Origin: Gambelia wislizenii
Lineage: Eukaryota > Chordata > Lepidosauria > Squamata > Crotaphytidae
Assembly: GCA_030847615.1 (NCBI GenBank)
Contig: JAUMIR010000004.1
Coordinates: forward strand, 230,496,501 to 230,560,500
Reading direction: 5' to 3'
DNA length: 64,000 bases
The notes below the pieces were generated by a model. The model had not been told where the DNA came from. It made no database searches and saw nothing but the letters and a program-made list of their open reading frames with translations. Below are positions 1 through 64,000 of the stretch, piece after piece. Numbering within the stretch: position 1 is the first letter of the stretch; each line of letters begins with the position of its first letter. The translations under genes were made by a program, and so were the position numbers.

Positions 1-379
1 ATGAGAGGGCCTTCTCAGCGGCTGCTCTAGAATTCTCTTCCACAGGTGGCTGGCCCGGACCCCTTTGTTTTCCTTCTGCTGGCCATTTTTATTTAAAGAA
101 GCATTTGGCAATTAATTGGTTGTGTGGAAGGTTCTTTTAATGGGCTATGTGTCCCATTTTTTTGTTTTGTTTTGTTTTAATGTTTTATACTGATTAAATT
201 AGTGCTGTTTTAATAGGAGAGGTAATTTGGTTTTTTTTTTTAAAAATACTTTTTAAAAATAATCATGGCCACACTTTTATCATCAAGTGTTTGTTTAGCT
301 GTCCTATGTTTGTATCTATGTTATATGCTGCCTTGGATCCGTTTCAGGAGAAAGTCAGGATATAAATAAAATAAAATAC
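1..379 (+). mobile_element. L2-like LINE, 3' end
   Basis: The stretch reads like the last part of a squamate L2-type LINE. It holds decayed coding sequence, then an A/T-rich 3' region with runs of GTTTTAAT, then the terminal phrase for 'gctgccttgg..ggagaaag' followed by (ATAAA) repeats at 355-379. Similar endings recur at 4500-4648, 10270-10335, 13435-13740, 16014-16092 and 44178-44310. The 5' part lies outside the window. Assignment to L2 rather than another CR1-group LINE is by eye. Confidence 0.55.
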
Positions 380-944
380 AGGAGATGAGTTCACTTAAGA
401 ATGTGACCCAAATAACATTCTTTGGTTGCCCTACTGCAACAAAAGCCTATGAGACTTTTAGAGGTTACAAAGTAGAAGGGTCTCCTTATGATAAAGATGT
501 GGAAAGCTGGCTGAGGAGACTAGTTATGTGTGTTTTGTTTTTATTTTTCTTGGATTTGTTTTGCTTGGAAATAGTTTGTTGTCATGACTTCCATGTACTT
601 AATAAGCCTAAGGAGAGAAGATGAGAACATGTCTGATTATAAATAAATAAAAAAGCTAGCCAGACAAATGGGATTCAGAACAGAGCAGGTGCTTAAATTC
701 CACAAAACAATGCCCGTGGAACAAACAGGATGCCCTCAGAACAGCCAGGATAATCTGGACAAACTGTTGACACAGTGAAAGGCAGGTGCTGCCTGAGTGC
801 TTTCACCATGCTAAGGTTTCTTCTTTTAGTTTTCCTTCTGTTTACAAGTATGAGATACAGGCACTTTTCTTCCCACAATACATGATTTTTCTCACTGATT
901 ATGCATAATAGTAGCAGTGAACTAATAAACTAATAAAGCAAGGG
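380..944. other. No recognised feature
   Basis: A/T-rich sequence with only short open frames (79 codons at most) that lack any family motif. I see no exon or repeat that I can name. Confidence 0.5.
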
Positions 945-1050
945 TAGGCAATTTGTGGTCTTCTGTCTGTTGTTGGATTGCAGTTCCCCTCACCCCTCAC
1001 CATTGGCTATGCTGGCTGCGGCTGATGGGACATCTAACCACATTTGCAGG
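945..1050. repeat. Eroded fold-back MITE (hAT-like)
   Basis: Degenerate copy of the widespread vertebrate short repeat whose arms read roughly 'tggactacaactcccat' on one side and its complement on the other, with 'ccattggctatgctggctg' in the centre. Similar relics occur at 10505-10640, 18680-18765, 28590-28700 and 44325-44400. No clean target duplication is visible. Confidence 0.45.
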
Positions 1051-1490
1051 GCCATTGTTCATTTAATGTAGGACTTCATCAGACAGTCCTCTTCGAAAAT
1101 TCTTTTGCCGGCATATTTAAACGGTTTTTCTTCTGACAAAAGAAACTTTCCTATCAAACCATATCTTTAGTAGCATCAATAGGCAGCCCCAGCATAAACA
1201 GCACGAACAGAGCTCTGTTCACTTCTGGGTTCAAGATCTTGCCAATTCTCATGAGAAGACATGAGTGCGGCAAATTTTAGAAATACACACAAATAAAGAC
1301 AGAAAACTTAGACACAAGCACAGAAACACACTTTAAAACTTAAAAGTGAACTGGGGAGGTTCATAAAAAGAGTGTCCCCTACCAGGCTGTTGCAATCTCA
1401 CCCGGAAGTGTTCTCTCATTGATGCTGTATTCCTGTGAGCACAATGGCGCAAAGTTTCGAACACCAGCGATGCTGGCACAAATGCGGAAT
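1051..1490. other. No recognised feature
   Basis: Unique-looking A/T-rich DNA. A short stretch at 1380-1490 (valine/alanine-free frames, moderate GC) may be older MITE sequence, but I could not place it. Confidence 0.4.
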
Positions 1491-1642
1491 GGGAGATCTA
1501 TTGACAGCTTGGCCCATCAATAAAAAGGAATGCCTTTTTGACAAGACATGATTGCAAAAGGACAATGTAGTCTGATATATGTGCCCTTTTGTGCTAATTA
1601 GGTGTCATTATGACACTATATTTGCTGCATCTGATAAAGTCC
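1491..1642 (+). mobile_element. Short fold-back MITE, TTA-target family (copy 1)
   Basis: Starts with GGGAGATCTATTGACAGC and ends with GCATCTGATAAAGTCC (1627-1642). The right end is the inverse of the GGAGATTATCAGATGC-type terminus seen throughout this window. The interior shares 'attgacagcttggcccatcaataaaaag' word for word (few mismatches) with the copy at 39071-39230. It is followed by TTA, the usual PIF/Harbinger-type 3-bp target. There is no coding capacity. Confidence 0.55.
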
Positions 1643-1651
1643 TTAGTCTTA

Positions 1652-1865
1652 GGACATTATCAGATGCATTAAAAGTGGTGTTACATGAACGCCAGGAGAT
1701 CGCTAAAGGGCTCTCTTTTCAGATGACGTTGTTCCCCCCCATCGTAGTTGACGCTACTAAAGGTAGGTCTGAAAAGTTTTGTTATTATGCCAGGACAGGG
1801 ACGGGATCGGGTGGGAGAGGAGATTGTGGGACAGGAACCCCTTTTTTCATTCCTGATAATCTCCG
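1652..1865. mobile_element. TTA-target fold-back MITE (copy 2)
   Basis: Begins GGACATTATCAGATGC directly after TTA (1649-1651) and ends CATTCCTGATAATCTCC. The two ends are inverted relatives of each other. It is placed head to tail with copy 1, separated only by TTA-GTC-TTA. The small open frames inside it are chance frames. Confidence 0.55.
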
Positions 1866-3281
1866 AAGTAGTCAAGGATAGAAACCATGCTCCCCATACA
1901 TAATTCTGGGTCTGATTAGCAAACTATTTATTTTCTTTATCTTGTTCAGCTATAGTCCAAGGTGGCGGAAGTAAAAAAAATAGGGCTAACATTTGTATTT
2001 CTTTTTTTAAAAATAATCCTGGGGAGAGAGAGAGAAAAAAAAAGCAAAAAAAGCACATATTCTCTCAGAATAGCTCTGTTCTTGAGTCAGGATCTTTACA
2101 ATAAAGCCAATTAAAACAACACTTCAGTTTAAAGATGATTAAATAGAGCATCAAAACACTCTTTCATTTGATATTTAAAATTAAATTAAAATCAAACTTT
2201 AAACATGTAATTATTGTCAAAAAATCAAGGTGCATATAATGTAAAAAAAATGCCTTAATAAGGCATTGGGCCATAAAGAGTTATGTTAAAAGAACGTTTC
2301 TGACTAATAATTCCACAGCGGAACAGCATTTATAGTAGAATAACACTTAACACCATTTGGGAAGAAAACCCCATTATTTTATTGTAAAGTTTGTGGTTTG
2401 CTAAAGAAATACAAAGATTTGGAACTTCAAGCTTCTTTTTATTGTGAGAGATTGTATTTTAATAATGCCCATTGTTAAAGAAGCCCATAGAAATAGCAGG
2501 CAATTAATTTCAAGGCTGATTTCCCCTCTGTTCCCCCATCTTTCTTCTATTTTGCCAATAAACATGTTTGAGCCAGGTGTTAATTACAAGCACCAATAAA
2601 GCCACAGAGCTGTTTTTGTTCTCTTGGGGGAAATGACTGGACTCAGCACTTTGCTGTTATGTTCATTTAACTTATTTACTGCACTTAAGTTTCCTCATCT
2701 GGTTTTCTATGTTCTGAAAATGGGTTGGGGGATGGAGGACTTGGTTGCCTAGGATATTTCAACCCCAGTGGGCAATCTCTTAGGTGTCCTCTCCGTTGAG
2801 CTGACTTTTTATCTGCAGATGTGATGGCTTCTTGCAAAATTATCCAGAACTACATTCTCCTGTGTTGTGTCCTCATAGAGAAGGCCTACAAGGGAGGTTA
2901 TGGGCATAGTTGTGTGCAGCCCCCATTTCCTTTTACTTTTTTGCCTGCCTATATTCTCTTCCTTCAGAAAGGACAGGTTGGCTTACAATGGGCTCCTATT
3001 AGAATTCCCCTCTCCATTGAAAGGATTGGTCCCCTCCGGTTTCAGCCAGGCACAGATCTGGTGTCTTGTACTGTACTTTTTCTTCAACATAATAAAGAAT
3101 TGGGTGCTCTTAGGCCACTTAATAGGCATTTCTGCTCAAACCCAAGATTTGAAAGTGGGCTCAGAAAGCAACATGCTGAGAATTACAGCTTTTATTCTTT
3201 GCTTTAAAACACATTTCTAGGCCATATTGATGTAAACGCCAGCTCAAAATTAGGCATGTGTGTGTATATGTGTACTGTATG
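1866..3281. other. No recognised gene
   Basis: A/T-rich DNA with homopolymer runs. Overlapping open frames of 128 and 106 codons at 2821-3220 have no recognisable domain, no splice-site context and no codon pattern that would favour a gene. Confidence 0.5.
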
Positions 3282-3888
3282 GAGATTTTCAAATGGGGCT
3301 AATATTGCGAGGAAGGCACAGAACAGGGTTGAGAAAGGGGCTCCTTTTCTGATGACATTGACTGCTCCTGTCCTGCTCCTGGGGTATTCTGTTCATGATG
3401 AAACTTTGTGAATAGAAGACCCTTTCCATGTCTGTCATGGAATCAGGGACGTGGGAAAAGGAGCCCTGTCCCTGTTCCGAGATGACAGGCACAGGGGAGG
3501 AGGTCTGGTCTGAGCACTTCCAGCCAAGAACAGTACATCCAGGTAAGCAGCACCCTTTCCCACCTCCTCCCTGGGTAACTTTTTTTTTTTAAAAAAATCT
3601 ATTTTTGCTTTTTATTTCTTGCTTTGACAGCTGGGGGGATTATTTTTGAATTTCCCTCCTGCTCATTCTCTCGTGAGAATGAGCAGAATTTCAGCCAGCT
3701 GGTTGTGAAGGCAGCCTTACGATGGCTGCATTTACAGCCAGCCGGCAAGGAGGGAGGGAGCCGTTCCTGCAGCAGAATGGAGGTAAGTGTGGGAACGTTT
3801 ACCTCCATTCCTTTGCAGGAACGGGAGAGGAAGTGGTGGGGCAGTAACAGGGCATTTTGGCCCCATCTGAAAATCTCCTGTGTGTGTG
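3282..3888. mobile_element. ~600-bp MITE with 19-bp terminal inverted repeats
   Basis: The left end GGAGATTTTCAAATGGGGC and the right end GCCCCATCTGAAAATCTCC are inverse with one mismatch. The interior contains nested palindromes: 3658-3685 has a 12-bp perfect stem with a 4-base loop, and 3763-3822 is a larger stem that includes 'ttacctccattc'. The ends resemble the GGAGATTATCAG family, so it is probably a longer relative. No transposase is encoded. Confidence 0.65.
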
Positions 3889-4005
3889 CTGGGGTTGGAG
3901 GTGGTGATTAGTAGGCATGGCCATAGTGCTCTGAACAATCCATAGCTATCAAAAGCAAAATAAGTAAATTCATGAAAATCTGTTTACCTGTATGTTTTGA
4001 TAAGT

Positions 4006-4201
4006 AGGAGCCAGTGTGGCATAGTAGTTTGAGTGTTATACTATGGCTCTGGAGATCAGGGTTTGAATCCCCGCTCTGTCATGAAAATCCACTGGGTGAC
4101 CTTGAGCAAGTCACACACTCTCAGCCTCAGAAAACCCTGTGATAGGTCCACCTTAGGGCCACCATAAGTCAGAAATGACTTGAAGTCACACAACAACTAC
4201 A
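4006..4201 (+). mobile_element. Sauria-type SINE
   Basis: The tRNA-related head begins 'ggagccagtgtggcatagt' and includes a B-box-like 'gggtttgaatccccgctct'. The middle carries the conserved 'gggtgaccttgagcaagtca'. The tail 'ccaccataagtcagaaatga..acaacaac' resembles a Bov-B LINE 3' end, which implies mobilisation by Bov-B. A central part present in the copy at 35665 is missing. Non-coding; transcribed by RNA polymerase III when active. Confidence 0.8.
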
Positions 4202-4499
4202 ATGTTTAATAAGCACAATTTCTCTGTGCAGAATTTTTAGTTCTATCAGTACCATGTGCAGGCCAGTTCTATACATATGTCTGTTCATTTATATGCTCTT
4301 TATTTAAATAAAAAATATATAAAGGAGCTAACAACCACTTTTAAATGCTCATTTTAAAAAATAAGAGTAGAAAAGCACACAACAATGACCACAGCCACAA
4401 TAAAAGTCCCCAAGCTCCATCCCTACTGAACTTTAGGTAGGTAATCAGGACTGTGTTACCCCATATGGCCTTTGGTTCTTAAAGTCAGCATTGGCTTTG

Positions 4500-4648
4500 G
4501 GGGCTGTGTTAATTGTGTATGTATAGGTTTTAGTTTTTTTAAAAAAATCTCCAAAAATGGTTTTCATTTGTTTTTAAACAGTGCTTTTATTTGCTGTGAG
4601 CTACTTTGGGATTCCTGGTGATAAACAAGTACCTTTAATATTATAAAT
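4500..4648 (+). repeat. L2-like 3' end fragment
   Basis: A/T-rich run followed by 'gctgtgagctactttgggat' and a degraded (ATAAA)-like tail, matching the endings of the other L2-like pieces in this window. Confidence 0.4.
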
Positions 4649-4811
4649 GAGCAGACTGTTTGACGTTAAAATATGGAAGCCACAATCTAAAGGCTAATAG
4701 CACAAAGCATAGTAATCAGACAGTTAAAGAGGTGAACCTGCTTTCTGGCAAAGACCAAGTTCTGGAAGGGCTCATTTTTGGGGGCTGTGCATTGGTGGTG
4801 GGTGGGGCCAA

Positions 4812-4982
4812 AATGGCAAGGGCCTCCTGTGGAATCCTGGGATTTGCAGTTTAGGGAGGAGCATTTAACATTCTCAGTGAGAGAGCTTTTAGGCCTCACT
4901 AAAATAGAAACCCCAGAAATCCACAGGAGGCAGCCATAACAGTTAAAGTGGAATAATATCACTATAACAGTGTAGTGTGATA
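4812..4982. mobile_element. Fold-back MITE of the CATGGCAGTTAAAG family
   Basis: Contains 'ctgtggaatcctgggatttg' and, inverted, 'ccccagaaatccacaggagg', followed by 'cagttaaagtggaataatat' and 'cagtgtagtgtgataa'. The same pattern recurs at 20752-20960 and 58826-58985. It is a non-coding hairpin element. Confidence 0.55.
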
Positions 4983-5350
4983 AAGTTCAAGGATTGTTGG
5001 GTCTTCATGGGAAGAGTATTCCACAATCCTGATGTCACCACTAAGAAGTTTCTGACTTGGAGAGCCCAGTGTGCATTTTCAAAATGTGTGACATCATAGG
5101 AATAATACCCAAATAGCTCCTTTGAGGACAACTGTTACATGAAAAACTGTTATTGCAGATAATGGTGATGCTTTTAAAACAGAGCTTGGGAGGTTACACA
5201 TTAATGTTACTCACAGCATGTATTAAAACTAACTTGTTACCATTACTCATTATAAAATTTTAGATATAACTTCTTGTCATTACATTATTATTTTTAGGAA
5301 GATGTGTTAAGTTCCTTATTACATTGCTCATTGCTTTTAATGGCATATTA
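4983..5350. other. No recognised feature
   Basis: A/T-rich DNA without a supported gene or repeat assignment. Confidence 0.4.
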
Positions 5351-5400
5351 CAGTTGTCCCTCCACATTCACGGATTTGGCATTCACGATTTTAAATATTT
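5351..5400 (+). repeat. Terminal fragment of a Tigger-like MITE
   Basis: Begins with CAGTTGTCCCTCCACATTC after TA and continues in parallel with the left end of the complete copy at 16206-16418. Only the first ~50 bp is recognisable. Confidence 0.5.
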
Positions 5401-5754
5401 AATTTACTATCTTTTACCTATAGTAAAAGACTGCTGGATTTATCCATAACATGTAAATAATTTTAAAACTTATGACCAGAATCCTTTATCAGCTACTTAC
5501 TTTAGTATACTCAGGTAGGTATTCTTACCTAGTATACCTACTAGGTAGGTATGCTGGACTGACTCTCCCAAAACCTGGGCCGACCCTGTCCTGGACTGGC
5601 CTTCTCAAACCTGATGGAAACATCATTAATGTATGCTTCGATCACCAGCCAAATGGACCTCCTTCTCCCCATGAAGCTGATGTCTGGTAAATTAGGTTGA
5701 GGGAAAGTAATGATTGTGACAATAGTGTCAAAATTGTGACTGAGGAGTTTATCA

Positions 5755-6030
5755 CACAAGGCTGAAACCGCATGATTACGATGGGATAGTAGCACAAATT
5801 GGTTCCTGTTATCACATGACATCATTGTCTTTCTGTGGTCCATGTGTGCTCCACCCATTAATTATGTGTAACTTTTCATTGATGGGCAAAACCCATGAAT
5901 AGCCCTCAATATCGCTCTTTTTGCAGTGTTGATAAGTGTGTGAAATTATGTCCCACTGTAATCACACGATTACAGCATGAATGAGCAATCCTCTCACCCC
6001 CTCCTTTCCCAACAAGAACACATAATTAAA
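5755..6030. mobile_element. TTA-target fold-back MITE, eroded (copy 3)
   Basis: The centre 'ttttcattgatgggcaaaacccatgaatag' (around 5872) is the same hairpin centre as in the copies at 27815 and 49518. The flanks share 'gaaattatgtcccactgtaatcacacgattac' with the 27815 copy. The ends are degraded, so the boundaries are approximate. Confidence 0.45.
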
Positions 6031-6339
6031 CTTCCGGGGGGAACGTGAAGAGGACCAACATGACACTGTTTTAATGAACTGTAGCCTTTGCTTGGTATGT
6101 TTTTATATTTGTTTTAAGTGTTTATTTGTAAAGTTCTTTTGTTATGTATTTGTTTTTGGTGTTTTTAACTGAAGTCGCACCTTCTCTCAAGAATAGCTGA
6201 AATCTTGCCCATGTAAAATCACAGAAGAGATTTTTTTTTTTAAAGGTGCATGTGCGGGCCAGCACGAAGCATTAATACTCTGTGATTAGAAGGCAATGTG
6301 AAGAGAAGTGTTACTATACCATGAGCTGAAAACCCATTT

Positions 6340-6660
6340 TAAACCACTAGTGGTGGTAGTGTGGTAATTCCATGGCGGTAGCGTTGCATGATTATGGCAA
6401 CGTGCGATAATTACTGTAATCATGCCACTATGTTTCTGCTTTCCTCAGTCATGGAATTACGGTGTTTTTAGATGCTAGTCTGATAAAGTCCTAAGTAGTG
6501 ATTGTGAATACAAAACAGTTATGGATGAGCAAATCTATGTAACTGATTGTGCCACATTGTAACTTCCCAACCAACCTGCTTTACTGGGCATCAGCTGCAA
6601 GGGGAGAAGGAGATCCACTCTGTTACTGATTGGAACACAGGTGAGTGACATTTCTATAAG
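6340..6660. repeat. Unclassified short repeat, shared with 43450-43680
   Basis: Both places contain 'aacctgctttactgggca' followed by cagctgc-like sequence, then 'tctgtt..tgattgg..cac' and 'gacatttc', and are preceded by similar 'ccatg..gtgc' hairpin DNA. The piece with GTCTGATAAAGTCC then TAA (6478-6494) resembles an end of the TTA-target MITE family. Confidence 0.4.
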
Positions 6661-6756
6661 ATGGCGGGGAAGGGTTATATCAAGAGAAGTTACCTAGTTT
6701 ATGTAACTAGTTGAAACAGGATTCTGGCCATTGTTTAACTTATAGAAATATATATC

Positions 6757-7022
6757 CAGGTCCTCCCCCCATATCTGTGGAACCAATATCTGCAGTTTCA
6801 GTGATCTGAGGGAAACAAAATAGGGGACACATATCATAAACTTGTGCTGGAAAATGCCTAGAGGGGTGTACTCTCTAGGAATCACTAGGTCCTCCATAGT
6901 AACTATATGGTATGCTTGTACAGGAAGTCCTTTATTTTGATAGGGTTTGCTATTATCTGCGGTTTCATTTATACACAGTAAGTCCAGGAATGTATCTCCT
7001 GGGGATAATGGTGTGTGTGTGG
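6757..7022 (+). mobile_element. Tigger-like MITE, family 2
   Basis: Left end CAGGTCCTCCCCCCATATCT. The interior phrases 'ggaatcactaggtcctcca', 'ggggacacatatcata' and 'ggaaaatgcctagaggggtg' match the copy at 55413-55680 nearly base for base, and both are about 267 bp long. The C-rich terminus leading into 'atatctgtgg' suggests a TcMar-Tigger-derived non-autonomous element. No protein. Confidence 0.6.
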
Positions 7023-8769
7023 ATCTATATAACTGATTCATGATCATATTCTATGTATTTCTCTTTCCCCTCCAGTTTTCTTCTTTTTATCAAGACTTCT
7101 CTTCTCTTTGCTTCCTTTCTCTTTTTGCATTTATATTAAAAACTCCCATATAAATTATTTAAAAATAAATTTAAAAACAGATTTTTGTATGAATGTATTC
7201 AGTTTACGGTCAGTTTGAGTACACCCATACCTCAGTTTCCCATCATCAGGGGGAAAAGGCTAATGTCAGATTTTTTTATTTCTGAATTATATATCAGTAA
7301 ATGCATGTGACTAAGAATGAATATATTGGAAAAAAATATGGACAAACATACTTTGTGGAGGGAAAGTATTTGGGATTTGGAAACACACAACAAAATCAAG
7401 GCTGTTAGATTTCTATACCACTACTCAGGTAGCAAAAATAAAAAATAAAAACACTTGCTTGGACTTTTGGACTCTGCACATTGACTCTTTGGGGCAGGTG
7501 GCGAGAGGAACAATGTTTACTTTTCTGTCTCAGGCAGCAAAATATTCTTGGTAGGCACCGGTTCTCTTCTATAGATAAAGTGAATCAAAATGTTAAGATC
7601 AAACCAGGTGAATCCCATCAGCAGTACATTTGGATTTGTTCTTAAAAGCACAAAGCCACGATTATGTACCAGGGGCTGAAAGGGATTGAAATGGAGGTTT
7701 CTGTCCTGTTTTTGGATATAGCTTTCTTTCAAATAATTACTGGCAGTCTGCCATGGGTGAAAGATCCCCATATGTGAGCTCTCTTAACCTGACAATGGCC
7801 ATATGTAGACTACCAAATAGTTTACCCATTGCATTATTACACAGGGACACCATCAAGTTTATACTGTATGCCAGTTCATGAAAGTACTCTATCTTCATGC
7901 CAGCATGGCATCTCTACTGCTCAAAGATTGCTGGTACATATGCTATACCCATAGAGACCAATGCAAAGGGAAGGGATTTTAAATGTGCTACTGACTAGGT
8001 GAATTGCTCACACACATATTTTTAACCTAAAATATTGCTTGCGCTAAATATCTTGGCAGTAATATATATTATTTAACAAATAAGAAAAGGGGGAAGGAAA
8101 AATACATTACGGTTCTGAAAAGCAATGTTGATTGGCAACTTGTCTGCAGTAGGTGCTCAGAGAATAGAAAAGATATAACCTGAGACTGAGAATGGTTCTA
8201 TTTGTTCTGTAACATTTCAGTTTAGCCCCAAGCATTTATTTGTACAAAGCCAAAGGTTGCAGAGAAAACTTAGTGCATTGCAATACTCTCACGCTTGACC
8301 ACATCTAGTAGAGAGAGAGTCATATATCTTTGTAAGTGATACATCTTGCAATCCTTTGTGTTGTGGAGCAAGGAAATCCTGCAGCATTTGTGAGAGGATG
8401 GTTTAGAGTAAATGTGTAAAATCCCAGCTGATTAGGGGGGAAAACACCCTATGGAATCTGGCACAGAAAATGAATGGAACTTTTGGATAAGGCAGCTGAT
8501 GTTTTTCAGGATGTGGTTGGAATCTGACATCACTGTCATAGTTCCAGAGACTGCTGTGGGTGACACACATACTTGGCATTGTCAGGGTCTCTATAGCATA
8601 GACAAGGGAGCTATGTTTAGATTGCACAGCCCATGTTCAAAGAGGACAAACCTCTTCCTCTTTGGTCTCTTGGGCCATCTCTAGCTGTTTTGCTTCCTTA
8701 GCAGTTTGGAGAATAATTTCCATAAGGTATTTTTTAATGGGGCAGTCTATGTATACTTGTATACGTGAC
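7023..8769. other. No recognised gene
   Basis: A/T-rich DNA. Frames of 74-84 codons at 7517-7771 (minus) and 8403-8684 have no known motif and overlap each other in opposite strands, as chance frames do. Confidence 0.5.
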
Positions 8770-8771
8770 TA

Positions 8772-9262
8772 TAGGCTTGTCTAGACAGGCGATATAGCCT
8801 GTCTTGCCCCTGTCTCAGAGCCCCGAAGTCCCATTCTGCCCAGTGCAGTCCTTACCTCTTCCATGGCAGATATGAGGCTGAGATGGGGGGAAGGCAGCAT
8901 AGGGCATGGTACTATTGTTTTTAAAAAAATACCTATTTTTACCCCATTTCTGCTGGGGGGAACAGATTGGACCCCATGTGTTTGCAAGACACTTGCTGGT
9001 GGTGGTGGTCTCCCTGGCTCTCCTGGAAGGCAGGAAGGAGTCTTGCAGCATGTGATCAAGGCTGGTCACATGCAGAGGGCCTTGGTCCCATGTTGCGTGC
9101 CTGCTTCCTACCTTCCAAGATAGCGAGGGAAATGGCAGTGGCTGCAGCAATGGACCGGCATGCTCATCAGGGCTTCCTCCTATTCCGTGGAGGGATTGGG
9201 GGAACAACGGGCCTGATCCACAGCCAGGATACGCCAGCATGTCCTGGCTCATGTAGATGAGC
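8772..9262. mobile_element. Probable ~490-bp MITE
   Basis: A GC-richer block bounded by 'ggcttgtctagacaggc' on the left and 'ggctcatgtagatgagcc' on the right, which are approximately inverse. The overlapping long frames on both strands (up to 145 codons) are a by-product of its higher GC. Related-looking termini (tctagacagg-like) occur near 11555 and 17860. Confidence 0.4.
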
Positions 9263-9314
9263 CCTACATCCCACTGAACTCAGTAAGCCTTAACTTTGAA
9301 GAGTCATTAATATA

Positions 9315-10335
9315 GGATTGTTCTCATGTAAAAGTTTATGGGTTGAGTGGCATCAATATGTTCATGACATTCAGCTCTATTTTTCTTGTCATCAGACTCA
9401 ACTGGAGCTATGGTGGTGCCACACAATTATCTGGATGTAGTAATGGGCTTGATGGAAGCCAATGAATTAAAGCAGATTTGTGATTGGCAGAAGCTTGGTG
9501 GATTGATGGTTCCTGAGTCCAGGAGCTAGGTAAGTGACCTACCTTGGTTGGGGTTGCAATCTTCCTGAAGGAGCAAATGAATAGCTTGGGAATATTCCTG
9601 GACCCACCTCTGCCACTGAAGGCCCAGGCTTCGCTGGGGCAAGCTTTGACTAACCTGCCAGCTATGGCCCTTTGGGACTGAGATAACCTAGCCATAGTAG
9701 TGCAGCCACTGGTAACTTCCCAGTTACAGTACTGCAATGCACTCTATATGGTGCTGCCTTTTAAGGCAACCTGGAAGCTGAAGGCTAGTACAATGCACAA
9801 CAGATAGACTATCAAAAGAAACATCTTATAGAGATATAAGCACTGGTTTTAAAGAAATTGCACTAATTGTCAATATACAGCTTTCACTCTGAGTACTGGT
9901 GATGATATTTGAAACTTGAAGACTTCCCCACAAATACACCTGCTAGAGGATTGAAGTCTGCTGGATTGGCCATCCTCTGTGTCCCAACAGTGCAGGGGGG
10001 GTATACTTTGTGAGGACATGATAATGTGCATTCTCTGCAGTGGTGCCCCAGTTATGGAATACCCTCCCCTTAGAGGCCCAACTGGCACCAACATTTATGT
10101 CATTCCAGAACCAGGTTTAAAAAAACATACCCCATCGCTTCTAATCATAACCTTTGGAGTCTAATGAACATGCCAAATCTGTATAAGTATATAATTTAAA
10201 ACTCTTTTAAGGTATTTTAATTGCTAAATGGTTTAATGTGTTTTTGGATTATTCATTTATATTATTTTAAATATGCTGCCCTGAAATCTTACGATATGAG
10301 GTGGGATATAAATATTAAAATAACTAAATAGTCCA
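9315..10335 (+). mobile_element. L2-like LINE, eroded 3' half of reverse transcriptase plus 3' UTR
   Basis: The decayed frame still shows the L2 reverse-transcriptase landmarks. 'gacattcagctctattttt' (9365-9383) corresponds to the DD-T-QLYFS catalytic region with the aspartates eroded. 'cttgggaatattcctggac' codes for the LG-x-x-LDP block. 'gtactgcaatgcactctat' (9728-9746) codes for YCNALY. The 3' region has the usual 'gtggtgccccagttatggaa' phrase and ends in 'ctgccctgaaatcttacg..ataaat'. Stops and shifts interrupt every frame, so it is non-functional and 5' truncated. Confidence 0.65.
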
Positions 10336-10504
10336 AAACAGACCCAATGAATCAATGGGAACTTAGTGTGTGAACACTTCTACAAATTCCATTGGCTCAG
10401 TGGGTTCTCTCCAGGATTCAGCCCATAATCTGATTTTAACTTAGGCTATCAGCTCTCTCTCTCTGCCTGTGGAATTGTAATAACTTCTCTTTATCAGCTT
10501 CAGC

Positions 10505-10640
10505 AGTTGTGGGAACTACGTGGCCCTGCATATGTTGTTGAACTACAACTCTCTGTGATTCCCCACCATAGGCAATGCTGGCTATGGTTGCTGGTAATTG
10601 CAGTCCAACAGCTACTTGAATGCCACATAGGTCACATTCC
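10505..10640. repeat. Eroded fold-back MITE (hAT-like)
   Basis: Arms 'gttgttgaactacaactct' and 'ttgcagtccaacagctact' flank 'ggcaatgctggctatggttg'. Same family as 945-1050. Confidence 0.5.
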
Positions 10641-10649
10641 TAAGTTACA

Positions 10650-11140
10650 CTTTTGTGCCAAAAGACTCTCATGCCATAGAATGAAGGCCCCTTAGGATGA
10701 GTAGAATATAGAAGTTCCAGGTGATCAACCATTGTTACATAAAAATTGACTGCTGGAGTTTGGTACTGGTATTTACTACATGTAATCCTCCATTGGTTTT
10801 CTATGCAGGGATTGTGTTACCCTAAGAGGTTGGGGGTGCTTTAGAGATGCACCTGTGATGGCAAATCTGGGGGAATTGTTAGCTCAAGCAGAAGCCTGTG
10901 AGAGGCAGGTAACTTTGGGATCTTTTCACTTATGTATACCAGTACTAACTGTAAAGAGCAATCCAGTTTAAAGTGAAATAAAGTATTTGTACTTGAAATA
11001 ACACAAAGTGAACTCTCACATACAACACATGTTCCTAAGAACTATACAAGGATAAAACAGAGTGAGGCAGAAAGATTAGACAGAGGGAGAGATTTGGGAA
11101 TATAGGGCAATAGTTATCAGTCTTGAAGAGCAGAGTTTCT
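10650..11140. other. No recognised feature
   Basis: No gene or repeat that I can support. Confidence 0.4.
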
Positions 11141-11149
11141 TGCAGCAAA

Positions 11150-11562
11150 GTTGAAAGTAGAAAGCTGATTGGCTGGATGGGAGCAGGAGGTGGGGCTTGC
11201 TAAGAAGGCAAGAGCCCTGGAACCACCATCTTGGATTTTCGCTTTAGTGATAGTGTGCTGAGGTAACAAAACAACCTTTTTCTTTTATTTGTTATGTTTA
11301 TTTAGGTGGAATATTGCACTATCGCACTTTCACACCTTAGATATGCCTTTAAAAAAACACCGTTCAGTGGCAGCAACTGACAAAAATTAAAACATGAGTC
11401 ACATCCACCATCTTGAATTGCAGGCATGCCTGTTGGGACAGCAAAAGCGGATAGCCTTGCATGCCTGTGATTTTGCCAAACACCATTAGGACAAGTCAAT
11501 CCTGCTTTGAATTTGTGTGAGTACACATCAATTCACATTTTCCCCTCTTGTATAGACAGGTC
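11150..11562. repeat. Possible MITE with paired CCATCTTG motifs
   Basis: Contains 'accaccatcttggatt' (11223-11238) and 'tccaccatcttgaattg', and ends near 'cttgtatagacaggtcc'. The context resembles the blocks at 17855-18440 and 60174-60790, which carry a related CGCGGCC[G/A]CCATCTT core. Boundaries are uncertain. Confidence 0.3.
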
Positions 11563-12059
11563 CTCCAATCCAGGGGCATGCCAAGAAAGAGAGTAGCTGG
11601 GTTTGTCCACCATGGCACACCTTTCTATTGTTGGGGGACTAATATTTATACCTTATTTCATCCTTAAAGGGTTATTCTGGTTAGGACAAAGCCTAGATGG
11701 CTTTTCCACAGGACAGACAAAAAAACCTGAAACTCAATTGATTGCATTAATGGCTGGGAGATAGGAATTGATGGGTTTATGGCAACCTCACAAGGTTGGA
11801 CAGGAGTGGATTTAAGAGGGACTTCTGTAGGAATAGATAGGAATGGTCACTTAATTGTTTGATTGAATGAATCATTACTGAGGCTTCCAGGACTGGAAGA
11901 AAGGATTAGCACATACCTCCCTAACGGCTATGTTAAGGGCTTTCACACAACCCTAATATGGGTGTTCTTGCCATAATATTCCTAAAACACACACCAGGTC
12001 ATTGTGACATCCAACTGACCTGTTTGCTTTTCCCCAGCTGACATGACTCTGAAAGGTAT
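11563..12059. other. No recognised feature
   Basis: Unassigned DNA. Confidence 0.4.
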
Positions 12060-12560
12060 CCAATATTTCCAATTATGAGATATTGTGGAGAAGGGGTAGT
12101 AGCTATTTGCAGATACCTCTACTGCAGCTCTTCCACCTCTACCTCTCATAAAGTCTGGCAGAATCTCTTTGGTGAAAGCACTTTCGCCTTTTTGGGCTTA
12201 TATTTGCAAACAACACTTTGCTTCAGCTCCTGACTCTCTCAGGTCAAGGGCTATGAGACTTGGAGCAATAAAGCTCCCGTCACAAGGCAGCGGCTGCCAA
12301 ACCTCTTGCCACCTGCTTTTGGGTTCTCTTCTCCTCAACCTCTATCCCCAAAGCAGGTAGCTGAGTTTTAGGCTGGCCCTGACAATATTCTTTCTTCCCT
12401 GACTGGAATAACTTGGTTGGCATCTCTATCACCCAAATGCCTTGCTAGGAGGTCAGTCCGGAGCACCTTCCCCAGCCGACCGCCATCTCTGCCCCCGGAA
12501 CTGGAAGGCCGTCAGGCCAATATTTCCAATTATGAGATATTGTGGAAAGGGGGTAGCAGG
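12060..12560. repeat. ~415-bp insert between 43-bp direct repeats
   Basis: A ~43-bp sequence beginning CCAATATTTCCAATTATGAG occurs at 12060-12102 and again at 12518-12560 with about three mismatches. The DNA between them is more GC-rich than its surroundings. It may be an inserted element with an unusually long target duplication, or the product of a tandem duplication and loss. The 63-codon frame inside it has no recognised motif. Confidence 0.5.
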
Positions 12561-13434
12561 GCAAACTAACAATGGGTGTTAGTATGCAAAACACAAGGCT
12601 TCTCTGTTTTTCACCTTGAAGCTCATCATTCCAAATTGTCTATTGGACTGTGGGTTCCCTCCCCCACAGAAATGTTTACAAATTTTCATGTACTTTTTGT
12701 CTAAATGAATACACTTTGGGTGTGCATTTTTAAATGTATGCATTTTCCTCCTATTGACCAAAACATTTATGTGAGAATTTTTGAAATGTACACATTTTTT
12801 CATGCAAACTTATAAGGATTTCTTTTTGGGGAATCAATTGGATTCCAAGTTCTTAAATTTATTCTATTCTATTCTATTTATTTATTTATACCCACTTTTC
12901 TTCTAAACTGGGATTTACAGTTCTACTATCCAAATTGTGTTTGAATCCACATTCAGAGCTGAACTGGATAAGTTCTGGTTCAAAAAAACTCCTGAAGTGA
13001 AACAATTTTCTTCTTGTTTTTTTTCTGGGGTGTGAGGCCCTGTTCTGGAATAGTATCTTTCTGACGTTTCGCCTGCGTCTGTGGCTGGCAGCCCGGAAAA
13101 AACCCAAGGAAAATCTATGGATGCTGGCTGTGAAAGCCTTCAACTTCACATTGAATTTTCTCTCTATCTTTTTCTCAGTTCAATAGATTCCAAGACAGTA
13201 CAAAAGTTGTCCTGTGCATCCAAATCTATTCACCATGGACTAATACAACAAAGCCTTTTGACCCCCCTGTTTGTCACAAGTTCAAAGGTGGTTTTACATC
13301 ATTCCCATATTTTTGTCACCTACAGAAGCCCTATGGGACAAATGACTGTTCATATGTAATAAGAGTCTCTGTTGAGTTATCATACCAGAACCAATTATTT
13401 TTGTTGAACTCAGATGGCTTTTCTGACCTCACCA
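12561..13434. other. No recognised gene
   Basis: Contains 'tttatttatttatacccact' (12880-12900), which looks like the reverse of an L2-type terminal repeat, and otherwise unassigned DNA. Frames on both strands around 12886-13359 overlap and show no domain. Confidence 0.4.
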
Positions 13435-13740
13435 TTTACCTCTCCTCCTTCCTAAAACAAGAATACCATAACGTGGATCCCGTAGCCAGAGGCCTTTATA
13501 TGCTGAAGAATTCTCTCCCACAGGAAGTTTGGCTGCCCCCCCTCTGCTCTCTTTTCACTGGCAAAGATCTTTCTATTTAAACAGACCTTCAGCTTTTAAT
13601 TGGTGAAGGCAGAAAGTTCTTATAATGGGATATGGTGTATATTTTATCTTTACTATACTTTGTGTGTGTGTTTAACTACAGTATTTTAAATGTTTTAATT
13701 AGCTTGCCTGTTTATTCTTTAAAAAAAATTGTGTTGTATA
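13435..13740 (+). repeat. L2-like 3' fragment
   Basis: Reads like the L2 region just after the reverse transcriptase ('cccacaggaagtttggctgc', 'ctatttaaacagaccttcag') followed by a T-rich 3' UTR. It is truncated before the terminal repeat. Confidence 0.45.
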
Positions 13741-13742
13741 TT

Positions 13743-13865
13743 CAGTCAGCCCTCAACTTTTGCAAAAGTTAGGGGTGGAAGATTCCATGAAAGTGGAAAA
13801 ATAACAAATATAGGCCTGCTATTTTTTTTTTTTTACATGATGCTTTCATGGATACCATAAAGAAA
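13743..13865 (+). repeat. Partial Tigger-like MITE
   Basis: Begins CAGTCAGCCCTCAACTTTTG, the 'CAGT..CCCTC' start typical of Tigger-type elements, then 'ggggtggaagattccatgaa'. The right end is lost where the Penelope-like element begins. Confidence 0.45.
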
Positions 13866-13878
13866 AACCAGAAACTCC

Positions 13879-15015
13879 TTGAGAGAAGATTCAGATCCCA
13901 TCCATATACAAAAAATATCACCTAAAAATCTTTTCCATGTATATATATGGGGAGAAAAAACTCATTGCTTAATATATAGGAACGTTCAAAATGGTCCAGA
14001 GTTGGCAAACTTATACATGGAACGTGAAAGCATCAAATTCGATATGGTATATAATTCCTGTACAGTGAATTTCCTGGATATATATATTCAAATAAATAGG
14101 GGCTCATTTGAAACGAACCTATATAGAAAACCAAAGGATGTTAATTCATTTTTAAGATATGACAGCTATCATACAACGCCTCTTAAAAACAACCTTCCGT
14201 ACTCACAATTTTTACATATTAGAAGAAATTGTAAAATACTGGAAGGGTTTGAAAGGGAATTGAATATTACATGCCTCCAATTTTTGGAGAAAGGCTATCC
14301 CTTAAAGGTTATAAAAGAGGCACAAGACAAAATTCGTAAGTTAGATCGAAAGAAACTTCTCTTTGATTCCAGACCTAAGAGAGCACCCGATAGGGTGGTT
14401 ATACCACTGACCTTTAACACACATTCACAGAGGGTTAAAGAAAGTATTATGAAACATTGGCACTTGCTGGAAAATATACCCGGATATAAAAATAAACCGA
14501 TGTTTGCCTATAAACGTACTCAAAACATCAAGAATATATTAGTACGGGCAGATTTTGATTTTCCAGTAGTACAAAACAGTTTGATTGCTAAGGGACATTA
14601 CATCTGTGGACATTGTTCAGTATGCAGACACAGCAGCAATTTGAAATGTTTCGTGAATACTGCTGATGGTAGAAGTTATGAAATATACAAACTTTTTACA
14701 TGGGCTAGTAAAAATGTCATATACATAATTGAATGCCCTTGCAAATTAATTTATGTGGGGATGACCAGCAGAGCAATAAGAACTCGGATCACAGAACACA
14801 GAAGTTGTATTAAAAACCATAAAATAGAAGCTCCATTGGTAAAACATTTTCTTGAGAAACATCATACCCATGATTCATTCAGATTCTGGTGCATAGATGG
14901 GATATCCAATACTAAAAACATAAAACAATTACAGAAATTGGAACTCAAATGGATTCATTGTTTGAAATCTGAATCCCCGGTGAGTTTTAATGAAAATGTG
15001 AATTGGCTAGTTTGA
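13879..15015 (+). pseudogene. PLE reverse transcriptase (C-terminal part) and GIY-YIG endonuclease
   Basis: A 378-codon open frame whose first codon is TTG, so it is a truncated fragment and not a gene with its own start. Residues ~43-49 (ELANLYM) resemble the end of PLE RT motif B. About 22 residues later comes the motif-D region FLDIYIQ with LYRKPKD and the conserved LRRNC-like 'IRRNCK'. Residues ~241-254 carry a CxxCxxC cysteine cluster (GHYICGHCSVCRHS). The endonuclease runs from ~275: YIIECPCKLIYVGMTSRAIR, then the TEHRS and KHFLEKHH motifs, ending with WI-x-L and PVSFNENVNWL. No YVDD box is present, so it cannot be an active reverse transcriptase. The cysteine cluster places it near the Neptune-type EN+ PLEs, an inference from memory of the family. 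Confidence 0.75.
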
Positions 15016-15400
15016 GTCTTTTGCTGTCCTTTCACACCTTAAATTTCCTCTTAGTTCTTTTCTTGAGTCTTGACAGGATGGTTGCCATCACCAGTTTGAC
15101 TGGTCATAGAAAAGGTTTTGTGAACAGGAGAAGAAATTCATTTAAATTCTGGTGTATTGATGGGATATCTAATACTAAGTACATAAAACTACTACCAATA
15201 TTGGTACTCAAATGGACACATGGTTGGTAAAATTGGACCCCTGGTGGGTAAAGGTGTGGGTGTAAGTGGTTGGTTGAGTTTTTCAATGTCCTTCCACATC
15301 CTAAGTTTTCCCTAGGACCTTTTCTTGAGTCTTGGCAGGATCGTTCCCATTACCAGATCAGCTGGTTATATAAGATACTCTGTGAGCAGGAGTAGTACAT
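14881..15400 (+). repeat. Tandem duplication of the PLE 3' end
   Basis: 14881-15140 and 15144-15400 are two diverged copies of the same sequence. For example, 'attctggtg[c/t]at[a/t]gatgggatat' and 'tcttgagtctt' recur at a constant offset of 262-263 bp. The unit contains the end of the GIY-YIG frame and the 3' UTR. The second copy's frame (15003-15230) is broken. Confidence 0.75.
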
Positions 15401-15470
15401 TGTTGCTTTGGAATTGAGCAGAGTCACATTGTGTGAGCTGTTGAGTTATTATACATTTTGAATGCTTGTA

Positions 15471-15508
15471 GGCCACTGAAGAAGACTGCTGTCGAAACGC
15501 GTCTGGCC
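15471..15508 (+). ncRNA. Hammerhead-ribozyme-like hairpin in the PLE terminus
   Basis: The outer stem GGCCA/TGGCC closes a region with CTGAAGA (15476-15482), a short stem GAC-TGCT-GTC, then GAAA (15494-15497). This matches the order of the hammerhead core CUGAnGA - stem II - GAAA, with CUGAAGA in place of CUGAUGA. PLE terminal repeats are known to carry hammerhead motifs. Cleavage activity of this copy is doubtful because of the altered core base. Confidence 0.45.
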
Positions 15509-15520
15509 TTGAGCTTTTAT

Positions 15521-16013
15521 TATTCACTATTAATAATTTTAGCATTTGCACACTTTTCAGTTGGGTATTGTTACCCTTTTAGAAAATTTAATTTTATTGG
15601 ATTCTCTGCTCCAGGGTTTAGTTATCCTTTCCTTTCGTCATATTGTTGTTTTTCATGATTGGGAGTGGGATTAGTTTATCCTGGTTATTTTTTGGAAGAA
15701 TCCTTCAGTTTGGTTTTTGGTTATATGTTTTGGGTTTTCTGGCTGTAGGGACTTTTGTTGGATTGCTGTCTGATAATATCCCCCATTCCTGTTCTCATCG
15801 CAATCTTCTGACATAGTTTTTGCCATGAATGCTTAAGCTGCAAATGTGCAGGGATGACCGTATGGTTTTAACTATATGTTGGTGTGACTTATATTTTTAG
15901 CCAATTGGGTTCCATATTAGGAGAAAGAGGAGATATAAGCTAGCACACATTGTTAGCTAACACACAATGGAAACTGCTTAATGTGGTATAGATGTGTAAA
16001 TTACTATTACTTG
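15521..16013. other. No recognised feature
   Basis: Possible further PLE 3' sequence up to ~15650 (T-rich), then unassigned DNA. Confidence 0.35.
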
Positions 16014-16092
16014 AACAATTTGATAGCTGCTCTGAGAGCCTTTGTGGCTGAAGAGCAGGGTATAAATACCTAAATTAATGAATAAATATAAA
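16014..16092 (+). repeat. L2-like 3' terminus
   Basis: 'agctgctctgagagcctttg', 'gaagagcagggtataaatac' and a run of aataaata, the standard ending of an L2/CR1-group LINE. Confidence 0.55.
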
Positions 16093-16205
16093 TATAACTT
16101 AAACAGATAAATAAGGGAACATGTGTCAGAGCTTCTGGACAGCTGCTACAAGCCGTTGAGTTGGGATAGGGAAGTGTGGGATGTTGTGACAGCAAGACCT
16201 GAGTA

Positions 16206-16418
16206 CAGTTGTCCCTCTGTATCCATGGATTTAAGTATTCATGGCTTGAAAATATTCTTTTAAAAATAATAATCCAAAAAGCAAACCTTGATTTTGCCAT
16301 CTTATATAAGGGACACCATTTTGCTATGCCATTGCATATAATGGGACTTGAGTATTCATGGATTTGTCGGGGGGGGGGGTTCCTGGAACAAAACCCAGTG
16401 GATATTGAGGGCCCACTG
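16206..16418 (+). mobile_element. Tigger-like MITE, family 1, complete
   Basis: 213 bp between TA dinucleotides at 16204-16205 and 16419-16420. Left end CAGTTGTCCCTCTGTATCC; right end, inverted, CAGTGGGCCCTCAATATCC. The interior phrases 'gattttgccatcttatataa' and 'gccattgcatataatgggac' recur, inverted, at 43880-44117. The TA target and the CAGT..CCCTC termini point to a TcMar-Tigger source. Confidence 0.75.
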
Positions 16419-16424
16419 TATTAA

Positions 16425-17854
16425 CAGCAAGAAGGGAAGAGAGATTAATGGGAGGGGGGCTTTTTGCCATTTTTTTGGTAGAAGTGCTGGGTTTATGTAA
16501 AATTTAATTTGGTTCTACAGGTGAATTTTAACAGTGTCTGTTTTAGCTTGTCATTATGAAATGTATCTTTATGTCAACATTGCCATAAGGTGTGGCTGCT
16601 GTTACAAAAAACAGGTAGGTAAGATAACTAGGAATGGGATGCTATTCTCTCCTCATCATATCTTTAATTTTTTTTTATGATTGGAACTCTGTTGGTTAAT
16701 CCCAACTACACTAGAGCCACTGTATTAATTGCTGAAAGGTAAATCAATGCATAGGTAAATCCAATTGATTCAATAGGTCTAGTCTAGTGAGGACCAACAA
16801 GAGGATTTAGGTCAATTGATCTAGTCATCCCTCCCACTTACAACCTGTCTTTCTGCAAAAACTGGGACTCAAGGTGAGTCAAAACAAGATTTAATTCAAA
16901 CTGTTATAACACAGTTAAATGAATTATATTAAAACTCTTGAATTAAAATCAGTTTGGAAGCATATCATGTTAGCTCATCTTATATTTGACATGAGACCGG
17001 AACATACAGATTCTCCATGTCATATGGCTGGCCTAGTTGTTCATTGTCTGTACAGTTTTCTTGTTCTACATGGTAGATGTACATTTTTTTTTTGCCTTCA
17101 GTGGATTTCACCATTAAACACTGAGTTCAGGAATCTACCCTAGTAAAATTTAGCATGCTCTAATGAGTGAATGGTCTGAACAAAGTTATCTCAGCACACT
17201 GAAGGGAGAGGAATGTGTGGTGTTTACTTAATGGATTCTTAGCCACAAAGGAAACTTACTGTATTTATGGATAGCTGTTCCAAAACAGAATGTGATATCA
17301 GATATTTATGCACAACTGGAGCTTCCCATCTTGTTTAAGTTTACTATTTGTTTTAACCCAGTAGTGCCCCTAAGTGATTTTTATGTTCTAAGCATGACTT
17401 TAAAAAAATATACAGGATAGATTTAAGAGATCCATTCTGGGCATATCTGTCTGCTTCCTTACTTTTTAGTGCTACATCAACAGCGGCCATATTACTTTCA
17501 GTGTCACCACATCACACAGAAAAATGTGGGATTATGGATTGGGGGAAATTTGTAATTGGGAAGGATATTATGATAATGGTGCAAAGGAACATTTGAGGTC
17601 GCACATGTACTCACTCCCCTAAAATAAATATTTCAGCTGCAAGAGAGACATGGACATTATCTGCATTAATTTGTCTACTTACAAATATGGCACAGCTGTA
17701 AATCTTACCTATCAGCTTACCAAGAAGAGTTTTGCTGCATGGAAAGTTATGCATCTAAAATTTTATTTGCATAGGGAAAAAAATCTCCTTATCATGAATG
17801 CTATTTTAATAGTAATTGGACTTTGATAGTGCTTTGGTTGGCTTTCTTAGGTCT
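16425..17854. other. No recognised gene
   Basis: A/T-rich DNA; the short frames carry no motif. Confidence 0.45.
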
Positions 17855-18440
17855 TGTCTATATGGTCAAAATAATATGAATGGTATGCGAATGTACGGCG
17901 ATCTGTTCATACAGACATGCACATAAATACATGTCATTCAGCAGGGGGTCAGCCAAATCCACCACAAAGTCCGTGAGTGTTGCGTCTGGGGCTTCATCCG
18001 GATTTGTTTAAAAGTTCAGTACGACATGCAAATGTGCAATTGTTTGAACACTTGCATTCACACAGATACGAACAGGCAGCATAATCTGATTGGCTAGATG
18101 AGCATGGGGGGTGGGCTAGCAAACAGGGAAAGCACCTGTGGCCGCCACGTTTGATTGTCTGCTAAGCATGGGTCCAGTAAGTTGATCAAACACCGATCTT
18201 ATACTCTTTTTCTTTCTTTTCTTTTCTTTTCTTTTCTTTTTAATATGAACTATCGCTTGTATGCACCGTGGGAAACTTTTTTAATAAAAAAATTGGTGGC
18301 AACAGATTTAAAATTGCAAGTAAATCACTCGCGGCCGCCATCTTGACTAGAGGTCATGTGGAGTTTAGGGAGGCTCTTTGGACCATGAAGACAGGTTTCA
18401 TCATTGTGAATGCCTGCTTTTTTGGACGTGTTTATATTCC
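17855..18440. repeat. Probable MITE with a CGCGGCCGCCATCTT core
   Basis: Starts near 'cttgtctatatggtc' and contains 'attggctagatgagc', a (CTTTT) run at 18208-18241 and 'actcgcggccgccatctt' (18327-18344). The last phrase recurs at 60643-60660 in a similar setting. GCCGCCATCTT matches the YY1 consensus. Boundaries are approximate. Confidence 0.4.
18208..18241 (+). repeat. (CTTTT)n simple repeat
   Basis: About six CTTTT units. Confidence 0.85.
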
Positions 18441-18540
18441 CCCAGCTCCTCATATAGCCAAGACCTTAGACTTCCTTATCCAAGGCAAACTGTGTCCATA
18501 TTCAAAGGCATACATCAAATGTAGGGCCTAGCAAATAATG

Positions 18541-18679
18541 ACAGAGCAGAAAACAGCCATTGACCAAATCTAATATCCCATTTATATTTTACTCTGTAGC
18601 CCAGCCCATTACTAGACCACTAGTTGATGCCCATAGGTACAGTTATTTGCTTTCTCTTTAAAATGCTTCCCCAGCCTGG
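18541..18679. other. No recognised feature
   Basis: Unassigned. Confidence 0.4.
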
Positions 18680-18765
18680 TGCCATCTAGATGGATTGGAA
18701 TACAACTCTTACCATTCAAAGAGCATACTGGTTGGGATTATGGGACTTGTAGTAGAGCATATCTG
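18680..18765. repeat. Eroded fold-back MITE (hAT-like)
   Basis: 'ctagatggattggaatacaa' and 'gggattatgggacttgtagt' form the two arms, as in the 945 and 10505 copies. Confidence 0.45.
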
Positions 18766-20751
18766 TAGTCTTAGAGCCTCTCATATTACAAAAGTTAAAA
18801 AAATGTCTCTTAGAGGTTACTTGCATAGATGTCTAAGAGGTAAAACACCCCTCCAGGGAGACATATCACCTTTGAAGCAATGCTTTTCAGTGGAGTCAGT
18901 TCACATATTCAGCAGCAAATCATGTGCAGCACAAGTTAATGTATACCTACTTGAAACACATCTTGCTCTGTTTAATAGGGTTTGCTCCCAGAAAAGCATT
19001 AATACAATTTGTCACCTAGGCACTGAGAAAGCAAGTACCAGCCACGTACATGTGAACCTGCTGAAAACTGACTGAATTAAGTTGATTATGCAGGATGGCT
19101 GTTCTTTCTTTTGTAGTCATTATTGCTTTTTCCTGCAACTGGCTGGCACTGTTCCTCCTGAGCCAGCCTGATGCTGAATAACCCTCAATTGCAAGATCAT
19201 CTTGGCTGATGAACTTCAACAATGGTGCTGCAAATTGCAAGGTGCTCACTCACATATCTTTTAGGAACAGTTGATTTTGGTGGCAGCCAAACATAATGAA
19301 AATGTAGTTATCCATTACATGATGTGAAGAAAGAAGGGGCGGGGAAACTTGAACAAACTGGGAAAACAGAGCCCCTTATAAAGCAAACGTAAAATCCTGC
19401 ACCTGTGCATGGGAGTCAAAGTAACTTTCCCCCACCCTCCAGTATCACCCCTTTCCTTCCTTTATTTTTACTGCTTCTATTTTCCTTTTTCTCTCCCTTT
19501 CCTTTTTGGTTTGGCATGCTGCCTCCGCTTCTGATAACCTAGGGCCAGTTTCTAAAATCAGAAGGTAACTGGCAAGGTGGAAACCAACTCGTTTCCTCTC
19601 CACCCACAATATTTTGAAAAGCGTGATTTCTAAAGATAGAATGGGAGTGAAGGCAGGGGGGGGGGAGAAAAGTGTTTGTATATCTATATGTGTAAGGGAA
19701 GACCCAGAAATCAAGGAAATCAGAACCATGCCATGTAAAATTGTTACAGCTGTTTCTGGTTTTATTGGCTGTTTCTTTTGGATTCATATTCTCCTGCAAC
19801 TTAATGTGACTGGGAAGGCATGCAGCCTGACATCGCTCTGTGGAGAGAAATCCTGAGGCTAGGAGTGGAGAGGAAGAGGGTGTGGTCATAACTGGGAGGG
19901 TTTGTGGGAGACACATCAAAGTGCAGCCTCTTAATGTATTACAGTAACCCAGGAAATTAAATTCAGATGAAGTTAATAAAAACCTAATAGATTAGAGACA
20001 TAAGATTGTACCCCTATCAGGTCAGGCTCCCATTCTGAGTAATTCACTAGTAGCTGATGGGGAGACTTGATGTTTTTCTTTAGTGGAAAGGACAAGCCCT
20101 TCTCAACCTCCCAAGAGAATGTGTAGCTCTTTGATCTATCTTTCCCTCCCTAAAATTCTTCAAAGAAATCTGGACACCCCACATCCCACACAGGCTTATC
20201 CATGCAAAGGAAAACATACGAATCTACTAATTAAACAGTGTCTCTCACTTGGCTCAGAAAGAAGACAGGAGGTTGTTATTGCTCTGCCTATTTTTAAGCA
20301 TTAGTAGAGCTTAAATCCTGTGGTCATGCGAAAGGGTGGAGGAGGCAGCTACGCTTAAAGGAGACAGAATGCACAAAGGTAGCTGGCCTTAAGGCCGGAG
20401 AGAAAAAGAGTATGAGGCAGGAGAGGACAAATATTTTAATCTTACACACATGCACATCAAATGTGATGCCTGTTTTGATTAGACTGCCATCGGAGCAAGG
20501 CTGCTCATCTCAAGGCATTTCTGCGTTAACTAGCAGAACATGGGAAGGAAATGTGGGGAAATGATGAGGCAATTCTTTATTATCACTGTTTATTACTCTT
20601 TGAACCTCTGTGTACTTTTGCCTCTGTAAAAGGTCCCAATTAAAACGTCCCAAGTTTTACTGTCAATGTAAAAAGTAATCCAAAGTGAAGGAAGGGTATG
20701 CTAACATGGTTCCTGCAGTGGGACGGCCATCTGATCACTCATTCGGAGCGC
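18766..20751. other. No recognised gene
   Basis: About 2 kb of unassigned DNA. Frames at 18695-19075 (126 codons) and 19445-19919 (two overlapping frames on minus) have no domain or conserved motif, and the latter pair overlap in different phases. Confidence 0.45.
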
Positions 20752-20960
20752 TTTCACACTATACAATTATAGCCCTATAATTCCTCTTTCAGGGCTTTGG
20801 GTTCATCATATCAAATCCTAAGATGTGCATTTTTTTTGAGGGGGAGGACCTTTAGATTTCACAGCCAGAGAGCTCTAGTGCCTCACCAAACAACAGACTC
20901 CAGGACTCCATAGGACATAGCCATAGCAGTATAAGGAATAACGAAACATATTGGCCTAAA
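20752..20960. mobile_element. Fold-back MITE, CATGGCAGTTAAAG family
   Basis: Begins 'cgctttcacactatacaatt' and contains 'gagagctctagtgcctcacc' and 'ggactccataggacatagcc'. It is the same plan as the copies at 4812 and 58826, but more eroded. Confidence 0.45.
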
Positions 20961-21083
20961 TCATATTGTCAGTCCTGACTAGAGAAGAGCTATTAATTTG
21001 ATTTAGCTACATTTTGACTCACCATTCAACCATTGACTCAATGGGTTTGCTCTAGCTGGGACTAACAAATAGGATTCCAGCCA

Positions 21084-21405
21084 TTGTTGTTGTCGTGCTT
21101 CCAAGTCATTTCCAAGTTATGGTGACCCTAAGGTGAACCTATCCAGTGGCAGGACTAGGCGTGTGTGGAGAGGCCGAACCACACTAGGTGACACTGTAGG
21201 AGGGAGGGGTGACAGCGGCCTTAGTAACACTACAAAACCTATTACAGGGTATTCTTGGCAAGATTTGTTCAGAGGGACTTTGCCTTTTTCTGAGGCTGAG
21301 AGAGTGTGACTTGCCCAAGGTCACCCAGTGGGATTCCATGGCTGACTGGGGATTTAAACCCTGGTCCCCAGAGTCATAGTCCAATGCTCAAACCACTACA
21401 CCACT
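21084..21405 (-). mobile_element. Sauria-type SINE with a nested 93-bp insertion
   Basis: Minus-strand copy: Bov-B-like tail at the left ('ttgttgttgtcgtgcttcca'), 'gtgacttgcccaaggtcacc' in the middle, and the tRNA-related head at the right ('caaaccactacaccact'). The SINE is interrupted at 21143-21235 by an unrelated short element that duplicated AACCTAT. Confidence 0.8.
21143..21235 (+). mobile_element. Short unclassified transposon (93 bp) inside the SINE
   Basis: The insert starts CCAGTGGCAGGACTAGG and is flanked by AACCTAT at 21136-21142 and 21236-21242. A diverged copy is at 29161-29249 ('ggtggcagcactag..aggtgacacc..ggaggggtgacacc..ccttagtgatac'). The CAGTGGC start is reminiscent of hAT termini, but no matching right end is evident. 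Confidence 0.6.
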
Positions 21406-21419
21406 GACATATTAATTCA

Positions 21420-22030
21420 GAGAACTGAAATTTTGGTTACAACTCCTAGAAGCTTTTGACAACAATGGCAGATTTCTGGGGGATTCATGGAGTTGTAGCA
21501 GAAAAAGGAACGTTTTTGATCAACAGACTACACTGCACTCTTATAATATTATCTACATACAGTAGCCAGTGCATATGCTTCCTTAGCCATGGATGGGTGG
21601 ATGATTTATTTATTCGGATTATTTTTGTTAAAACATTTCTATCAAAAAGATTTAAAGGTGGTTAGCTTTGTATTTTTATATTTTAAAAATTAAAATAATA
21701 AAAAAGTACCAAAAACACAACAGACAACAAAGTAAACACCCAGTGTACTTTCTTGGAGAACAGATGGCACAGAAGGATGGGCCAGGCTGATTCTGGCTTG
21801 TTTCACCTACAAACATATTCATTATGATGTCTATTCTATCTTCTTGTGAAATGAAAGTGCCAATCCAAAAGTGTACCTGGTCACAAAAAGTTTTTATCTG
21901 GGAAAAAAAAAAACACCCACATGTTGTAAAGGTTGATTTCAATAAGCATGCTGCTGCACTTAACAAAACTGAGGACACAAGGCCATTGATACTGGGGTTA
22001 CTGGCTACTTAGAGGGCTACTGTGTGTGTG
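21420..22030. other. No recognised gene
   Basis: A/T-rich; overlapping opposite-strand frames at 21676-22012 are not supported as genes. Confidence 0.4.
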
Positions 22031-22033
22031 GCA

Positions 22034-22110
22034 TGTTGTTGTGTGCCTTCAGGTAATTTCTGACTTATGGCAACCCTAAGCCAGACCTATCACACGGTTT
22101 TCTGAGAGTG
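22034..22110 (-). mobile_element. Sauria SINE, tail half
   Basis: 'gttgttgtgtgccttcaggt', 'tctgacttatggcaacccta' and 'agacctatcacacggttttc' form the Bov-B-like tail and adjoining body. The sequence stops where the CR1 3' end begins. The head half is at 26353-26474, on the far side of the CR1. Confidence 0.7.
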
Positions 22111-22149
22111 TATATAGAATCATAGAATTGTAGAGGTGGAAGAGACCAC

Positions 22150-25094
22150 AAGGGCCATCCAGTCCAACCCCCTGCCATGCAGGAATGCACAATCAAAGCA
22201 TCCCTGACAGATGGCCATCCAGCCTCCAAGGAAGGACACCCCACCACGCTCCGAGGGAGTGCGTTCCACTGCCAAACAGCTCTTATTGTCAAAAAGTTCC
22301 TCCTAATGTTGAGGTGGAATCTCTGTTCCTGGAGCTTGCATCCATTGCTCCGTGTTCCAATCTCTGGAGCAGCAGAAAACAAGCTTGCTCCATCCTCAAT
22401 GTGACACCCCTTCAAATACTTAAACAGGGCTATCATATCGCCCCTCAACTGTCTTTTTTCCAGGCTAAACATACCCAGCTCCCTAAGTCTTTCCTCATAA
22501 GGCATGGTTTCCAAACCTTTCACCATTTTAGTCTCCCTCCTCTGGACATGCTCCAATTTGTCAATATCCTTTTTTAATTGTGGTGCCCAGAACTGGACAC
22601 AGTATTCTAGGTGAGGCCTGACCAAAGCAGAATAGAGTGGCACTATTACTTCCCTTGATCTAGACACTATACTTCTATTGATGCAGCCCAAAATCGCATT
22701 GGCTTTTTTAGCTGCCGCATCACACTGTTGACTCATGTTCAACTTGTGATCTACTAGGACTCCTAGATCCCTTTTGCATGTAGTATCATTCAGCCAGGTC
22801 TCCCCCATCCTATACCTATGCATTTCATTTTTCCACCCTAAGTGCAGTACCTTACATTTCTCCATGTTGAATTTCATTTTGTTAGCTTTGGCCCAGCTCT
22901 CCAGTCTATCCAGGTCATTTTGAATTTTGATCCTGTCCTCTAGGGTATTAGCTACTCCTCCTAATTTGGTATCATCTGCAAATTTGATAAGTATGCTCCT
23001 AATTCCATCATCCAAGTCATTGATAAAGATGTTGAATAGCACTGGGCCCAGGACAGAACCCTGTGGCACCCCACTGGTCGCATCTTTCTAAGATGAAGAG
23101 GAGCCACTGCAGAGCACCCTTTGGGTTCGGCCAGTCAACCAATTACAAATCCATTTAACAGTTAGCTTGTCTAGCCCACATTTTACAAGCTTGTTTGCAA
23201 GAATGTCATGGGGAACCTTGTCAAAGGCCTTACTGAAATCAAGGTATGCAATATCCACAGCGTTTCTTTCATCTACCAAGCTGGTAACTTTATATATAAA
23301 AAAGAGATCAGATTAGTCTGGCATGACTTGTTTCTCTGAAACCCATGTTGACTTTTTGTGATTATGGCAGTGCCTTCTAAATGTTCACAGAGTCTCTGTT
23401 TAATGATCTGCTCTAGAATCTTCCCTGGTATTGATGTCAGACTAACTGGACAATAATTGTTGGGATCCTCTCTTTTCCCCTTTTTGAAGATGGGGACGAC
23501 GTTTGCCCTCCTCCAGTCTGCTGGGACTTCTCCTGTTCTCCAAGAGTTCTCAAAGATTATTGTCAATGGCTCTGAGATTACATTTGCCAGTTCTTTTAAT
23601 TTTCTTGGATGTAGTTCATCTGGTCCTGGAGATTTAAATTCATTTAGATTAAGAAGGTAATCCTGTACTACCTCTTTGCTTATTCTGTGCTGGATTTCCC
23701 CTATTGTGTCCTCTGTCACATTATCCTCAGGTTGATCATCCTTTTCCTTTTCTGAAAACACTGAGACAAAGAAGGTGTTGAGTAATTCTGCCTTTTCTCT
23801 GTCTCCTGTTAGCATTTTGCCATCTTCTCTGCCTAGTGGCCCTACCGTTTGCTTCTTCATCCTTTTGCTGTGGACATACCCCAAAAAACCTTTTTTTATT
23901 GTTCTTAACCTCTCTAGCAAGCCTGAGCTCATTTTGCGCTTTAGCTTTTCTGACTTTACTCCTACACGTGTTCACTATCTGTTTGAATTCTTCTTTGGTG
24001 ATTTCCCCCTTTTTCCATTTCCTATACATGTTCCGTTTAAAACTTAGCTCAGTTGAAAGTTCTTTAGTCATCCATCCTGGTTTCTTGAGGCACCTCCCAT
24101 TTTTCTTCCTCAATGGTACTGTTTGAAATTGTGCCTTCAGTATCTCCCTTTTGAGAAAGTCCCATCCGTCTTGAAGTCCCTTCTCTTTTAGTATTCCTGA
24201 CCATAGGATCACCCCCAGTATTTCCCTGAGTTTATTGAAATCAGCTCTCCTAAAGTCAAGAATGCGTGTCTGACTATGCCTGGCTTCTCCTTTCCATTGT
24301 ATAACAAACTCCAGGAGAACATGATCACTCTCACCTAAGGATCCCACCCCTTGCACCCCATTAATCAAGTCATCCCTGTTGGTTAGGATCATATCTAAAA
24401 TAGCTGACCCCCTTGTTGCCTCTTCCACCTTTTGAACCATGAAATTGTCTTCCAGGCAATTAAGGAATTTGCCAGACCTTGAATTTTTGGTTGAATTAGA
24501 TTTCCAGCAAATATCAGGACAGCTGAAGTCACTCATCACTACTACATCTCCCCTTTCTGTGTGTGTGGTCATCTGTTCTAGAAAGGCATCATCCAATTCC
24601 TCCGTCTGATTTGGGGGTCTGTAGTAGAGTCCCATGATAACATCCTTGTTGTTTCCCTCCCCTTTAATTTTTATCCAGATGCTCTCCACCTGGCTTCCAG
24701 TATTGATGTCATGGATCTCTTCACTGGTGTAAATATCCCTGACATATAATGCTATTCCTCCTCCTTTCCTGTTTGGCCTGTTTTTCTTAAAAAGGTTATA
24801 CCCCTCTATTCCTACATTCCAATCATGCGACTCATCCCACAAGGTTTTAGTAATGCCTATTATATCATATTTACTTTGTAGTGCTAGGAGTTCAAGTTCA
24901 TCTTGCTTATTTCCCATGCTCTGTGCATTAGTGTAGAGACATCTAAGACCATGTGTTCCCTTTACTTGCTGCCTGTGCAAGTTTTTTTGCCTCCCACTGT
25001 TGGATCCTTCTGCTGTTTGCCTTGTTCCCTCTATGACAGTTTGACTATTTTTGCCAGCCCTCTTGCTTTCCAGAATACTGTCTCTCTCCCCCAT
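22150..25094 (-). pseudogene. CR1 ORF2: APE endonuclease and reverse transcriptase
   Basis: The endonuclease occupies the first ~250 codons from 25094: LRCLYTNAQS, then ITKTLWDESHDWN where the family has ITET (catalytic Glu changed to Lys), SDFSCPDICW where the family has GDFNYPDICW, and an intact SDHVLLEF. RT: LHPRKLKEL, YCPVSLTSIPGKILEQIIK, AYLDFSKAFDKVPHD (motif A), [13 protein letters not shown] (motif B), [12 protein letters not shown] (motif C) and the C-terminal LEYCVQFWAPQ. The frame shifts near 23,830 and 23,285 and has an in-frame TAG at ~23,086, where a Trp codon is expected. The C-terminus is altered by a small deletion near 22,200. It cannot be functional. Confidence 0.85.
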
Positions 25095-25099
25095 ATGAC

Positions 25100-26093
25100 T
25101 CAGTTTAAAGCCTTCCTGATCAAATTCTTGAGGCTGTTGGCAAAAACGTTTCTGCCAACTGTCGTGAGATGCACCCCATCCCTTGCCAGAAGTCCCCCCT
25201 CATGGAACCGCAGCCCATGATCGAAGAATCCAAATTGTTCTCTGTGACACCATCTACAAAGCCAGTTGTTTATGTCGGCTATTTTCCTTTCCCTTCCTGG
25301 ACCATACCCTTCAACTGGCAGAAGAGACAAGATGACAACCTATGCATCCATTTCTTTCAGCTTCCTCCCCAGAGCCTCATAATCTCTTCTGATCTTCAGA
25401 AAGCTGTGCCTTGCAGTATCATTGGTTCCCACATGAACTAAAAGAAAGGGGTAATGATCCGTAGGGCTGACCAGTCTTGTCAGCCTCTTGGTCACATCAC
25501 AGATCTTTGCCCCAGGGAGACAACACACCTCCCAAGACATCTTGTCAGGCCCACAAACCACTGCTTCTGTACCCCTCAGCAAGGAGTCTCCCACCACCAC
25601 CACACGCCTCTGCCGAGGCTTAGCAGTGGCTGTTCCTGGCGGTGGTACTCTTAGGGTCCCCTGCTCTGCCCCTGAAGTCTGTCCATGCTGTTCTTCCTCA
25701 TTGTCCTTGATAAGGGAGAAGGCTTCGAAACAATTCTGTAGCTGCAAGCTGCCAGAACAATCCCTGGATTTTCTTGTTTTGTGTGTGACATTCCTCCAGC
25801 TGTCTACCTCCTGTGCATGTGAAGTGACCCTCTCCTCCCCAGCCACCTTCTCTGTACGGTCCCCATCCAAGACTGTTTGTTCTGTTCTGTCCAGGAAAAC
25901 CTCTTGCTCACGAATATGTTGAAGTGTAGCTACCTGGGTCTCCGGCTGCTGGACTTTCTCCTCCAAAAGGGCTATCAACTTGCACTTGGTGCATGTGAAG
26001 TTCCCCACATCTGTAGACAAGAAGACAAACATCGCACAAGTGTTGCAGGTGACTGCAGCAGTCTCCTCAGTGTCTATGGTGAGAGCTTTTAGG
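25100..26093 (-). pseudogene. CR1 ORF1: zinc finger and SGNH/GDSL esterase domain
   Basis: A CNTC pair lies just before the first in-frame Met (26032) and is followed by FTCTKC, giving a CxxC..CxxC finger. A coiled-coil-like stretch (LIALLEEKVQQPETQVATL) follows. The esterase shows VVVVGDSLLRGTE (nucleophile Ser), LVHVGTNDTA (block III) and, after one in-frame TAG at ~25,340, DGVHLT (Asp/His block) at ~25,160. Without the stop, the frame runs from about 26093, where an in-frame TAA sits in place of a start, to 25103. CR1 ORF1 proteins bind RNA and their esterase is required for retrotransposition; this copy is dead. Confidence 0.8.
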
Positions 26094-26352
26094 TAATCTA
26101 AGAAGTCTTAGTTAATGCTGAGAACTCTATGCTGTACTTTTTAGTATGCTGTATTTTTCCTTGGTTGCCCAAATTTGCACACCATTAGGCTTGCGCCTCT
26201 GCAAGGAGTTATATAGAGCTCCCAGTTCCACCCCCTAGTGACTCACAGATGTGACTCACAGAAACTCCACCCCCTCAGCAACAAGCACACTCTCCCAACA
26301 GTTTTAAAAAAAATTCAAACTCACCCACTCAAAATGACTGCCCTCTTCTTCT

Positions 26353-26474
26353 CCCTGGCAAGAAATATCTTTTCCAGAGTTACCCAGTAGGTTTTCATGG
26401 CCAAGCAGGGATTCAAACTCTGGTCTCCAGAGTTGTAGTCCAACACTCAAACCACTATGCCACACTGGCTCTCA
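26353..26474 (-). mobile_element. Sauria SINE, head half
   Basis: 'ccctggcaagaaatatcttt', 'gttacccagtaggttttcat', 'gggattcaaactctggtctc' and 'caaaccactatgccacactg' make up the tRNA-related half on the minus strand, complementary in content to 22034-22110. Confidence 0.7.
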
Positions 26475-27810
26475 TATGCCTGTGGTGTATACAATGTGGG
26501 ATATATAGTATATAAAGGATTGCCTCGTAAAATTCATTGAAATGCAGATACTAAAGGAGAACTGACTCCAGTTGCTGTAATATTTTGGAACGTACAGATC
26601 AATTGAGTCTGCTTTTAAAAATGGGGTCAATTTTTTTCAAGCATCCCTAAGGATGCTTGCCTACTACAACTTGGGAAAGGCCCATGGCTCAGTGGTAGAG
26701 GAAGGGCCTTGCATGTTAAAGGCACTGGGGTCATTTACCCTCATTTTTAGGTTAGGCTGATTCAAGTCCCCTCTCTACTTGAAACCTGAATAGTTGTCAA
26801 TAAAGAACTCTGGGAACAGGCTCTTATAATGTCATTTGGTCTACTTCCCACAGAGATATTTTCAGATTGTCTCTTGGGACCAGGAAACCGGCTACTATGG
26901 ACCAGATTGGACATTCAGTGGAGACCTGAAGAATACGAAGGGGCAACAGATCTGAGGAGAGAAGTAGTGGAAGAAGAGAATGATCAGATCTATTCCACAT
27001 CTGCTACTCTGCAGCATTTTATAGTATATAGCATCTGAGCAAAAAAACCTTTTGCTCAGATAGACCAATTAAAGATTAGAAGAGACTTTGGGGATTTCCA
27101 AAAAGAATGCTGTCTTTATGGGGCTACATCAACTAGAGGATGTTTGATTCATACAGCAAATTTTAGTAAGTAAGGTTCTGTAAAGCAGGGTTGTACTGTT
27201 GGCATAAAAATAAGGGTTTTATGTTTAGAAAGATTTTTGGAGGTATCCAATAAAGTTGAGAACATGCCAGAAAACAGCTAGTGATGTTTTCTCCAGAAGA
27301 GTTTAAAAGAAAAAAGAAAAGTTGAAAGAGTTTATTTGCAATTACTTTGAAGTTTTGAGCTGTTGATTATAACTGAACTAATTCTATGTACACATCACTT
27401 CCCCAGTATTCTGGCTATGTGAGATAAGATTTGTTTTTTTTTTAAAAAAAGCACTTTACTAACTGATCTTACTTTATGCACATATCATGGTGTAGGTATC
27501 AGTTATGGAAGCCAAGTAGTTCTCCTATCCCCCCCACAAAAAAAATCAAAGAAAGGGTGAGGTATGAAAAATGCATTATAACCATGACCATGTGTTCAGA
27601 TTCAGTTGCTTACCTGGCAGTGCAGAAGAACAATTCAAGTATGATCCAGGAAAAAATGATGCTTAAGGGACAATTACCCCTTCTTATTATACAGTATTCT
27701 GATGCAATGACCAACCAAATAATTGTGCTTGTTTTATGGGCAAAATGTCAGATTTATCTGAGAAAGTACCAGGCTACGTATATCATTCCTTCAGCATTTC
27801 CAATGTGTGT
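26475..27810. other. No recognised gene; possible weak tRNA-type SINE at 26668-26830
   Basis: 'cccatggctcagtggtagag' (box-A-like) followed by 'ggccttgcatgttaaaggca' resembles the head of a tRNA-derived SINE, but the B box and tail are poorly kept. The 69-, 119- and 74-codon frames here carry no motif. Confidence 0.35.
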
Positions 27811-27814
27811 CTTA

Positions 27815-28394
27815 GGAGATTATCACATGGTGTGATAATGGCACCAAAAGAACGTGAAAGGGTGCCCATATCACATAACGATGTGCTATGGAGTTATGCA
27901 GTTGTTAATAAAGCATTCTTTTTTATTGATGGTCCAAAGCCATCAATTGATCTGCCGTGACATTTTTATCACGGTATTGCAAGCGTCTGAAACCACGTCC
28001 CATTATGCTCTCATGCATACAGCATCAATGGGAAGTTCCTGCCAGAACATTTCTGGGTGAGAATGCAAAAACTGGGTATGGGATGCTCTTTTTATGAGCC
28101 TTCCCCTTATGCTTGTAAATGTTTAAGTGTGTTTCATTGCTTGTGTGTTCATCTTCTTTGTTAATTCTGGTGTTTTTAGACTTGAGCACGCTCATGTCTT
28201 CTTGCGAGAACCACTGAGATCGCATGCCCTGGCGAATGTGGGAGTAAACAGCGCAGGTGACCATGCTCCGATAATGCTGGGGCTGCTCTCATTATTACAG
28301 TGATGTGTGATAAAAAGGGCTATTGTGATTTGACACTTAAGCTTTAAAATATGGTGAGACAAGAACGTTTTTATAGGCTTGTCTGATAATCTCC
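27815..28394. mobile_element. TTA-target fold-back MITE, long form (580 bp)
   Basis: Left end GGAGATTATCACATGG and right end GTCTGATAATCTCC, each bordered by TTA (27812-27814 and 28395-28397), a 3-bp target duplication typical of PIF/Harbinger. The centre near 27925 is the hairpin 'ttattgatggtccaaagcca'. Frames inside it are chance frames. Confidence 0.7.
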
Positions 28395-28589
28395 TTATTT
28401 ACATTAACATTCACCTTCACAAGAAACCTATTTGAGAGAGGCAGTTACTGTTCCCATTTAAGAAAAGGGGGAACTGTGGCTTAAAAGAGTGAGTCTTTTC
28501 CAAGGCAATCCATAGAATTCAGTTCTTCTGCTTTAAATCCCAAACATGGGCCTTCATGTGACAGTTATCTGTTGTACACCAGATAGTCT

Positions 28590-28700
28590 CAAGGAAAGCT
28601 TTCTCCAACCTGACAACCTTCAGATGTATGTGACTGAAACTCTGATCAGTGATGGAAGCCGTAATCCTACAGAGCTGGAGGTGGCAGTTTGGGGAAGCAA
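28590..28700. repeat. Eroded fold-back MITE (hAT-like)
   Basis: 'tttctccaacctgacaacct', 'gatcagtgatggaagccgta' and 'cagagctggaggtggca' follow the arm-centre-arm plan of the 10505 copy. Confidence 0.45.
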
Positions 28701-28715
28701 ACAACAACAATAGTA

Positions 28716-28940
28716 ATATTTTTTAAGGTGCCTCTCCCTGTGGATTGAGGCGGGGAACAACAGAGTTACACACAACAAATATCAGCTAAAATACATATCA
28801 GTTAAAACTACATGAATCCATTAAAACACATAATATCAATTGGAATGAACAAATGAAACCAACACATATTAAAACAATTTAAAATTCACAATTTAAAAAT
28901 AGTCTGGATAGGTCTGCTGGAAGAGCATGTGACCCTTTGG
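28716..28940 (-). repeat. L2-group LINE 3' end, reverse orientation
   Basis: 'gtgcctctccctgtggattg' followed by 'acaacaaatatcagctaaaa' and repeated 'attaaaac' is the usual appearance of an L2/CR1-group 3' end read backwards. Confidence 0.45.
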
Positions 28941-29160
28941 TGTTCCTAAATATATTTTTACTTGTAGCTTTCTTTAAATAGATTGAAAATTATACACAGG
29001 ATGGCATAAATGTTAACCAAACATCCCTGCATCATTTCTGTAATCCAATCCTGACTTTTCTGTTTGTGATTTCCTTTAAATGTCAAGTGCATTGCTTGCT
29101 TTATCCCTTGGACTGTGGACAGATTACAGCATCACACAGATGAATTAGTGAATCATATAA
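28941..29160. other. No recognised feature
   Basis: Unassigned. Confidence 0.4.
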
Positions 29161-29249
29161 CCGGTGGCAGCACTAGATGGGTGCAGAGAGGCCAAACTGC
29201 ATCAGGTGACACCATTGGGGGAGGGGTGACACCAGCCTTAGTGATACAA
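29161..29249 (+). repeat. Second copy of the 93-bp short element
   Basis: Matches 21143-21235 along its length with scattered mismatches ('gagaggcc[g/a]aac' and 'ggaggggtgaca[g/c]c'). Target duplication not evident. Confidence 0.6.
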
Positions 29250-29276
29250 TCTGTTTAAGATTAAGAAACTTAAATC

Positions 29277-29815
29277 TTAATAAACCAAGACAATTGTCAG
29301 TTGAAGTAATCCAGTTGATAGAGGCTGCATAGGTTTACTTATAGAAACCTCTTGTATTGTGCAAGAGCAGTGGCCATCACATCTGCAGAAATGTCCAAAT
29401 ATTATTGTCTTTTCCAGTGAGTCATGTCTTCTCATGATGTGTCCAAAGTACGACAGTCTCAGTTTAGGCATCTTGGCTTCTAGGTAGAGTTCAGGTTTGA
29501 TTTGTTCTATGTAGAACCAATTTACTGTAGTTGTCTTTTTAGTAGTCCACAGTATCCGCAGCACTCTTCTCCAGCACCACATTTCAAATGAGTTGATTTT
29601 CTTCCTTTCAGCTTTCTTCACTGTCCAGCTTTCACAACCATACATAGAAATGGGAAGTACAATGGATGGCATGGGGCATCTTAACTTCAATATTCAATTA
29701 TACATCTTGACACTTCAGGATCTTATCGAGTTCGTTCATTGCTGCCCTTCCAAGGGACACAGCCATAAGCTTTTCTGATCTCACCTTGTTTTCTGACAGG
29801 CAGAGAATGGCTGTG
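29277..29815 (-). pseudogene. Bov-B (RTE) reverse transcriptase C-terminal fragment
   Basis: The minus frame encodes MYGCESWTVKKAERKKI, FEMWCWRRVLRILWT and SYFGHIMRRHDSLEKTIIFG, the well-known C-terminal signature of Bov-B. Upstream (29700-29815) the broken frame still gives LDKILK-like sequence. It has shifts and lacks the catalytic domain. Bov-B is the presumed driver of the Sauria SINEs, whose tails resemble its 3' end. Confidence 0.8.
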
Positions 29816-30894
29816 AGTGGGGGGCTTCAATGGCTCTATAGTAAGTCTGAGGGGCAGTGAATGACCAGCTGTAATTCCACATGTGGAACTACTGCCCTAT
29901 GCTGTGCCATGTCATATTCTGATCACTCAATGTCACTTTGATGGAACAGTTCCTAGTAAATGTATATTCTTAATCTTCCTTCTCAGCCTCAGCAAAACCT
30001 AGGTCCTTATTGCCAGATTTGTTCACATTCACCTCTATCTATCTCCTCTGTTCTCTCTTCTTTCTAATGTTTTGTTTTTTGATTTAGCTAATCAGCACCT
30101 TTGAACAGGAATCTTTTCCTATTATTTTCTATAAAGCATCATATACTATAAGGCAAAGAGTGGAAATGTTAACTCCCCACATGCCCTAGTGGGCATAGTC
30201 AGTGGGAGAGCTGTCATCCAAAAGCATAACTTTTTCAAGCTCTGCAGTGAGGTCCTAATAAACAATAACAAAATATAGGTGGAGGCTTTCTGCCCATATG
30301 TTTAAGAAACATTCTGCAATACAGAATGAACATTGGTGTGCTTATAGTGTTCTGCAAGAATTGCTGTCATGACTTAGCAGGCAGCAAAGAAACAGGCAAT
30401 TTTTACTATAGAAGTGGCTGTGTTTTAAGAATGTAGAATTCCTGTGTAGCATTAAAAATATTCAGTTGCTGGTCATAACATTACACACAGATCTGTGCTG
30501 CATAACAGCCAACCCCATTTTCCATTTCATTTACACTTACTGACCTTCCTTTTCCATGCAGAGACAATAGACAAATATCCAGGGGCATATGGAAAAACAA
30601 TCTCTAAGTCTTTCAGCTTAATATGGAAAATGTCTACTCCAATAGGTTGTAACAGCCCAGATCAGCTGGAAAACCCTCAATATGTTCTTGACTAAAGGGG
30701 GCTATAATTCACTTTTTTCTTGTTCTTCATTTACATTGGTCACACTCTGTTCCCCCCACCCAACAATGAAAATAGAGAACTTGTTATCCAACAAAGAACC
30801 TCAGTGGTTAGATGTTTCTCTCTAGAAACTGTGATATGTACATGTATACTTACATATTGCTTCTCAAGTTCTAGAGATCCAGTCTAACATCAGT
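29816..30894. other. No recognised gene
   Basis: About 1 kb of unassigned A/T-rich DNA up to the left target duplication of the LINE. Confidence 0.45.
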
Positions 30895-30905
30895 AGACTT
30901 AATAT
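30895..30905. repeat. Target-site duplication (left) of the full-length LINE
   Basis: AGACTTAATAT, identical to 34891-34901. Confidence 0.85.
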
Positions 30906-30932
30906 CTCTGGCTTTTCTTCGCAAACGAAGAT

Positions 30933-33900
30933 TCAGGAAGGACTCATCCCGCGCTTTCTGCAAGCGCGCTGATGACTAAAAAGGCCAATCCGAGATAAAC
31001 AAGTCCGGTTGCAAAAAGCACAGCAGAAGGTCTCCTTGGGTGATGTTTTTGGGTTGTGATTCTTTCTGCGTTGTCGTTTCTCTTCAAGACTTGTTCGTCG
31101 TGAGTTCTCAAATAAGGCTGCAGCATTGTGGATAGTGCGTCTCCATGCCTCCCGATGTGAGGCCAGGGCAGACCACTGTTGGTGATCAATTTGGCCAAGC
31201 CTGAGATGTTGTTTCAGGGAGTCTTTGTATCGCTTTTTTGGAGCGCCCCTCTTACGCTGACCCGTGGCGAGTTCACCGTAGAGTAGTATTTTTGGGAGGC
31301 GATGGTCCTCCATCCTAGAAACGTGCCCTGCCCAGCGCAGCTGTGTTCTCAATATCATGGCCTCAATGCTGGTGATCCCTGCTTGCTCAAGGACAGCAAC
31401 ATTCGTCACATAGTCAGTCCAGTGTATATTTAGGATTGTGCGTAGACAGCGCTGATGAAAGCGCTCGAGGAGTCGTAGGTGGTGGCGATAGGTGACCCAT
31501 GTTTCAGATCCATAAAGGAGGATAGACAGTACGATGGCTCTATACACACTGATTTTTGTGCTTTGCCTCAGGTGTTTATTGCTCCAGACTCTTTTGTGAA
31601 GTCTTCCAAATGCACTATATGCCTTTGCTAATCTGTGATCGATCTCTTTGTCAATCTTGGCATCTGAGGAGATGATGCTTCCCAGGTAGGTGAACTGCTG
31701 AACGGACTTGAGCACTGATTTGCTGACGGCAATGTGGGGATGGTGGTGTTCGTCCTGTGGTGCAGGCTGGTAAAGAACTTCTGTTTTCTTCAGGTTGACT
31801 TCTAGCCCAAACAGCTCTGCAGCTGTTGCAAAGCAGGATGTTAGGCGCTGCAGAGCTCCTTCTGTGTGGGCAACAAGGGCAGCATCATCGGCGAAGAGCA
31901 GCTCACGGACTAGATAGTTTAGAGTCTTAGTGTGAGCCCTCAGACGGCTTAAGTTAAACAAGCTACCATCAGTACGGTAGCGTATATAGATGCCGTCGTC
32001 TTCTTCAAGCTCTGCCATAGCCCTTTGGAGCATCATGCTAAAGAAGATTGTAAATAAAGTTGGTGCAAGAACACAACCTTGCTTCACTCCATTAGTTATT
32101 AGAAAGGGCTCTGAAAGAGCATCACCATATCTGACTTGACCACGCTGTCCCTCGTGTAGCAAGATAATCATTTTAAGGAATTTGGGGGGGCATCCTAGTC
32201 TTTCCAGGATCTGCCACAGACCTTTTCTACTTACAGTGTCAAAGGCTTTGGTGAGGTCGACAAATGTTACATAGAGACCCTTGTTCTGCTCCCTACATTT
32301 TTCTTGCAGTTGCCTAAGGGCAAATACCATGTCTGTAGTACTCCTATTGGCTCTGAAGCCACATTGGCTTTCAGGGAGAAGTTCTTCTGCAATAGCAGGA
32401 ACTAACCTGTTCAGGAGTATCCTTGCAAGGATTTTTCCAGCAATAGAGAGCAGTGTTATGCCTCGATAGTTTGAGCAGTCGGATTTTGCTCCTTTTTTCT
32501 TGTACAGGGTGATGATGACTGCATCTCGGAGGTCTGATGGCAGTTCCCCTTTTTCCCAGCAATTCACAAGGAATTCGTGGAATTTTTCGTGGAGTGCATG
32601 ACCTCCGTGTTTCCAAACTTCAGGTGGGATTCCATCAATCCCAGCTGCCTTGCCGTTTTTCATCTGCTGTATGGCCTTAAGGGTCTCTTCCAAAGTGGGA
32701 GCTATGTCCAATTCATTTTTCATTGGTTTTTGTATCATATCTTGGATAGCTGAGGCTTGGACTACTCGGTTGGCGCTAAAGAGACTTTGAAAATGTTCAG
32801 CCCAACGATTTAGGATGGAGGCTTTATCAGTAATTAATGTTTGACCATCTGTACTGTATAAGGAGCTTTGGACCTGATAAGTAGGTCCAAACACTGCTTT
32901 AAGAGCTTCATAAAATCCTCTATGATCACCCAGATCTGCACAGCGTTGTGTCTTTTCTGCTATACTGATCCACCACTTGTTCTGCATGTCTCGGAGTTTT
33001 TGTTGTAGTTTGCTACATGTGAGGCGGAAAGCTGCTTTTCTTACATGACAGGTTGGCTGGGCGAGGTATGCCTGGTGAGCAGCTCTCTTCCTTGCCAACA
33101 GTTCCTGGATCTCTTGGTTGTTTTCATCAAACCAGTCTTGATTTTTCTTGTGGGAGAAGCCAAGGGATTCTTCTGCAGACTGGAGGATACTGTTTTTGAT
33201 ATGTTGCCAAAGCACTGTAGGAGAAGGATCTGTAGGGTGGTCTTCAAGTTTCGTTTGTAGATTTGCCTGGAAGTTGTCTCTCATGGTAGCTTGTTGAAGA
33301 TTGTTGACTTGGAGTCTCTTCTTTAAGATGCCACCCCTCTTAGGTTTGAACTTAAGATGAAGATTTAGTTTACATCTGACAAGGCGATGATCTGTTTGGC
33401 ATTCTGCACTGGGCATCACTCGGGTATGACGGACATCACGAATGTCTCTCTGACGGACTAGAACGTAGTCAATGAGGTGCCAATGTTTGGATCGGGGATG
33501 CATCCAGGTTGTCTTCAAGCTATCTTTCTGCTGAAAGATTGTGTTTGTAATAGTCAGCTGTTGTTCTGCACAGAACTCTAGCAGGAGGCGTCCGTTATCA
33601 TTGCAATTTCCAACACCATGCTTGCCTAAGACACCTTTCCAGGCTTCGGAGTTCTTTCCTACTCTGGCGTTGAAGTCACCAAGGATAATAATTTTATCTT
33701 CTACAGGGACTTTTTGTATGAGTTGGCGTAGGTCTGTGTAGAATTTGTCTTTCTCTACAGGGTCAGCTTGCATAGTTGGGGCATATATACTAAAGAGAAC
33801 AACATGTGGGAGGCGTAAGGAAATAATGCGATCAGAGTGTCCTGTTGGCAAGGTTTCGAGTTTGGAGGCAATGGAGTTTTTAATCATAAAGCCTACTCCT

Positions 33901-34091
33901 GACAGATGTTTTTCGGTTTTGGGTTTGCCAGACCAGTAAAGTGTGTAGCCGGCGCCATGTTCTTTAAGGCTGCCTTCCTCATGGAAGCGAACTTCACTAA
34001 GAGCAGCGATGTCAATATTAAGCCGTGATAGTTCAAGGGCTATTAGGGCAGAACGACGCTCAGGCCGTCCACTATCTTCAGAGTCTTGCAT
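30933..34091 (-). CDS. LINE polyprotein: APE endonuclease, reverse transcriptase, C-terminal CCHC finger
   Basis: 1052 codons from the first ATG; the frame is open upstream to 34181, after a TGA at 34182-34184. The endonuclease's first conserved block (CWNIRT) lies just before that ATG, so the natural start is upstream or lost. Residues counted from the ATG: catalytic Glu in ALSEVRFHEEG (~35), ILGDFNARVG (~137), HLIDYVLV (~205) and TDHRLVR (~233). RT: NGKAAGIDGIPPEVW, YRGITLLSIAGKILARIL, CGFRANRSTTD, VTFVDLTKAFDTVSRKG (motif A), GVKQGCVLAPTLF (motif B) and LLFADDAALVAH (motif C), then LLYGSETWV and LRWAGHVSRMEDHRLPK. The C-terminus has CAFCNRTCLSRIGLFSHQRAC (C-x2-C-x12-H-x3-C, its last C shared with a basic tail). 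No stop or shift was found. It nicks target DNA and copies its own RNA there. Confidence 0.85.
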   Translation of the reverse strand: MQDSEDSGRPERRSALIALELSRLNIDIAALSEVRFHEEGSLKEHGAGYTLYWSGKPKTEKHLSGVGFMIKNSIASKLETLPTGHSDRIISLRLPHVVLFSIYAPTMQADPVEKDKFYTDLRQLIQKVPVEDKIIILGDFNARVGKNSEAWKGVLGKHGVGNCNDNGRLLLEFCAEQQLTITNTIFQQKDSLKTTWMHPRSKHWHLIDYVLVRQRDIRDVRHTRVMPSAECQTDHRLVRCKLNLHLKFKPKRGGILKKRLQVNNLQQATMRDNFQANLQTKLEDHPTDPSPTVLWQHIKNSILQSAEESLGFSHKKNQDWFDENNQEIQELLARKRAAHQAYLAQPTCHVRKAAFRLTCSKLQQKLRDMQNKWWISIAEKTQRCADLGDHRGFYEALKAVFGPTYQVQSSLYSTDGQTLITDKASILNRWAEHFQSLFSANRVVQASAIQDMIQKPMKNELDIAPTLEETLKAIQQMKNGKAAGIDGIPPEVWKHGGHALHEKFHEFLVNCWEKGELPSDLRDAVIITLYKKKGAKSDCSNYRGITLLSIAGKILARILLNRLVPAIAEELLPESQCGFRANRSTTDMVFALRQLQEKCREQNKGLYVTFVDLTKAFDTVSRKGLWQILERLGCPPKFLKMIILLHEGQRGQVRYGDALSEPFLITNGVKQGCVLAPTLFTIFFSMMLQRAMAELEEDDGIYIRYRTDGSLFNLSRLRAHTKTLNYLVRELLFADDAALVAHTEGALQRLTSCFATAAELFGLEVNLKKTEVLYQPAPQDEHHHPHIAVSKSVLKSVQQFTYLGSIISSDAKIDKEIDHRLAKAYSAFGRLHKRVWSNKHLRQSTKISVYRAIVLSILLYGSETWVTYRHHLRLLERFHQRCLRTILNIHWTDYVTNVAVLEQAGITSIEAMILRTQLRWAGHVSRMEDHRLPKILLYGELATGQRKRGAPKKRYKDSLKQHLRLGQIDHQQWSALASHREAWRRTIHNAAALFENSRRTSLEEKRQRRKNHNPKTSPKETFCCAFCNRTCLSRIGLFSHQRACRKRGMSPS

Positions 34092-34632
34092 GGTTCTGAT
34101 GTTCCAGCATGCAAGTGTCAGTTTATTTACACCTTTGGAGGCCGGTGTGTGCCTTTGTTTCTTTGCCTTGGTTTGACCGCATCAGAAGATTCCCGTTGGC
34201 CGCGGCTAGCCAACCAGGTAGTTGGGGATGAGCTTTCTTTAGGCCACCTTTTCTAGGCCCCTCTCCATGTGGAGCAAGCAGTGCTCTCCTTAAAAAAAGG
34301 CTGCTTGGTCGTTCAGAATGCTGCCGAACAAGACTGTCATCTCCCGGGTCAGGCTTGAGCGACCAATGTCCTGAACCGCCTGCATGCAGGGTTGGGGCTG
34401 CGGCTTCCAGTGCATCTTTACACCTGCCGGTTTCGTCCCTCGCCAGTCGCTACAGGGCTTTTTTGGAAATGGATTTGTCCTTCGAGCCTGTGCAATGGAT
34501 TTTTCTGGTGGAGCGCAGCGTGCACAGAACTGGCCTCACCCTTTAAACCAGAGATTCATCTGCCGTGGCCTTGCAAGCATGGACGTGGCAGTGAGGTCCT
34601 CGGGCCGTAGGTTTGATTAGAGTTTCCTTCTC

Positions 34633-34866
34633 TTAGATGGTTGACCTTACAGGGTTGGACGAGCACCATCTGCCCGGGTTTGGGATTGGAGTTTTCCTTC
34701 TCCTAGGACGGTTGCCACAAGGCTGGAGAGCCCATCCTGCCCTTTGACGCTCTTTGTCAGACCCTTCGGTTTTGACCTGTCTGGCATGGGAGACCCTACC
34801 AGTGGCTATTATGCCACCGCCAGCATAGCTCAAAACATCATTAGGGTACGCAAGCCTCTCTCCCAC
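34633..34866 (-). other. Short leader reading frame in the LINE 5' region
   Basis: A 77-codon frame opening GERLAYPNDVLSYAGGG in the leader of the full-length copy, where the first codon is GTG. In the derivative at 56619-57098 the same position is ATG, and the frame is kept for about 47 codons before a TAG. Conservation in two copies is suggestive, but the region may be kept for promoter or RNA structure and not for protein. Confidence 0.3.
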
Positions 34867-34890
34867 GACAAGGGGGCGTCAATGGAGAGG

Positions 34891-34901
34891 AGACTTAATA
34901 T
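34891..34901. repeat. Target-site duplication (right) of the full-length LINE
   Basis: AGACTTAATAT, identical to 30895-30905. Confidence 0.85.
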
Positions 34902-35149
34902 AGCTCTTAAATATATCCATCAGCCATCCAATGTTCATGCACTATCGACAGTGACAGTTATTAAATAACACTAGAATCTCCCTTAATCTTCCTTTGTAAC
35001 AGTTGGAATTTGGTGGCAGCCTCATATCTGTGCATAGATTATTTCAACCCCTTGGGTTTTTTGGCTGGGGAAAAGTAGGGAGAGAACCACTACAAGAAAT
35101 TAATACTCTTGGGAGAATCTTATTTCTGCCTTGACTGATATGACAGAAC

Positions 35150-35196
<47 letters not shown>

Positions 35197-35664
35197 TAAG
35201 AGGACTGGATACATGTTGTAAAGGGAATGGTACCACATTTGGTCCATTTTAAATGAGCTTTATCGGTGTCATCCAACTGACCATCTCTGGCATGAAACTC
35301 TGATTAGTTGAATCCCCAGTGTTGCTATCCATGACGGTCTGAAGCAAATGGTTAAAGGTGGCCAGGGTGGGTAGCAAACTTCAGGGGGCTCGGGGTGTGG
35401 TGCTGGTGGTGCTGGCCTTTCCACATCATCAATATCTGGCATTGCATTTGGGCTAATCTAAGATGCAGGGAAGCATGATGGTGTAGAATGGAGTGTCAGC
35501 TCAGCTCCTGTTCAAAAGCACTGCTGCTCCTTTACTCTTGGAGGAGCTTTTCAGAGTGGTGAGGGAATGAGTGGCTGCTTCTGTAGCCAGACAGCAGTGC
35601 TTTGGGGCAGTAGCCATATTGGTGCTTGGCTCCACTTCATGCCTGTCTCCCACCATTTTAGGTA
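34902..35664. other. No recognised gene; (TC)n/(TG)n repeat at 35156-35197
   Basis: Unassigned DNA with a ~28-bp CT run passing into a GT run. Confidence 0.5.
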
Positions 35665-35885
35665 TAGCCAGCATGGTGTAATGGTTTGAGCGCTGGACTA
35701 CAGCTCTGGAGACCAGGATTCAAATCCCTGCTTGGACATGAAAACCCACTGGGTGACCTTGGACAAGTCACACTCTCTCAGCCTCAGAGGAAGAGAATGG
35801 CAAACCTCCTTTGAACAAACCTCGCCAATAAAACTCTGTGATAGGTTTGACTTAAGTCAGAAATTACTTGAAGACACAACAATAA
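35665..35885 (+). mobile_element. Sauria-type SINE, nearly complete
   Basis: Head 'agccagcatggtgtaatggt', B-box region 'ggattcaaatccctgctt', middle 'gggtgaccttggacaagtca', then 'ctcagaggaagagaatggca' and the Bov-B-like tail 'cttaagtcagaaattacttg'. This is the most complete SINE of this family in the window. Confidence 0.85.
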
Positions 35886-36449
35886 CCACCACAAAATGAT
35901 GAGGGATAGCCCCTTCTAAGCCCATTGGCTCCAGTCAGCTCTCTCACTGTGTCAACCCTTGATACTGGGCCAATAATTTTTGGGATGGGCAATAGACTAA
36001 CAGAGCAAATGTCATGTTATGGCTGAATTTACATCAGTAAACCTAACTGTTCACTTTTAATAAGTTTGTGTGCCAAATATTTCTTTTGCCAACCAAAATC
36101 CCATTGCTTAATATGTTTTTTTCTCATCATTCTCCAAATTCCTAACCTGTCTGGCTGTCAATGCATCTTATAGCTAACAGAAGCACATATTATGGCAGGA
36201 TACAGAAATTAAGTGTCTGTATTCATATTCCTGTATTAATACTATTAAAAATTACTATTACTAGAACCAAAAAGTGATCAGAATAATGAAAAAGACTGTA
36301 GCTTGCTCAACACTCTTAATATGAATAGCTTGAATCTTACAATTGTCTGAGAGAGCTAGGCAAAAGGTCCAAGGCTAATTTAAGTAATAGTGATAATAAA
36401 GGGCATTCCAGTGAGAATATTATCTCCTATTAAATGGAGCAGTTATGAG
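35886..36449. other. No recognised feature
   Basis: Unassigned A/T-rich DNA. Confidence 0.4.
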
Positions 36450-37640
36450 GTTTGTCTATTAAATAACAAGTAAATATATATGTCTATTAAATAACAATTC
36501 TAATTCTTGTCCCCTTCAATATACTCCTTGTTCACACTCACACACCAATGCAGTCTTGTTTTCCACTGGTCAAAGGCGTGGAGCAGATCAGTTTCTGTCA
36601 GCTGTTTCAACACATCTGCCATTTTCTTCGTACTGCATCAATTGACTCAAGATGTGTTACGTTAAGCACTGATTTCACTTTAGGGAAAAGAAAAAAAAAT
36701 CACATGGTGCCAAATCTGGTGAATATGATGTTCAAGTGTAGTAATGTGTTTATCGGCCAAAAACTGCTTCACAGAAAGTGCTGAGTGAGCAGGTTCATTG
36801 TCTTGATGAAGAATGAAACCATTTCCCCACAGTTATGGCCTTTTTTTCCTGACTCTTTCTCTCAGCTTTGTCAAAACTTCCTTATAATAATGCTGGTTCA
36901 CTGTTCTGCCTTCTGGAACCCATTCTGCCAAAATTATGCCCTTGATGTAAAAACAACAACAATGAACATGGCTTTGAATGTGACTTGCTTTGACTGGCTT
37001 TTTCCATTCTTGGTGATGATGGTGTTTTCCAGCGCATTGATTGTTGTTTTGTCTCAGGATCATGCTGGAAGATCCAGGTTTCATCACAAAGTGATGATTT
37101 TTTGCCTCACGTTGCTGTAGAATGTCAGTGCAAATTTTCTTGCGGCACACTCTTTTTGCTCTAGTTTGGGAACCATAGGGACCATCTTGGCACGAACTTT
37201 TCTCATGTTGAGATGCTCATGCAAAATTTTCCACACAGTGTCTTTGTCAATGTTCACAGTTTCAGCTATCATTCAGACACTGAGTCGGTGGTCTCCTTGA
37301 ACAATCTGGCTGATTTTTTCCACAATTTCTTCAGTTCTTGAAGTAGAAGGTCATCCAGGGTATTTGTCTTCCACATTCTCATGTCCTTCTCTGAATCTTT
37401 TGTGTCACTCAAACACATGCACATGAGACATGCAGTCTTCCCCATAGGCCTTAGTAAGCATTTGAAAAGATTCCTTTGGTGTTTTGTTCAATTTTAATAA
37501 AAATTCAAATTGACACGTTGCTCGACTTTGAAACTAAGCATTTTTCTGGCATGCAACTGACAACATAGCTGCTTTCAATGATGACTGACAATTAACTGAA
37601 CAGCCAGGAGTGTTGATGTTTGTCATGCAGGTTCAGACAT
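36449..37640 (-). mobile_element. mariner-type DNA transposon, decayed
   Basis: Encloses the transposase relic. The left boundary carries TGTCTATTAAATAACAA twice (36453-36469 and 36481-36497), the second probably a small tandem duplication of the terminal repeat. The right end is not clearly identified and is placed by the position of the transposase start. Confidence 0.6.
36540..37545 (-). pseudogene. mariner transposase (DD34D type) pseudogene
   Basis: Starts near 37545 (VEQRVNLNF). It continues through KTPKESFQMLTKAYGEDCMS and VHVFE with a stop, then SQIVQGDHRLSV with a stop, then MIAETVNIDKDTVWKILHEH and LNMRKVRAKMVP. The catalytic part includes IKGIILAEWVPEGRTVNQHY, LRERVRKKRP and HQDNEPAHSALSVKQFLAD (second Asp). 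Near 36,720 a shift is needed to read PDLAPCDFF (third Asp). Multiple stops and shifts; inactive. Helix-turn-helix plus DDD nuclease is the normal mariner plan. Confidence 0.8.
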
Positions 37641-37647
37641 GTTCAAG

Positions 37648-37698
37648 GGAGATTTTCAGACAGGAATGAAAAAACCATTCCTGTCTCAAAATATCCTC
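37648..37698. repeat. Compact hairpin with MITE-like ends
   Basis: GGAGATTTTCAGACAGGAAT on one side is the near-perfect inverse of ATTCCTGTCTCAAAATATCC on the other, with a loop of ~7 bases. The ends resemble the GGAGATTATCAG MITE family. Confidence 0.6.
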
Positions 37699-37915
37699 TC
37701 CCACCCCTCTCCTGTCCCTGTAATGTCCCAAAATAAAAGAAAGTTTTCAAACCTAACTTTTTCGCACCTCGTTCCCTTGGTAGGGCAGCCCAGGAGTGAA
37801 AGGAGCTCGAATGGAGCTGCTTTAATTTCCTGGATTGGAATCCCGCCTGCTCTTGTGAGAAGAAGAGAATGCAGGACATTCAAAGTTTAAAAGCAAAATA
37901 CAAATCAAAAAGTTA
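37699..37915. other. Unassigned, possibly part of a MITE
   Basis: GC-richer block similar in texture to 3600-3880; no defined end. Confidence 0.3.
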
Positions 37916-38208
37916 TCTCTCTCTGGCTTTTCTTTGCAAATGAAGATTCAGAAAGGACTCATCCCGCGCTTTCTGCAAGCGCGCTGATGAGTAAAAAGGC
38001 CAATCCGAGATAAACAAGTCCGGTTGCAGAAAGCACAGCAGAAGGTCTCATTGGGTGATGTTTCTGGGTTGTGATTCTTTCTGCGTTGTCGTTTCTCTTC
38101 AAGACTCGTTTGGCGTGAGTTCTCAAATAAGGCTGCAGCATTGTGGATAGTGCATCTCCATGCCTCCCGATGTGAGGCCAGAGCAGAGCATTGTTGGTGA
38201 TCACTAAG
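37916..38208 (-). mobile_element. 5'-truncated copy of the RTE-like LINE (3' end)
   Basis: Matches 30906-31185 of the full-length copy with few differences. It encodes the end of the polyprotein including CAFCNRTCLSRIGLF and a C-terminal tail. The 3' end reads GCCAGAGAGAGATAA on the minus strand, i.e. a short GAGA tail. It diverges from the full-length copy after 'ttggtgatca'. No target duplication is evident. Confidence 0.8.
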
Positions 38209-39070
38209 CACGTAAACACACTTTATAAGTAACCTGGGGAGGGGAAAAAAGTGTATCACTTACCTCGATGACCTGATCTCACCCAGACGTGTTCTGGCAT
38301 GGACCTCCCAGTGACGCTGGCATTGCAACAGCATAATGGGGCACCATTTCAATTGCAGGTCATTCCATTTGTCATGCCCTGTGAGCCTGATGAGGCTATA
38401 GACTCAGAGGAGGAGGACATGGCAGGGAACAGCCCTAGGGACCCTGGCACAGGTTTATCTACACCTTTGCCAGTAGGGAATCCTGCCAACCTAGAAGCTC
38501 GAGCCAAGGAAGAGCCTGGTCAGTGGGTTGGCACCAGTCTTGGCAGAGAGTCCTGCCCATTCAGATAAGGATGAAGAAGAAGAGAGGGACTTACCTTCAC
38601 CATCGTATACCCAGCAGTGAGCTCAAAAGGAAGCTGAAAGTAAGTCTCTGAGACTTTATGAGAAAAACCTGCTCATTAAGAAACATCTGACAAAGCCTTA
38701 ATTGCTTTATATATGCTGGGAGAGGTGATGGAGGCTTTGTCAGAGATCAACAGATCTTCCTGGTAAAAGCTTCCTGCTGACTTTGGTGCCTGGATTCTGG
38801 TTATCTTGACTTCTATTACCTTGACTCCTGTTTAGACCTTGGACTGACCCTGACTACTCTGCTGCCTGCTCCTGTTGACCCTCGGACTGTTTTGGACCAC
38901 ATTGACTGATTGCCATAAGCCTCTGACCCTTTCGGACTGTGTTGTTGGACGAAATCTTTGACTGTGTTTCCATTCCTGTGAGCTAACAGTTGGCTCCCTT
39001 CCCAGACTAGTGCTGTTTATACTTTGCTGGTAACTAGTTGCTTTCTGGACACCATTAGAGAAACAGAACG
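38209..39070. other. Unclassified interspersed repeat
   Basis: An acidic 89-codon frame (38299-38568: DEAIDSEEEDMAGN) is followed by low-complexity DNA rich in 'cttggactgaccctgact' phrases (38760-38960). The minus strand of 54740-55130 has the same texture, so both may belong to one LTR or LINE family. I cannot name it. Confidence 0.35.
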
Positions 39071-39230
39071 GGGGATTCATTGACAGCTTAGCCCATTAAT
39101 AAAAAGAAGCGCTGGCGTAACAACAGCTGAACAGGAGCATGAAAACACGGGAACATCATTTGAAATACAAGCCCTTTACCAATCTCCTGGCGTCGTTATC
39201 ATGCCATATTTAGAGCATCTGATAATCTCC
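39071..39230 (+). mobile_element. Short TTA-family fold-back MITE (copy 4)
   Basis: Starts GGGGATTCATTGACAGC and ends GCATCTGATAATCTCC. It shares start point, interior and end with 1491-1642, so both come from a ~155-bp subfamily. Confidence 0.55.
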
Positions 39231-40026
39231 AAGGTCATCACTCAAGCGTTCACAATCAATTCTCTCTGATTTGTCTGAAAGGCAGAAACACAGTCTCAGT
39301 ATTTAATAGACAGATCTCGTAAATTGGTGCCAGTCCTGAATTTGGATAATTAGTCAGGATAAAACAATGTAAACAATAAAAAATTTAGTCATTCAAAAAC
39401 TTTATATAGTATTAATAAGTATTGTCCTAGGTTTCAAATGAAAGTCTTCTTTTGCAATAGTAAGTCATTCCTTTACATTGCATTTCTTATGGAGGGCTGC
39501 AGACAAGCTAGCTCTTTGTACATGTGTAAGCCATACTTTGTACTTTGATGTCACCCCGACACCTTGGCTCAAGAATCCATTTTGTTCTACAAAGAGCAGC
39601 AGAGCTACAGCTATGGAAGGCTTCCAGGAATGAGAAGGGTGTCTCAGATGGCTGCAGAGGGCCCTTCCCTCCGCTAAGTTACTAACGTTCATAGCAAATA
39701 ACTGCCATAGGAGCCTGTTCACATCATGCATGAACAAAACTTAGAAAAATCCTGAGTTTTTTGAGTCCCAGCTTTTTGAGAATAGGAGAAACAATGTGAA
39801 GCTGAGCAGGAACATCCAACCAGCTGGCCGCAAGCTTGAAGTTTTGTTACCAATTATGCTCTCAGAGGAAATGAATGAACTCATACATGTGCTAAGTACA
39901 TGCCTGTAAGTGATCTTATGATCTTAGCAATAGCCTGTCTTAAGCAAGTTGGAATCAATAACCACATTCACACAGATCTCTCTAAAAGGGAAACTTTGTC
40001 CAACACATACAAAATCAAGATATACA
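39231..40026. other. No recognised gene
   Basis: Unassigned DNA. Confidence 0.4.
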
Positions 40027-40040
40027 CAATAATTGCATTG

Positions 40041-40255
40041 TGTTATCTGTATGTGCCTTCAAGTTACTTGTTGACCTATGGAAGCCCCATGAATTTCATA
40101 GGATTTTCTTAGGCAAGGAATATTCAGAGGCGGTTTTGCCAGTTCCTTCCACTAAAGCACCTGGTATTCATCAGAGGTCTCCAAGTCCTAACCATGGCTG
40201 ATCCGGCTTAGCTTCCAAGATCAGATAGGATCTGGTGCCTTAGGTATTTAGGGCC
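40041..40255 (-). mobile_element. 5S-rRNA-derived SINE with perfect 14-bp target duplication
   Basis: Minus strand: the head (right) is 5S-like ('gcttagcttccaagatcaga', 'caccatggctgatcc'-type promoter region) and the tail (left) is 'tgccttcaagttacttgttg', resembling the Sauria SINE tail. CAATAATTGCATTG at 40027-40040 is repeated exactly at 40256-40269. It is a SINE and not a 5S gene: the 5S part is diverged and fused to a foreign tail. Confidence 0.8.
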
Positions 40256-40269
40256 CAATAATTGCATTG

Positions 40270-43200
40270 AAGGAAAGCAAATACTGTGGTAGAGCTTCAT
40301 AAGAGGAAGACGGTGCATGTAAAATACAAAGAAATATCTATTAGAGTATAAGTGCTTTAGTATGGGAAAATATAGGGCAAATTATTACCTACTTGTAAAG
40401 ATCTGAAGATTTGGAGTTAAACAATGTGAACTTTTAGAGGTTGCTAAGAGGAGGGAAAGAGGAAAGAAAGAAAAAGGTTCAAAATTAAAGACTATATAAT
40501 ATTTTCCCTAATCCATATACACACACCAGAGAAATGGGGGCAGTTTGGGGGAGTTGCACTGTGCAGGGAGAGTACTCCCTGAAAGATAGGCCAAGAAAGG
40601 GATGAAAAAAAGTTACCTCACTTTGATGCCATTGGGCTTCCTTGGGGAGAAGCTAGGGAGAGCTGGCACTTCTGGCTGGAAAAGTGCAAAGAAAAGGAGG
40701 ACAAGCGAAGAGCTCCATGCAAGACCCAGATTTTTGGAGAGAGAATAAGCTAATGAGATTGCCAAAATGTTTGACCAAAATCCTGCATTGGGGAGGGATC
40801 CAAAAGAGTGATTAAAAAGAGCATAGCCTAGTTTAGGCGGTGATTTCAGCAAGAAGCCTTCTTGCTGACATCCCTCCTTGCTGACCTTGTTGAAGCTTCA
40901 AGTAGACCCCACCCCAAAACAAACCACTTTTGAATTTGGGGTCATTTTAAAGCATCTCTGGGTGGGAAAATAAGTGTGATATCAGGAAGAAAGAAATCTC
41001 TTAAGACAAGAGTGTCCATCTGGATTTCCTGAGAAACATTATCCAATAATTAGTTTATCAACAAGGTAGTGAAGCCTCAGATAGCCATCCGCTTAAGAAA
41101 GACACCACAGAAGCATTGGTCTGATCACCCTTACCCCAAAGGTAACATTTCGTATCAATGCAATTTCTTCTCATTGTGCATTGTTTACCAACTGGGAGAG
41201 AAAGAGCCTTGCTGGGGCGTGTGTGGGGTATTATTATTATTTTAAATAATTCAACCAATATTCTTGACACAACTGATCATGGTAAATAATTTCTTCTGAC
41301 CTGGGTGCTGGCTATGAGACTTTCCCAGCTAACCCTTCTGTATCCTTAGCCAGATAATCCAAAGCAGGTCCATTTTAGAACATACACATGCACATCCCAG
41401 CAAGGGTGTTGTACAAATATGTCCATTTCACAATGGCTAGAAGCATGTAGGAGTTTTCTATACCTAATAGGTCCTCAAATTGTTATTTGCTATTGGCCTT
41501 AACGAAGTGGTGATTATTGCAAAAGTCTCATGGCCTCTCTCTCTCTGCCTACAAACCCATTCAAAATAGTTCATAATCACTGTTGAGAACAGATTTCAAA
41601 ATCCTTACTATATTCACATACCTCTGGAATCTTGGCAACCATTTTGATATCACCAATCATCTACCCAAGAAAGATACCTCTAACTTTTAGGTGCATGAAA
41701 GAATGAGATACAGGTCATACTTTTGTAGAGACAGGGCAATGTAAAATAGGGGAGCAGATGGGATGATATACCCCAATTTCCAGACTGTCTTGGACATTGG
41801 GTCCATCTAGGAAAGGATACTGCAACAGCTGTTTTTTGTTGTTCAGATAGAATTGTGCACCCAAGTTGAAGATTTTATTAACAAACCCATATTGTTCATC
41901 ATTACAATAATAGATCTGGACGGATCTAAGAATCCCATTTACCAAATGATCTTGTTCTAGCTTTATTTAATCTACCATGACAAGGCTGTAGCCTTTAAGC
42001 TGTTCTTGAACCACACTATTAGAGAAAATAAAGTAAATGTGTTCCAAATCAGGCTGGTGTGCTAATATTTTTGTATTCTTTCCTACTTTCTGCAGGTAGC
42101 AGAAGGAGCCACCTTCTCCTTTATCTTCAGTGCAGCAGCCTCACTACCAGCATTTTATGATTTGCATTGGCATGGAGAAAAAAGGAGATTTGCCAGTAAA
42201 ATCTTGGCCAACAAAAGCCAATGTACATAGCACAGAGACCATCTCAGCAGAGAACATCAAGCAAGCACTCTTTCGTTTTGAGATTATAGTGAGGCAGCCA
42301 AAAATAGTATATTCACTTGATGTTAGTTTATCCTCTCTGCCGCCATGCTTCTTTTTAGACTGTGTGAACTCTGGGGTAGTAGATTGACTAACTGTGTTGT
42401 TTATTGATCATCATCATCATCATCATCTTGTCGTAATCTGAAGCCAATAAATTGAACATAAACTTTTCCAAAGAGTCTGGCAGTGGTGAAGATATGTAAC
42501 TTTTCTGATGCCATTGAACTATCTGAAGGAAATTAACTTGATAATCATTTTTTTTTGCTCCAGTAAGTGACCCTGTCCTTCTGTGACATCTATTATTAAA
42601 GGAGCTCAGCTTCTTCTGATCATACAAACAAATGCTTCTGTATTCAATGTGTTATCTGTGGCAGTATACTTTACTCAGAGTTTCTGCCTGCATCATCTGC
42701 TTTGCAACACTCCATTGGATTAGAATATTGCAAACCCTTCCTTCTGCATTCAGACCTAATTTTTCTTTCTAGTGATCTTGTAACAAGACATTTTAAAGTA
42801 AGAATTGTGTGTTCATGTGGACACCCAGTTCTACCTCTTGGACAATGAAGGGAGACAAATAAACATGTACAATTTAATCAGTGAACCAAGAACATCAATT
42901 TTGACTGGATAATGCTGGATTAAAATGTGTGTACTGGTAAATGTATTTGAAACTGTTTGTTTACTCGGGTTTTTAAAAATACTTTTGCCTCAACCTGATT
43001 TCCAGGAGTGTGCCACAGAGAAGCTACCATTCATCTGAATGAGAAAATGGACACCCAGTAACAATTTCTTTAAAAATGTCTTGTCTTGTAATATAGAAGC
43101 AGGCCTTTTGTGGGATGTTCCAAATGGTTCTATCACATTAGGTGGGAAACGATTTGCATCAGGCAATGCAAATTGATTGAACCTTTTGGAAATCCAGTTT

Positions 43201-43449
43201 TCTTTGAAGTCCTGCTGTGTACTCTGATCTTTGGCTAATTCATTCTTAGAAAGCTTAGCTGGCCTTCCTTAGCTGCTGCTTTTGATTACTCTTTTTGCTT
43301 GCGCAATGATATCGTGGTTGTTCCTCATCTGCATAATAAGGTACTGAAGGCAGACATATTTTGCAGATAAGAGGCTTCTTACAAACATCTGCCCATCCTA
43401 CTTTTAAAAAATCATTGCTATAATGTGTTCAAATGATTTTGGTGGCTGG
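40270..43449. other. No recognised gene; (CAT)n at 42407-42428
   Basis: Over 3 kb with no repeat or exon that I can name. The frames (85 codons or fewer) have no motif. This may be the most host-like, single-copy stretch of the window. Confidence 0.45.
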
Positions 43450-43680
43450 AATTCACTGTCACAGTTTTGGGCGAGTAACTAGAGTTACACATTCATAACT
43501 GGTTCATATTCACACTTCCTGCATATTCATGGTTATGGTGCTATTACCATGATCGTAAAAGTCCCCCAAACCTGCTTTACTGGGCAGCAGCTACTGTGAG
43601 CAGCGGAGGTCTGTTCTGTTGATTGGGGCACAGCATACTAACATTTCCACTCCCGCTCCTGCCAGCAAGCTCCAATGAGA
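43450..43680. repeat. Unclassified short repeat, shared with 6340-6660
   Basis: 'aacctgctttactgggcagc' and flanking 'gttgattggggcacag' match the 6.5-kb copy. Confidence 0.4.
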
Positions 43681-43879
43681 ATAGGAATTGAAACAGGGAT
43701 CCTGCTTTTGATTGTCACACTAGAGATCACTGGAGAAAGCAGGGAGAAACATTACTCTGCTGCATGCTAATCCACAAAAGAACAGACCTTCATTGTTTGC
43801 AGTGGTTTCAGTCTAGTTAGGCAGGATGGGGAGAGATTGGGCCAGCAGATACTACTTAGTTGACTTAGCTAAGTAACTA

Positions 43880-44117
43880 CAGTTGTCTCTTCATATTCGC
43901 TGGGGTTTGGTTTCAGGACGCCCCCCCCCCCCCTGGAAACAAAAATCTGTGAATACTCAAGTCCCATTATATGCAATGGCATAGCAAAATGGTGTCCCTT
44001 ATATAAGATGGCAAAATCAAGGTTTGCTTTTTGGATTATTATTTTTTAAAGAATATTTTCAAGCTGTGAATACTTAAATCCGTGGATACCAAATCTATGG
44101 ATACGGAGGGACAACTG
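43880..44117 (-). mobile_element. Tigger-like MITE, family 1, complete
   Basis: Inverse of 16206-16418 with TA at both sides (43878-43879 and 44118-44119). Both termini read CAGTTGTC.CTC. from outside in. A C14 run lies at 43921-43934. Confidence 0.75.
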
Positions 44118-44177
44118 TATATAGCTGATCTAGGATCTCAGCCATACTTTTACTCAGCCATACTCACCCATAAAATT

Positions 44178-44310
44178 AATGCTGTTTTAATATGATAGCC
44201 TGTGTTTTAACTTTTTATCATCAGGGTTTCAGCTTTATCATGTTTTAACTTGAGTCCCATGTTGTAAAAAAAAGGCAGGATTTAAATTAAAGAAAGAAAG
44301 AAAACTAATA
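44178..44310 (+). repeat. L2-like 3' end fragment
   Basis: T-rich 3' UTR followed by a weak 'ggcaggatttaaattaaaga' ending. Confidence 0.4.
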
Positions 44311-44324
44311 AAATCCTAATTAAA

Positions 44325-44400
44325 ATCAATTGGCCATGCTAGCTGGGGATTATTGGTGCTGTAGTCCAACATATATGGAGGGTACCATGTGGAGGAAGGC
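44325..44400. repeat. Eroded fold-back MITE (hAT-like)
   Basis: 'ggccatgctagctggggatt' and 'tgctgtagtccaacatatat' match the family at 945 and 10505. Confidence 0.5.
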
Positions 44401-45486
44401 CTGGTTGTTCCTGTGGTTGGTTCTTAGCAATCATCTTTCTTTTACATTTACATTCAACATGAGGAATAGAACTTATTAATTTTATAGAGACAACTGGGAG
44501 TTAATGCAGATTGGCCAAACCGCACCCTAGACATTAAGCTCTTAAGATCCCTGGGGCAATTAATGATCAATGGGGGGGGGGTACACTCAAGTTAATCTTT
44601 TAAAATGCACATTATTGATCAAGTTGGAGAATGCCATTATTCCATGTTAACATTTCCAGTCATTAATAGTCAATCAATGAAGAGGCAAATTGAACATAAA
44701 ACATGTAGAAAAGTGAATAAGATATTACTATGGCATTCAGCTGAAAACAGCAGAAACAGCTTATTGGCTCCTAGGAGGCAAAAAATAAGCATTAATCCCT
44801 TTCTGGGCAATGAAGTTATAATTTTGCCTGGAATGAGAACAATTTATTAAAAAGGGTAATAAATAGTTAAGATACCCCAATGTGCTTTAATCAAAAAGAA
44901 GTGTATCAAATAGGCAATGTGTATTGTCCTGCTGCTTATAGAATAGATTAACATAACTCAGGTTGTACACCGCTGACCATGAAATAATAGTATCTTCTTT
45001 GCTGTCTTGTATGCTAGATCTATTTTCCCTTCCTGGTGATAATACAGGGTTAATTGGGTTTAAACCTTTAAATCTGTTTCATTTCTATTTATAGACAGCA
45101 TGCAGTAGGTCAAATGTTCAGATACATAATGTTTAACACAAGCTTTATATAAGCCATTGGGTAGCTGTAAAATGCAAATCCTTCCAGTCAGCTATTATTT
45201 AAATTACTTTTTATTTAGGCTAAGCAGGTATGGCCTTTGAGATGAGAGTCATGTGTAGTCCCTTGTTTGGAATCCATATCATGTTTTTAATAAAATAATG
45301 TGCAATTAAGAAAATACAGGTCATAAATAAGTTTCATTATATCTAAATTCAGAGTACTTCTTGGGCTGCGTAATTTATATTAAATGGACAAATCCTCAAT
45401 CCCATTCTTATTTGGTTTGGACGGAGTTTGTTTTAATTTTCTGTGGGCTCCCCACTTTCAGTAGTAAAGGATATTGATTAACTAAA
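44401..45486. other. No recognised gene
   Basis: Unassigned A/T-rich DNA. Confidence 0.45.
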
Positions 45487-45709
45487 TACCCTAAAGGTAT
45501 TAGGCCATTTCTGGTCTCAGGGGCTAAGCAGTTTCAGCCCTGGTTAGTGCTTGGATGGGAGACTGCCAATAAATGCCAGGTGCTGCAGGCTATATTTCAG
45601 AGGAAGGAACTGGCAAAACCACTTCTAAGTATTCTTTGCCTAAGAAAACCCTACAAAATTCATGGAGATGCCATTAAGTCCTCTGGCAACTTGAAGGCGC
45701 ATAAACACA
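45487..45709 (+). mobile_element. 5S-rRNA-derived SINE
   Basis: 'ggggctaagcag' and 'cctggttagtgcttggatgg' followed by 'gagactgcc' and 'aggtgctgcaggct' are close to the internal control region and 3' end of 5S rRNA. The body is 'ggaactggcaaaaccacttc', and the tail is 'ggcaacttgaaggcgcataa'. Confidence 0.8.
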
Positions 45710-45863
45710 ATAGGACCAGCCCAAGAAAATTTGCTGCCTGAGGTGGAACAGCAAATGGCACCCTCCCCAAGTCATCGTACATAGCTCAACCAAGTTATTT
45801 TAGCAGATGAGACAGAAAATCTCACATGTACCCTCTCTATCTTTCTTGTGTTTTAAAAATGTG

Positions 45864-46091
45864 TGTATGTATGCGCCTTTAAGTTGCCTGTAGACTTACA
45901 GCAACCCCATGAATTTCGTAGGGTTTTCCTAAGCAAGAAATGACCAGAGGTGGTTTTGCCAGTTCTTTCCTTTGAAAAATAGCCGGTGGCACCTGGCACT
46001 CCTTGTTGGTATCCCATCTAAGTACTAACCAGGGCTAACCCAGCTTAGCTTCCAAGATTAGACAGGATCTGGTGCCTTGAGGGTATTTAGG
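45864..46091 (-). mobile_element. 5S-rRNA-derived SINE, opposite orientation
   Basis: Tail at left ('atgcgcctttaagttgcctg'), then 'ggttttgccagttctttcct', and 5S-like head at right ('ctaagtactaaccagggcta', 'cttagcttccaagattagac'). It lies 155 bp from the previous copy, in inverted arrangement. Confidence 0.8.
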
Positions 46092-46134
46092 CACAAAAAT
46101 GAAACACAATAAACATTACAAGCAAACTTTTTCC

Positions 46135-46205
46135 ATCCTTTTTTGATGCCCAGAATCTGGAAGTTGTAGTCCAAAGTAGTAATTTTTCCAAGCACTGCTA
46201 AGGAC
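46135..46205. repeat. Short repeat relic
   Basis: 'ctggaagttgtagtccaaag' followed by 'aatttttccaagcactgct' is a recurring vertebrate MITE phrase; too short to classify. Confidence 0.35.
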
Positions 46206-49200
46206 TAAGTTAGTGGTATTCCATTTCTACAGATTGGTTCACCAGCCAGCACTACAGCTGAACTGAGAACAAGCACCTTCATTGTCTTGGGATGGAAGCT
46301 CTACCAGGTGAGTTAACATTAAGAGGAAATTCTCTCCTGGAAGCTGTGTTTGCTGGTGTAAACCTTTTGCTGGAAACCAGTTGAGTCTCTGCTGCCAACA
46401 TCTGTGTCAGCCAACTCTGTTCGGGTGATCCAATTACACACGTGTTTCTTATACAGTATCGTACATGACCCTGTCGGTGTGTTTGCCTGTTATTCTGATG
46501 TGTTTAATGCTGAAAAAATGGCTAAGAATAAAAACTGACACAGAAATCTGAGTTCTACTGGCAGCACATACTACTTAATCATTTGGAACATAAAATAGTA
46601 ATCTAAGAAATGTGGAGTATTGTTCACTACGGTGCTTATATGTACAACTTGTATTAAATAGACAGGAATGACACACCAACTGTGGCAAATGATCTTATTA
46701 GGTTCATACATTTGTTGAGGGTAATTGTTATGCACCCATACCTTTGTTGTGCTTTAATTTCATACCCCATATATGTGCCAGAGTATTCATAACAAAATAA
46801 TATTGATGCAGAATTTTTCAAAATTTAAGTTGCGCAAATTCTAAAATATTGGATAAGGAAGAGTAGCAGCAGTTGGGTAAAAAAACAAAGTGAAACCCAA
46901 TATCAATTGTTCAGATTTTGTGTTATAGGAAGGCTGGGTTTATGATATACTGAGTATTGACTAATACGCTGAGCCAAAGTGAGCTCTCTACTGTAATTGT
47001 TTAAAGGGCATGTTCCACCATGTCAGGCATGTGTGTTATTGAATTTTTCAGCAGAGTGCTTACCGTAGCATGCTTCATGCCAGTGGTACTGAGTTCAAGC
47101 AGTTTTACAACACTTGGGCTCACTTAATATAGACAGTGATTTCAGGCAGCAATTGTTGCTTCATTGTCTCAAGGTCAGTGAGTCCATTAGGTTCAGAAGA
47201 CAACCTGGGGTGAAAATTATTTTGTTATTTGATTGAATCACTCTTAGGTTCTGCCCTGAGCATCCCAAAGTTTTGTAAGAAATAAATAGTTCCTACTTAA
47301 ACACAGAAATGTCTTACATTGATTTTTTAAAAAATGTTTGTTTTTGCTGTTGTCACAGCAGAAGAGTGTGTTCCAATGCAACAATTCTCCCCAGGTGATG
47401 AATAACACTTTTGCTCCATTGTAATAACACAACAGAACACTGCCTAATACATTAAAGTAGTATTCATCTTTGGGTCTTCAGCGGGGATGGGCAAGCTGTA
47501 GTCCTGCGATTGTACCCCAGAGCTGTTTTCGTGGTCCTTGACTGCTGTAGACTCCTTGGTGGGTCCCTTTTCTGCTTAAAAGAACGGAAAACGGCTTCTC
47601 CTGATATCCTCCATGAAGGGCAATTCACCGCTTAAATAGGCTGCACTCCCTTTCATTATTTGACATCAAAAATATCTCTCTTTCAATACCAAAGGTGGAC
47701 TTTGGGCTACTGCTGGTTTCATTTCTTCTTTTTGTGGAAGGCCATGATGTCTCTGGAGGCAAACCCTCCAATACTTCACAAATGAAAACTGGGACTTGTG
47801 TGGCCAGGCAATATCAGAGTGTGGGCAAGATGGCAAATGTTATTAATGAGGAAGAACAGGGAAGGTGGGAGAATTTGCTTTTGCCTGAGCCTACTGAGAA
47901 GGGCATGGTTCCACCCTCTCCTCTCCTTTCCTGCCATTGTTAATTGAGTGCAAACTACTTTTGCAGTTTGAAGTCAGTTTGCAACAACTGAAGTAAGGGG
48001 GAAGTGGAGAGAGAAACCAGAACATTTTAAAAGGAGCTGAAAAGGTGGTATAATAGAGGATTAATCAGGACTGTCCCTGCCAAATTGGGACAGTTGGAAG
48101 GTTTGCAGAGAATCTTGGGGTAGAAAATTGGCTGCAGGATCTTCAGCAGCTGCTCGTCTCTGGCCTATGAGGAAATGTTGAACTATTGTATCATAACCAT
48201 AATGAGAAACAGGTTATTGTGTGTATTCAGGAAGATTTCATAAAAAAGAGTGGGATGGAGGAAGAAAGCCATGAGTTGCTTGTGACCTCTTGGGCAATGG
48301 TCTCAGGACAGGAGTCCTGTGTATAGAAGCCTTCAAGGATATAGGGCCCAGACTTTCTGATCTCACTTCATATAAGGATACAGCCATCTGGAATAACATT
48401 CTGGATTGCAGCAATATATTTAAGAAGCTTCCCAGAGAGGTACATTTTTCAAAACATGCCGAGACATAAATCAACTTGGACATGCTTCTAGGAAAAGGGG
48501 ATCTTGTCTAAGAAAATTTTAACTTGTCAAGAATGAATTTTCTCTGTCAGATGCATTATACTGAACTGATGAATGTGAAATGGAAATACCTTATGGTGTG
48601 AGGAACGTATGCACATTGCAAATGCATTAAAAATAGGTCTTATGATGTATATGTATTAATTTATGTTACAATGCTAAAAATAGATTTAATGCTAAATCTT
48701 AGAATATAGACTAATAAAAATCAGGAAATTATAAAACAAGCCTTTCTTAAATCAACTTAATTAATTCTCATGGGTACTGAAGCACCCACAAGGAATAATT
48801 TTGTCTCAAAAAAGCTGTTATCCCTGAGGCTGTGGTTGATTTCCTGTCAAAAAGAAAAAAAAACTGTGGGAATAGTCAGTTTTCTGAAAGATGGATTGTA
48901 ACACACCATTTCCTTGCTTATAATATACATTGTGTATACATTTTAATGAGATGTCCCATTGAAATATTATTGACTAATTTTAGCTTCTGGGCAGGCTTCC
49001 ATTTTTTTGACCCCAGTAAAAATTCATTTATTACAAAATGGTTTCCATGTAGGTAGTCTCCCACAAATATTTAGTTTCATTTACAATTTTAGTTTAGATA
49101 TTAAGGATGGAATTTGATGGGTAAGAGTGGTGAAACCATTGTATGAGGGTAGGAAAATGTACATTTTCTGTTGCTTGTAATGATCATTCTTCTGGTCCAT

Positions 49201-49254
49201 GCCTTTATGGGCCACCAAGTACTGCAGATTTCTCCCATACATCCAAGAGTCCTG
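46206..49254. other. No recognised gene
   Basis: About 3 kb of unassigned DNA with small, motif-free frames (up to 82 codons). Confidence 0.45.
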
Positions 49255-49517
49255 GATGTATGTGGGCCATGTCAAAATCTTCATCAATCCTAACTCTGGA
49301 CAGACAGAATTCTATGAAATTTTAATCTCAAAACATGATGATTGGTTAGAAGATAAAGTTGTCATGTCTGTAGATTTAAATGTTATGTTCAGTCAAGATT
49401 TAGATATTCCAGCAATACATAATACTATGTTCCTGAAAATATTTCAAATCTATTTACAGAGGGCAGGATCCAATGGTGAGCAGTTGCTAGTGAAACAAAA
49501 GAATCCAGTGGAACTAA

Positions 49518-49955
49518 GGAGATTATCAGACGTGTCAAAAATGTACCAGAGAATGTCCCAATGTTACAAATGTTTTATGTTATAATTAGTTTATGTTGTT
49601 GTTTTTTTATCATATTGTTGATATGATATGGAATTCAATGCAACTACAAAACTTGAATAAAATAGTAATTATAAAAAAAAAATACCAGAGCAGCATGCCA
49701 GGACGATGTTACTTTCCTGTGAAAGGGGACCCTGTTTCAGACGTCCTTGTCACGTTCTGCTCCTGTGCTGCAGCTGTTAGTAAGGAGTCATTTTTCATTG
49801 ATGGGGAGCTCCTGTCAATGAAAAGTGATGCCTTACTAATGGCTGCAGCATAGGAGCAATGAGGACATTGTCATCTGAAACCAGGTCCTGTTTGCTGGAC
49901 AATAATATCATCCTGGCATTCTGATCTGTTACTTTTTTGACATGTCTGATAATCT
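49518..49955. mobile_element. TTA-family fold-back MITE inside the L1
   Basis: Left end GGAGATTATCAGACGTGTC and right end TTGACATGTCTGATAATCT. Almost the whole element folds on itself. For example, 'tgctgcagctgttagtaagg' around 49770 pairs with 'ccttactaatggctgcagca' around 49840, with the centre 'cattgatggggagctcctgt'. TAA precedes the left end; the right border is worn. It is interrupted at 49552-49682 by a retroposed tail. Confidence 0.7.
49552..49682 (+). mobile_element. L1-type 3' tail retroinsertion with poly(A)
   Basis: 131 bp ending in a 'gaataaaat' signal and A9-10, flanked by TACCAGAG at 49544-49551 and 49683-49690. It is a short 5'-truncated insertion, probably of L1 type because of the poly(A). 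The source family cannot be determined from so little sequence. Confidence 0.65.
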
Positions 49956-50412
49956 AAAACAGGGTGATTCCCCTCTCTCCACTACACTGCTGTGTATCCC
50001 CAAAAGTGCCCCTGAAGGGCTCAGAAACTCTCTGGAGTAGATTTTTTGAGGGGCCATAGAAGGCTTCAAGTGGAAGAGGAGAGGAAGAAATTTCCAAAAC
50101 TTCCAGCAGCAGAACATTGGCTTTAATCAAGACTCTGTCACTAGTGGATGCATGGAAACATCAGCATCCATGATAAAAAGATGATACATTCTGTTGTCTG
50201 AGACATAAATCTAGAATAAATTATATGATTTACACTTGGCAAATAATATAGTAAAATAATAATAAAATAAAATAAAAAATAAATAAACAGGGCCAAAAAT
50301 CTGTGTTGAGGAATGATTTCAGGTGGAAATTAAATGTGTTATTGCCAAAGAAAATGGAGCTTCAGTGGAGAGGATGAGACAATAATTTAAGGAATTCTTT
50401 TGTAAATAATTT

Positions 50413-50513
50413 ATTTGTGTATCCCTGCATGGCAGGGGGTTGGACTATAGGGTCCTTTTGGTCCCTTTCAACTCTGTGTTCTATGATATGATATGATGCT
50501 ATGATAAATGATC
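50413..50513 (+). mobile_element. CR1 3' terminal fragment
   Basis: 'cctgcatggcagggggttgg' and 'tcctttcaactctgtgttct'-like sequence ending in 'tatgatatgatatgatgcta', the CR1 3' end in plus orientation, inserted in the L1 relic. Confidence 0.7.
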
Positions 50514-51063
50514 TACTGGTAGCTGATCCTTTTAATATCTTGGATACAATTAAAGATTAAAGTACCCATTGCAGTAGAGATATACTGCAAGAAAGAAACG
50601 GACAAGAGTTGTGAAATGATGTTAAAATAAATAAGCCAACTTGAAAGACAGCATAACAGTACTATGGCAGAAAACATTAAATGTAAAGTTGAGGAAGATC
50701 AAGAGGGTAATTAAGATTAAAAGATTTGTACATAGTGACTAAAACCATCTTGTATTCAAGACAAAAGGTATTTGAGTTTGGCAAGTGAGTGGAGGAAAAG
50801 GTTTCTTTCTTTTGAAAGAAAGGAACAAAGCTGAAAAATGTATAATATAAAAATGGGCAGTATTAGAGTGTATACACAACAGGATATGAACAAGGAACTT
50901 AAGAAATTTTATGAGAACTTGTATAAATTCACCATTCTTACAGAAGACAATATAAATAGCCATTTAAACAGTGTGGACCTACCCAGGCTTATTGTGGATC
51001 ATAATTAAGAATTAGAATCAGATTTTTACAAATGGAATGAAAGCTGCAATTAGAAATATCTAG

Positions 51064-52140
51064 AAGAATCATAGAATCATAGAATTGTAGAGTTAGAAGA
51101 GACCACAAGGGCCATTGAGTCCAACCCCCTGCCACGCAGGAAATCATGATCAAAGCATCCCCGACAGATGGCCATCCAGCCTCTGTTTAAAGACCTCCAA
51201 GGAAGGAGACCCCACCACGCTCTGAGGGAGTGTTTTCCACTGTCGAACAGCTCTTACTCTCAGAAAGTTCCTCCTAACGTTGAGGTGGAATCTCTGTTCC
51301 TGGAGCTTGTATCCATTGCTCCGTGTTCCAGTCTCTGGAGCAGCAGAAAACAAGCTTGCTCCATCCTCAGTGTGACACCCCTTCAAATACTTAAACAGGG
51401 CTATCATACCGCCCCTTAACTGTCTTTTTTCCAGGCTAAACATACCCAGTTCCCTAAATCTTTCCTCATAAGGCATGGTTTCCAGACCTTTCACCATTTT
51501 AGTCGCCCTCCTCTGGACACACTCCAATATGTCAATATCCTTGTTGAATTGTGGTGCCCAGAACTGGACACAGTATTCTAGGTGAGGACTGACCAAGGCA
51601 GAATGGAGTGGCACTATTACTTCCCTTGATCTAGGCACTATACTTCTATTGATGCAGCCCAAAATTGCATTGGCCTTTTAGCTGCCACATCACACTGTTG
51701 ACTCATGTTCAACTTGTGGTCTACTAGGACTCCTAGATCTCTTACGCACGTAGTCTCATTCAGCCAGGTCTCCCCATCCTATATTTATGCATTTCGTTTT
51801 TCCGCCCTATTTGCAGTACCTTACATTTCTCCGTATTGAATTTCATTTTGTTAGCTTTGGTCCAGCTTTCTAGTTTCTATTCAGGTCATTTTGAATTTTG
51901 ATCCTGTCCTCCAGGGTATTAGCTACTCCTCCTAATTTGGTGTCATCTGCAAATTTGATAAGTATGCTCCTAATTCCTTCATCCAAGTCATTGATAAAGA
52001 TGTTGAATAGCACTGGGCCCAGGACAGAACCCTGTGGCACCCCACTGGTCACATCTTCCCAAGACAAAGAGGAGCCACTGCTGAGCACCCTTTGGGTTCA
52101 GCCGGTCAACCAATTATAAATCCATTTAACAGTTAACTTG
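51064..52140 (-). mobile_element. 5'-truncated CR1 (~1.08 kb)
   Basis: The CR1 3' terminus ('agaatcatagaatcatagaa') is at the left. The minus strand encodes [37 protein letters not shown] (frame 51870-52088) and MGCINRSIVPRSREVIVPLH, LEYCVQFWAPQFNKDID, LPQSVVGSPSLEVFKQRLDG (frame 51150-51662). A shift and a small deletion separate the two frames. TCTAG at 51059-51063 and 52141-52145 is a plausible target duplication. It is closely related to the CR1 at 22114. Confidence 0.85.
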
Positions 52141-52337
52141 TCTAGCATCAGCAAATCTTGATGCTATTACAGGAGAATTTTCAGTATTTCATTGAAGTAT
52201 TACTAGATTTTTAAATATATTTAATGATCTTCTGGAAAACAGAATGCCCAAGTTGTGGAGAGAAGTGCGTAGGACTGTGGCTCATAAAACATGAAAGAAT
52301 CCTGCAAAATTTTAGTCCCACAGCCTGATGTATCACT

Positions 52338-52420
52338 CATTTAATTTTTACCCTGCCTTTCCCCCACAATGGAACCCAAGGCAGCTTAAGAACCCAAACG
52401 AGTTGTACTTGTTCATAGGG
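52338..52420 (-). repeat. L2-group 3' end fragment, reverse, inside the L1
   Basis: 'accctgcctttcccccacaa' followed by 'aaggcagcttaagaacc' is the reversed terminus of an L2-like LINE. Confidence 0.45.
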
Positions 52421-52841
52421 AAAATAAAAATTTAGGAAACAGTATAATAGATGATCAAACAGATTTCATTAAAGATATACAAGAAACATAGGGCACAGAG
52501 AAAACAATATATTTGTTGTGGGGGGATCAGAAGAAAAGGCAACCTGCCCACAAAATAGGATGTGGGAAAAGCCTTTGATTCCATATAATGAAATTATATC
52601 TTATATACTTTTAAGACTTGGTTTTGATTTTGCTTCACACTTCTGTAATTTGGTGCAGCTCATTTACACAGTACCAATGACCACAATGTCATTGATTATT
52701 TAGATATGAAGAGGGATTAGACAGCCCTGTTTTTGTTTAATTTACACATAGAAACCTTGGGACAGGAGATTAGAGAAGATGAGAATATGAAGGAGATCAG
52801 TTTGGATCTCATGAATTTAAAGTCATGCTTTATGCTGATGA

Positions 52842-53044
52842 GTATGGAAAGGGATCTTGTGACTAACAGAGAAAAAAGTTTGTAGCATAAGCTTTTCTAG
52901 TCTTAAGTCTACTTCATTAGGTGCATCTGATGAAGCAGACTTAAGTCTATCAAAGTGTATGCCATCGACTTCTTTCTCTCAGTCTCAAAGTGCTACAAGG
53001 TCTCTTTGCATACTGATCCAGACTGAAATGGCTATGTGTTTGAA
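52842..53044 (+). mobile_element. PLE-type 3' fragment inserted at the L1 YADD codons
   Basis: 203 bp flanked by TTTATGCTGATGA (52829-52841) and TTTATGCAGATGA (53045-53057). The insert contains two inverted copies around 'agtcttaagtctacttcatt' and 'agcagacttaagtctatcaa' with CTGATGA at 52927-52933, and ends with 'aagtgctacaaggtctcttt' and 'gatccagactgaaatggcta'. I recall this ending from reptile PLE tails; the attribution is not checked. Confidence 0.55.
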
Positions 53045-53954
53045 TTTATGCAGATGATGCACTGTTTACATTACTGGATCGTGAAGTATTATTCTTACCA
53101 AAAAAATAAAAATAAAAAAAATTAGAGTCATTTTGTAAGGTCCCTGGGTATAAAAATTCAGTGAATACAGATATCTTGTCTACAAACATGGAGGATGAGT
53201 ATAAAAGGAGGATCAAGTTTATAACAGGATCAGGGGAGCACCTAATGTTGTGAACTACTACTATACATTGATATTTTGAAAGCATCCCATCTTGGGGTAC
53301 ACAATAAACTAGACATTCCTTTAGCAGGATAGATATGGTTCAGTCATCATGAAAAGAGATGCGCATTACAGAATTTTAGTAGGACAACAGTAGTGAAAGC
53401 TGAGGGAAGTATAGGTCCACATTTGCTCCAGGAACATCTTCTCTAGACCTTGCCATTAATAATGTAGAACCTCAGAGAGTTCATAAACTCTGTTTGGTAA
53501 GAAGCTAATTTGACAAGATTCAATGACTTCTATCAGTAATGCTAATTTCTTATTTTTATTTAAGTCAAGAGAAAGCTAATTTTCATCTTCTATTTCAGAT
53601 ATTTATAGGTTACAACCTGTGCCCAAGGCGGAATTAGAGGAGCAGATGCAGATAGAATTCATATACAGTGTGTACTATATTATAAACAGAGTTTACTGTA
53701 TTATACACGATATGAACAATTATTACACTCTGGAATACAAAATGGGTTACTTTCTCTGATCCATATGATATGATTGTACACAGGGAACAGAGGTTGTCAA
53801 ACAAAATTCGGAGGGATAATTTGGGATATCAGCCAGAGCTTTCTAAAGCCTGTCTATCAGGCAAGAGTATTTCAGCAGCAGGAAATATTTGTCAGCACTG
53901 TAGAAATAGAAAAGGAATATTTGCCCACATGTTGACATTAAACCTTTTGTTACT

Positions 53955-54610
53955 TCTATTTATTAAGATTATTTATTTATTAAATATCCTATATCAGGAG
54001 ATCACAGTGCAGCTTACAAATAGCATTAAAACATGTTAACAGTAGGAAGGTATAAACTAAAAACAAATTAAACAATATAATGAATTAAAACAGATTTAAA
54101 TTTAAAAAAAAGTTTTTAGAACTATAAATAACAGTGTTGGGTTGAAATAATAAGGGCCAAAGGGTTTAGCCAACACCCAAGTTTTAACTTGGTGCCCAAA
54201 TGACTAGAGTGTTGGTGCCAATCTGGCCTCCACAGGGAGAGCCTGCCAAAGTTGGGGTGCCATAGGTGAGAAGACCCAGTCCCATGTCCCAACACAGTGT
54301 ATTGACTTCACTGGTAGGACACAGAGAACACCCCCCCCCCAGCAGATCTTAATCCTCAGGCAGGCACATATGGGGACAGGCACTCCTTCAAGTATCCAGG
54401 TCTTAAGCCATTTAGGGCTTTAAATGTCATCACAAACACCTTGAATTCAGACCAAAACCATATTTGCAGCCAGTGCAGTTTTTTTAAGACTGGCATTACA
54501 TACTACCTATATGATATTTCCATCAGCAGTTGAGCTGCTGCATTTTGCACTAGTTGAAGCTTCTGCATTTTCTTCCAGGGCAGCCTCACATACAGCCCAT
54601 AGGATTACAC
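53955..54610 (-). repeat. Unclassified LINE-like repeat, reverse orientation
   Basis: Begins 'tttattaaatatcctatatc' (reversed LINE terminus) and continues with 'ttaaagcc'-type DNA and phrases such as 'ggtcttaagccatttagggc' and 'gttgagctgctgcattttgc', common in reptile genomes as interspersed repeats. Probably an L2/CR1-group LINE 3' part; family not determined. Confidence 0.4.
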
Positions 54611-54736
54611 CATCACAATTCACTTTTAGGGTTGTTGGGTAGGATGGAATTCTGACCAGCTAATAACCAAAATCCCCCCTGCTGCAAACTCAACCTTGTA
54701 TGCAGTACAGTCCCCCCCCCCCAACATGGCCATTTC

Positions 54737-55374
54737 TGTGTTGTTAGAGAGAGAGCATCAGGATCCAGGGCATGGGCAGCATGATCTTTTGAGCAGAGAT
54801 GCCAGGTCCAGATCCAGGTCAGAAGCACAGGAGACAGAATCCAAAGTCCAGTCAGGGTTAAATACAAGCCAGAGTTCCAAAAACAAGCCAAGATCAAAAC
54901 ACATACCAGAGTCCTGAGGGCTAGAAGCAAAGGCAAGTCCAGGAAGGGAGCACCAGGTCAGAAACACAGAGATCAGAGTCCAAGTAAACCAAAGTCAAAT
55001 ACAAGCTGAGGTCAGAACACATACCACAAATCCAGGGAGCCAGAGGCAAAGGCAGGTCCAAGAAGCAAGCTAGGGTCCAAACATGAAGAAGAAGCAGCAG
55101 CAGGTCAAGCCAAGGGTTCAAGATCTAAGGAACAGCTACAGACAGCAGAGGAGACCATATTGCTGTGACAAAAGCTGAGGGGAGAATGGCTCTCTTAAGT
55201 AGCTAGTCCCTGGCTGCTCCAGGTGTACTGCATCAGTGCAGCCAATTGTGCCTGATAAGTCAGCCCTGGTCCCTCCAAGACTTCCACAGCCAACGGCTAG
55301 TTCTGCAAGGAGAGGCAGAGCCAGGTTTAGCAGCCAGGGACCTAGTCCTATAAGGAGAGGCAGATCCTGACAGA
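54737..55374 (-). repeat. LTR-like segment with a 119-bp internal duplication
   Basis: On the minus strand it begins TGTCAGGATCTGCCTC and ends AACAACA, i.e. TG..CA, with 'ctacttaagagagcc' as a possible TATA-like region. The part 54830-55070 contains two units offset by 119 bp ('acataccaga' at 54901 and 'cataccacaa' at 55020; 'aggcaagtcc' and 'aggcaggtcc'). No coding region, primer site or target duplication was found, so the LTR call is tentative. Confidence 0.35.
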
Positions 55375-55412
55375 GGATAATGAGCAAAGGTATTATGTCC
55401 AACTATTTTGAA

Positions 55413-55680
55413 CAGGCTGCCCCTGTCTCTGCAGAACCAATATCTGTGGTTTCAGTTATGCACAGCTGAAAAAATAGGGACACATACCATAGAGTCATTC
55501 CGGAAAATGCCCAGACAGGTGTCCCCTCTAGGAATCACTAGGTCCTCCAACATAACTTTATAGTATGTTTGTACCTAAAGACCTTTATCTTAATAGGGTG
55601 TGCACATTCATCCATGGTTTCACTTATAAATGGTAAGTTCAAGAAAGAATCCCCCGTGGATATGGGGGGGGGGTGACCTG
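55413..55680 (+). mobile_element. Tigger-like MITE, family 2
   Basis: Matches 6757-7022: CAGGCTGCCCCTG start, 'ggaatcactaggtcctccaa' inside, and inverted GGTCACCCCCCCC end. Confidence 0.65.
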
Positions 55681-55684
55681 TAGT

Positions 55685-56371
55685 TTGCTGTGCTTCAAGA
55701 ATGTCTTCTGCAGAGAGCTTGCAAGGGCCTCCTGAGGTCTTTGCAGAGGCCTGTGGCAGCTTGTCCAGCTACAGGAAAATGGCTAGATGCATCCATGCTC
55801 ATTCCCCAACTCTCTGACAACATGGAAATGGCTGTAGGTATATGTGGGGGGCGGTTTGCACTGCTTACAAAGTGAAGTTTTTTAGGGTAGCATTGGGGGA
55901 AGTATAGTAGCTATGGATATGTAACTACATTATACATGTTTGTCTCCTGATGTAGGATCATGACCATAGTGCCTGCCTTTGGGGATGTGATAGGTAACTG
56001 ATCCCATTGCCTACACTCCCAAATAATTTGCCACTGACTCTGATTAGTGGATCTTGGGGTCCAATCACATGATCCTGACATCTTCTGACTCCCCAGTTAG
56101 AAGCAGGACAAATCCAGAGCTTACACTAGTGACTATATTTTTTGTTGTTGATGGAGATATCTACAATGATCATGTCTACTACTAGCTCCCATGTTTATGT
56201 CTGGGAATGTAGCTACAAGGACAACACCAATACCATGCATGAAGAAACATGCCCAAACATAATGCCTGAACTGGCCTAAGGGTCTGGGAGAACCCATGGT
56301 TCCAGTTGCTGCTGGGCCAACATAGATCATATGTACAGTATACCCTTTTGAATGGCATCAAAAGCAGCACT
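55685..56371. other. No recognised gene
   Basis: Unassigned DNA. Confidence 0.45.
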
Positions 56372-57652
56372 GTAGAATCTCCTCAGATACCAAGATTGAC
56401 AAAGAGATCGATCACAGATTAGCAAAGGCACATAGTGCATTTGGAAGACTTTACAAAAGAGTCTGGAGTAATAAACACCTGAGACAAAACACAAAAATCA
56501 CTGTGTATAGAGCCATTGTACTGTCTATTCTCTTGTATGCGTCTGAAACATGGGTCACCTATCGCCACCACTTACGACTCCTCGAACACTTTCATCAGCG
56601 CTGTATACGCACAATCCTCTCCATTGACGCCCCCTTGTCATGGGAGAGAGGCTTGCGTACCCTAATGATGTTTTGAGCTATGCTGGCAGTGGCATAATAG
56701 CCACCGGTAGGGTCTCCCATGCCAGACAGGTCAAAACCGAAGGGTCTGACAAAGAGCATCAAAGGGCAGGATGGGTTCTCTAGCCTTATGGCAACCATCC
56801 TAGGAGAAGGAAAACTCTAATCCCAAACCCGGGCAGATAGTGCTCGTCCAACCCTGTAAGGTCAACCATCTAAGAGAAGGAAACTCTAATCAAACCTACG
56901 GCCCGAGGACCTCACTGCTACCGTCCATGCTTGCAAGGCCAGCAGATGAACCTTTGGTTTAAAGGGTGAGGCCAGTTCTGTGCATGCTGCGCTCCACCAG
57001 ACAAATCCATTGCACAGGCTCAAAGGACAAATCCAATTCCAAAAGGGCGTGGGATGGGTCCTTCCTGAATCTTCATTTGCAAAGAGAAGCCAGAGAGATA
57101 CACACAATCCTAAATATACACTGGACTGACTATGTGATGAATGTTGCTGTCCTTGAGCAAGCAGGGATCACCAGCATTGAGGCCATGATATTGAGAACAC
57201 AGCTGCGCTGGGCAGGGCATGTTTCTAGGATGGAGGACCATTGCCTCCCAAATATAGTACTCTACGGTGAACTGCCACGGGTCAGCGTAAGAGGGGCACT
57301 CCAAAAAAGCAATACAAGGACTCCCTGAAACAAGATCTCAGGCTCGGCCAAATTGATCACCAACAATGGTCCGCCCTGGCCTCACATCAGGAGGCATGGA
57401 GACACACTATCCACAATGCTGCAGCCTTATTTGAGAACTCACGCCAAACAAGTCTTGAAGAGAAACGACAACACAGAAAGAATCACAACCCGGAAACATC
57501 ACCCAAGGAGACCTTCTGCTGTGCTTTCTGCAACCAGACTTGTTTATCTCGGATTGGCCTTTTTAGTCATCAGCGCGCTTGCAGTAAGCGCGGGATGAGT
57601 CCTTCCTGAATCTTTGTGAAGAAAAGCCAGAGAGAGAGAGAGAGAGAGAAAC
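56372..57652 (+). mobile_element. 5'-truncated copy of the RTE-like LINE, split by a derivative
   Basis: 56372-56618 matches the RT thumb region of the full-length LINE (DKEIDHRLAKAH, TWVTYRHHLRLLE), and 57099-57626 continues from NIHWTDYVMNVAVLEQAGIT through RWAGHVSRMEDH to the CCHC finger and the end of the ORF. It ends in a (GA)n tail (57627-57652). Small deletions and shifts exist (for example near 57,300). The 480 bp between the two parts is a separate insertion. Confidence 0.85.
56619..57098 (+). mobile_element. 480-bp non-autonomous LINE derivative nested in the LINE copy
   Basis: Flanked by TACGCACAATCCT (56606-56618) and TACACACAATCCT (57099-57111). Positions 56619-57048 correspond to the 5' leader (inverse of 34890 to ~34461), joined directly to the last ~50 bp of the LINE (inverse of ~30955 to 30906). 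It therefore keeps both ends and lacks the ORF, and carries its own target duplication. This is the plan expected of an internally deleted, trans-mobilised element. Confidence 0.85.
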
Positions 57653-58684
57653 ACAGTAGTGTACATTTGGGTTCACTTACTTGCTTGTGGGGGAAGCTTT
57701 GATTGTAGGTTTACAAACTGCAGGGATGCTTATGAAATGAAGTTGCCCATTTCACAAGAGGCTATGAAAGTCTGCAAGAAGACAATGCTTACCAATGATT
57801 GTGCTAAAGCCACAGTGTAAAATCATTACTAAGCCCCCCCCCTGCATTTTTTTGCTAAGAAGTTGAATTTATGAGGGATCATAACTTGTCAGAGGCATTA
57901 CTCTGTCAGACTCAAAATAAGGCAGGTATTTTACCAACTCAAAATATTTTCGGTCTTCTATCAACATGGCTTTAGCGTGACATTTCTGAGACTTTCAGCA
58001 TATGATTATAATGCATTCATTTTATGGAAACTTGCTGACTGATGCAACCTCTTAAACAGGCTTATTCCTGCTGATTTGTGAGCACACTGCATTGCAGGTA
58101 GGGGAGTTGTATTTGCCTTCCACAGATTTATCTGAACATAGTACTTGCCTTATGTAAAGTATCACAATGAAGAGTTTGTTTACATCTCTAAAGCCAGCTA
58201 GTCATTTAAGATTAGCTAATAAAACTGCAAACTAGCTTAGTGTAAACTTAGGATATGACCTTGCCACCTCTGAAGCAATAGCTCTTTTAAGCCATTAAGT
58301 CTTTTGCTCTGTATTTGTAAGAAATGGCTTCTTAGAATATCTGGTAAAACCAAACAAGACAATTCTTTTACTCTAGGATGGTTGTTCTCCTATATTGTTT
58401 TCTTCCCTAAGCTGCTTAGAACACAGAACTGTATAGATTAGAGTTCTGTGCAGTGCAAAAAACACTGGTCGGAGAAGCAATATATACCCCCCCTTTAGAC
58501 TTTTTAAATCACTTCTTTTACAATATGATTACAAAGAAAGGGGGAACAAAAGAAGGAGGAGGAAAAAGTACATAGGATAGAACCATAGGTGAGACAAATA
58601 CATTGATATGAGCTGACCATTAAAAAAAAAAAACCTTTGTGTTTAAAAAGGAAAATAGGAGGGGGAAAGGAGGAATCTAGCAGC
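57653..58684. other. No recognised gene
   Basis: Unassigned DNA. Confidence 0.45.
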
Positions 58685-58815
58685 ACCTTTACAGTGGGCC
58701 CTTCTAAATTTGTCCCTCCAAGAAAGACTGGCCAGTACCCCCAAGTCCCATCCTAGGAGGATACCATGGCCAGTGCTATCAAAAGCCACTGAAAGGTCTA
58801 GAATAACCAACAGGG
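58685..58815 (-). pseudogene. L2-like reverse transcriptase fragment
   Basis: The minus strand encodes LLVILDLSVAFDSTGHGILL followed by DLGVLASLSW, i.e. motif A (LLDLSAAFD) of an L2-type RT. Confidence 0.65.
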
Positions 58816-59040
58816 ACCCCCCCACACACACACCATATTACACTTTAACTGCCATGGCAATATCCTATAGAATCCTGGGATCCGCAATATAGAGCATTTA
58901 GAATTCTCAGAATTCTCTCTATACTGCAGATCCCAGGATTCTATAGGATATTGCCATGGCAGTTAAAGTGTAATATGGTGTGTGTGTGGGTGGGGGTTTC
59001 CTGTTGGTTCTTCTGGACCTTTCAGCGGCTTTTGATAGCA
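58774..59040. repeat. 267-bp inverted repeat made of L2 and MITE sequence
   Basis: Symmetric about ~58907. The outer arms are L2 RT sequence (TGCTATCAAAAGCC at left, GGCTTTTGATAGCA at right); the inner arms are the CATGGCAGTTAAAG MITE. The inner arms are almost identical over ~75 bp. Confidence 0.8.
58826..58985. mobile_element. Fold-back MITE, CATGGCAGTTAAAG family
   Basis: 'cactttaactgccatggcaa' and its inverse 'ttgccatggcagttaaagtg' close a hairpin with 'ctatagaatcctgggatc' in the stem and 'tagaattctcagaattctc' at the tip. Confidence 0.75.
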
Positions 59041-59048
59041 TTGATTGC
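58995..59048 (+). pseudogene. L2-like RT fragment, plus strand
   Basis: Encodes LLVLLDLSAAFDSID-like sequence (motif A), the inverse of the left-arm fragment. Confidence 0.6.
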
Positions 59049-59049
59049 T

Positions 59050-59145
59050 TTTGGGCCTCACTAAACTGCAAATCTCAGAATTCCACAGGATGTTGCCATT
59101 GCTGTTAAACTGGAATGTAGCACTATAACAGAGTAGTGTGATAAG
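59050..59145. repeat. Second partial fold-back MITE
   Basis: 'gcctcactaaactgcaaatc', 'gaattccacaggatgttgcc' and 'gttaaactggaatgtagcac' belong to the same family as 4812-4982. Confidence 0.5.
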
Positions 59146-60173
59146 GCTCTTACTCTGCCAAATGGTGGAGCTGGCCCTGCTACTTTGACAAGCTGTTAAG
59201 TACTGCACTGAGACTGCAGGATCTGCACTGGATAACTAGGTGTGAGAAAGAACCTGTTTTCATTTATTTGTCTACAGAACGTATGTGCAGCAAAGGGGAA
59301 GTGGGCAAATAATGACACCATTCCAACTTTGCATGAATGTCCTACCCCTTGACTTTCCCAATCACACATGGGTCCTGCTGATCCTGTGCAGAGCACATCT
59401 AGCAGCTTACACATAAAACACCCCTTTAGACCTGTTCAGGGTAAATGGATGGGTCTGGGTTTATCCATGTATGTGCTTGACAAGTAAGTCACCTATGAGT
59501 CTCATATGCATACTATTGCACAGGAGAAAAGCTGTGTGTGTGTGTGAGAGAGAGAGAAAGAAAGAGAGAACTATACAAGGAAACAAACTCTTTCAAGGAT
59601 GATCCAGGGATGGCAGGAAGAGGGTGAGCAAGCAAAAACCTCTACCTATTGACCTTCTGTATGAGTGGAACCATGTGAATAAGGGCAAAGACAGGTCATA
59701 AGAAAGAGAGAGAGAGAGAGAAAATGAGAGAGCCAGAGCAAGAGAAGATAGTCTGCCAAGTCACAAATGCAGTTTCTGACTGTGCCATGGCAAGATCAAA
59801 ACGGCATTTCTGACCTTGGTAAACAATCTTTTCTTAGATATAGATTTTCCCTCTGTTTCTGTGCCCAGATCAAAACTGCAAAGTAGCAACCATCCAGAAA
59901 CAAGAAATGCAAGTCTAGCACGTATTTTTGGTCTTGATCTTGTAGTCTATCTCCTCCTCCTTGAACCATACCTATTTAGTAGCACCCTTTCCTATCTATG
60001 CCTTCTCCACGGACATAATTTAACGATGGCATGAAACAGTTGTTCAATGTGTTATTTTTATAAATTCCAAATCAGAGAGAAACTGATCCTGTGCCGTGCC
60101 TAGACCAATGATGGTGATGATTTTGTTGTTATGTGCTTTCATGTTGACTCCAGCTTCTGGTGACCCTATCATA
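59146..60173. other. No recognised gene; GA-rich simple repeats
   Basis: (TG)n/(GA)n at 59534-59566 and (GA)n at 59706-59730. Otherwise unassigned. Confidence 0.5.
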
Positions 60174-60790
60174 ATGGGGTTGTTTAGACGATGAAAAAAA
60201 AAAAATCCCAAAAGAATGTGGGCAGAATACCTTTTGTCCAGACGTGCTCCTGCCAGGATTCACTATATTGGGAAGGAGAGGGACTGAAAACTCCAAGTAG
60301 TTTGCAATAACAGCTTTTGCGGTTTCTTGCGACCTTTTCCCAAAAATATGTGAAAATGCACATAACTGCCCATCTGAACAATCAATTTGAATTGGGGCAC
60401 ATCCAGGAAGTCAAACATGATTGGTCAGACGTGCGTGGGGGCAAGCTTGCCGGCAACAAAGTTGTCGAAACTGCCATTTCCCCCCCTCCGGGGGAACGAT
60501 CGGATGCTTTTTTCGAGCAAAAGAGCAAAAAAAAAAGAAGTTTTTAAGCAGACAATTGCTCTTCCACATCTCTCATTTAGCAAGGCAAAATGGGGCGGGG
60601 GGAATGGAGGGAGCTTTTGGTTGAATAATAAGGCAGGCAATTCACTCGCGGCCACCATCTTTTCTCATGGGCATGTTCTGTGTGAACTGCAAACTCGGAT
60701 AGCTTTCCATGCCGGTGATCTTGTGAAGGGATCATAAGGACAAATGAACACTGCTGCGATAGTGAGGTAATGCACTATTTTCCGCTATTA
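60174..60790. repeat. Probable MITE with a CGCGGCCACCATCTT core
   Basis: 'actcgcggccaccatctt' (60643-60660) matches 18327-18344 except for one base. GC-rich patches and mutually overlapping frames on both strands (up to 116 codons) fit a MITE and not a gene. Termini are not defined. Confidence 0.35.
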
Positions 60791-62938
60791 ATTCTCCAGT
60801 CTGACTGAGCCCAATATATTTTTAGTGTGGTTTATTTAGAGGAGGTGTGCCATTAAAGGCCAAGACAGTGTGACTATCCCAAAGTCATCCAATTTGTTTC
60901 CACCCCTGGTCCCTCAGAATCTTAGTCCAACATTCAAATCACTACACCATCTTGGCCCTTGATGACAACGATGATGATGATGAAGACTGCATACCAGTAA
61001 TAATGAATATTTTTCCCCTGAAAAGGGAGGGGGAAAGCTGTGGATGACTGCTACTGTTTGTGGGATGGCTGTCCAAAGGAGGACCAGCAGTGAGAAGAGC
61101 CTTGATCAGAGGAGATTTTCCAGTGACGCCACCTAGGCCTTGGATCGGAGAATAAAAGCAGGCTATCTGACCCTTACAGATTCACTGGTTCCCACTGATC
61201 TCCTCAAGAGCCATGAACGGCTTTCAGCAGCAAAACAAGCAGGAAACCCAAACCCGCTAATCTGATTTGGGTTTTTTTTTTTAAAGTAACATTTCTAGCT
61301 ATACAGGGTCCATGTAGGGAAGGGGGATATTTGAAAGAAGAAAAGTGTCCAGTATACTCTCAGGCAAAATATAGTTGTGGGTCTCATCCAATTCTCTTTG
61401 CCTTTTGTTTTCTATATGGGAAAAAGTGGTATAGAGCTTCTAGAAATAAAAGAAATAGATTGCCTTTGCAAATAATAATAACAACAACAACAACAACAAC
61501 AATATCATCATCATCATCATCATTGTATGTCATGAATTCTGACTCAAGTAAATTCTACCTAGCTGTCTTCTGAAGTGTCCTAGAATAAGGACTAGTTCCT
61601 GGGTCTGCTGCTGCTTCCACTTAAAGGCTCAAATCCAAGTATCCTTTGTCTAAACTGATCTAACTAACAGATGTTCAAGTTTGTCTGGCTGCAGATCAGG
61701 GAGCTATAATCGGCTCCCCCGTTGACTTCCCTCTTCTCCCAATCTGAGCTGCAGTTAAGCTTTCCATGCACCCACTTGGATTTTTAAGCTGTTAAAATTT
61801 ATGTTTGTTTGTACAATACTAGCAGTGTTGAATTTGCACACTTGGAACATAGAAAGCTTACTGTTTCATGTAGTACTGCTGGGGATATGAAGAAAGCCTG
61901 TTTTGCATTTGGTGTGGAAGAGGTGAGCTATTTAATCTGGCCACTGAGCTGCCTTTATTGGCATTCCTCCGTACGCCTTCCTTACAGGGTTGTGGCAGTG
62001 TTAACTGATTTGGCCCACTCTGACAGCAGGAGTGATGTTTCAAATTGCATGTGGGACACAAAGATTTTCATTCAGCCAAGGAAACTCCAAACCATCCTTT
62101 CTTAGCGCACCGTAGCTTGTGTTTGTGTGTGTCTCTCTGTGTGTAGAAGGTAGCGCCTTAAATCTATTTTAGCCAGGTACCCCACTGCCCAAGAAAGCTA
62201 TGTTCTTTACTAGAACTGACTGATTTCAAAGGGGGTGATGAATTCTCTGCAACATGTCAGCTGAGCTTGGATTTGTCTGCATGTGTCTCTCCTACTTTGG
62301 ATAGATCTTCATATCAATAGATCATCCCAACTTGAATCAGTGGTTTAGAAGTGAAAAAATAGTTAGCAGCTATGCTGAGATGCTTTCATCTTTCCCCTCT
62401 GACTCTAAGGACTTATTAGATCATGATGGCATAAAACCAAGGCACAGTTGCTTCACTGGTAGCACCCTTTCCCATCTACAAGCATGCCCATTTTCACTAA
62501 GGAGATTTGATCAGTTAACTAATGGATTTTATTTTCTGCTCGAAAATCATAACCAATGGATAATTTTCAAATTCCATAAAAATGTTCATTTAGCCAAAAA
62601 TAATACACCATTGTACCCAATGAGATATTATGATTAGAATTTTTTTTTTAGTGAGCTAAACACATTTTCCAAAAGACTTTTTTGCTAATTTTATTTATTG
62701 ATTCGTAGATTTTCATGTTGCTTCTCCAGGCTGTGTTCAAAGCAGTTTGCAACAAAAGAGAAAATGATAAGTGTGTAAGCATACAAAATGGGGAAAAACA
62801 TACACATAGCAAATGACATAGGAATTGGGCTCAGGTAGTCCCTGTAGGACAGGGTAATTTCTGCAGGAACTGCTGCACACTGCAGGAATTGATAGCTGGA
62901 CCGTACTCCTCAAAGAAAGCTGTTATTGCAGGAAAAGA
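60791..62938. other. No recognised gene; simple repeats at 61478-61523
   Basis: (AAC)n then (ATC)n at 61478-61523. A reversed L2-type terminus may lie at 62690-62760. Frames of 98 and 101 codons (61809-62105 and 62332-62637) show no motif. Confidence 0.45.
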
Positions 62939-64000
62939 ATGCAGTCAACAGAGACCTTTGGTAATTTCAAGCAAGACCTGACCAACAAAATCACCAGAAA
63001 AACAAATGCCTTGATCAAGAACTCATTAATTCAGCCAATCATACACCAGAATCTATGCAGATCAGAGGCTATCCCACCAAGACTATATGGACTTCCCAAG
63101 ATCCACAAGGATTCCATTCCACTCTGACCCATAGTGAGTGCCATTGGATCCCCCACATATGACTTGGTCAAGTTTCTGGCCACACAATTACAAACCCACA
63201 TAGGACAAACCCCTCAGTACACCAAAGACTCAACTCACTTCATAGAAAAAAAATCAACAACGTTGAACTGAAACCTGGAGACAGACTGATCACTTTTGAT
63301 GTTGTCTCCTTGTTCACCAAAGTCCCCATAATGACACTATGGCACTTATACAACAAATATTTCCTGAGGACATCATAGCCTTGTTCAAACACTGTCTCAC
63401 CACAAGCTACTTCCAGTGGGATAATGAATTCTATGAACAGATAGATGGGATAGCCATGGGAAGCCCCCTGAGCCCAGTGATAGCAAACTTTTACATGGAA
63501 CATTTTGAAAAGCAAGCCCTGGATATAGCACCAAAAAGCCCACAACATAGTTCTGATATGTGGATGACACCTTCACCATTTGGAACCATGGAGAAGATTT
63601 GGTCTCATTCCTGAACCACCTGAACAGCATCCACTCAAATAGCCAATTCACGATGGAAAAAGAAAAGGAAGGAACACTGCCATTCTTGGATGTCCTAGTA
63701 ATCCATAAACCAAATCAACAGTTAGGCCACAAGGTATACAGAAACCCACCCACCCCCACGGACAGATACCTACACGAGAACTCCAATAATCACACAGGAC
63801 AGAAAAGAAGCACAAAAAAACATTGGTAGACCATGCAAAAAGGATCTGCGAACCCCACTACCTGGAGGACAAACTGAGGCACCTAAACTGGGCCCTAAAG
63901 GCTAATGGTTACTCCAGATCAGACATCATAAGAGCAGCCAGACCCAGAAAAAAACCCACAGAAATGAAGAAGAAAAACAGCCACCCAAAGGGAAGGTATT
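62939..64000 (+). pseudogene. Penelope-like reverse transcriptase, frameshifted, cut by window edge
   Basis: Blocks in order: IPPRLYGLPKIHKDSIPL, then a TGA where the family has Arg (63124), PIVSAIGSPTYDL, LITFDVVSLFTKVP-like motif A (read in a second frame near 63,290), GIAMGSPLSPVIANFYMEHF (motif B), YVDDTFTIW (motif C, 63,556-63,582, reached by another frame change), FTMEKEKEGTLPFLDVLV (motif D) and HYLEDELRHLNWALKANGYS-like sequence near the end. The C-terminal endonuclease lies beyond the window. It is a different PLE lineage from the one at 13879, judging by motif wording. Confidence 0.75.

Follow-up and report, generated by a model that had tools for sequence, protein, structure and literature searches.

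The lizard Gambelia wislizenii carries a huge and young LINE family, and one complete member of it lies in the window studied here, a stretch of 64,000 nucleotides. Judged from its sequence, the element at 30906..34890 is very probably a very recent full-length copy of an autonomous LINE of the RTE clade (assigned from its single endonuclease-reverse transcriptase ORF, a Tn-TA insertion signature and a short 3' tandem repeat) that is related to AviRTE and was massively amplified in the lizard lineage. AviRTE has been reported from birds and filarial nematodes alone, after BLASTN searches of GenBank genomes, and the assemblies sampled in that study held no intact copies (Suh et al. 2016, PMC4844689). 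The find is thus very probably an AviRTE-related RTE in a different host, which RAG1 places among the pleurodont iguanian lizards, and one with many intact copies. Table 1 lists the features of the element and of its relatives in the window.

Table 1. Features of the LINE family in the window. Positions are those of the window; residues are those of the ORF product.
Feature	Position	Strand	Basis
Full-length RTE-type LINE, probably AviRTE-related, 3985 bp	30906..34890 (5' end at 34890)	-	sequence, copy alignment
Target site duplication, 3' side of the element, AGACTTAATAT on the + strand	30895..30905	.	
Target site duplication, 5' side of the element, AGACTTAATAT	34891..34901	.	
5'UTR, 799 nt, contains the noncoding AviRTE primer sites int-F and int-R	34092..34890	-	
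Single ORF, 1052 aa plus stop	30933..34091	-	
3'UTR, 27 nt, hairpin, then AAAGCC and AG repeat	30906..30932	-	
Apurinic-type endonuclease domain, residues 8-238	33378..34070	-	Pfam, invariant residues
Reverse transcriptase domain, residues 532-806, FADD	31674..32498	-	Pfam, alignment
C-terminal zinc-finger-like motif C-x2-C-x12-H-x3-C, residues 1024-1044	30960..31022	-	sequence, alignment
Older family member, 5'-truncated (element 3703-3985, 95%)	37921..38203	-	
Older 5'-truncated copy, element 3218-3985, about 93-95%, split by the nested derivative	56377..57632	+	
Internal-deletion derivative nested in the older copy, element 1-430 fused to 3937-3985	56616..57095	+	

The two copies of the 11-bp target site duplication (TSD) are identical, and of the other 36 full-length genomic copies 35 contain the whole unit 1-3985, while one falls 1 base short. 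Because the unit is common end to end to these copies, its boundaries are real and do not reflect a chance direct repeat, which confirms the extent that a preliminary description had read from the duplication. Elsewhere on the sense strand of the element no open stretch exceeds 108 codons, hence there is one ORF and no ORF1. This ORF is uninterrupted and has the order endonuclease, reverse transcriptase (RT), finger. Pfam matches above the cut-off were PF03372 and PF14529 for the endonuclease and RVT_1 (PF00078) for the RT; matches of Pfam finger families to the 1052-aa ORF were below the cut-off only. In an alignment of 26 sequences including the lizard ORF, the endonuclease residues E33, D139 and N141 of GDFN, and D234 and H235 of TDH are invariant, as are D612 and the FADD residues D735 and D736 of the RT, in line with the earlier reading of an intact frame with all catalytic residues (Glu, GDFN, TDH, FADD). 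In the finger, C1024 and C1027 are invariant and H1040 is nearly so, while C1044 falls in neither class. The element is without poly(A), and its 3'UTR contains a hairpin, TCTTCG-TTTG-CGAAGA, at 30916-30931. Folding was no better than that of shuffled sequences for this 3' end (z -0.56) and for the 5' 191 nt, and a search of the element for ribozymes or other known RNA families gave three Rfam matches, all below the gathering score.

The genome holds 37 full-length copies, the window copy included. Thirty of them are near-identical, each at least 99.8% identical and with a mean of 5.29 mismatches per 3984 bp (0.13%), and 28 of the 30 retain the 1052-aa ORF, with 17 distinct intact proteins; the element is indeed complete, young, intact and RTE-like, as had been proposed. 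Such near-identity might also be seen if the copies were products of assembly or segmental duplication rather than separate insertions. We regard this as extremely improbable: the 30 copies are spread over ten contigs, several of them chromosome-sized, and differ in their flanks, TSD sequences and AG-tail lengths, which contradicts an artefact of this kind.

The window element is not solitary. A 22-mer search that takes in at most three mismatches counts about 87,000 3' ends in the genome. Of these matches 67% are perfect and 92% have no more than one mismatch, and a large body of old diverged copies is not seen within this range. The family is predominantly 5'-truncated, with 28,735 3' ends versus 4,552 5' ends by exact 21-mers (0 in the reversed-pattern control). 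Two older copies in the window are 90-95% identical to the 3985-bp element over the aligned pieces, and the minus-strand one has no detectable TSD of at least 7 bp. The preliminary description, in which everything else of LINE type in the window is called broken, had missed these two as members of the same family.

Target site duplications were resolved in 30 of the 37 full-length copies. At these sites T stands at position -1 in 28/30, A at position 0 in 24/30 and T at position -13 in 23/30, and positions -13 and -12 are A or T only. This pattern agrees with the Tn-TA target signature described for RTE LINEs, BovB included (PMC13295347). BovB thus has the RTE clade and this signature in common with the lizard element, but it is set apart by description, since most listed squamate BovB have a (CAA)n 3' repeat versus (AG)n here; AviRTE, too, is described as only distant kin of BovB (PMC4844689). 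In place of poly(A), the lizard copies end in a tandem repeat that is AG-rich in most copies seen and A-rich in a few (e.g. L056). An RNA starting at the fixed 5' end would be translated from one ORF, the endonuclease would nick the strand opposite the T|A step, at a distance of about 12-13 nt from T-rich sequence, and the RT would then use this nick for priming on the 3' terminus of the element's RNA, consisting of the short hairpin and the AG repeat. Most inserts would end up 5'-truncated, and complete ones would gain the duplications of about 8-15 bp that complete copies carry. We infer that the family is transcribed, that its enzymes are active and that it still moves at present.

The layout of the element is AviRTE-like. 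AviRTE is reported to have a 5'UTR of about 800 nt, an ORF of about 3.2 kb and a 3'UTR of about 40 nt (PMC4844689), and the corresponding lengths in the lizard are 799, 3159 and 27 nt. Nine of ten published AviRTE primers map collinearly on the lizard element, the noncoding 5'UTR included, and primers int-F and int-R span 125 bp end to end, the published AviRTE amplicon being 126 bp. The identity of 79% (147/186 nt) refers to primer sites only and is below the 83-99% nucleotide identity reported within AviRTE subfamilies (PMC4844689); at third codon positions of these sites the match is only 20/39. The AviRTE 3' primer 4R matched no better than chance and at a wrong position (12/19, versus up to 14 in shuffles). 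Because 4R finds no counterpart at the 3' end, which here carries the AG repeat, the terminus expected to be recognised by the RT has diverged from AviRTE. An AviRTE-type 3'-end pattern has 330 matches in the lizard genome (at most two mismatches; control 0), and among the 100 matches listed none is exact and most are one other sequence variant.

In the endonuclease tree the named sequences closest to the lizard element are fragmentary LINEs of suboscine birds, with 74-82% amino acid identity over the endonuclease (Manacus 80-82%, Willisornis 73.7%), and the lizard-plus-suboscine split has a UFBoot of 100 in both the endonuclease and the RT tree. From their hosts, and from the primer 3R peptide HTKTLN, which is found in Pitangus P0285 and fully matched in 0/128 other hits, we infer that the suboscine proteins are AviRTE. 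RTE-like proteins of Branchiostoma, fish, molluscs, shrimp and sea urchins have the same order of endonuclease and RT, but fall outside this group (UFBoot 100). Identity is 57-72% for 17 named non-avian rows of the endonuclease tree and 46-47% for four more; the Varanus RTE-type protein, the sole squamate one met, has 46%. Some partial rows outside the tree set are as similar as the bird proteins (Labeo P0290 78% over 42% of the query, P0313 79% over 54%, P0111 78% over 58%), and over the RT part Manacus P0242 (129 residues) has 72.9%, lower than several non-bird rows (up to 77.4%). Viral and genome contigs searched with the ORF protein and its alignment yielded no relatives.

The tree pattern is compatible with a late horizontal arrival, a possibility raised earlier. 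The family may have entered the iguanian lineage within roughly the last tens of My from a pool (a parasite, a bird or an unsampled animal) that also seeded the AviRTE of Neotropical birds, a scenario we put forward tentatively. Among the named relatives the highest scores are those of Neotropical suboscines and not of other squamates, a grouping with the Branchiostoma set or Varanus is rejected for the lizard element, the published host range of AviRTE is confined to birds and nematodes, and the Manacus endonuclease identity exceeds the RAG1 identity of 75-77% between the lizard and birds (six near-full-length named bird rows). However, Willisornis over the endonuclease and Manacus over the RT part stay below this RAG1 range, one partial bird RAG1 row has 87% over 63% of the query, and repeat masking may hide squamate RTE proteins from databases. 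Because so few third codon positions match AviRTE, which would mean a deep split if these sites are neutral, horizontal arrival is unproven and vertical descent is possible.

Vertical descent, which we give almost an even chance, would make the family an old sauropsid RTE that was inherited within squamates and renewed by turnover, with bird AviRTE as a separate offshoot. Turnover alone can make squamate LINE families look young, which weakens the age argument for horizontal entry. That argument is the mean 22-mer divergence of 1.8% per site among matches with at most three mismatches, which corresponds to about 14 My when the rate of PMC13295347 is applied. Up to three mismatches the counts are close to a single young Poisson, which speaks against vertical descent, but the class with two to three mismatches is slightly above the one-Poisson expectation (0.077 vs 0.061), which speaks for it. 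Related RTEs are reported from crocodilians and turtles (Suh et al., PMC4844689), and Anolis RTE-1 (RTE-1_AC), with which the lizard family is perhaps identical, is likewise a non-BovB RTE of a pleurodont lizard and recently active (PMC5389967), the likeness being one of description only. Against this identity, RTE-1_AC_1 was placed with a sea urchin RTE in the only publication retrieved that names AviRTE as well as Anolis (PMC13295347). A separate active lineage in an iguanian, as had been suggested, is not new as such because Anolis RTE-1 was already known (PMC5389967). The sea snake elements Proto2-Snek and RTE-Snek were also considered as candidates (PMC7846101).

AviRTE is a familiar example of a LINE that was passed between vertebrates and parasites. 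It is conceivable, though we consider it rather doubtful, that an intact sister lineage of AviRTE is still alive in New World iguanians and that squamates, or a parasite shared with them, belong to the transfer network that seeded the AviRTE of Neotropical birds and filariae. The origin of AviRTE becomes testable through other pleurodont genomes, and the lizard family may help to show its source. Its many intact, nearly identical copies offer a comparison for the AviRTE enzyme, target choice and 3'-end recognition, and a recent expansion to about 87,000 counted 3' ends is documented in one lizard genome.

A large non-autonomous family with the 430|3937 junction of the nested derivative can be rejected, with 48 genome matches at up to three mismatches versus 53 in the reversed control; only the five places that combine at most two mismatches with a position in a composite locus look real. 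Derivatives joining the 5'UTR to the 3' end are common to AviRTE and the lizard family, and the one in the window is flanked by duplicated family sequence, 9 bp exact or, by eye, 13 bp with one mismatch.

By its sequence, the element is of an ordinary type: it is a recently inserted and presumably autonomous RTE. Unexpectedly interesting is the lineage to which it belongs, a relative of the RTE LINE AviRTE with many intact copies and a very high copy number in a lizard host. According to the accessible parts of Suh et al. (2016; PMC4844689), AviRTE occurs exclusively in birds and filarial nematodes, and all full-length copies in the assemblies sampled there are broken, in contrast to the many intact copies of the lizard family. 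The preliminary description had the element bounded by two identical copies of AGACTTAATAT; its position proved exact, but the element lies on the minus strand. Endonuclease (EN) and reverse transcriptase (RT) domains of the single ORF both score above the Pfam cut-off, and relatives by sequence in the PDB are the LINE-1 ORF2 protein (E 2.9e-19) and R2 proteins (10 sequences, E <=0.001). The catalytic residues of EN and RT noticed earlier are indeed present. When 26 sequences including the element are aligned, E33, D139, N141, D234, H235, D612, D735, D736 and the finger residues C1024 and C1027 do not vary. D139/N141, D234/H235 and D735/D736 belong to the GDFN, TDH and FADD motifs.

Family members and parts of the element in the window (element coordinates 1-3985 run 5' to 3')
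Feature	Position	Strand	Length	Remarks
Full-length RTE-type LINE	30906-34890 (5' end 34890, 3' end 30906)	-	3985 bp	two identical AGACTTAATAT flanking copies
5'UTR		-	799 nt	
Single ORF	34091-30933	-	1052 aa	
3'UTR		-	27 nt	
Older family copy, short	37921-38203			5'-truncated
Older family copy	56377-57632			interrupted by nested derivative
Nested internally deleted derivative	56616-57095			element 1-430 joined to 3937-3985; surrounding family sequence duplicated

Completeness and youth, both claimed beforehand, are borne out by the other copies. At least 37 full-length matches, the window copy included, are found in the genome (2.47 Gb, 68 contigs), a lower bound because scoring covered 37 of the 3880 candidates from the first look. 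The 36 others were taken with 200-base flanks, one with a longer flank. Thirty copies, the window copy among them, show a mean difference of 5.29 mismatches per 3984 bp (0.13%) and 28 of these keep the 1052-aa frame intact; the remaining seven carry 29-76 differences from the majority, and two of them are intact. With a rate of 0.0013 substitutions per site per My, as used in PMC13295347 (accessible part), the mean distance between the 30 copies and the majority corresponds to ~0.6 My, a rough date because the rate is borrowed. Relative to the majority, the window copy has four substitutions and an additional T at column 598; this T looks ancestral, since it recurs in seven other copies, six of them older.

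Beyond full-length copies, exact 21-mers identify 28,735 3' ends, 4,552 5' ends and 3,100 mid-ORF sites (reversed-pattern control 0), and the 3' 21-mer has 87,225 matches at <=3 mismatches (control 17). An adjacent 22-mer without CpG occurs 58,131 times exactly, 80,156 times at <=1 and 86,861 times at <=3 mismatches (controls 0, 0 and 13), counts that would include any SINE with the same tail. The mismatch fractions (0.669, 0.254, 0.077) nearly follow one Poisson distribution, under which the second and third would be 0.269 and 0.061. Therefore, the family is enormous and young; among 3' ends within three mismatches, any excess of old copies is slight. For these 3' ends, the fit gives 1.8% per site or ~14 My at the borrowed rate, although a functional 3' end may stay conserved across successive master copies. 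Among 20 loci chosen by exact tail, 13 longer fragments show 0.6-5.1% non-CpG divergence. On contig C1, 100 exact 3'-end 21-mers lie in ~3 Mb (0.15-3.18 Mb), that is ~33 per Mb compared to a genome mean of ~11.7, which suggests an enrichment of copies towards this end of the chromosome.

A target duplication could be resolved in 30 of the 37 full-length copies and not in seven; under different settings, 31 were resolved, one of them doubtful, with lengths mostly of 10-12 bp (24/31). The base preceding the duplicated site is T in 28/30, and the duplication begins with A in 24/30. Positions -13 and -12 hold only A or T (T in 23/30 and 19/30), and TTT occurs inside -16 to -7 at 17/30 sites versus 263/1147 background tiles. 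These target sites resemble the Tn-TA signature described for RTE LINEs by Nakatsuka and Ohshima (PMC13295347, accessible part). The 3' tails are mostly AG repeats of variable length.

The kinship to AviRTE emerges from proteins and primers. With the whole ORF as query (7984 candidates scored), the best 120 of 1427 matches reach 75% over full length, with Branchiostoma at 72%, Cirrhinus at 69% and also shrimps and urchins among them. With the first 400 residues, the top two by score and many more of the best 120 of 1525 are annotated suboscine-bird LINE fragments (69-82%). In the 38-sequence tree set, EN identity to the element is 80-82% for Manacus, 80% for Pitangus, 78% for Lepidothrix and 74% for Willisornis; other rows reach at most 76%, Varanus 46%. 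Partial rows with bird-like identity outside this set include P0290 from Labeo (78% over 42%), P0313 (79% over 54%) and P0111 (78% over 58%). EN and RT (residues 401-830) trees both hold the lizard-plus-suboscine split with UFBoot 100; the RT tree, which left out the short Willisornis row P0351 (88 residues), pairs Pitangus and Manacus (92) with the lizard adjoining. In the RT part, Manacus P0242 (72.9% over 129 residues) ranks under several non-bird rows (up to 77.4%). Under constraints picked after tree inspection, AU tests reject the lizard with the Branchiostoma set (p 5.9e-5), with Varanus (p 4.7e-76) and outside the group of birds plus protein row P0014 (p 4.3e-6); birds alone without the lizard are not rejected (p 0.41).

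Of the ten AviRTE primers given in PMC4844689, nine map collinearly on the element (147/186 nt). Noncoding 5'UTR sites match at 17/21 and 17/19 nt, spanning 125 bp versus 126 stated in the accessible text. Order and spacing carry the weight, because 1F and 4F merely equal the best of 20 shuffles. The tenth primer, from the 3' end, does not map to the element's 3' end; best matches of all ten at any position sum to 159/205 nt. The AviRTE 3'-end pattern occurs at 330 places in the genome (control 0); among the 100 listed, most belong to a repeat with GAAGCCATGCCATGATGTT.

Horizontal transfer of an AviRTE-related lineage into the lizard is a possible explanation of the kinship to suboscine fragments, and the EN identity to Manacus (80-82%) exceeds that of RAG1 to birds (75-77%, six near-full-length named rows). 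However, EN of Willisornis (74%) and RT of Manacus (73%) are not above RAG1 values, and one partial bird RAG1 row reaches 87% over 63%. Moreover, 20/39 third codon positions at primer sites match AviRTE, which suggests a deep split rather than the waves of 17-25 My dated in the accessible parts of Suh et al. The genome's single RAG1 match shares 92% identity with Sceloporus undulatus and 91% with Anolis sagrei, so that the host is most likely a pleurodont iguanian of some other genus. The lizard lineage may also be Anolis RTE-1, a known active non-BovB RTE (PMC5389967, accessible part). No AviRTE relative in a lizard was found in the listed titles and abstract openings of literature on AviRTE with squamates, reptiles, lizards or Anolis, mostly outside subscription journals, nor in the accessible parts of PMC6542046, PMC8872380 and PMC13295347.

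The family also left deleted derivatives. The family provides the undisturbed sequence, so the nested case in the window shows its site in both the empty and the occupied state; for the short 5'-truncated copy no clear target duplication was found. The 430|3937 junction is rare in the genome. For 78 of the first 100 listed 5' ends, no exact mid site lies at the expected distance. Of 12 such loci inspected (2.1 kb each) four continue to the end, three are 5'-plus-3' deletions with differing junctions, two match as a 5' piece only and three show other rearrangements or a nearby inverted 3' piece. Loci L075, L080, L081 and L045-L052 are 5'UTR-plus-3'-end derivatives with several different junctions. 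They resemble the bipartite 5'UTR-plus-3'UTR tails of AviRTE-driven SINEs (PMC4844689); as Bov-A2 and RTE1-N1_LA are likewise 5'-end derivatives of RTEs (review PMC3747384), joins of this type have precedents, as far as the accessible parts of both sources go. Inverted 3' pieces inside or near copies (L078, L084 and, by eye, L061) fit twin priming or neighbouring insertions, as expected. Weak tblastn similarity to the ORF (29-31% aa) at 23324-23851 and 29385-29666 (both on the minus strand) probably marks remnants of other LINE types.
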